The translations under genes were made by a program, and so were the position numbers. A stretch of DNA of 33,827 nucleotides, from the NCBI GenBank assembly GCA_016281895.1, contig JAEEJM010000123.1:1-33827 (forward strand). Reading direction: 5' to 3'. This stretch comes from Clostridiales bacterium. Its GTDB lineage: Bacteria; Bacillota; Clostridia; Oscillospirales; CAG-272. Below, in pieces: positions 1-33,827 of this stretch (within the stretch, counting starts at the first letter, position 1; every line of letters begins with the position of its first letter). The notes under the pieces were generated by a model, which worked only from the letters and a program-made list of their open reading frames with translations, was not told the DNA's origin and ran no database searches.

Positions 1-2925
1 CTTCGGGATCTTTGCGGAGTAGTACGAGGCTGCCGCGGGCTCCGCGGGCAGGCCGTCGCCGTCCCGGACGGGACCGCCGGGGGAGCAGACGGCAAACAGA
101 TACAGAAGCAGCTGGAGGCTCTCGCCGCCGCGGACGCGCTCAAGACTGAAGGTGCGGTCGCCGGTCTTGTAATCGACGACGCGGACATATGCCTTCCCGC
201 CGGTGCGGTAGACGTCGACTCGGTCGGCGACGCCGGACAGCGTGACCGCCGTGCCGTCGTCGAGGCGGAAAGACACGGGCGGCGCTCCGGGGCCGCCGAG
301 CTTCAGCTCGAAGTATTCGGGTATGAAGGAGGAGGCGCCGAGCTCGTCGGAGAGATCGGACAGCAGGCCCCGGGCGAGCCTTGACAGCCGTCCGGCGGTG
401 TGGAGCAGCCTGGCGGTGCGCTGGGGCGAGCCCTCGGGGGCCAGGCGCGCGACATAGTCCGCTGCGATTTTCTCGGTAAGCTTGAGCTTCTGCTCCCCCT
501 CGGGGAAGACTCCGCCGTTCTCGGTGAACACGAAGCGCAGGTAGCGCTCCAGCACGAAGTGGATGAACGAGCCCATGCTGCTGTAAGAGAACGAAGCCGG
601 GCCGGTCTCCCTGAGAGCCAGCAGATAGCGGCAGGTGAACGAGAACGGGCACGAGGCATAACTGTCGAGGCGCGACTGAGACAGGGCGATCCGACCGCGG
701 AATAGGGCGTCAGCCGACTCCGCGGAAAAGGAGTCCGACGACGCGTCGAGCGGGGCGGTGCAGGCCCCGGGCACGCCGGAGCCGGTCCGCCTGAGGGCCT
801 CCTTCAGCGACGCGCCGAACCGCGTGCCCTCGGTGATCCTCAGGTACTCTCGGGCGGCGGCCGGCGAGGTGATCCTCGCCTCGGTATCTCCGCCGGCGGC
901 AAGCCTTTCCGTGCCCGGGAGCAGCGACAGCACCCTCTCGCAAACGACGGACGGGCGGCCGTCGCCGCGGGTGAACAGGTATACGGCGGAGGAGGCGAAG
1001 GATATCGCCCTCCTGACGAAGAACAGCTCGTCCGAGGCGCGGCTCTCCCGGTCGGAGCCGAGGCGCACTCCGGCCGAAGCGAGCGCCTCGCGGTCGGCCT
1101 CGGACAGAAGGCCGGAGCGGCCGGCCGGGGCGGGGAACGAGCCGTCGTAAACTCCCGCCAGCACGGCGATCTTTATCCTTTCCGTCCTAATCATATCCGC
1201 CGATCCTATGACGACGGCGTCGGGAGTCGTGGGGATGGTCCCGACGAAGACGGTCTCGAATGCCGTCTGAAGGGCGGAGCAGTATTCTTCAAGTGACGGT
1301 CTGTCGGAGGTCCCGTAAGCGTCGGCGACGGAGTCCAGCACTTCGGTCAGAGCGTCGGCGGAGCGTACGGCCTCGGCGGCCTCGCGGGCGCGGCCCCCGG
1401 CAAGCTCCTCCGAGGCGATCTGCAGCATCCGGTCGCGGACGCCGAGCTCCTCGGTGAACTCGTAGGTCGCCCGGCACATGTCAAGGCAGCTCGCGGAGGC
1501 CCCCAGCTTCTCGAAATAGGCTGAGAGGAAGGGCACCACGGCCTCCCTTACGCGGTTGGCGGTCTCGAGATCGGCGGCGGCCCTCGGGGACAGCTCGGGC
1601 TCGTATCCGTCCGGGTTCATCTGCCACGCGCCGTCCGGGAAGAAGCCCCTGCCGCCTATGTTCCACCTCTCGGTATAGGTCTCGAAAACGTCCGCGTCCC
1701 GGGCACCGACTCCGGACAGGCCCGTGCGCAGATAGGTGACGAGCTCGTCGCGCCGCCAGCCGGAGAGAAAGACGCGCAGTGACGAGATGACCAGGCGCGC
1801 CGGCGCCGAGGCCGAGACGGGCCTTTTCTCGGAGAGATAATACGGTATGCCGGCCTTTTCGAATTCCGGCTCGATGATGCCCCTGTATTCTCCCGCGTCG
1901 CGGGCGATGACGGCTATGTCACGGCACCGCAGCCCGCCCCGAAGCTCCTTTCTTACGACGGCGGCGATCTCCTCGCACTCGTCGAAGATGTCCGCGGCGG
2001 TGACGATCCTGACCGAACCGTCCGCGGAGTCCCGCTCCCCGCCGTCATCGGTGTCCGGGACGGCGTCGAGCCTCCACAGTGCCGACGAGAGAAGCTCAGG
2101 CCCGCGCCCGGTGTAGCGGTGCGGGACGGTCAGGATCTCGGTCTCGGCCGGCAGGCCGAGCGCCGAGGCGGCAAGGCGGACCTCGTCGGACATCCGCCTC
2201 TGCGAGACGGTGTCGATGCCTCGCGACTGCGGAGACGGCAGCGAAAAAGTGACGCAGGTGAGCCCGGCCTGCCTCATTATCTCTCCGAGCACCCTGCGCT
2301 CGGAGCCCGTCAGGCTCTGGAAGGAGTCGAGATACACGTGAGCCCCGGCAAAAAAGTTACGCTTCGCGAGAGCATCGGCAAGGCGGGAAAGGTCGTCCGC
2401 GGAGTCGGAGAAGCGCTCGGCGAGCATCGCCCCGTAGGCGGCCGCGACGGTGGCAAGGTCCGCAAGCTTTGCGGCGGCAGGCGACGACGGCACCGACGAG
2501 GCGAGGGCGCGGCCTGCCTCCTCGACGTCGACGCCGGAGGCCTTGAACTCGTCGAGGGCAGCCAGCAGCACGCCGGGGAAGGAGCGGTCGGAGGCGGAGA
2601 CGCCCCCGTATTCGCGCAAGAGGGGGAAGACCTGCCTGACCGCGCGCTGCATGACGAGCCTGCGGACGGTATCGGAGGCGTAGTCGTAATGCAGGCCGCC
2701 GGTCTCGCGGAAGACGCGGTTCGGCAGGCGCGAGAAATTCAGGACCTCGCAGGAGAGCTGGGCCCCGGGCGGAAGCATCTGCGCCGCGAGCAGTTCGGCC
2801 TCGACGGTTATCTGCTCGGGGACTATGAGAAACGAACGGATCCCGGCTTCCGCGTCCTGCTTCAGCATGGACATGACGCGCCCGGTCTTGCCGGTGCCGG
2901 GGTCGCCGTAAATGAGCCTTATCAT
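1..2925 (-). CDS. addB: ATP-dependent helicase/deoxyribonuclease subunit B (AddB), 3' end truncated by window
   Basis: Minus-strand open frame from ATG at 2925 with no stop to position 1; begins MIRLIYGDPGTGKTGRVMSML (Walker A), then FLIVPEQITVEAE, and carries SQSRLDSYASCPFSFTCRYLLAL typical of the AddB Fe-S/nuclease region and a VVDYKTGDR nuclease motif. Not in the ORF track because it is open at the edge. Confidence 0.9.
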   Translation of the reverse strand, partial: MIRLIYGDPGTGKTGRVMSMLKQDAEAGIRSFLIVPEQITVEAELLAAQMLPPGAQLSCEVLNFSRLPNRVFRETGGLHYDYASDTVRRLVMQRAVRQVFPLLREYGGVSASDRSFPGVLLAALDEFKASGVDVEEAGRALASSVPSSPAAAKLADLATVAAAYGAMLAERFSDSADDLSRLADALAKRNFFAGAHVYLDSFQSLTGSERRVLGEIMRQAGLTCVTFSLPSPQSRGIDTVSQRRMSDEVRLAASALGLPAETEILTVPHRYTGRGPELLSSALWRLDAVPDTDDGGERDSADGSVRIVTAADIFDECEEIAAVVRKELRGGLRCRDIAVIARDAGEYRGIIEPEFEKAGIPYYLSEKRPVSASAPARLVISSLRVFLSGWRRDELVTYLRTGLSGVGARDADVFETYTERWNIGGRGFFPDGAWQMNPDGYEPELSPRAAADLETANRVREAVVPFLSAYFEKLGASASCLDMCRATYEFTEELGVRDRMLQIASEELAGGRAREAAEAVRSADALTEVLDSVADAYGTSDRPSLEEYCSALQTAFETVFVGTIPTTPDAVVIGSADMIRTERIKIAVLAGVYDGSFPAPAGRSGLLSEADREALASAGVRLGSDRESRASDELFFVRRAISFASSAVYLFTRGDGRPSVVCERVLSLLPGTERLAAGGDTEARITSPAAAREYLRITEGTRFGASLKEALRRTGSGVPGACTAPLDASSDSFSAESADALFRGRIALSQSRLDSYASCPFSFTCRYLLALRETGPASFSYSSMGSFIHFVLERYLRFVFTENGGVFPEGEQKLKLTEKIAADYVARLAPEGSPQRTARLLHTAGRLSRLARGLLSDLSDELGASSFIPEYFELKLGGPGAPPVSFRLDDGTAVTLSGVADRVDVYRTGGKAYVRVVDYKTGDRTFSLERVRGGESLQLLLYLFAVCSPGGPVRDGDGLPAEPAAASYYSAKIPK

Positions 2926-3737
2926 TCTTTGCCGCCCCCTTCTCCGAGCAGAGCGAGGTTGCGCAGGATAGGTCCCGGGCCGCGCCATGAGTAGGCGCGC
3001 TCGCGGAATCTCTGCCCGTCGCGAATGAGCTCCGGGTCCGGGCAGGCGATGTTATCCTCAAGGAACCACGGGTCGGTCGAGTACAGAGTTCCGTTCCTGC
3101 GGGCCCGTTCGGTATAAGGGCAGACGAGCTGGCACACGTCGCAGCCCCAGACGGAGCGGTTGCGGCGTATGAGCTCCTCCTGGCCGGGGGAGAGCTCGCC
3201 CTTCGTCTGGGTGAGCGCAGACAGGCAGCCCTCGGGATCGCCGAAGGCGGCCGGACAGGCCTCGGCGCAGCGCCCGCAGTCGAGGCAGCGGCCGGGCTCG
3301 ACGGCCTCGCGCTCGGGGGGCAGGGTGCTGAAGGCCTCGAAAATGAATACGAAGGACGAATGCTCCGGAGTTATCAGCAGCCTGTTGCGCCCTATGACGC
3401 CAAGCCCTGCCCGGGCGGCCGCGTCGGCCTCGTCGATGGGCGAGTTGTCGCCGCACACGCGGATCCTCTCGCCGGGGAAGGCGGCGCCGAAGTCATCGGC
3501 GATGCGCTCCGCCGCGGCCCGCACGAAGATGTGATAGTCCCGGGGCACGGCGTACGCGGAGACGGTCCTCGGGCCGTCGCAGGCCGGAGTGTAATAAGGT
3601 ATGATCCCCACGCAGACCGAGCGCGGCAGAAAGCCGAAGCGGGAGAGCTTCGGCGGATCCGTCACGCGGCAGGCCTCGAACGGTATGGAGGCGGCCGACG
3701 CGGCGCCGTTCGACTTGAGGATGGATGACAGAAGCAT
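2922..3737 (-). CDS. queG: QueG-like epoxyqueuosine reductase (double 4Fe-4S protein)
   Basis: Motifs DNSPIDEADAAARAGLGVIGRNRLL, CLDCGRCAEACP and CDVCQLVCPY; stop overlaps the addB start (ATGA). Confidence 0.82.
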   Translation of the reverse strand: MLLSSILKSNGAASAASIPFEACRVTDPPKLSRFGFLPRSVCVGIIPYYTPACDGPRTVSAYAVPRDYHIFVRAAAERIADDFGAAFPGERIRVCGDNSPIDEADAAARAGLGVIGRNRLLITPEHSSFVFIFEAFSTLPPEREAVEPGRCLDCGRCAEACPAAFGDPEGCLSALTQTKGELSPGQEELIRRNRSVWGCDVCQLVCPYTERARRNGTLYSTDPWFLEDNIACPDPELIRDGQRFRERAYSWRGPGPILRNLALLGEGGGKE

Positions 3738-3906
3738 GTGATGAAAGAAGAAAAAACAGACGAAGGACGGATCGCCGGACGGGCAAAAGCAAAAAAGAAA
3801 AACCCGGAAGACAAAGGCGAAAAAGAAAACCGGCAGAGTGAACGGGGAGGGAGAAAGGGCGCGGGCTGCGATATTTATACTATTTCTATGTTACCATATT
3901 TCTAAC

Positions 3907-3938
3907 GTTAAATCAACTGTTAAATCAAGTTAAATCAA
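3907..3938. repeat. Three direct copies of GTTAAATCAA (TTGATTTAAC on minus strand) in the queG/htrA divergent intergenic region
   Basis: Copies at 3907, 3919 and 3929 read directly. Confidence 0.85.
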
Positions 3939-4171
3939 CTCTTTTTCGGCGTTTTTCGGCCGGGCGGGAAAAGCAGGCGGACAGCGGGTCCGGAATGGAT
4001 CGACGTCCCGGCCCGCGGATTGTGAAAACGCGGGTAAACTGTAGTTACTTTGTGTGATATTCAGCCTTTTTTAATCATAACTTCAAAAATATTTCACATT
4101 GGAGTACTATAATCTATATGAAAACACAGGCGCGCGGGACGCGCGCCGCGGCACTGTCTGGAGGTATCATC

Positions 4172-5491
4172 ATGAACGGCTATCCCAACGGGTATTCGAA
4201 CGGCTATCCGAACGGAAACAACAGCTATCCGAACGGAAACAACAGCTATCCGAACGGAAACAACAACTCTGGCGGGAACTCCGCCAAAAAGTCCGGCGGG
4301 GCGGGGAGGATAATCTTCTTCATCGCGCTGACGCTGGTCATCCTCGCACTGATCATAGGCGCTGTGGCGGTGGGCTGCATGTACCTGTTCAAATCCGCGA
4401 TGACGGCCTACTGGAACTATATGGAGCGGAACGGAAGCGAAACTGCAGCCGAGGCCGGACAGCAGCAGACCGATCAGTCGCCGGCGCAGACCGTGGACAT
4501 CGGCGCCGTGGTTCTGCCGGAGGTCAATCTCTCTGCGGCGCACTCGTCGTCCGAGATGAGCATAGCGGAAACGGTCAAGATCGTAAAGGACTCCGTGGTG
4601 GAGATCACAACAGAGATAAAATCGTCCGGCGGTTTTTCCCGGCAGTATGTTATAAGCGGAGCGGGCTCCGGGGTGATAATATCCGAAACGGGGCTCGTCA
4701 TAACCAACAACCACGTCATTGACGGAGCCAGCAGAATCACTGTCAGACTAACAAACGGCAATGAATTCGAGGCCATGCTGATCGGGACTGACGAAGAGAA
4801 CGACATAGCCGTGCTCTCCTTCGCGCCGGGCGGCGAGAAGCTGACGGCCGCGAAGAACGGCAACAGCGACATACTCGAGACCGGCCAGCAGATCATAGTC
4901 ATAGGCAACCCGCTCGGGGAGCTTGGCGGCACCGTGACCAGCGGCATCATCTCGTGCACGGCCAGGGAGATCCAGGTCGAGGACGTGGGCACCATGACGC
5001 TACTCCAGACCGACGCGGCCGTCAACCCCGGCAACTCCGGCGGAGGCATGTTCAACCTCTACGGGGAGCTTATCGGCATCGTGAACGCCAAGTCCTCCGG
5101 CACCTCGGTCGAGGGCCTCGGCTTCGCCATCCCGGTCAACACGGCCTGGAAGATAGCCTCCGAGCTCATCAACTACGGCTACGTCCGCGGCAGGGCTTCG
5201 CTCGATCTTTCATATGTCGACTTCAGCAGTTTTGAAGCGATGTACTACTTCAAGCGCAGCAACATGCCCGCAGGAGTGTATATTTTTGAATCCAACGAAA
5301 AACTTGGAGTTTCGTTCGGCGACCGCATCATAAGCATCAACGAGACGGAGATCACCTCGTCGGCCGACATCAGCGCCTTCCTGAAGAAGTGCTCCGTCGG
5401 CGATACCGTGAAACTGACGGTCATGCGCAGCGGAAAGACCGTCACGGTCAGCATTAAGCTCGTCGAAAAGAAGCCGGCGGCTTCTAACTGA
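4172..5491 (+). CDS. htrA: HtrA/DegP-like membrane-anchored trypsin-like serine protease with PDZ domain
   Basis: TM segment (IIFFIALTLVILALIIGAVAVG), catalytic motifs TNNHVIDGA, ENDIAVL, NPGNSGGGMFN; C-terminal PDZ-like region. Start set at ATG 4172 behind GGAGGT (4160-4165) rather than 4118. Confidence 0.9.
   Translation: MNGYPNGYSNGYPNGNNSYPNGNNSYPNGNNNSGGNSAKKSGGAGRIIFFIALTLVILALIIGAVAVGCMYLFKSAMTAYWNYMERNGSETAAEAGQQQTDQSPAQTVDIGAVVLPEVNLSAAHSSSEMSIAETVKIVKDSVVEITTEIKSSGGFSRQYVISGAGSGVIISETGLVITNNHVIDGASRITVRLTNGNEFEAMLIGTDEENDIAVLSFAPGGEKLTAAKNGNSDILETGQQIIVIGNPLGELGGTVTSGIISCTAREIQVEDVGTMTLLQTDAAVNPGNSGGGMFNLYGELIGIVNAKSSGTSVEGLGFAIPVNTAWKIASELINYGYVRGRASLDLSYVDFSSFEAMYYFKRSNMPAGVYIFESNEKLGVSFGDRIISINETEITSSADISAFLKKCSVGDTVKLTVMRSGKTVTVSIKLVEKKPAASN
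4203..4265 (+). repeat. Three perfect 21-bp tandem repeats inside htrA encoding (SYPNGNN)n
   Basis: gctatccgaacggaaacaaca at 4203, 4224 and 4245. Confidence 0.95.
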
Positions 5492-5518
5492 AATAAACGT
5501 ACCGGAAGGGGACTGCAG

Positions 5519-6208
5519 ATGTACAACATACTGATCGTCGATGACGAGAGCGGCATCCGCTCCATCGTCAGGAAATACGGCGAGTTCGAGGGACACAAGG
5601 TGACCGAGGCGTCCGACGGGATGCAGGCGGTCGAGCTCTGCAGAAACAACAAGTTCGACATCGTCATCATGGACATAATGATGCCGGAGCTCGACGGCTT
5701 TTCCGCCGTGAGGGAGATACGCAAGTTCAGCCAGGTCCCGATCATCATCCTGTCCGCCAGGGGCGAGGAATACGACAAGATCAACGGCTTCTGCCTCGGC
5801 ATCGACGATTACGTCGTCAAGCCCTTCTCGCCGAAGGAACTCATGATGCGCGTCGTGGCCGTCATGAAGCGCGCGAACGCGGTAAAGACGCCGTCCAGGG
5901 AGCACGAGGTCGTCGAGCTCGACAACGGAGGGCTGAAGGCGGACCTTACCGCCAGGATAGTCTACATCGACGGCGAGCGCATCGAGATGTCGCCGAAGGA
6001 GTACGAGCTGTTCTTCTACATGCTGGCCAACCGCGACGTGGCTCTCTCGCGCGAGAAGCTGCTGACCGACGTCTGGGGCTACGATTTCTACGGCGACGCC
6101 AGGACCCTGGACACGCACGTGAAGCTGCTGAGAAAGTCGCTCGGGCGCTACGCCTCGTGCATAGTGACGCTCAGGGGCATCGGATACCGCTTTGAAGAAA
6201 AAGCCTGA
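5519..6208 (+). CDS. OmpR/PhoB-family response regulator
   Basis: Receiver (ILIVDDESGIR, DIVIMDIMMPELDG, DDYVVKPFSPKEL) plus C-terminal winged helix (LLTDVWGYDFYGDARTLDTHVKLLRKSLG). Confidence 0.95.
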   Translation: MYNILIVDDESGIRSIVRKYGEFEGHKVTEASDGMQAVELCRNNKFDIVIMDIMMPELDGFSAVREIRKFSQVPIIILSARGEEYDKINGFCLGIDDYVVKPFSPKELMMRVVAVMKRANAVKTPSREHEVVELDNGGLKADLTARIVYIDGERIEMSPKEYELFFYMLANRDVALSREKLLTDVWGYDFYGDARTLDTHVKLLRKSLGRYASCIVTLRGIGYRFEEKA

Positions 6209-7760
6209 GCTCCGGGAGCTGGGCCGAAGGAAGAAGGCCGCCTTCCGCAAGTACGGGCTGGGGATCAGGGGGAGGCTGGTCATGTGCTTCTCCTGCTTCC
6301 TGCTGTTCATGCTCATCATCATCTGGATCTTCCAGATCTTCCTGCTCGACACGTTCTACAAGCGGGCAAAGATTAAGGAGCTCGACGACGCCTGCCAGGC
6401 CATTGCCGGCGCGTCGGGCGACGAGCAGCGGGTGGCCTACGGCCTTGCAATGCGATACAACCTGTGCATAAGGGTCTTTGCGGTGGGCGACTCCTCGCTC
6501 GGCAACGAGACGCTGTCGGTCGAGAACTCGGCCGCGTGCGCCATCCACCATATGCCGCGCGACGTGCTGTACAGATATTACGTTCAGGCCGTCGACAGCG
6601 GCGGCAAGTACACCTATGAATTCACTCCCGGCAGCCAGCCTCCCGGCGACACGGCCGAGCCCGGCGAAGGGGAGCAGGAGGCCGAAGCGAAGTGGCGCAG
6701 GCGCTTTCTGCGCTCGTCCGACCCGAGCCTCACACAGATCATGTGCGTGAGCGAGCTCACCGCGTCCGACGGTACCGTGTACGCCCTGTTCCTCAACACC
6801 GAGTGCACGCCTCTCAACGCGACGATCTCCACCATGAACACCCAGTACCTGTGGATCGCCAGCGGCACACTGCTGATAGCGGTCGTGCTGGCCCTGGTGT
6901 TCGCGAGCGCCGTGTCGGGGCCGCTCGAGCGCATGACCAAGGCCGCCCGCAGGATGGCTGAGGGTGACTACCGGCCCGAGTTCCGCGTCGAGGGCTACAG
7001 GGAGACCCGCGAGCTTGCCGACGCGCTGAACTACGCCGTCGGCGAGATCGACAAGTCCGACCGCCTGCAGAAGGAGCTCATTGCCAACGTGTCGCACGAC
7101 CTGCGCACCCCGCTCACGATGATCTCCGGCTACGCCGAGGTCATGAAGGACATCCCGGGCGAGAGCACGCCCGAGAACCTGCAGGTCATAATAGACGAGG
7201 CGGGGCACCTCACGGATCTCGTCAACGACATGCTCGACCTGTCGAGGCTCAACGCGGGCACGAGGGAGCCCGTCATGGAGGTCTTCGACCTTACGGCGGC
7301 CGTGTCCGAGGTCATATCGCGCTTTTCGAGCCTGACCTCGTACGAGGGCTATTCGCTGAGCTTCTCGCACGGCGGCAGCGTGTACGTCAGAGCCGACCGC
7401 TCTATGATAGTCCAGGTCGTCTACAACCTCATCGGAAACGCGGTCAACTACTCCGGCGACGAAAGGACCGTCCTCGTCGTGCAGAGCGCGGGCGCGGCGG
7501 ACTCTTCCGTCAGGATAACCGTCACGGACCACGGAGAGGGCATCGCCCCCGAGGACCTGCCTCTCATATGGGACCGATATTACAAGGTCGACCGCCAGCA
7601 CAAGAGGGCGTCGCACGGCAGCGGGATCGGTCTGTCGATAGTGCGCGGCAACCTCGAGCTGCACGGCGCCGATTTCGGCGTGGACAGCACGCCGGGACAG
7701 GGCTCGTCGTTCTGGTTCGAGCTGAAGACCGTGCCCGGAGAAGGCAATACGGAACGGTGA
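6192..7760 (+). CDS. Sensor histidine kinase (two TM, HAMP, HisKA, HATPase_c)
   Basis: VSHDLRTPLTMISGYAEVM, NLIGNAVNYS, DHGEGIAPEDLP, GSGIGLSIVRGN; TTG start overlapping the response regulator by 17 bp. Confidence 0.93.
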   Translation: MKKKPELRELGRRKKAAFRKYGLGIRGRLVMCFSCFLLFMLIIIWIFQIFLLDTFYKRAKIKELDDACQAIAGASGDEQRVAYGLAMRYNLCIRVFAVGDSSLGNETLSVENSAACAIHHMPRDVLYRYYVQAVDSGGKYTYEFTPGSQPPGDTAEPGEGEQEAEAKWRRRFLRSSDPSLTQIMCVSELTASDGTVYALFLNTECTPLNATISTMNTQYLWIASGTLLIAVVLALVFASAVSGPLERMTKAARRMAEGDYRPEFRVEGYRETRELADALNYAVGEIDKSDRLQKELIANVSHDLRTPLTMISGYAEVMKDIPGESTPENLQVIIDEAGHLTDLVNDMLDLSRLNAGTREPVMEVFDLTAAVSEVISRFSSLTSYEGYSLSFSHGGSVYVRADRSMIVQVVYNLIGNAVNYSGDERTVLVVQSAGAADSSVRITVTDHGEGIAPEDLPLIWDRYYKVDRQHKRASHGSGIGLSIVRGNLELHGADFGVDSTPGQGSSFWFELKTVPGEGNTER

Positions 7761-7767
7761 CGCAAAC

Positions 7768-7794
7768 GGGGATGTCCGTGAGACGGGCATCCCC
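7768..7794 (+). terminator. 12-bp hairpin after the two-component operon (no clear T-run)
   Basis: GGGGATGTCCGT-GAG-ACGGGCATCCCC. Confidence 0.5.
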
Positions 7795-7799
7795 TCGGC

Positions 7800-7906
7800 C
7801 TTCATTCCTTCATTTGCGCGCCGCGCGCGGCTTCACTGCCGCGCAGCGGCACTTCATTTGCGCGCCGCGCGCGCAACTTCATTGCCGCCGAAGGCGGCAC
7901 TTCATT
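7800..7906. repeat. Array of distinct palindromes separated by CTTCATT/CTTCACT
   Basis: Spacer heptamer at 7800, 7808, 7831, 7852, 7877, 7900; intervening perfect hairpins TGCCGC-GCA-GCGGCA, TTGCGCGC-CGC-GCGCGCAA, TGCCGCC-GAA-GGCGGCA. Confidence 0.88.
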
Positions 7907-7922
7907 CCCCTAAAACCGGGTC

Positions 7923-7951
7923 TTGCATTTTTCCCTGATCTGTAGTATAAT
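7923..7951 (+). promoter_or_regulatory. Sigma-A-type promoter of the sortase operon
   Basis: TTGCAT-N17-TATAAT. Confidence 0.75.
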
Positions 7952-7990
7952 ACAATAAATATGCGCTTTTATTCAAGCAAGGGGTAGCCA

Positions 7991-9055
7991 ATGGGGCTTT
8001 TTTTCCGCAAGAAAAAACAGGATAACGTGGACGACTACCTGGATTCCTTCGAGGTCCAGGAGCCCAACGCCGACAACAGCCCGTTCCTTTATTCGCTCGA
8101 GCACGCGACCGCCGAGGACTTCACCCCGGTGCGCAGGGTGCCCAGGGACAAGAAGGGACCGCTTGGGGGAAAGGGCGGCAAGAAGGCCGCCGACGCCCTC
8201 AGCACGGTGTTTGCCGTACTGTGCTTCTGCGTCTTCGTCTACTGCATATATCAGATCGCGCTGATCCTGGCCAGCTACCGCCAGTCTGACGACCTGTACG
8301 ACGGCATCGCCCAGGACTACCTGAACGCCCTGTCGGGGAGCAGGTCGGGCCTCGTGCGCAACCTGAACGTGGACCCTCTGGCCTCGCCCATGAGATCCTA
8401 TTCCGAGATCGCCGAGAACGGCGCCGAGCCCTACAGGCCCGCCGCGGCCACGTACCAGCAGAGGACCGGAAGCCTCCGCTTCCAGCAGATCCTCGTCTTC
8501 CTCGAGAACCTCCGCTCACAGAACTCCGACACTTACGGCTACATATACATAGACGGCACCAAGATCAACTTCCCGGTGGTCCAGACGACCGACAACTCCT
8601 ACTACCTGCATTACAGCTTCGAGCGCCAGAACCTCAAGTCCGGGACGATCTTTGCCGACTACCGCAACTCCCGCACCATAGAGCGGAACCGCAACCTGGT
8701 GCTCTACGGCCACAACCTCTCCAACGGAGGCATGTTCCACCACGTCGTTGACATGCTCAAAGAGGAGAACTTCTACGGAAAGACCATACAGCTGACGACC
8801 TTCGACGGCATCTACACCTTCACGCCGTTCTCGATATACAGGACCGTCGACACCGGCGAGTACTACAGAGTCTACTTTGCCGGCGACGAGGACTTCCTCG
8901 ACTGGCTTGCCGAGGAGGAGGCCCGCTCGCTGTTCCACGTAGAGGGGCTCAGCTTCTCGAGCGATTCCGTCGTCCTTACCCTGTCCACCTGCATATCCGG
9001 CACGACTAACGGCAGATACGCCCTCCACGGCCTGCTTACGGAGGTCGAGTCATGA
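7991..9055 (+). CDS. srtB: Class B sortase
   Basis: N-terminal TM, LYGHNLSNGGMF, VVLTLSTCISGTTNGRYALHGLL (catalytic His, Cys, Arg). Confidence 0.88.
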   Translation: MGLFFRKKKQDNVDDYLDSFEVQEPNADNSPFLYSLEHATAEDFTPVRRVPRDKKGPLGGKGGKKAADALSTVFAVLCFCVFVYCIYQIALILASYRQSDDLYDGIAQDYLNALSGSRSGLVRNLNVDPLASPMRSYSEIAENGAEPYRPAAATYQQRTGSLRFQQILVFLENLRSQNSDTYGYIYIDGTKINFPVVQTTDNSYYLHYSFERQNLKSGTIFADYRNSRTIERNRNLVLYGHNLSNGGMFHHVVDMLKEENFYGKTIQLTTFDGIYTFTPFSIYRTVDTGEYYRVYFAGDEDFLDWLAEEEARSLFHVEGLSFSSDSVVLTLSTCISGTTNGRYALHGLLTEVES

Positions 9056-9771
9056 CAGACCTGTCCGTATGCATCCCAATGTACAACGAGGCGGCCGTCA
9101 TCGCCCGCAGCGCGCAGAGACTGTACGAGTACCTCGAGGAATACTACCGAGACAGGTACGAGCTCATTTTCTGCGACGACGGTAGCACCGACGGCAGCGC
9201 CGGCGCCGTCGAGGCCCTCGGGCTGCCGACGGTCAGGGTGACCGGTTACCCCGAGAACCGCGGGAAGGGCTTTGCCGTGAGGCGGGCGCTGTCCGAGTCG
9301 AAGGGCGGGTTTGCCGTGTTCACGGACGCCGACCTGGCCTACGGGACCGCGATCATCGGAGACTTCTTCGAGGCCCATCTGAAAGATCCCGGGGCCGGAA
9401 TGATAATAGGCTCGAGGCAGCTCTCGGAGGAGGGATACGCCTCCTATCCGCCCCTGCGCAAGCTGGCGTCAAGGGCGTACATAAAGGTGCTTAATATCGC
9501 CGGGGGAGTCAGGCTCAGCGACTCCCAGTGCGGCTGCAAGGGCTTCCGGGCCGATTTCATACGGGACGTCGTGCCGCGGTGCACGGTCGACAGGTTCGCC
9601 TTCGATTACGAGCTCATTCTCTGGGCCGACAAGCTCGGCTACCGGATCGTCGAGGTCCCGGCGGCCATGAAGTCTTACGGCCAGTCCAAGGTCAGGGTCT
9701 TCCGGGACTCGGCGGCCATGCTGCGCGACCTTGTAAAAATGAAAAAAAGGATCAGAAACTCGCATGACTGA
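9052..9771 (+). CDS. GT2 glycosyltransferase, ALG5/DPM-like (polyprenyl-phosphate glycosyltransferase)
   Basis: CIPMYNEAAVIARS, FCDDGSTDGS, VFTDADLAYG, SDSQCGCKGFRAD; ATGA overlap with sortase gene. Confidence 0.85.
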   Translation: MTDLSVCIPMYNEAAVIARSAQRLYEYLEEYYRDRYELIFCDDGSTDGSAGAVEALGLPTVRVTGYPENRGKGFAVRRALSESKGGFAVFTDADLAYGTAIIGDFFEAHLKDPGAGMIIGSRQLSEEGYASYPPLRKLASRAYIKVLNIAGGVRLSDSQCGCKGFRADFIRDVVPRCTVDRFAFDYELILWADKLGYRIVEVPAAMKSYGQSKVRVFRDSAAMLRDLVKMKKRIRNSHD

Positions 9772-11281
9772 ACCCGGAACCCAGCGCGGGACGGCACGCC
9801 GCCTCACCGCGCCGGCGCTCATACTGGCGCTGATCATACTTATAACCGCGGTCCCCGCCTCGGCGTACGACCGGTCCTCCGGCGAACGGCCCGGAGATCC
9901 GGGCTATCTGGCGGACGGCGGCATATATACGATACGGAACGCCGGGACCGGAAAGTATCTGTTTGCCTACAACTACTCGCTGAAGCTCCCCGGCAAGCTC
10001 TGTCTGACGGCCCTGAAGAGCGGGGAGACCGCCCAGTACTTCAGGCTCAGGGCCAGCGGCGACTCGTGGCAGCTCGTCCCGCGGAGCGAGGACGAGAAGT
10101 ACGCCGTGAGCTATCCGTCGCTCACTCCCGAAGGCACCAGCCTGTCCAAGGTCCCCGCCGACGGAGGCGCCGGCCTCACCGGCTTCGACATAACCTTCCT
10201 GCCCGGCGGAGTCTGCACCATAGCTCCGAGCTCGGGCGACAACATAAGGGCGGTGCTGGCCGCCTCCTACGCCAGGGACTCCGAGAAGAACGACATGGCC
10301 GTCCTCGAGGACTACGTCTCCGGCCGGCAGACCCAGCTGTGGGTGCTCGAGAAGATCGGCACCGAAAAGCTCACGGCCGCCTTCAGCAACACCAGGGTCA
10401 AGCTGTACTCGACCGGCACCTTCTACGCCCGAAAGTATCCCGACAGCGCGGACACCTCGGACATCGTGTGGACCTCCTCCGATGAGGACGTCCTCCTCAT
10501 CGGCCCGGGAGGGAACTACTGCGCGCTGTCCGCCGGGACCTCCGACGTCACCGCGTCGGCCGACGGCTGCAGCGTGACCATATCGGTCGAGGTCGTCGAC
10601 GCCGACTGCTTCACCTGGTACAGCCAGAACAGCATCACCGCCAGCAACTGGGACGGGACGAACCTCGAGGGACTTAGGTTCTACGCGGACGGAAGGACCA
10701 GGGTGTTCGCCCTCGAGTACGAGGACAATCCTTCCACGTGCTGGCTTACGACGGGCTGCACCATATGCTCCTGCGCCATGGTCCTCCACAACCTCGGCGC
10801 CACCCTCACGACCGGCTACGATCTGCGCTCAGGCCAGACGAACGGCCTTCCCGCCGACCCTTACACGGTCGCCCTGGCAAACTCCGGCAACTACGGCGTG
10901 AGCTCGGTCAGCGAGCGCATGACGGGCAACCCCGTCTACGTGAGGTGGTCCTACATCGCCAGCCGCTTCACGGTGGACGGCGAGGAGATCGGCTATAAGA
11001 AGTACTACTCCCCGACGAAGAAGTTCATAAAGTCGCTGCTCGAGGAGCACCCCGCCGGCGTAATAATCGGTTTCCAGCAGGGCTCGTCGACCCATTACAT
11101 GGTCGCGGCCGGAGTCACCGATCCGGACGAGCAGGTGAGCTCAAAGATCTCATTCATCGTCTACGATCCGTCGGCCTACTACGCCTCGAGGGGCGACGGC
11201 ATTCCGCTCTCCCAGACCTACACGAGGGGCGGTTACATCTTCGCGGTGTACGTCTTCGACGTTGTAAGCAACCTCGGCTGA
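9764..11281 (+). CDS. Secreted multidomain protein: ricin-type beta-trefoil-like region, Big2-like Ig domain, C39-like cysteine peptidase domain
   Basis: Signal peptide; GGIYTIRNAGTGKYL...QLWVLEKI; IVWTSSDEDVLLIGPGGNYCALSAGTSDVTASADG; CWLTTGCTICSCAMVLHNLG, STHYMVAAGV, VYDPSA as Cys/His/Asp candidates. Confidence 0.7.
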   Translation: MTEPGTQRGTARRLTAPALILALIILITAVPASAYDRSSGERPGDPGYLADGGIYTIRNAGTGKYLFAYNYSLKLPGKLCLTALKSGETAQYFRLRASGDSWQLVPRSEDEKYAVSYPSLTPEGTSLSKVPADGGAGLTGFDITFLPGGVCTIAPSSGDNIRAVLAASYARDSEKNDMAVLEDYVSGRQTQLWVLEKIGTEKLTAAFSNTRVKLYSTGTFYARKYPDSADTSDIVWTSSDEDVLLIGPGGNYCALSAGTSDVTASADGCSVTISVEVVDADCFTWYSQNSITASNWDGTNLEGLRFYADGRTRVFALEYEDNPSTCWLTTGCTICSCAMVLHNLGATLTTGYDLRSGQTNGLPADPYTVALANSGNYGVSSVSERMTGNPVYVRWSYIASRFTVDGEEIGYKKYYSPTKKFIKSLLEEHPAGVIIGFQQGSSTHYMVAAGVTDPDEQVSSKISFIVYDPSAYYASRGDGIPLSQTYTRGGYIFAVYVFDVVSNLG

Positions 11282-11297
11282 GCTGATCGCAAAACGA

Positions 11298-11325
11298 CAG
11301 CGCCCCGGACCGGTCCGGGGCGCTG
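11298..11325 (+). terminator. Perfect 28-nt palindrome downstream of the sortase operon
   Basis: CAGCGCCCCGGACC/GGTCCGGGGCGCTG. Confidence 0.6.
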
Positions 11326-11345
11326 TTCCGTGTGAGTAAAACTGT

Positions 11346-11372
11346 CGGCGCGGCATCTGCGATGCCGCGCCG
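11346..11372 (-). terminator. mscL terminator hairpin
   Basis: CGGCGCGGCATC-TGC-GATGCCGCGCCG, followed on minus strand by ACAGTTTT. Confidence 0.65.
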
Positions 11373-11385
11373 CGTTTTGCACGGG

Positions 11386-11913
11386 TCAGTTCTTCTTCAG
11401 CGAGTCGCGTATCTCGAGGATGGCGGCGCGGACGGCGGCGTCCTCGGCCTCCCTCGCGGCGGCTGCCTTCTCGGCGGCTTCCTTTTCGACCGCGGCCTGT
11501 TCGGCGGCGGCTGCCTCGGCGGCTGCCTTTTCGGCGTTCTCCTTGGCGTGCATCTTCTCGTTGGTCCTGCTGATGATCCTTATGACCGCGAAGATGCAGA
11601 GGGCGACGATGATGAAGTCAAGTATGGTCTGGATCCACGTGCCCCAGAGGATGGCCACTTCGTCGACGGCGGCGACACCGGCAGCCTCGTCGGCGGGAAC
11701 AGCCTCCTTAAGGACCGTTTTGACGCTGTCGAGGTCGACCCCGCCGGTGAGCAGGGAGACGCACGGGTTGATAACGTAATTGACGAGACCGGTGACGATT
11801 TTTCCGAAGGCTCCGCCGATGACGACGCCGACGGCCATATCCACGACGTTGCCGCGGGAGATGAATTTTTTGAAGTCGGACCAGAATCCGCCTTCCTTCT
11901 TCTTCTTTGCCAT
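11386..11913 (-). CDS. mscL: Large-conductance mechanosensitive channel MscL with extended Ala/Glu/Lys-rich C-terminal region
   Basis: FKKFISRGNVVDMAVGVVIGGAFGKIVTGLVNYVINP; second TM ILDFIIVALCIFAVIRII. Confidence 0.95.
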   Translation of the reverse strand: MAKKKKEGGFWSDFKKFISRGNVVDMAVGVVIGGAFGKIVTGLVNYVINPCVSLLTGGVDLDSVKTVLKEAVPADEAAGVAAVDEVAILWGTWIQTILDFIIVALCIFAVIRIISRTNEKMHAKENAEKAAAEAAAAEQAAVEKEAAEKAAAAREAEDAAVRAAILEIRDSLKKN

Positions 11914-11950
11914 GCCGAAAGCTTCCTTTCATATTTTTGGTTCCGTGACT

Positions 11951-11979
11951 ATTATAAGACAAATCCGGAGTAAAGTCAA
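11951..11979 (-). promoter_or_regulatory. mscL promoter
   Basis: Minus strand TTGACT-N17-TATAAT. Confidence 0.8.
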
Positions 11980-12043
11980 CACGTGATGCGTTTTTTGAGC
12001 GGCAAAAAAGATGCGGAAAGCATGCCGGAGCAGGCGCGGCAGA

Positions 12044-12937
12044 TCAGTCCGGAGGAGTCAGGGTCCGGCCGTCGGATACGAACAGAAGGTCGCCGTCGAC
12101 GTCCGTCCGGAAGACACTGCTGCCCGCCGCTTCGAGCCTTGCCGTGACGGTCGCGTGCGGGTGCCCGAAGCTGTTGTTCTTACCGCAGCTGATCACCGCG
12201 TAAGCGGGGGAGAGCAGTTCGACGAACTCGCGGCCGGTCGACGAGGCCGAGCCGTGGTGGGCCACCTTCAGAAGGTCGCACTTCAGATCCGACGTCTCCC
12301 AGTACCGGATCATAAGGTGCTCCGAGGTGAGGCCGGCGTCCGCCGCGAGCACCGCCGTGACCGCGCCGTGCCTTATCCTCAGAACGAGCGACTCCTCGTT
12401 CGCGTCGTATTCTCCGAGGCTGAGGGGCGCCAGGACCGTGACCTCCAGCCCGCCGATGATGATGACGTCCCCTCCGCTCACCCCGGTAATATCGGTTCCG
12501 CGCGCCGCCGCGGCGGCCGACAGCAGCCTCATGGACGGATTGTCGTCGCGCCTTCCGGGCATGTAAACGGCCCCGGCCCCGTACCTGGTCAGCACCATGT
12601 CGGCGCCTCCGATGTGATCCTCGTCCGAGTGGGTGAAGAAACAGGCGGTGAGCCCGCCGCCCGCCAGCGGGTCGAGGCAGCTCCTTACCGTGTCCTCGGA
12701 GCGGTCGGGGCCGGCGTCGACGAGGATGGAGCATCCGCCCTCGGTGATCAGCGCGCAGTCCCCCTGTCCGACGTAAAAGAAACGGAACTCGGCGCAGCCC
12801 GGCGACGGTCCCGGCCGGACTGCCGGACCCGCTACTGCCGCATAGTGGCCCGCGGCAAGGCCAAGGGCCAGCACTCCGAGTATCGCCCTGAGCGCGCCCG
12901 GGGGCACGCCCTTTTTCTTTTTGTTCTTTTTTTTCAA
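12044..12937 (-). CDS. Membrane-anchored or secreted ComEC-type metallo-beta-lactamase fold hydrolase
   Basis: N-terminal hydrophobic segment, FYVGQGDCALI, LVDAGP, THSDEDHIGGADMV, KVAHHGSASST, SFGHPHATVTARLEAAG; TTG start behind GGAGG. Confidence 0.88.
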   Translation of the reverse strand: MKKKNKKKKGVPPGALRAILGVLALGLAAGHYAAVAGPAVRPGPSPGCAEFRFFYVGQGDCALITEGGCSILVDAGPDRSEDTVRSCLDPLAGGGLTACFFTHSDEDHIGGADMVLTRYGAGAVYMPGRRDDNPSMRLLSAAAAARGTDITGVSGGDVIIIGGLEVTVLAPLSLGEYDANEESLVLRIRHGAVTAVLAADAGLTSEHLMIRYWETSDLKCDLLKVAHHGSASSTGREFVELLSPAYAVISCGKNNSFGHPHATVTARLEAAGSSVFRTDVDGDLLFVSDGRTLTPPD

Positions 12938-12958
12938 TACCAGGCCTCCATCGCGGCA

Positions 12959-12987
12959 ATTATAGCACGCAGTTAATAAATTTGCAA
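12959..12987 (-). promoter_or_regulatory. Promoter of the stand-alone MBL gene
   Basis: Minus strand TTGCAA-N17-TATAAT. Confidence 0.7.
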
Positions 12988-12995
12988 TAAACCGC

Positions 12996-13023
12996 TTGCA
13001 AAAAGTTAAAAATATGTTAAAAT
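12996..13023 (+). promoter_or_regulatory. Promoter of comEC
   Basis: TTGCAA-N16-TAAAAT; the -35 box coincides with the ORF track's TTG start, so the coding start is probably downstream. Confidence 0.6.
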
Positions 13024-13049
13024 ATAGTCAAAAACTGCCGGAGGTCCGC

Positions 13050-15482
13050 TTGGAGATACTGAAGGGGAGGCCGGCGGCCGTCTGCGCCGCCGTATGCGTT
13101 ATGCTGGCCGTCGCGGCCCGCTATTTCGGAGGAGCCGCCGCCATGGCCGCGGCGGCGGCAACGCTGGTCATCGGCGCCGCCGCGCTGCTCATATCGGGGA
13201 AAAGGAGGTCGGGCTACAGGCTGTTCTCGGTCCTGCTGGGGCTTGGCGTCTGCCTGTGCATGTGTCTGCGCTGCGGGCTTTATTACTCGCGCGCAGAGAA
13301 GACGGCCGCGGAGCTCTGCGGCGGGGGCAGGCGGGTCGAGGGGTACGTAACTGAGGAGGGGAGGGCCTATTCCTATCTCTCGGAGTACCGGGTCAGGCTG
13401 ACCGCCGTCGACGGCAGGCCCGTCTCGGCCGACGCCGTCCTCAGCTGCGCCTACGCGGCGGATATGTACGAGGGCTGCCGTTTTGCCGTCGGCGGCACGG
13501 TGATAACCCCCGCGGACGGCCTGGAGGCCGGGAGCTTCGGCAGCGGCGCAGACGTCCTGGTCAGCTCCGAGACCTACGACGATCTCGATATAACAGGCGG
13601 CGGCTCCTCGCCGTCCGTGACGGCCGGCAGGATCGGCAGGAGGCTCTCGACGGAACTCAGGCGCGCGCTCGGCGGTAAGGAGGGCGAGCTCGCGGCAAAG
13701 ATCCTGCTTGCCGACGGAGATCCCGGTCCGCTCGTCACCCGCGACTGCCGCCGCTCGGGAGTGTCGCACCTGCTTGCCGTCAGCGGCATGCATCTTGCGG
13801 TCATATCGGGGCTGCTGGAGAAGCTCCTTGCCGCGCTGGGGGCGGGGAAGAACCTCAGGATCTTTGCAGTGTCGTCGGCTGCCCTGTTTTATCTGTTCAT
13901 ACTCGGCTTTCCGCTCAGCGCCGTCCGTTCGGCGGCCATGCTGGCGCTTGCCTACGCCGGCTTCCTGTCGGGAGCCTCGCCCGACGGACTGTCGTCGCTG
14001 GCCGCGGCCGTATCCGGGATCCTGTTCGCAAGTCCCGCCTCGTGCGCTGACATAAGTTTCGTGCTGACCGTGTGCGCCACACTCGGCATGACGACTCTCG
14101 GGGGACTCATGTCGTCGCGTCTCAGGGTCCTGCGCTCCCGCAGGGACCTCACACTGCGGCTGTTCAGGGGCCGCGCCGGGGGCAGAAGGGCCGCGCGCCT
14201 TTTCGGCGTCCTGGACGCCGCCGTCGACAGGACCGCCGTTGCCGCCGCCTGCTGCGCGGCGGTGAACGTGTTCACTCTGCTCCCGGTCGCCCTCTCCTTC
14301 GGCGAGATCTCGCTAGCGTCCTTCCCGGCAAACGTTGTGCTGCCGCCCGTCGCCTTCGGGATCATGATCCTCTCGGTGCTCAGCCTCGTCTGCCTGCGTC
14401 TGCCTTTCCTCGGCGGCATGTTCGCCTATTACGCGAGGCTGCTGTGCACTGCCTTCATAAGGATGACCTCGCGCATATCCTCGCTCCGCGGCGTCGTGCT
14501 GTCGCTGAGATACCCGTTCGTCCCGTACATCCTTGTCCCCGTCACGGTCTGCACCGCCGCCATGCTCATTCTCCGGCTGAGGAGGAAATGGCTCATTGTT
14601 TTTCCCGCGGCGGCGGGGGCAGCCGTCTTCGCGGCGTGCCTGTTCATCACAGCCTCGCTCGTTCCGGGGACCACGGTCGTGATAAGGGGCGGCGACGGCT
14701 CCCCCGGCGGCAGCGAGACCGCGGCCGTCTTCCGCGGCAGAAGCGCCGCGGTCATAGACATGTCGTCGGGCTCGTCTTCAGCCCTCAGGGAGGCGCTCGG
14801 CGACGCCCGCTCCGGAGGCGCCACCGAGATCGGCGCGCTCATCCTTACGCACTACCATTCGAGGCACGCGCCGGCGGTGAGCTACTTCACCGCGGCCAAC
14901 ATGGTCAGGAGCGTCTGGGCGCCCGAGCCCGCGACGGCAGAGGACATCGCCTGTCTCCTGAAACTTGCGGAGGTCTGCCGGTCGAACGGCGTCCCGCTTA
15001 CGGTCTACGATCCGTGGCGAGAGCTCACCGTCCTCGGCGACGCCGTCCTCAGATTCTCCGGACCGTGCGGGATCTCGCGCTCGTCGCACCCCTGCGTCTG
15101 CTTTTCCCTCTGCCGCGGCTGCAGGTCGCTGCTCTATTGCGGCTGCTCGGCGTGGGAGTCGCCCGAGGTACGGCGGATGTTTCTGGAAGGGGAGAGGTAC
15201 GACATTGCCGTCCTCGGAGTGCACGGGCCGGTGCCCAGGACGGCCCCGCTGTCCCCGGTCTTCGGGGATGAGCTCACGGTCTACCGCAGCCCCGAACTGC
15301 CGGCCTATGCGGTGCCGTACGACCCGGAGGCGCTGTCCGTGATGAAGCGCGGGACCGCGGCGGTCAACGCCGGCGCACTGAAACTCACGCTCGGAGACGC
15401 CGCCTCAGCGGCGAATCAGAGGTCCGTTTTTTCGGAAAAATCTATTGACAAAAACGGTATTTGTGCTATAATGAGTCCGTAA
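13050..15482 (+). CDS. comEC: ComEC/Rec2-family DNA uptake protein, with degenerate C-terminal MBL domain
   Basis: N-terminal OB-like region (VEGYVTEEGRAYSYLSEYRVRL), competence domain HLLAVSGMHLAVISG, multiple TMs, C-terminal LILTHYHSRHAPAV. Start at TTG 13050 behind GGAGGT (13040-13045); ORF track start is 12996. Confidence 0.88.
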   Translation: MEILKGRPAAVCAAVCVMLAVAARYFGGAAAMAAAAATLVIGAAALLISGKRRSGYRLFSVLLGLGVCLCMCLRCGLYYSRAEKTAAELCGGGRRVEGYVTEEGRAYSYLSEYRVRLTAVDGRPVSADAVLSCAYAADMYEGCRFAVGGTVITPADGLEAGSFGSGADVLVSSETYDDLDITGGGSSPSVTAGRIGRRLSTELRRALGGKEGELAAKILLADGDPGPLVTRDCRRSGVSHLLAVSGMHLAVISGLLEKLLAALGAGKNLRIFAVSSAALFYLFILGFPLSAVRSAAMLALAYAGFLSGASPDGLSSLAAAVSGILFASPASCADISFVLTVCATLGMTTLGGLMSSRLRVLRSRRDLTLRLFRGRAGGRRAARLFGVLDAAVDRTAVAAACCAAVNVFTLLPVALSFGEISLASFPANVVLPPVAFGIMILSVLSLVCLRLPFLGGMFAYYARLLCTAFIRMTSRISSLRGVVLSLRYPFVPYILVPVTVCTAAMLILRLRRKWLIVFPAAAGAAVFAACLFITASLVPGTTVVIRGGDGSPGGSETAAVFRGRSAAVIDMSSGSSSALREALGDARSGGATEIGALILTHYHSRHAPAVSYFTAANMVRSVWAPEPATAEDIACLLKLAEVCRSNGVPLTVYDPWRELTVLGDAVLRFSGPCGISRSSHPCVCFSLCRGCRSLLYCGCSAWESPEVRRMFLEGERYDIAVLGVHGPVPRTAPLSPVFGDELTVYRSPELPAYAVPYDPEALSVMKRGTAAVNAGALKLTLGDAASAANQRSVFSEKSIDKNGICAIMSP
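15445..15472 (+). promoter_or_regulatory. Consensus promoter with extended -10 for the riboswitch/ABC operon
   Basis: TTGACA-N16-TATAAT preceded by TGC; lies inside the last codons of comEC. Confidence 0.88.
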
Positions 15483-15495
15483 TACGAATACGCAT

Positions 15496-15564
15496 ACTTA
15501 TATAATTTCTGAGATATGGTCAGAGAGTCTCTACCGGGCTTCCGTAAACAGTCCGACTATAAGT
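15496..15564 (+). ncRNA. Purine riboswitch aptamer, guanine class
   Basis: ACTTATA(P1)-TAAT-TTCTGA-GATATGG-TCAGAG-AGTCTCTACC-GGGCTTCCGTAAACAGTCC-GAC-TATAAGT(P1'). P1 fully complementary; conserved L2 GATATGG and L3 CCGTAAA; J3/1 C at the position equivalent to xpt C74. Confidence 0.93.
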
Positions 15565-15602
15565 TGGTTCTTGCTTCGTTTGACGACGGGGCGGTCTTGT
15601 TT

Positions 15603-15635
15603 CGGGACCCGGGATCATCCGGGCCCGTTTCTTTT
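15603..15635 (+). terminator. Intrinsic terminator, expression platform of the riboswitch
   Basis: CGGGACCCGG-GATCAT-CCGGGCCCG then TTTCTTTT. Confidence 0.8.
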
Positions 15636-15671
15636 GCTGTGAATTCAATCATATAAAAAGGAGTAAGAATT

Positions 15672-16886
15672 ATGAAAAAGATTCTTTCCGCGATCCTCGT
15701 CGTATGCATGATCCTGTCTCTTGCTCTCTCCGTCGTGTCCTGCAGCACCAGCAAGACCATTACGAAAGAGAACATCAAGATCGGTCTCATCACGCTGCAC
15801 GACGATTCCTCCACCTACGACAAGAACTTCATCGAGTCGATGAAGAGAGCCCTGCAGGATCTCGGCATCAAGGAGGAGCAGCTCGTGCTCTCCACCTCCA
15901 TCGAAGAGACCAGCCAGTGCTACGACACCGCGAAGCAGATGGTCAAGGACGGCTGCGACGTCATCTTCGCCGACTCCTTCGGACACGAGGCCTTCCTGCT
16001 CCAGGCCGCCCAGGAATTCCCGAAAGTGAAGTTCTGCCACGCCACCGGCACTATGGCCCACACCGCCAAGCTCGACAACTTCTCCAACGCCTTCGCCGCC
16101 ATCTATGAGGGCAGATACCTCGCCGGCATCGCCGCCGGAATGAAGCTCAAGGAAATGATCGACAGCGGCAAGATCACCGCCGAGCAGGCCATCGTCGGCT
16201 ACGTCGGCGCCTACACCTACGCCGAGGTCATGTCCGGATACACCTCCTTCTTCCTCGGCGTCCGCTCCGTCGTTCCGTCCGCCACTATGAAGGTCAGGTT
16301 CACCGGTTCCTGGTACGACACCGATACCGAGTACTCCGCCGCCAAGGCGCTCATCGAGACCGACAAGTGCGTCCTCATCTCCCAGCACGCCGACTCCTAC
16401 GGAGCCCCCAACGCCTGCGAAGAGGCCAAGGTCCCCAACATCTCCTATAACGGCAGCACCGAGAGCCAGGGTCCCAACACCTATATCGTCTCCTCCAAGA
16501 TCGACTGGGCTCCCTACTTCAAGTACATGATCAACTGCACCATCGAGGGCAAGGTCATCGACAAAGACTGGACCGGCACCATCGACACCGGCTCCGTAGT
16601 CCTTCTCGACCTCTCCAAGAACGCCGCTGCCGGCACCCAGGAGGCCATCGACAGCGCCAAGGCCGCTCTCAAGGCCGGCACCCTCCACGTGTTCGACACC
16701 TCCAAGTTCACCGTCGGCGGACAGACCCTGACCACCTACAAGGCCGACGTCGACACCGACGACAAGTACACGCCCGACACAGAGGCCATTAAGGACGGCT
16801 ACTTCCATGAATCCGAGTACCGTTCCGCCCCGTACTTCAACATCAAGATCGACGGCATCTCCATCATCGGCGACGAGAAATACTGA
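15672..16886 (+). CDS. BMP-family nucleoside-binding lipoprotein (ABC substrate-binding protein)
   Basis: Lipobox LSVVSC; IKIGLITLHDDSSTYDKNFIESMKRAL, FADSFGHEAFLLQAA; followed by matching ATPase and two permeases; AAGGAG RBS. Confidence 0.92.
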   Translation: MKKILSAILVVCMILSLALSVVSCSTSKTITKENIKIGLITLHDDSSTYDKNFIESMKRALQDLGIKEEQLVLSTSIEETSQCYDTAKQMVKDGCDVIFADSFGHEAFLLQAAQEFPKVKFCHATGTMAHTAKLDNFSNAFAAIYEGRYLAGIAAGMKLKEMIDSGKITAEQAIVGYVGAYTYAEVMSGYTSFFLGVRSVVPSATMKVRFTGSWYDTDTEYSAAKALIETDKCVLISQHADSYGAPNACEEAKVPNISYNGSTESQGPNTYIVSSKIDWAPYFKYMINCTIEGKVIDKDWTGTIDTGSVVLLDLSKNAAAGTQEAIDSAKAALKAGTLHVFDTSKFTVGGQTLTTYKADVDTDDKYTPDTEAIKDGYFHESEYRSAPYFNIKIDGISIIGDEKY

Positions 16887-16909
16887 TACCACAGATCCGC
16901 GACCGTTCC

Positions 16910-16939
16910 GGCAAAGCGGAGCTCCGGCTCCGCTTTGCC
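16910..16939 (+). other. Intercistronic 13-bp hairpin between the lipoprotein and ATPase genes
   Basis: GGCAAAGCGGAGC-TCCG-GCTCCGCTTTGCC. Confidence 0.85.
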
Positions 16940-17003
16940 ACAATTTGTTTTTCCGGCACACATCGCACACGGCTTTTTACAATTCAGAGATCGGAGCACA
17001 CTT

Positions 17004-18623
17004 TTGGAAAAGAAGATCGCGCTGGAGCTTCGAGGCATATCGAAGCATTTCGGAATGATACGGGCCAACAGGGACATAAGCCTCTCTCTGTACGAGGGCG
17101 AGATCCTGGCCCTCCTCGGCGAGAACGGCTCGGGCAAGACGACCCTCATGAACATGATCTCCGGCATCTATTACCCTGACGCGGGCGACATCTTCGTCCA
17201 CGGGGAGAGGGCGGTCATCAGTTCCCCGAGGGAGGCCTTCGGATACGGCATAGGCATGATCCATCAGCATTTCAAACTGGTGGATACCTTCACCGCCGCC
17301 GAGAACATAATCCTCGGCACTGCGGAGAAATACGACATGAGGCGGGTCAACGCCCGCGTAGGCGAGATCGCCGCAAGATACGGTTTCGAGATAGACCCCA
17401 AAAAGCGGGTCCACGAGATGTCCGTCTCGGAGAAGCAGACGGTCGAGATCATAAAGATCATCTTCCGCGGAGCGGACATACTCATACTCGACGAACCGAC
17501 GGCGGTCCTTACGCCCCAGGAGATCGAAAAACTCTTTGCCATCCTGCGCAACATGAAGGCGGACGGCAAGTCTATCATAATAATCACCCACAAGCTGAAC
17601 GAGGTCATGGAGATATCCGACCGCGTATCCATCCTGCGCAAGGGCGCGTACATCGGTACCGTGAACACGGCCGAGACCGACGAGAAGCAGCTGACGGAGA
17701 TGATGGTCGGCCAGAAGATAGATCTTGAGATAAACCGCGTTCAGATCGAGAAGAAGAGCCCGCTGCTCGAGATCCGCGACCTGAGCATCCGGGCCGACGA
17801 CGGCAGCCTGGCCATCGACGGGGTGAGCTTCTACATCCGCGGCGGCGAGCTGCTGGGCGTCGCCGGCATCACCGGCTGCGGCCAGAAGGAGCTCTGCGAG
17901 GCCATCGCCGGCCTCCGGCCGATAGAGTCCGGCGCCATAATACACAAGGGCGAGTCCATCGTCGGCCTGCCGCCCAGGGAGATCATCGAGAAGGGCGTCT
18001 CCATGAGCTTCATCCCCGAGGACCGTCTCGGGATGGGCCTGGCGCCGTCGTTCTCAATAACCGACAACATGATGCTCAAGACCTACTCCGAAGGCTCGAC
18101 GCCTTTCGTTGACCGCCGCAGCGCAAGGAGCAGGGCGGAGGCCCTGATAAAGCGCCTGGACATCGTGACGCCGTCCACCGAGACGCCTGTGCGGCGCCTG
18201 TCGGGAGGCAACGTCCAGAAGGTGCTGGTCGGGCGCGAGATCGAATCCGGGCCGAACGTCATAGTGACGGCCTATCCGGTGCGGGGCCTCGACATCAACT
18301 CCTCGTACCTCATATACGACATCCTCAACGAACAGAAGAAGCGCGGCGTCGGCATTCTTTTCGTGGGAGAGGATCTTGACGTCATGCTTGCCCTCTGCGA
18401 CAAGATCATGGTCCTCTGCCACGGCAGGGTCATGGGCATCGTCCACGCGTCCAAGGTGACCAAGGACGAGCTCGGACTCATGATGACCGGCGCGGTCGAT
18501 CTTACGAGGGAACAGAAGGACAAGCACTTCGGGATAGCCAGCGACTCGGCCCTCTCGCCGGACGAGTGGGCGGACGTCGGGCGCCGGCCCGGAGCCGACA
18601 GAGGGGAGGCGGACTCGGACTGA
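17004..18623 (+). CDS. Nucleoside ABC transporter ATPase (two nucleotide-binding domains)
   Basis: GENGSGKTTLMNMISG, ILILDEPTAVLTP, LSGGNVQKVLVGREIESGPNVIVTAYPVRGLDI. TTG 17004 behind GGAG preferred over the ORF-track start 16935, which lies in the hairpin. Confidence 0.92.
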   Translation: MEKKIALELRGISKHFGMIRANRDISLSLYEGEILALLGENGSGKTTLMNMISGIYYPDAGDIFVHGERAVISSPREAFGYGIGMIHQHFKLVDTFTAAENIILGTAEKYDMRRVNARVGEIAARYGFEIDPKKRVHEMSVSEKQTVEIIKIIFRGADILILDEPTAVLTPQEIEKLFAILRNMKADGKSIIIITHKLNEVMEISDRVSILRKGAYIGTVNTAETDEKQLTEMMVGQKIDLEINRVQIEKKSPLLEIRDLSIRADDGSLAIDGVSFYIRGGELLGVAGITGCGQKELCEAIAGLRPIESGAIIHKGESIVGLPPREIIEKGVSMSFIPEDRLGMGLAPSFSITDNMMLKTYSEGSTPFVDRRSARSRAEALIKRLDIVTPSTETPVRRLSGGNVQKVLVGREIESGPNVIVTAYPVRGLDINSSYLIYDILNEQKKRGVGILFVGEDLDVMLALCDKIMVLCHGRVMGIVHASKVTKDELGLMMTGAVDLTREQKDKHFGIASDSALSPDEWADVGRRPGADRGEADSD

Positions 18624-19771
18624 TGACCGGAAAGAATATGCAGAAACAGAGACCGGTCCGAGAGCCTCTGTTCCATGTGAGCAAGAACAACGCCCTGCCT
18701 GTGTGGAAGGGGCTGCTCTACCGCGCCGCGGCCGTCCTTGCCGCCATGCTGCTGACGGGACTGCTCGGGGTCCTGCTCGTCAGGAAGAACCCGCTGGAGA
18801 TCTACGCGGCGATCTTCAAGGGGCCGTTCATAGACATATGGACGCTGCTCCAGAACACGGCCGTGCTGCTGGGCTTCGCCCTGGCGGTGGTCCCGGCCTT
18901 CAAAATGAAGTATTTCAACATGGGCGCGAACGGTCAGGTGCTCGTGGGCTGCCTTGCCGGCATCGCCTGCATGAAGTTCCTCTCGGGCGCGTTGCCCGAC
19001 TGGCTGGTCATAATCCTCATCATAGCGGCCTCGGTCGCGGCCTCGGTGGTGTTCGCCCTGATACCGGCGGTGTTCAAGGCATTCTTCGACACGAACGAGA
19101 CGCTGTTCACGCTTATGATGAACTACGTGGCGATCGGCCTCGTGGACTACATGGTCTTCGTGTGGGACAAGAGCGGCTCGGGGACGCTGGGCATCGTCAA
19201 CCTGTTCTCGCACGCCGGCTGGTTCCCGAACATAATCAACAAATACTTCCCGTCGGTGCTGGTCGTCGCCCTGATGACGGTCTTCATGACGGTCTACATG
19301 AAGTATACCAAGCACGGCTTCGAGACCGCCCTTGTCGGCGAGAGCGTCAACACGGCCAGGTACGTCGGCATCAACGTCAGGAAAGTCATCATAAGGACCC
19401 TGGCCCTGTCCGGCCTCATGTGCGGCATAATGGGGGCGCTCTACGCGGGCTCCATCGAGCACACGGTCAACGCCTCGGTCGGCGGCAAGGGCTTCACCGC
19501 CATACTTGTCGCCTGGCTGGCTAATTTCGATCCTCCTGTCATGGCCCTTGTGTCGTTCCTCGTCATGTTCCTGACATCGGGCACCGAGTACGCGGCGGCC
19601 TCGCTGAGGCTGGGCAGCAACGACTTTGCCTCCATAACGGTCGGCATCGTCTTCTTCTTCGTGATGGCGTCCGAGTTCTTCATCAGGTACAACGTGCAGC
19701 TCACCGACCGCGGAAGAAAGGTCTTCCGCGTCCGCGAGAAACAGAGTGAAGAGAAAGGGGGGACTGCCTGA
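18623..19771 (+). CDS. Nucleoside ABC transporter permease
   Basis: Polytopic, LLRKNPLEIYAAIFKG-like region, FKMKYFNMGANGQVLVG; TGATG overlap with the ATPase gene; ORF track start 18566 overlaps the ATPase. Confidence 0.88.
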   Translation: MTGKNMQKQRPVREPLFHVSKNNALPVWKGLLYRAAAVLAAMLLTGLLGVLLVRKNPLEIYAAIFKGPFIDIWTLLQNTAVLLGFALAVVPAFKMKYFNMGANGQVLVGCLAGIACMKFLSGALPDWLVIILIIAASVAASVVFALIPAVFKAFFDTNETLFTLMMNYVAIGLVDYMVFVWDKSGSGTLGIVNLFSHAGWFPNIINKYFPSVLVVALMTVFMTVYMKYTKHGFETALVGESVNTARYVGINVRKVIIRTLALSGLMCGIMGALYAGSIEHTVNASVGGKGFTAILVAWLANFDPPVMALVSFLVMFLTSGTEYAAASLRLGSNDFASITVGIVFFFVMASEFFIRYNVQLTDRGRKVFRVREKQSEEKGGTA

Positions 19772-20748
19772 TGCTGGGCGGTATCAACATAGTCAACATA
19801 CTGACCGACGCCATCGCCATGGGCACCGTGTTCCTCTTCGGCTGCGTCGGCGAGACTCTCACGGAAAAGGCCGGCAATCTCAACCTCGGTATACCCGGGA
19901 TCATGTGCTGCGGCGCGCTCGGCGGCGGCCTGGGCGTCTGGATCTGCAGCGCCGGAGCCACAGACGCCGCGGCCTCGCCCGGCTGGGTCTTCGTTACCGT
20001 ATCCGTCCTGCTGGCGATGGTGTTCGCCGCGGCGGCCGGTCTGATATACGCCTTCCTTACGGTAACTCTCAACACCAACCAGAACATCGCGGGCCTGGCG
20101 CTCACCACCTTCGGCGTGGGCGTGCTCCGGTTCTTCTCGAAGAAGATCAACAACGACATAGTCTTCCACGGGGCCAGCCGCTACTTCAAGAACCTGTTCG
20201 GCTACTCCGGAAGCGGGGCCTTCGGCAGGATCTTCCTCTCTCACGGAATACTGGTCTACCTGGGCATTATCATAGCCGTCTGCGCCTCGTTCTTCCTCAG
20301 GAAGACCCGCACGGGACTGGCTCTCAGGGCCGTCGGCGAGAACCCCGCCACGGCTGACGCGGTTGGCATCAACGTCTCGGCCTTCAAGTACGCCTTCGTG
20401 CTCATAGGCAGCGCTGTCGCCGGCCTCGGAGGGCTGTATTACGTGATGGACAAGTCGAACGGCACGACCTTCTCGGAGGCTGCCATAGACACCTTCGGCT
20501 GGATGGCCGTGGCGCTGGTCATCGCCACCATGTGGAAGCCCGTGCTCTCGATCTTCGGCTCGATCCTCTTCGGAGGTCTCTACGTCCTGTCGGCCTATCT
20601 GCCGCTCTCGTTCAACCAGCTCAAGCTCTTCGGCATGGTGCCGTATCTCATCACGGTCCTTGTGCTGATAGTCATACGCCTGCTCAACCGCAGGGACAAC
20701 CAGCCTCCCGCATCGCTGGGGCTCTCCTACTTCAGGGAGGACCGCTAG
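19771..20748 (+). CDS. Nucleoside ABC transporter permease, second subunit
   Basis: LTEKAGNLNLGIPGIMCCGAL, GLALRAVGENPATADAVGINV; TGATG overlap with the preceding gene. Confidence 0.92.
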   Translation: MLGGINIVNILTDAIAMGTVFLFGCVGETLTEKAGNLNLGIPGIMCCGALGGGLGVWICSAGATDAAASPGWVFVTVSVLLAMVFAAAAGLIYAFLTVTLNTNQNIAGLALTTFGVGVLRFFSKKINNDIVFHGASRYFKNLFGYSGSGAFGRIFLSHGILVYLGIIIAVCASFFLRKTRTGLALRAVGENPATADAVGINVSAFKYAFVLIGSAVAGLGGLYYVMDKSNGTTFSEAAIDTFGWMAVALVIATMWKPVLSIFGSILFGGLYVLSAYLPLSFNQLKLFGMVPYLITVLVLIVIRLLNRRDNQPPASLGLSYFREDR

Positions 20749-20803
20749 CGGGCGCCCGGCGCCGTCCCGCATAAGACGGAGACTGTCATACGCGATCCCG
20801 ACC

Positions 20804-20842
20804 GGCCGGTTCTCTGATCCACTGAGAGGACCGGCCTTTTTT
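20804..20842 (+). terminator. Intrinsic terminator of the ABC operon
   Basis: GGCCGGTTCTCT...AGAGGACCGGCC followed by TTTTTT. Confidence 0.9.
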
Positions 20843-20912
20843 GTTTCTTCCGCCCCGGAGCAGGGGATAGCGCCCGCGCACGATATTTAATAATATATAT
20901 TAAGCCGCGGTA

Positions 20913-20941
20913 TTGAAAAGCGCGCGCGAATGTGATAAAAT
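20913..20941 (+). promoter_or_regulatory. cdaA promoter
   Basis: TTGAAA-N17-TAAAAT. Confidence 0.65.
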
Positions 20942-20970
20942 AATTATAACTATAAACTGGGGTAGTGGCC

Positions 20971-21873
20971 ATGTTTGATCAATTTTCCGGAGTAGGCGAT
21001 TTTTTCAGGGAGGTCTTCGGCGAGAACTTCCTTACGTCGGTGAGATCCATCACTCTGGTGGACATCGTCGACATCCTTCTGCTGTCCGTGTTCCTGTTCT
21101 ATATATACAGGTTCATCAGGGCCAGGCGCGCCGGCACGCTTGCGGTCGGTCTCGGTCTGGTCATAGCTGTGCTGCTCCTCAGCGTGATCTTCAACATGAG
21201 GGCCATCAGGTACATCCTCCAGAACTTTTATCAGGTGGGCCTTATCGCGTTCATCGTGATCTTCCAGGCCGACCTGAGGGCGGGTCTCGAGCGGGTCGGC
21301 ACGACATCGCTGAAGAACTTCAGACCGGTCAGCGAGGCCGACATCCGCGAGACCGAGCAGATGGCCTCCGTGGTCGCCGAGACCGCGGGCAAGCTCTCCG
21401 GCAGCAAGGTCGGAGCGCTCATCGTCATCGAGCGCGAGACCAAGCTCGGCGACTACCTGTCCCAGGGCGTCATAGTGAACGCCGAGCTGTCCTCCGAGCT
21501 GCTCTGCAACATCTTCTTCGACAAGGCCCCGCTGCACGACGGAGCCGTGATAATACGCGACAACAAGCTCCACGCCGCCGGCTGCTACCTGCCGCTCTCG
21601 CTGGCTGACGTCAACAAGGAGCTCGGTACGCGCCACCGCGCCGCCCTCGGCCTGTCCGAGCAGAGCGACGCCCTGGTGATCGTCGTCTCCGAGGAGACCG
21701 GCACCATATCAGCCGCCATGAACGGCGAACTCACGCGCAACTACAACTCGGTCTCGCTCAGGGCCCTTATCACCGACTACATGATCGCCGAGACCGGCGC
21801 GGTCCAGCGCATAGGCAAGGGCATCAGGGGCATAGGCACGCGCAGGAACAGCGAAAAACCGGAGGACAAGTGA
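20971..21873 (+). CDS. cdaA: Membrane diadenylate cyclase CdaA/DacA
   Basis: Three N-terminal TMs, FFDKAPLHDGAVIIRDN and LGTRHRAALGLSEQSDALVIVVSEETG. ATG 20971 or GTG 20965. Confidence 0.96.
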   Translation: MFDQFSGVGDFFREVFGENFLTSVRSITLVDIVDILLLSVFLFYIYRFIRARRAGTLAVGLGLVIAVLLLSVIFNMRAIRYILQNFYQVGLIAFIVIFQADLRAGLERVGTTSLKNFRPVSEADIRETEQMASVVAETAGKLSGSKVGALIVIERETKLGDYLSQGVIVNAELSSELLCNIFFDKAPLHDGAVIIRDNKLHAAGCYLPLSLADVNKELGTRHRAALGLSEQSDALVIVVSEETGTISAAMNGELTRNYNSVSLRALITDYMIAETGAVQRIGKGIRGIGTRRNSEKPEDK

Positions 21874-23009
21874 TGAAGGACGCGCAGAGAGACCGCGGCG
21901 GGGAAGCGGCCGAAAAGAAGAACCTTTATATCATCCCCAGGATCATCTGTCTCGTCCTTGCCTTCGTGATCTGGCTCTACGTTATAAGCGTGACCAGCGA
22001 GACCTCCGAGAAGACCTTCACCCTCATCGAGATCAAGGTCGAGGGTACGGACACCCTGGCAGAGAATACCAACCTGTCGATCTACGACATCAGCGAGGGC
22101 AAGCTCAGCGTGACCGTGTCGGGCTCGCGCAAGGACATATCCCAGCTGTCATCCTCCGACTTCATAGCCTACATCGACGTCTCCGGCCTCAGGGAGACCG
22201 GCAAGCAGACCGTCCCGGTCAAGGTCAGCGTGCCGGCGTCGGTGTCGCTGAAGTCATACTCGCCGACCGGCATCGTGATCTACACCGACGAGCGAATAAC
22301 CAGGGACATAGACGTCACTTGCCGCCCGTCGGCCTTCTCCATGCCGACGTCGTTCTCGTTCGGCTCCATCACTTCCGAGGTCGGGTCAGTCAGTGTCACC
22401 GGACCCGCGGCTGTCGTGTCTAAGATCGCCGAGGTCAGGGCCGACCTCAACCTCTCCGGCCAGTGGATCACCACGAGCTTCGTCCACAACGCCGAGCTCA
22501 CGCCCGTCGACTCAGAGGGTCGCCCCGTCGAGAGCCAGTACCTCTCCATGGACCGCGAGAACGTCAACGTCAACGTTCAGATAATGACGTCCACGGTGCG
22601 CCCGCTCGAGGTCGCCTACGCCGCCGACGCCGACCGCTCGCAGATAGAGTCGGTGACGGTGTCGCCCGCCTCGCTGAAGCTCGAGGGCGAGGCCTCGCTG
22701 ATCTCGTCCATCGGCAACCTTGTAATATACACGGTCACAGGCACCGAGACGGGGCCCGTGAACGTGCCCACGTCCGCGATAAAGCTGCCGGCCGGAGTCG
22801 GCATCGTCAACGATCCCGGGACGGTCACCGTGACCGTCACCTTCGTCCCCGTCGTCCCCGACACCGAGCAGCCGCCCGACACCGAGCAGCCGCCCGACAC
22901 CGAGCAGCCGCCCGAGACCGGACCCGAGCCCGTCACCGAACCGGCTGAGCCGACAGGCGGCTCGCCGCAGACCGGCGAAGGAGCCGTGGACGGCATAACG
23001 GGAGGCTGA
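21870..23009 (+). CDS. cdaR: YbbR-domain protein CdaR (regulator of CdaA)
   Basis: N-terminal TM, repeated YbbR-like beta domains, located directly after cdaA. Confidence 0.9.
   Translation: MMKDAQRDRGGEAAEKKNLYIIPRIICLVLAFVIWLYVISVTSETSEKTFTLIEIKVEGTDTLAENTNLSIYDISEGKLSVTVSGSRKDISQLSSSDFIAYIDVSGLRETGKQTVPVKVSVPASVSLKSYSPTGIVIYTDERITRDIDVTCRPSAFSMPTSFSFGSITSEVGSVSVTGPAAVVSKIAEVRADLNLSGQWITTSFVHNAELTPVDSEGRPVESQYLSMDRENVNVNVQIMTSTVRPLEVAYAADADRSQIESVTVSPASLKLEGEASLISSIGNLVIYTVTGTETGPVNVPTSAIKLPAGVGIVNDPGTVTVTVTFVPVVPDTEQPPDTEQPPDTEQPPETGPEPVTEPAEPTGGSPQTGEGAVDGITGG
22860..22913 (+). repeat. Three perfect 18-bp tandem repeats encoding (DTEQPP)n near the cdaR 3' end
   Basis: gacaccgagcagccgccc at 22860, 22878 and 22896. 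Confidence 0.95.
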
Positions 23010-23011
23010 CC

Positions 23012-23536
23012 GTGACATCCAGGGCCACCGTCGTCAGCGTCGACGGCGATTTCGCAACGGTCGAGACCGGCCGCATGTCTGCCTGCGAGGGCTGCCACAA
23101 ACAGACCGGCGACGGCGGCTGCTCGGCCTGCACCCTCATGGGGGGCGGCGGCAAGACCGCCAGGACCCGCGCCATCAACACCGTCGGTGCGAAGCCCGGC
23201 GACAGCGTTACCGTCGAGAGCCGCTCGGGCGTCATTCTTTTTTACTGTTTTCTGGTTTTCATCCTCCCCGTGGCCGTATCTATCGGGGTCTATTTCGCTC
23301 TTTGCGGCGTGATAAGGGAATCCCTTGCGCTTCTGGCCGCCTTCGGCGCTCTCTCGCTGTGCATGCTGGGGGTGTCGGTCTACTCCCGCTCGGCGGGAAA
23401 GAGGCGCTGCGACGCCGAGATAACCGGGATAGTATCCTCCGCGCCCGTCGGACCCGACGGGTCCGCTGGGAGTGACGCCGCCCCGGCAAACGAGGACGGC
23501 GTCCCGGCCGGCGGGAACGGTACCGCAGGCAGCTGA
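23012..23536 (+). CDS. RseC/MucC-family (SoxR-reducing system-like) membrane protein
   Basis: ATVVSVDGDFATVETGRMSACEGCHKQTGDGGCSAC followed by two TMs. Confidence 0.75.
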   Translation: MTSRATVVSVDGDFATVETGRMSACEGCHKQTGDGGCSACTLMGGGGKTARTRAINTVGAKPGDSVTVESRSGVILFYCFLVFILPVAVSIGVYFALCGVIRESLALLAAFGALSLCMLGVSVYSRSAGKRRCDAEITGIVSSAPVGPDGSAGSDAAPANEDGVPAGGNGTAGS

Positions 23537-23557
23537 ACGCGGCGCCGGTATGTTTTG

Positions 23558-23586
23558 CCCTTCCGGCCCGGCCGGACGGGAGTTTT
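23558..23586 (+). terminator. Probable terminator after the rseC-like gene
   Basis: CCCTTCCGG-CCCGG-CCGGACGGG then AGTTTT. Confidence 0.5.
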
Positions 23587-23613
23587 GTGACTGTTCATTT
23601 TTAATGATAATAT
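23585..23613 (+). promoter_or_regulatory. Candidate recJ operon promoter
   Basis: TTGTGA-N17-TAATAT. Confidence 0.5.
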
Positions 23614-23643
23614 GTACATGTGAAAGTGATTGTGACTCGAGTT

Positions 23644-25881
23644 ATGAATTCGAATGAAAAAAAGAAAAGATGGGTATTGCGGGAACCGGCCTTCCCGGAC
23701 GCAGACAGGGCCGAGAGAGAAAAGATAACGGGCAGGATAGCGGCCCAGTTCAACATTCCTACGTGCCTGGCCGAACTCATGTTCGACCGCGGCTGCGGCT
23801 CGGTCGAGGCCGCCGCGGCCTTCATCCACAACAACTACATCTCGGGCAGGGACCCCTTCCTGCTCACCGACATGGACAGGGCCGTCGCCCGCATAAAGAG
23901 AGCCATAGGGGACAGCCGCGAGAAGGTCGCCATCTTCGGCGACTACGACGTCGACGGCGTCACCTCCGTCAGCGCGCTCTATCTTTATCTGGTGTCGCGC
24001 GGCGTGCATGCCGGCTACTACATCCCCATGAGGGCAGACGGCTACGGCATGAGCCGCGAGTCGGTCGACCGCCTGGCCGAGCGGGGCGTAACCCTCATCA
24101 TAACCGTCGACACGGGGACCACATCCATTGAGGAGATCGAATACGCGGCCTCGCTGGGCATCGACACCGTCGTGACGGATCACCACGAGTGCCGCCCCGA
24201 GCTTCCCCCCGCGGTGGCCATCGTCAACCCGCACAGGCCGGGCGACACATACCCCTTCCGCGAACTTGCCGGGGTGGGAGTCACATACAAGCTGATCTCC
24301 GCCCTCGAGATGGACCGCGCGGACGCCGAAGGCAGGGACCGCTTCGAGGCCGAACGTGCCGTGCTGCTGAAGTACGCCGACCTCGTCGCCATAGGAACCG
24401 TCGCGGACGTCATGCCGGTCGTAGACGAGAACCGGATGCTCGTGTCGTTCGGTCTGAAGAAGATCCAGTCGTCGCCCCGCAAGGGCATCGCCGCCCTCAT
24501 CGAGGCCTCATCCAGGAAGAAGGAGCAGAGCCGCGATATAACGGCCAGCTTCATAGGCTTCACCATCGCCCCGAGACTCAACGCCGCCGGCCGCATGGAC
24601 AACGCGTCTCTGGCCGTCGAGCTCCTGCTGTCAGAGAGCGACGACGAGGCCTCCGAGATCGCCGCCCAGCTGTGCGAGATCAACCTGTCCCGCCAGATGG
24701 AGGAGAACAGGATAGCCTCCGAGGCAATAGCCAGGATACAGGAGGACGAGTCCTTCTTCGACGACAGCGTCATAGTGCTCGACGACGACAAATGGCGCCA
24801 GGGCGTCATAGGCATCGTCGCGTCGAGGCTGACGGAAAAATACGCAAAACCGACCATCCTCGTCACCTTCGAGGGCATGAGGACGCCGGGGCTGCCGTCG
24901 CCGCTCGACGTCGGCAAGGGCTCCGGGCGCTCGGTCAAGGGCATGAATCTGGTTTCGGCCCTGTCGTACTGCGACGGGCTGCTGCTGCGCTACGGCGGGC
25001 ACGAGCTTGCCGCCGGCCTCTCGGTGACGCGCGGCAACCTGCCCGAGTTCCGCCGCAGGCTGAACGAATACGCGAGGTCCCAGTTCGGAGACCTCGACTT
25101 CACCGTGACGTACGAGGCCGACATGGAGATATCCGCCTCGCAGATCACGCTGGACCTTGCCGAGAACATAAAGAAGCTCATGGAGCCCTGCGGGACCGGC
25201 AATCCGCCCCCTGTGTTCATACTCAGGGACGCGCGGGTGGTATCGCTGCGGCCGATCAGCGACGGCAAGCACACCAAGATCCTCGTCGAGAAGGACGGCC
25301 TCCGCTTTCAGGCCATCTTCTTCGGCATGTCTCCGGCCTCGCTCAACTACGACCAGGACGATTCCGTCGACCTGCTGTTCACGCTCAGCGTGAACAGGTA
25401 CATGGGCGAGACCTCCGCCCAGCTCATTCTTCAGGACATGAGCTTCTCGACCAGATTCTTCCGCCAGAGGGTGGAGGACCGCAGGAAGGTGGCCGAGCTC
25501 ATGGCCGGCGCCGTCTTTTCCCAGTCGGACCGCTATCTGCCCGACCGGACCGACTTTGTCAACTTCTACGGCGTCGTGAACGATCTCATCCGCGGAGGGA
25601 GGGACTCCTTCAGCGACCAGTACATCATGTTCCTGATGAACAGGCGCTTCCCGGCGGACCGGAAGATAAACTACGTGAAATACAAGCTGCTGCTGGCCAT
25701 CTTCGCGGAGCTCGATCTGCTGAAGGTCAGCCAGTATCCCTGCGTCCCCGATTCCCAGGCCAGCGAATGGGCCCTCCCCCAGGACTACGTGTCGGTCGTG
25801 AGGGTGAGCCATCCGGTCAAGGTCGATCTCGAATCCTCGGTGCTGCTCCGCAACCTCAGGGCGCAGTGCGGGGACACCTGA
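23644..25881 (+). CDS. recJ: Single-stranded-DNA-specific exonuclease RecJ
   Basis: VAIFGDYDVDGVTSVSALY, VVTDHHE, GVGVTYKL, APRLNAAGRM, GGHELAAGLSV. Start at ATG 23644 preferred over GTG 23620 because of the promoter placement. Confidence 0.95.
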   Translation: MNSNEKKKRWVLREPAFPDADRAEREKITGRIAAQFNIPTCLAELMFDRGCGSVEAAAAFIHNNYISGRDPFLLTDMDRAVARIKRAIGDSREKVAIFGDYDVDGVTSVSALYLYLVSRGVHAGYYIPMRADGYGMSRESVDRLAERGVTLIITVDTGTTSIEEIEYAASLGIDTVVTDHHECRPELPPAVAIVNPHRPGDTYPFRELAGVGVTYKLISALEMDRADAEGRDRFEAERAVLLKYADLVAIGTVADVMPVVDENRMLVSFGLKKIQSSPRKGIAALIEASSRKKEQSRDITASFIGFTIAPRLNAAGRMDNASLAVELLLSESDDEASEIAAQLCEINLSRQMEENRIASEAIARIQEDESFFDDSVIVLDDDKWRQGVIGIVASRLTEKYAKPTILVTFEGMRTPGLPSPLDVGKGSGRSVKGMNLVSALSYCDGLLLRYGGHELAAGLSVTRGNLPEFRRRLNEYARSQFGDLDFTVTYEADMEISASQITLDLAENIKKLMEPCGTGNPPPVFILRDARVVSLRPISDGKHTKILVEKDGLRFQAIFFGMSPASLNYDQDDSVDLLFTLSVNRYMGETSAQLILQDMSFSTRFFRQRVEDRRKVAELMAGAVFSQSDRYLPDRTDFVNFYGVVNDLIRGGRDSFSDQYIMFLMNRRFPADRKINYVKYKLLLAIFAELDLLKVSQYPCVPDSQASEWALPQDYVSVVRVSHPVKVDLESSVLLRNLRAQCGDT

Positions 25882-25894
25882 TACGGAGGCGCAC

Positions 25895-28132
25895 ATGTCA
25901 GACGACGCAACGGCCGTCCGGTCCCGCGAGATCCTGGAACGGTTCGAAAAACTCATAACCATACTCGACGCCTCCGGCAGCCAGTACAACACCGAGAAGA
26001 TCCGCCGCGCGTTCGAGTACGCCTCGGCGCTCCACGAGGGCCAGTTCCGCGACAGCGGCGAGCCTTACATATCGCACCCGCTGGCCGTGGCCGAGATAGT
26101 CGCGGGCCTGCACCTGGACACTGATTCCATTTGCGCCGCCCTGCTGCACGACACTGTCGAGGACTGCGCAGACCGCACGAACCTGACAGAGCTCGAGAAG
26201 CAGTTCGGCAAGACCGTCGCCATGCTGGTGGACGGCCTTACGAAGATCGTCGCGCTATCGGTCGAGGACAAGGAAGAGGAGCACATCGAGAACCTGCGCA
26301 AGATGCTCCTGGCCATGTCCCGGGACATACGTGTCATCTTCATAAAGCTCTGCGACCGCCTGCACAACATGCGGACTCTCGGTGCCAAGCCCGAGAACAA
26401 GCAGAGGATCATCGCCCTCGAGACCATGCAGGTCTACGCGCCGCTGGCCCACAGGCTCGGCATGCAGAAGGTCAAGCAGGAACTCGAGAACCTCGGCCTG
26501 CTGTACCTCGACCCCATAGGCTACCGCGAGGTCAGGGACGACATAGAAAAGAAATACGGCAACCACAGGGACTTCATCGACAGCGTGCGGTCGTTCGTCG
26601 ACACCAAGCTGACCGAATACGGGATCAGGTTCTCGCTCGAGGGGCGCATAAAGACGGTATACTCGATCTACAAGAAGATGTATACCCAGAACAAGAGCTT
26701 CGACGAGATCTACGACTTCTACGCCCTGCGCATAATAGTCGAGACGGAGCTCGAGTGCTACACCGTCCTCGGCATCATCCACGAGCTCTTCAACTCGATC
26801 CCCGGCCGCTTCAAGGACTACATATCCACACCGAAGCCCAACATGTACCGCTCGCTCCATACGACGGTCATAGGCCGCGACGGCATACCGTTCGAGGTCC
26901 AGATCCGCACGCGCGAGATGCACGAGATAGCCGAGTACGGTCTGGCCGCCCACTGGAAGTACAAGACGGGCGAGCAGAGCGGCGCGGAGCTCGACAAGAG
27001 GCTCGAATGGATAGCAAAGCTGATCGAGACCGAGGACGCCACCCGCGACCCCGACGAGTTCCTGGCGGCGCTCAAGACCGACGTCTTCCACGACGAGACC
27101 TACGTGTTCACTCCCAAGGGCGACGTCATCGCCCTGCCTTACGGCTCGACGGTCATTGACTTCGCCTACAGCATCCATTCCGCCGTCGGCAACAAGATGG
27201 TCGGCGCCAAGATAAACGGGATGATAGTGCCCATCGACCGCGTCCCGCAGAACGGCGAGATCGTCGAGATCATCACCTCGTCGGCGTCCAAGGGGCCGAG
27301 CCGCGACTGGCTGAACATCGTACGGACCTCGGAGGCGCGCACGAAGATCCGCGCCTGGTTCAAGAAGGAGAAGAGGGCGGAGAACATCCAGGTCGGGCGC
27401 GCCGCCATAGAGACCGAGCTGCGCAAGTCCGGACGGCCCTTCACGGACGCCCAGCTGAACGCGGTCTGCGAGGCCGTGGCCGGGCGCAACGGCTTCTCCA
27501 ACGCCGAGGACATGTTCAACACTATCGGCTACGGAGGGATACCGCTCACCAAGCTCATAGCCAAGCTGCGCGACGAGTTCGACCGCCAGGTGAGGCCCGA
27601 GGAGCCCGAGGTACCCATGACCACGGAGGACGTGGTCACATCGAAGCCGAAGAACATACGCACCGACAGCGGCGTCATAGTGGACGGGGCCGCGGGGTGC
27701 GCCGTCAAGTTCGCGAAGTGCTGCACACCGCTCCCCGGGGACCCGATCATCGGCTTCATTACAAAAGGCTTCGGGATCTCCGTCCACAAGCTCGACTGCC
27801 CCAACGTCCGCAACGGACTGCAGGTGCCCGAGCGGGCCGACAGATGGGTCAGGGTCGAGTGGGAGAACGCCTCGTCAGCCGCGGCGGGCGTCTACGAGTC
27901 CAACATCCGCATAGTGGCATCCGATTCGTACACCGTCATAGCCGATATCACGAGCGCGCTGGCCGACATGCGCGTCGCCATCCTTCAGATAAACTCGATG
28001 CACCGTCAGGACGGGACGGTATCCGTCTCCGTCAAGGTAGCGTGCAAGAACACGGACCACTTTAATTCCATTGTATCGAGACTGCGCGCTCTCAGGAACG
28101 TGCACACGGTCTCAAGAGGATTCTCACAATGA
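25895..28132 (+). CDS. rel: Bifunctional (p)ppGpp synthetase/hydrolase Rel (RSH)
   Basis: HD motif LLHDTVED, CDRLHNMRTL, RFKDYISTPKPNMYRSLHTTV, EVQIRTREMHEIAEYGLAAHWKYK, TGS VFTPKGDVIALPYGSTVIDFAY, C-terminal ACT. Confidence 0.98.
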   Translation: MSDDATAVRSREILERFEKLITILDASGSQYNTEKIRRAFEYASALHEGQFRDSGEPYISHPLAVAEIVAGLHLDTDSICAALLHDTVEDCADRTNLTELEKQFGKTVAMLVDGLTKIVALSVEDKEEEHIENLRKMLLAMSRDIRVIFIKLCDRLHNMRTLGAKPENKQRIIALETMQVYAPLAHRLGMQKVKQELENLGLLYLDPIGYREVRDDIEKKYGNHRDFIDSVRSFVDTKLTEYGIRFSLEGRIKTVYSIYKKMYTQNKSFDEIYDFYALRIIVETELECYTVLGIIHELFNSIPGRFKDYISTPKPNMYRSLHTTVIGRDGIPFEVQIRTREMHEIAEYGLAAHWKYKTGEQSGAELDKRLEWIAKLIETEDATRDPDEFLAALKTDVFHDETYVFTPKGDVIALPYGSTVIDFAYSIHSAVGNKMVGAKINGMIVPIDRVPQNGEIVEIITSSASKGPSRDWLNIVRTSEARTKIRAWFKKEKRAENIQVGRAAIETELRKSGRPFTDAQLNAVCEAVAGRNGFSNAEDMFNTIGYGGIPLTKLIAKLRDEFDRQVRPEEPEVPMTTEDVVTSKPKNIRTDSGVIVDGAAGCAVKFAKCCTPLPGDPIIGFITKGFGISVHKLDCPNVRNGLQVPERADRWVRVEWENASSAAAGVYESNIRIVASDSYTVIADITSALADMRVAILQINSMHRQDGTVSVSVKVACKNTDHFNSIVSRLRALRNVHTVSRGFSQ

Positions 28133-29640
28133 TACTTCACATAGAAGGCGATATCAACAGATATTACGTCCAGACGCTGTGTATGGTGTTCTTCCCGGGC
28201 GCATCGTTCCCGTCATTCGAGCAGCCCGGCCCGGGCGTGCCCGAGCTCTCGGTCTCGCTGACGTCAGAGGGAGAGGTGTTCCGGGCGTGCGCCGAGGCCG
28301 CGTACGAGGGGAGGACCGCAAGGGCCGAAAAGGAGAGGGCCCTGTCCGATCCTTCTTCCGTCGAGCGGTGCGGCAAGCAGGCCGTCGGCGAGGCCGTCAT
28401 AGCCGCGCTCGGCGAGCTCATGGAATACCGCCCGTCATGGGGAATACTCACCGGCGTGAGGCCGGCAAAGGTCGCCACCGAGCTGCTCAAAAAGGGACTC
28501 AGCAAGACCCGCGTCAGGAAGACGCTCGTCATGGACTACATGGTCTTCCCGAAGAAGGCCGTGCTTGCCACCGACGTCGCGCTCAACGAGCAGCGCATCG
28601 TCGGCAGACCGGATCCCCGCGACTGCAGCATCTACGTCTCGATCCCGTTCTGTCCGACCAGATGCGCCTACTGCTCGTTCGTCTCGTACACGTCTAAGCG
28701 CCTGCTGTCCCTCATCCCGGATTACGTCGACCGGCTGTGCGCCGACATCGTCCGCATATGCGGCGAGATCCGCAGCTACGGACTGAACGTCAAGACCGTC
28801 TACTTCGGCGGGGGGACTCCGACCGTGCTCGAGCCGGAGCAGATAGTCAGGATACTGTCAGTGCTGAGAGAGGGCCTCGGAGGGGCAGAGCCCGAGGAGT
28901 TCACCTTCGAGTCCGGCCGCCCGGACACTATCACAAGAGAAAAGCTGGACATACTCCGCTCGTTCGGCGTCGACCGCATAAGCGTCAACCCGCAGACCCT
29001 CTGCCCCGAGGTGCTGGAGGGCATCGGACGTCACCATACCGTAGACGATTTCTTCAGGGTTTACGAGCTGGCGTCGGACGCCGGCATAGGGACCATAAAC
29101 ACCGACCTCATCGCCGGTCTGCCGGGCGACAACTTCACCCGCTTCTCCCAGTCTGTGGACGGGATCATCGCCCTGCACCCGGGCAACGTCACGGTCCACA
29201 CCTTCTGCATAAAGCGCTCGTCGCAGTTCCGCCAGACGGACAACCTCTACTCGATGAGGGGCGGAGACGCCGGAAAGTGCGTGGACTACTCGCAGATCAA
29301 GCTCCGCCAGGCCGGATACATCCCCTATTATATGTACCGCCAGAAGAACACCGTCGGCAACTACGAGAACGTAGGTTTCTCCGTGCCGGGCAGGGAGGGC
29401 AGGTACAACATCTACATGATGGAGGAGATCCATTCCATCATTGCCGTGGGCGCGGGAGCCGTCGCGAAGTTCGTGCGCGGCGACGCCGCGGACGGGGCGG
29501 CCATCAAGAGGTATTACAATCCCAAATATCCTTACGAATACCTCAGCAGGGGCACCTGCGACGGACTGATCGACGCGATCAGGGGCTTTTACTCCGGCTT
29601 TGCCGGACCTGCCGCGGAGGACTGCAGCAATGAGACTTGA
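28129..29640 (+). CDS. hemZ: HemZ-like radical SAM coproporphyrinogen dehydrogenase
   Basis: WGILTGVRPAK N-terminal region, SIPFCPTRCAYCSF radical SAM motif, TVYFGGGTPT; ATGA overlap with rel. Confidence 0.9.
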   Translation: MILHIEGDINRYYVQTLCMVFFPGASFPSFEQPGPGVPELSVSLTSEGEVFRACAEAAYEGRTARAEKERALSDPSSVERCGKQAVGEAVIAALGELMEYRPSWGILTGVRPAKVATELLKKGLSKTRVRKTLVMDYMVFPKKAVLATDVALNEQRIVGRPDPRDCSIYVSIPFCPTRCAYCSFVSYTSKRLLSLIPDYVDRLCADIVRICGEIRSYGLNVKTVYFGGGTPTVLEPEQIVRILSVLREGLGGAEPEEFTFESGRPDTITREKLDILRSFGVDRISVNPQTLCPEVLEGIGRHHTVDDFFRVYELASDAGIGTINTDLIAGLPGDNFTRFSQSVDGIIALHPGNVTVHTFCIKRSSQFRQTDNLYSMRGGDAGKCVDYSQIKLRQAGYIPYYMYRQKNTVGNYENVGFSVPGREGRYNIYMMEEIHSIIAVGAGAVAKFVRGDAADGAAIKRYYNPKYPYEYLSRGTCDGLIDAIRGFYSGFAGPAAEDCSNET

Positions 29641-29914
29641 CAAGTATCTGAAGGTATCCCGCATCATAAAGCGCCGCACCGTCGCCAACGAGGCCTGCGA
29701 CGGCGAGCGGGTCACTGTCAACGGCCGCACGGCGCGAGCCTCTTACGAGGTGAAGCCCGGCGACCTCATCACGATCGGCTTCGGGCGCAGGCCGCTGACC
29801 GTGCGTGTGCTGAAGGTCGCCGAGACCGTAGGCAAGGACGGGGCGTCCGAGCTCTACGAGGTCGTCGACGAGGGACAGGCCGCGGACGCCGGACCCGCCC
29901 GGACCGGCGGCTGA
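29630..29914 (+). CDS. rqcP: S4-domain RNA-binding protein RqcP (YabO/Hsp15-like)
   Basis: MRLDKYLKVSRIIKRRTVANEACDGERVTVNGRTARASYEVKPGDLITI; GGAGG at 29616-29620. ORF track start 29600 is upstream of the likely start. Confidence 0.9.
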   Translation: MRLDKYLKVSRIIKRRTVANEACDGERVTVNGRTARASYEVKPGDLITIGFGRRPLTVRVLKVAETVGKDGASELYEVVDEGQAADAGPARTGG

Positions 29915-29933
29915 CGGAAACGGAGGTGAGGGC

Positions 29934-30257
29934 GTGCCTGACAGAAGGACAAGGCCATCCGCCGCCGGGGACGACACCCCCCTCGGCAAGGCCGGCATAT
30001 TCATAAAGATCTCCGCCGTCATAATCGTGCTGTTCCTTGTTATAATATCCTTCAAGATGTTCATGGACTACACGCGGCTACTTCAGCAGAAGGAGATACT
30101 CGAGAAGAACCTCGAGAAGCTCGACGGACGCATCGACGAGCTGAACTATTACATCTCATCCCCGATGGACGAGAACTACGTCAAAAAGTTCGCGAAGGAA
30201 CTGCTGGGCCTGGTCCCGCCGGACGAGGTCATATACATAACCGACGGGGACAAGTGA
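29934..30257 (+). CDS. divIC: DivIC/FtsB-like septum formation initiator
   Basis: Single TM then coiled coil LLQQKEILEKNLEKLDGRIDELNYYISSPMDENYVKKFAKELLGLVPPDEVIY; follows rqcP as in Firmicutes. Confidence 0.82.
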   Translation: MPDRRTRPSAAGDDTPLGKAGIFIKISAVIIVLFLVIISFKMFMDYTRLLQQKEILEKNLEKLDGRIDELNYYISSPMDENYVKKFAKELLGLVPPDEVIYITDGDK

Positions 30258-30353
30258 ACCCGAAGGGCAGATACACGACCGGCGCGGATCAGCGGAACCG
30301 ATAAAAATAATAAACACAACTTACGCTGATCAGCGGACCCGAAAGGAGAGCTC

Positions 30354-30614
30354 ATGAAAAAGATAACCTGGAAGACCTCCGGAACCTGTTCCTCGGCCAT
30401 CGACGTCGAGGTCGACGACGGGGGCGTCATCACATACGTAAAGTACCACGGCGGCTGCAGCGGCAACACGCAGGGCGTCGCGGCCCTCGTCACCGGCATG
30501 CACATGAACGAGGCGATCAGGCGCCTGGAGGGCATAAGATGCGGCTTCAAACCGACCTCGTGCCCGGATCAGCTGGCGCGCGCGCTGAAGTCGATGAAAC
30601 AGTCCGGGGAATAA
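30354..30614 (+). CDS. TSCPD domain protein (TIGR03905-like)
   Basis: SGTCSSAIDVEVDDG, GGCSGNTQGVAALV, GIRCGFKPTSCPDQLARAL. Confidence 0.88.
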   Translation: MKKITWKTSGTCSSAIDVEVDDGGVITYVKYHGGCSGNTQGVAALVTGMHMNEAIRRLEGIRCGFKPTSCPDQLARALKSMKQSGE

Positions 30615-30630
30615 AGGACCGGAAAAAACA

Positions 30631-30659
30631 AAAAAGCCGCCCCGAAGGGCGGCTTTTTT
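30631..30659 (+). terminator. Bidirectional intrinsic terminator
   Basis: AAAAA-GCCGCCC-CGAA-GGGCGGC-TTTTTT between convergent genes. Confidence 0.92.
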
Positions 30660-30691
30660 CTTCATTCCTTCATCAGCCGCCCGCGGGCGGC
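30660..30691. repeat. Second, shorter CTTCATT/hairpin element
   Basis: CTTCATTCCTTCAT identical to 7800-7813, then palindrome GCCGCCCGCGGGCGGC. Confidence 0.7.
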
Positions 30692-30696
30692 GTCAG

Positions 30697-32811
30697 TCAT
30701 ATCATGCCTAGGATCCGGTAGCTGTCGGAGAGGAAGGCTGAGAGCTCCTCGGCCGTCAGCTTCTTCTGAGCCAGCAGCGCAAGCCGGTAGACGAAGGACG
30801 CGTAAGTGTCGGTGCCCGGATCGCCGGAGTCGGCTAGTTCGGACAGTCTCGCGAACGAGGGGGCGGCCGTGTTGAGCGTGAGGGTGTAGTCGAGAGGGAA
30901 CTGCGGGCGGTCGTCGCCGGGGGCGGCGTAAAGCTTCATCATGTCCTCGAAGCGGCGGGACTGTTCGCTCACCAGCAGCACGGCGGGGACGCCGGCGTCC
31001 TTCATTTTCTCGGCGCAGACTTTGAGCTTGTCGTTGCCGGAGATCCTGCGGAAGAGGGAGGTGAGGGCTTCGCCGGCCTCGGCCGGGCCGTCCGGGGTCT
31101 TCTCGAGGGCTTCGGAAATGTCGGAGTCGACCCGGACGAAGCGCAGGCCCTCGCGGTACTCCTCGAGCGAGGTCAGGTACTGCGAATCGAGGAGCAGATC
31201 GAAGACGGCCACGCCGATGCCGCTTGCAGTGAGCATGGACACGTACTGCGCCTGAAGGGCGGGGTCGGACGTGTAATACACCGTGCCGTACAGGGGCTTG
31301 TCGCCGGAGCCTGCGGCGCTTCCGGATCCGGACTCCGCCTCCGCTCCGCCGCCGGCGGGAGTCTCGGCCTGCACGGCTCCTTCGGGGGCCTGCGCGGCAT
31401 CCGCGGCTCCTTCGGGGGTCTCATCCTTTGCGTCCGCTTCGGCGGGGCCGGGCCTGCCGCCCTTCTCGAGGTACTCGTCGATGGTCATGCAGCGCCTGTC
31501 GGTCAGTCTCAGCAGCAGGCTGCCGGCGACCCTGTCGTAGAACTTGCGGTCGCGCAGGCAGGCGTACTCTATGAAGATGCGGATGTCGCCGTAGACCTTC
31601 TCGTACTTCTCGCGGTCGGTGCGGCACAGGGAGTTTAGCTTGTCCGCCACCTTCTTCACTATGAACTGGGCGATGCGCTTTACGTACTGGTTGTCCTGCA
31701 GATAGCTTCTTGAGACGTTGAGCGGAAGCTCGGGGCAGTCGAGGGCGCCGCGCAGCATGAGCAGATAGTCCGGGAGGACCTCCTTTATGTTGTCGGCGAC
31801 GAAGACCTGGTTGTAATACAGCTTTACCTGGCCCTCGAGCGACTGGGTCTCGGTGCGGATCCTCGGGAAGTAGAGGATGCCGCGGAAGTTGAGCGGATAG
31901 TCCGCGTTTATGTGGATGTAGAAGAGCGGGTCGTCGGCGTCGCCGAACAGCTTGCGGTAGAAGGCGTTGTATTCCTCGGGCGTGATCTCAGAGGCCGGTC
32001 TGGCCCACAGCGGGATGGTCTCGTTGACCGGCTTCGGTCCGGCCGCCTCAGCGTCCTTTGCGCCGTCCGGCCCGTCCTCACCGTCCGTACTGCCGGCGGA
32101 GTTCCCGCTGCCGTCATCGAAATATACCGGGACTGGCATGAAGGAGCAGTACTTGTCGAGTATGCCGCGGATGCGGAAGGGATCGAGGTACTCCTTTTCG
32201 GCGTCGGATATGTGCATGGTAACGGACGTGCCGCGTTCGGTCCTGTCGGAGTCGGTCACGCTGTATTCTCCGGACTCGCCGCAGATCCAGTGCACGGCCT
32301 GCCCTCCGGTATAAGAGAGCGTGTCGATCTCCACGGTGTCGGAGACCATGAAGGACGAGTAGAAGCCGAGGCCGAAGTGGCCGATGATGCCGTTCGAGGC
32401 GGAATCCGAGCCGTCCTCCTTCTCGTACTTCTGTATGAAGTCGAGCGCGCCGGACAGGGCGATGGAGCAGATGTATCTGTAGAGTTCATCCTCCGTCATT
32501 CCGATGCCGTTGTCGGTCACGGTGAGCGTGCCGGCCTCGCGGTCGAGCTCGACGGTCACCCGCAGGTCCTCGCCCTCGGGAAGGGTGTACTCGCGCAGCG
32601 AGTCGAGCCTGCGCAGCTTAACGATGGCGTCGGAGGCGTTGGACTCTATCTCTCGCAGCAAGATGTCCTTGTCCGAATAGAGCCATTTTTTGATTATCGG
32701 GAAGATGTGGTTGGTCTCGACGGTGATACCGCCCTTTCTGGCGCCGTCGCGCTCCTTGTCCGCGGCCGCCTCGCCGGCGCCGGCTTTCTCGTTTCTTGTT
32801 TCGTCGGACAT
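30697..32811 (-). CDS. htpG: Hsp90-family chaperone HtpG
   Basis: ITVETNHIFPIIKKWLYSDKDILLREIESNASDA, TVTDNGIGMTEDEL, GHFGLGFYSSFMV. ORF track start 33051 is upstream of the promoter; ATG 32811 with AGAGGT preferred, in-frame ATG at 32865 is an alternative. Confidence 0.96.
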   Translation of the reverse strand: MSDETRNEKAGAGEAAADKERDGARKGGITVETNHIFPIIKKWLYSDKDILLREIESNASDAIVKLRRLDSLREYTLPEGEDLRVTVELDREAGTLTVTDNGIGMTEDELYRYICSIALSGALDFIQKYEKEDGSDSASNGIIGHFGLGFYSSFMVSDTVEIDTLSYTGGQAVHWICGESGEYSVTDSDRTERGTSVTMHISDAEKEYLDPFRIRGILDKYCSFMPVPVYFDDGSGNSAGSTDGEDGPDGAKDAEAAGPKPVNETIPLWARPASEITPEEYNAFYRKLFGDADDPLFYIHINADYPLNFRGILYFPRIRTETQSLEGQVKLYYNQVFVADNIKEVLPDYLLMLRGALDCPELPLNVSRSYLQDNQYVKRIAQFIVKKVADKLNSLCRTDREKYEKVYGDIRIFIEYACLRDRKFYDRVAGSLLLRLTDRRCMTIDEYLEKGGRPGPAEADAKDETPEGAADAAQAPEGAVQAETPAGGGAEAESGSGSAAGSGDKPLYGTVYYTSDPALQAQYVSMLTASGIGVAVFDLLLDSQYLTSLEEYREGLRFVRVDSDISEALEKTPDGPAEAGEALTSLFRRISGNDKLKVCAEKMKDAGVPAVLLVSEQSRRFEDMMKLYAAPGDDRPQFPLDYTLTLNTAAPSFARLSELADSGDPGTDTYASFVYRLALLAQKKLTAEELSAFLSDSYRILGMI

Positions 32812-32872
32812 TGAAAAAGACCTCTTTTCGTTCCGCCGGACGTCGTCCGGCGGGTATTCTTTCATTGACAAT

Positions 32873-32901
32873 ATTATACTCCTTGCCGGGCCGGAAGTCA
32901 A
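32873..32901 (-). promoter_or_regulatory. htpG promoter
   Basis: Minus strand TTGACT-N17-TATAAT. Confidence 0.8.
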
Positions 32902-32932
32902 CTTACGGGCGCCCCGGAGACCGCTTTTTCTA

Positions 32933-32961
32933 TTGATTTCAGACCGCAGATGTGGTATTAT
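32933..32961 (+). promoter_or_regulatory. ispE promoter
   Basis: TTGATT-N17-TATTAT. Confidence 0.6.
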
Positions 32962-33010
32962 TATATAATGCAAAAGCGGCCCGTCCCCGGGCCGGGCTTC
33001 GGGAGGTAGC

Positions 33011-33827
33011 ATGGGAAGGTTCGAGGTGCTGAACGCGTATGCCAAGGTCAACCTGTTCCTGGAGATCGCCGGTAAGAGGCCCGACGGCTATCACACTCTT
33101 GACAGCGTGATGCAGTCGGTCTCGCTCAGCGACACCGTCAGGGTCGAGCTGACAGACGGCGGGATAGAGCTCTCGTGCTCGGACCCGTCCCTGCCTTGCG
33201 GCCGCGAGAACACGGCTGCCAGGGCCGCCGGGGCCTTCTTCGCGGCCTCGGGCGCCGGAGGGGGCTGCAGGATAAGGATCGACAAGCGGATCCCGTCGCA
33301 GGCCGGCCTCGGAGGCGGCAGCGCCGACGCGGCCGCCGTTCTGGCGTCGCTCGAACGCCTCTGCGGAGGGCCTCTCGGCGTGTCCGGCCTCCGGGACGTC
33401 GCGGCCCGGGTAGGGTCGGACGTGCCCTTCTGCCTTGCCGGAGGGCTCCGGCGGGTCGGCGGGGCCGGCGAGCTTACCGGTCCGAGGCTGAATGGCCCGA
33501 AGCTCCATCTGCTCATCTCAAAGCCCGTAATGGGCATCAGCACCCCCGGCGCTTACTCGGAGCTCGACCGCCTTCACGGGAACTTTCTCGGCCATGAGGC
33601 CGAGCGCCCCGACAGGCTCATGTGCGCGCTTGACTCGGGCTGCGCCGGCACCGTCGCCGACGGCCTGTACAACCGCTTCGAGGAGGTCCTGCCGACCGTC
33701 TGCCCGGCGGCCGGAGACTTTCTTGCCGGGCTGCGCCGACTGTTCGGCAGAGCGCTGATGTCCGGCAGCGGATCGTCGGCCTTTGCCGTGTTCGGCACCG
33801 AGGAAGAGGCGGTCTGCGCCCTCGGTC
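33011..33827 (+). CDS. ispE: 4-diphosphocytidyl-2-C-methyl-D-erythritol kinase IspE, 3' end truncated by window
   Basis: AYAKVNLFLEIAGKRPDGYHTLDSVMQSVSL, IPSQAGLGGGSADAAAVL, GSDVPFCLAGG; GGGAGGT RBS. Open at window edge, so not in ORF track. Confidence 0.95.
   Translation, partial: MGRFEVLNAYAKVNLFLEIAGKRPDGYHTLDSVMQSVSLSDTVRVELTDGGIELSCSDPSLPCGRENTAARAAGAFFAASGAGGGCRIRIDKRIPSQAGLGGGSADAAAVLASLERLCGGPLGVSGLRDVAARVGSDVPFCLAGGLRRVGGAGELTGPRLNGPKLHLLISKPVMGISTPGAYSELDRLHGNFLGHEAERPDRLMCALDSGCAGTVADGLYNRFEEVLPTVCPAAGDFLAGLRRLFGRALMSGSGSSAFAVFGTEEEAVCALG

Follow-up and report, generated by a model that had tools for sequence, protein, structure and literature searches.

The window, a 33,827-nt stretch of DNA from a Clostridiales bacterium, carries a predicted guanine-I riboswitch that very probably acts as an OFF switch, terminating transcription of a BMP-type importer operon when guanine is plentiful. 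Folding calculations point to a 16-pair antiterminator helix that would compete with the aptamer, and the substrates of the importer itself are probably free purine bases (guanine, xanthine and hypoxanthine), destined for phosphoribosyltransferase salvage. The elements of the leader are as follows:

15445–15472, + strand: sigma-70-type promoter (TTGACA-16 nt-TATAAT) with 12/12 consensus bases.
15478–15579, + strand: RF00167 purine riboswitch aptamer, flanks included (full-model cmscan match; covariation in relatives).
15495–15565, + strand: three-way-junction core (Rfam match, 51-row alignment, covariation).
15495–15502/15558–15565, + strand: aptamer helix P1.
15506–15512/15520–15526, + strand: aptamer helix P2.
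15535–15541/15549–15555, + strand: aptamer helix P3.
15534–15551, + strand: predicted antiterminator 5' strand (end of J2/3, 5' strand of P3, L3 and the first bases of the P3 3' strand), forming 16 pairs with 15597–15612.
15553–15567, + strand: hairpin predicted by folding to absorb the P1 3' strand when the antiterminator has formed.
15571–15594, + strand: spacer hairpin, predicted by folding in both states.
15597–15612, + strand: antiterminator 3' strand predicted by folding, containing the terminator 5' arm (15603–15612).
15603–15635, + strand: intrinsic terminator, consisting of a stem-loop at 15603–15627 (−17.0 kcal/mol) and the tail TTTCTTTT at 15628–15635.

The cmscan match to the Rfam Purine model, RF00167, covered the full model (1–102/102) with a score of 78.2 bits (E 1.5e-12), and it was the only match in the window above the gathering score of 37. 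The same search revealed no second copy elsewhere in the draft genome (1.83 Mb in 194 contigs, 86% complete). The initial annotation had proposed a guanine-class purine aptamer here, with an Infernal search of this model as a check; the match is significant and full-length, and the stems, the loops (GATATGG in L2 and CCGTAAA in L3) and the key bases all lie where they had been placed. An alignment of the window aptamer with 50 others from relatives (51 rows) provided further support for the fold, with 82.9% of the cells in helices P1–P3 paired, versus 30–37% in slid controls, and both partners varying in 20 of the 22 helix pairs.

The same alignment bears on the class of the aptamer. The equivalents of U22, U47, U51 (15532 in the window) and C74 (15557) are invariant in all 51 aptamers, the window's included, and are the bases expected of the guanine-I class; the adenine class would have U rather than C at 15557. 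Xanthine-II riboswitches have G at the 51 equivalent, a two-nucleotide insertion in J2/3 and an insertion in J3/1, while the guanine-II class retains U51 but has a one-nucleotide J2/3 insertion along with other junction changes like those of xanthine-II (PMC9295807). Neither description fits the window aptamer, which has U51 and shows no insertion in J2/3 or J3/1 in the Rfam alignment. By its sequence it is a canonical guanine-I aptamer, and the ligand predicted for it is that of the class.

The promoter is situated directly upstream of the aptamer, with TTGACA at 15445 and TATAAT at 15467, the latter preceded by TG. A comEC-like ORF (12996–15482, with the Competence domain PF03772) spans the whole of this promoter and stops just past the −10 box; the riboswitch promoter therefore lies inside the 3' end of an open reading frame. 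At the other end of the leader, the terminator that had been recognized after the aptamer in the initial annotation is indeed present, as a stem-loop followed by a TTTCTTTT tail.

To relate the aptamer to the terminator, we folded transcripts of increasing length. The aptamer was the best fold for transcripts ending up to 15610, but with 15612 transcribed the helix between 15534–15551 and 15597–15612, which competes with it, took over and was favored by 4.6 kcal/mol at 15615–15620 (at 15618, −42.2 versus −37.6 kcal/mol). From 15626, when the 3' arm of the terminator has emerged, the combination of aptamer and terminator was best again (−46.3 kcal/mol). In the full-length transcript without ligand, the aptamer–terminator fold was ahead by just 0.8 kcal/mol at 15636, and since these energies differ by less than 1 kcal/mol the switching model needs kinetic control. 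The P1 3' strand, considered as the main partner of the antiterminator, was not found in that role by folding; the best alternative was P3/L3. The earlier statement that there was no clear antiterminator is consequently superseded by the 16-pair helix through J2/3, P3 and L3, which had been overlooked because it invades this region and not mainly the P1 3' strand.

In the model that we draw entirely from these folding calculations, RNA polymerase would start just past the promoter and the aptamer would fold first. With guanine (or hypoxanthine) bound, P1 and P3 would hold, the antiterminator would be blocked and the terminator stem-loop would form, leaving the operon OFF. With no ligand, the emerging 15597–15612 segment would pair with 15534–15551, unwinding P3 and P1; P3 would be destroyed, the P1 3' strand would be drawn into the hairpin at 15553–15567, and the terminator 5' arm would be sequestered, so that transcription would run into the importer operon (ON). 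A terminator accompanied by a pairing that, by folding prediction, excludes both it and the aptamer is the arrangement expected of a transcription-terminating OFF switch. Together with the aptamer class, it supports the ligand-dependent termination of a four-gene operon suggested in the initial annotation, as a predicted OFF switch.

The specificity of the pairing was assessed by shuffling and by exchanging parts between loci. The duplex between aptamer and arm has an energy of −22.3 kcal/mol, and a fraction of 0.010 of 300 shuffled arms was as good. The window arm pairs with its own aptamer better than with 52 of 53 others (ranking 2nd of 54 aptamers), while the window aptamer pairs with its own arm better than with all 29 others (1st of 30 arms). 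We used this specific duplex test in place of the total folding gain over the aptamer fold at 15618, which was dropped as proof of switching after 126 of 500 shuffled linkers gave as large a gain. In the relatives, own aptamer–arm pairs beat chance as a set of non-independent loci (mean percentile 0.31, KS p 2e-4), and in many individual relatives the swap analysis found no comparable pairing. The antiterminator mechanism is not uniform across the relatives.

Two readings in which the leader is not an ordinary guanine switch deserve consideration. The initial annotation had observed that the U51 equivalent is kept and that the U at the 48 equivalent is replaced by C, and both observations hold (the latter base is at 15529). 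The C48 base could flag a variant specificity, of the 2'-deoxyguanosine, xanthine-II or guanine-II type, as position 48 is unlike that of the xpt reference and variant classes do exist on this scaffold (PMC9295807). We consider such a variant highly improbable, however, given the canonical U22, U47, U51 and C74 equivalents and the lack of an insertion in J2/3 or J3/1. Moreover, 10 of the 51 aligned aptamers, the window's among them, have C at position 48 (the other 41 have U), and those with C have the same gene contexts; as their pockets are otherwise canonical, C48 was dismissed as a sign of an altered ligand. It is just as improbable that the leader has decayed, keeping its aptamer but losing ligand control of expression. 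The riboswitch is carried by 11 of 13 genus members, and decay might be suspected from the other two (L173 in G008 and L174 in G009), in which the orthologous importer operon follows a leader with promoter-like sequence and a similar tail but with no aptamer or terminator detected, which suggests that the riboswitch was lost there. Searches with our model R1 and with Rfam found no divergent riboswitch before these or the other orthologues lacking a hit (G008, G009, G015, G016 and G020–G023). The window leader, in contrast, retains all pocket bases and its promoter is strong; its terminator has a U-rich tail, and the predicted antiterminator is a precise match.

The four genes 3' of the riboswitch encode a BMP-family lipoprotein, an ABC ATPase and two permeases:

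15672–16886, + strand: BMP-family substrate-binding lipoprotein, 404 aa, lipobox Cys24, of the AtzT/3S99 branch (PF02608, E 2e-25; AlphaFold2 and Foldseek).
16910–16939, + strand: hairpin of 13 pairs in the gap separating the lipoprotein gene from the ATPase gene (folding).
17004–18623, + strand: ABC ATPase with two ABC domains; its TTG start is assigned from the preceding GGAG.
18623–19771, + strand: permease 1 (BPD_transp_2), whose ATG overlaps the ATPase stop codon.
19771–20748, + strand: permease 2 (BPD_transp_2).

The lipoprotein is a member of the Bmp/PnrA-like family PF02608, with a score of 89.8 bits against a curated cut-off of 24.1, and no NCBIfam equivalog scored above cut-off for any of the importer proteins. 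Strong hairpins are found at the lipoprotein–ATPase junction in most relatives, and the one in the window perhaps sets a higher level of lipoprotein than of the membrane subunits. Directly downstream of the operon, the window (20965–28132) encodes a CdaA-type diadenylate cyclase, YbbR, RseC-like, RecJ-like (assigned by eye) and RelA/SpoT proteins, so genes for c-di-AMP and (p)ppGpp synthesis are its neighbors.

The gene neighborhoods of related riboswitches and importers were surveyed from both directions. Excluding the window's own, 54 aptamers were found in relatives, 35 of which lie before a BMP homolog, either directly (23) or roughly 0.65–1.15 kb ahead of it (12); in most of the 12 distant cases the intervening gene reads as xpt, partly by eye. 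Among 80 orthologous loci from named GTDB genomes, a riboswitch is present at 12 and absent from 68, while 36 have an xpt homolog just upstream and nine have both. The closest of these orthologs come from Clostridia MAGs of the rumen and gut. The xpt gene, of a family that we named from the N-terminus of one member compared with the NCBIfam xanthine phosphoribosyltransferase models, is the commonest upstream neighbor of the orthologous lipoprotein gene. Xpt acts on free bases, and for this reason the neighborhood fits free-base import. In the window genome itself, xpt is on another contig, away from the importer.

Sequence and structure comparisons also favor free bases. The best matches of the lipoprotein were 3S99 (E 1.1e-29) and AtzT (E 1.5e-16), compared with E 1.5e-3 for the nucleoside-binding PnrA, and in Foldseek searches with its AlphaFold2 model (pLDDT 87) guanosine-bound Lbp and PnrA came after 3S99 and AtzT. 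Guanine co-purified with AtzT, which binds it with a KD of about 110 nM, and 3S99 has a purine in its site (PMC6834077). The guanine contacts of AtzT include Ser97, Glu165 and Trp194 (PMC6834077). By alignment mapping, AtzT Ser97-Phe98, Glu165 and Trp194 correspond to S102-F103, E185 and W214 of the lipoprotein, which are invariant in 19 orthologs. Its best sequence and fold matches and this Ser-Phe/Glu/Trp pocket place the lipoprotein in the purine-base branch of the BMP proteins. The AtzT contacts Asn218 and Asn220 do not conform, being replaced by H239 and D241, although His and Asp are also found in 3S99. Y49 aligns with a tyrosine of 3S99, and only by way of that protein is it equated with AtzT Tyr45.

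The same guanine OFF switch could instead control an importer of purine nucleosides (guanosine, inosine), as the initial annotation had proposed. Pfam names the family PnrA-like, characterized BMP relatives bind nucleosides (PMC7093131), 7X0R is a guanosine complex, and the genome has three nucleoside phosphorylase-family genes whose products could cleave imported nucleosides to bases. However, the PnrA match is marginal beside those to the base-binding 3S99 and AtzT, the fold ranking agrees, and the commonest upstream neighbor is xpt. In addition, it is a second BMP protein of this genome, encoded on contig C108, that resembles nucleoside binders: it matches Lbp, PnrA and BmpA/BmpD, and its gene lies near one for a nucleoside phosphorylase. 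That second BMP-type importer cluster (C108:8000–14431, L182) includes a nucleoside phosphorylase-family gene and is without a purine riboswitch. Based on the sequence, predicted fold, pocket, xpt neighborhood and second BMP protein, guanosine or nucleoside uptake is probably the wrong assignment and we consider it unlikely for this importer, with free-base uptake remaining our preferred reading.

The survey also revealed purine aptamers in other settings. One importer operon is preceded by two purine riboswitches (G179:C31:1641–1739 and 2665–2766; L036 and L076), separated by about 1 kb in which no full-length gene is obvious. Lower-scoring purine aptamers precede FAD-dependent dehydrogenase-like genes (M-DVIIIGAGPGGIF..., recognized by eye) at L058, L062, L063, L064 and L070, which is not where a guanine riboswitch is usually found. 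Others (L071, L073, L079, L080 and L083), likewise lower-scoring, precede a gene for a protein of ~570 aa with the P-loop AGPSSSGKTT, which by eye reads like a nucleoside kinase of the uridine-kinase type. At L055 and L059, purine aptamers precede what appears by eye to be a guanine deaminase-like gene.

A guanine riboswitch before purine transport genes has a well-known and ordinary role, this class being known to regulate purine transporters (PMC3766115), while we found no explicit report in the open-access literature of a guanine riboswitch paired with a BMP transporter. What is new here is the refolding model of the switch and the hypothesis of a free-base substrate, both of which are predictions. 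The chances seem to us evenly balanced for the full proposal, that an antiterminator unfolding the P3/loop–loop region controls a widespread clostridial importer of free purine bases that is often encoded with xpt. If it is true, an importer whose present annotation is that of a transporter for nucleosides or of the basic membrane protein type would be a guanine/xanthine uptake system. The riboswitch and xpt neighborhood provide a testable substrate for a generically annotated BMP branch, one that is frequent among Clostridia of the gut and rumen.

Among characterized binding proteins, AtzT (6PI5/6PI6) and the Brucella BMP lipoprotein 3S99 are the closest counterparts to the window lipoprotein, which keeps their Ser, Glu and Trp pocket; it differs from them in sequence (about 19–25% identity), in being a lipoprotein of the Gram-positive type and in its riboswitch control. 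The nucleoside binders PnrA, TmpC, BmpD and Lbp share its Pfam family and ABC transporter organization but are weak matches in sequence. The B. subtilis xpt and yxjA riboswitches (RF00167, guanine-I, transcriptional OFF) have the same aptamer architecture, pocket bases and terminator platform as the window. The yxjA riboswitch likewise controls purine transport, and its helix excludes both the aptamer and the terminator (PMC9756952). That central helix intrudes no further than the base of a long P1, short of the ligand-binding junction, and the xpt switch is believed to behave likewise (PMC9756952). The antiterminator predicted in the window, in contrast to the P1 foot used in yxjA, would reach into the aptamer and take all of the P3 5' strand together with L3; the model thus describes an OFF purine riboswitch with an alternative helix through P3/L3, comparable to the strand exchange at the P1 foot of yxjA.
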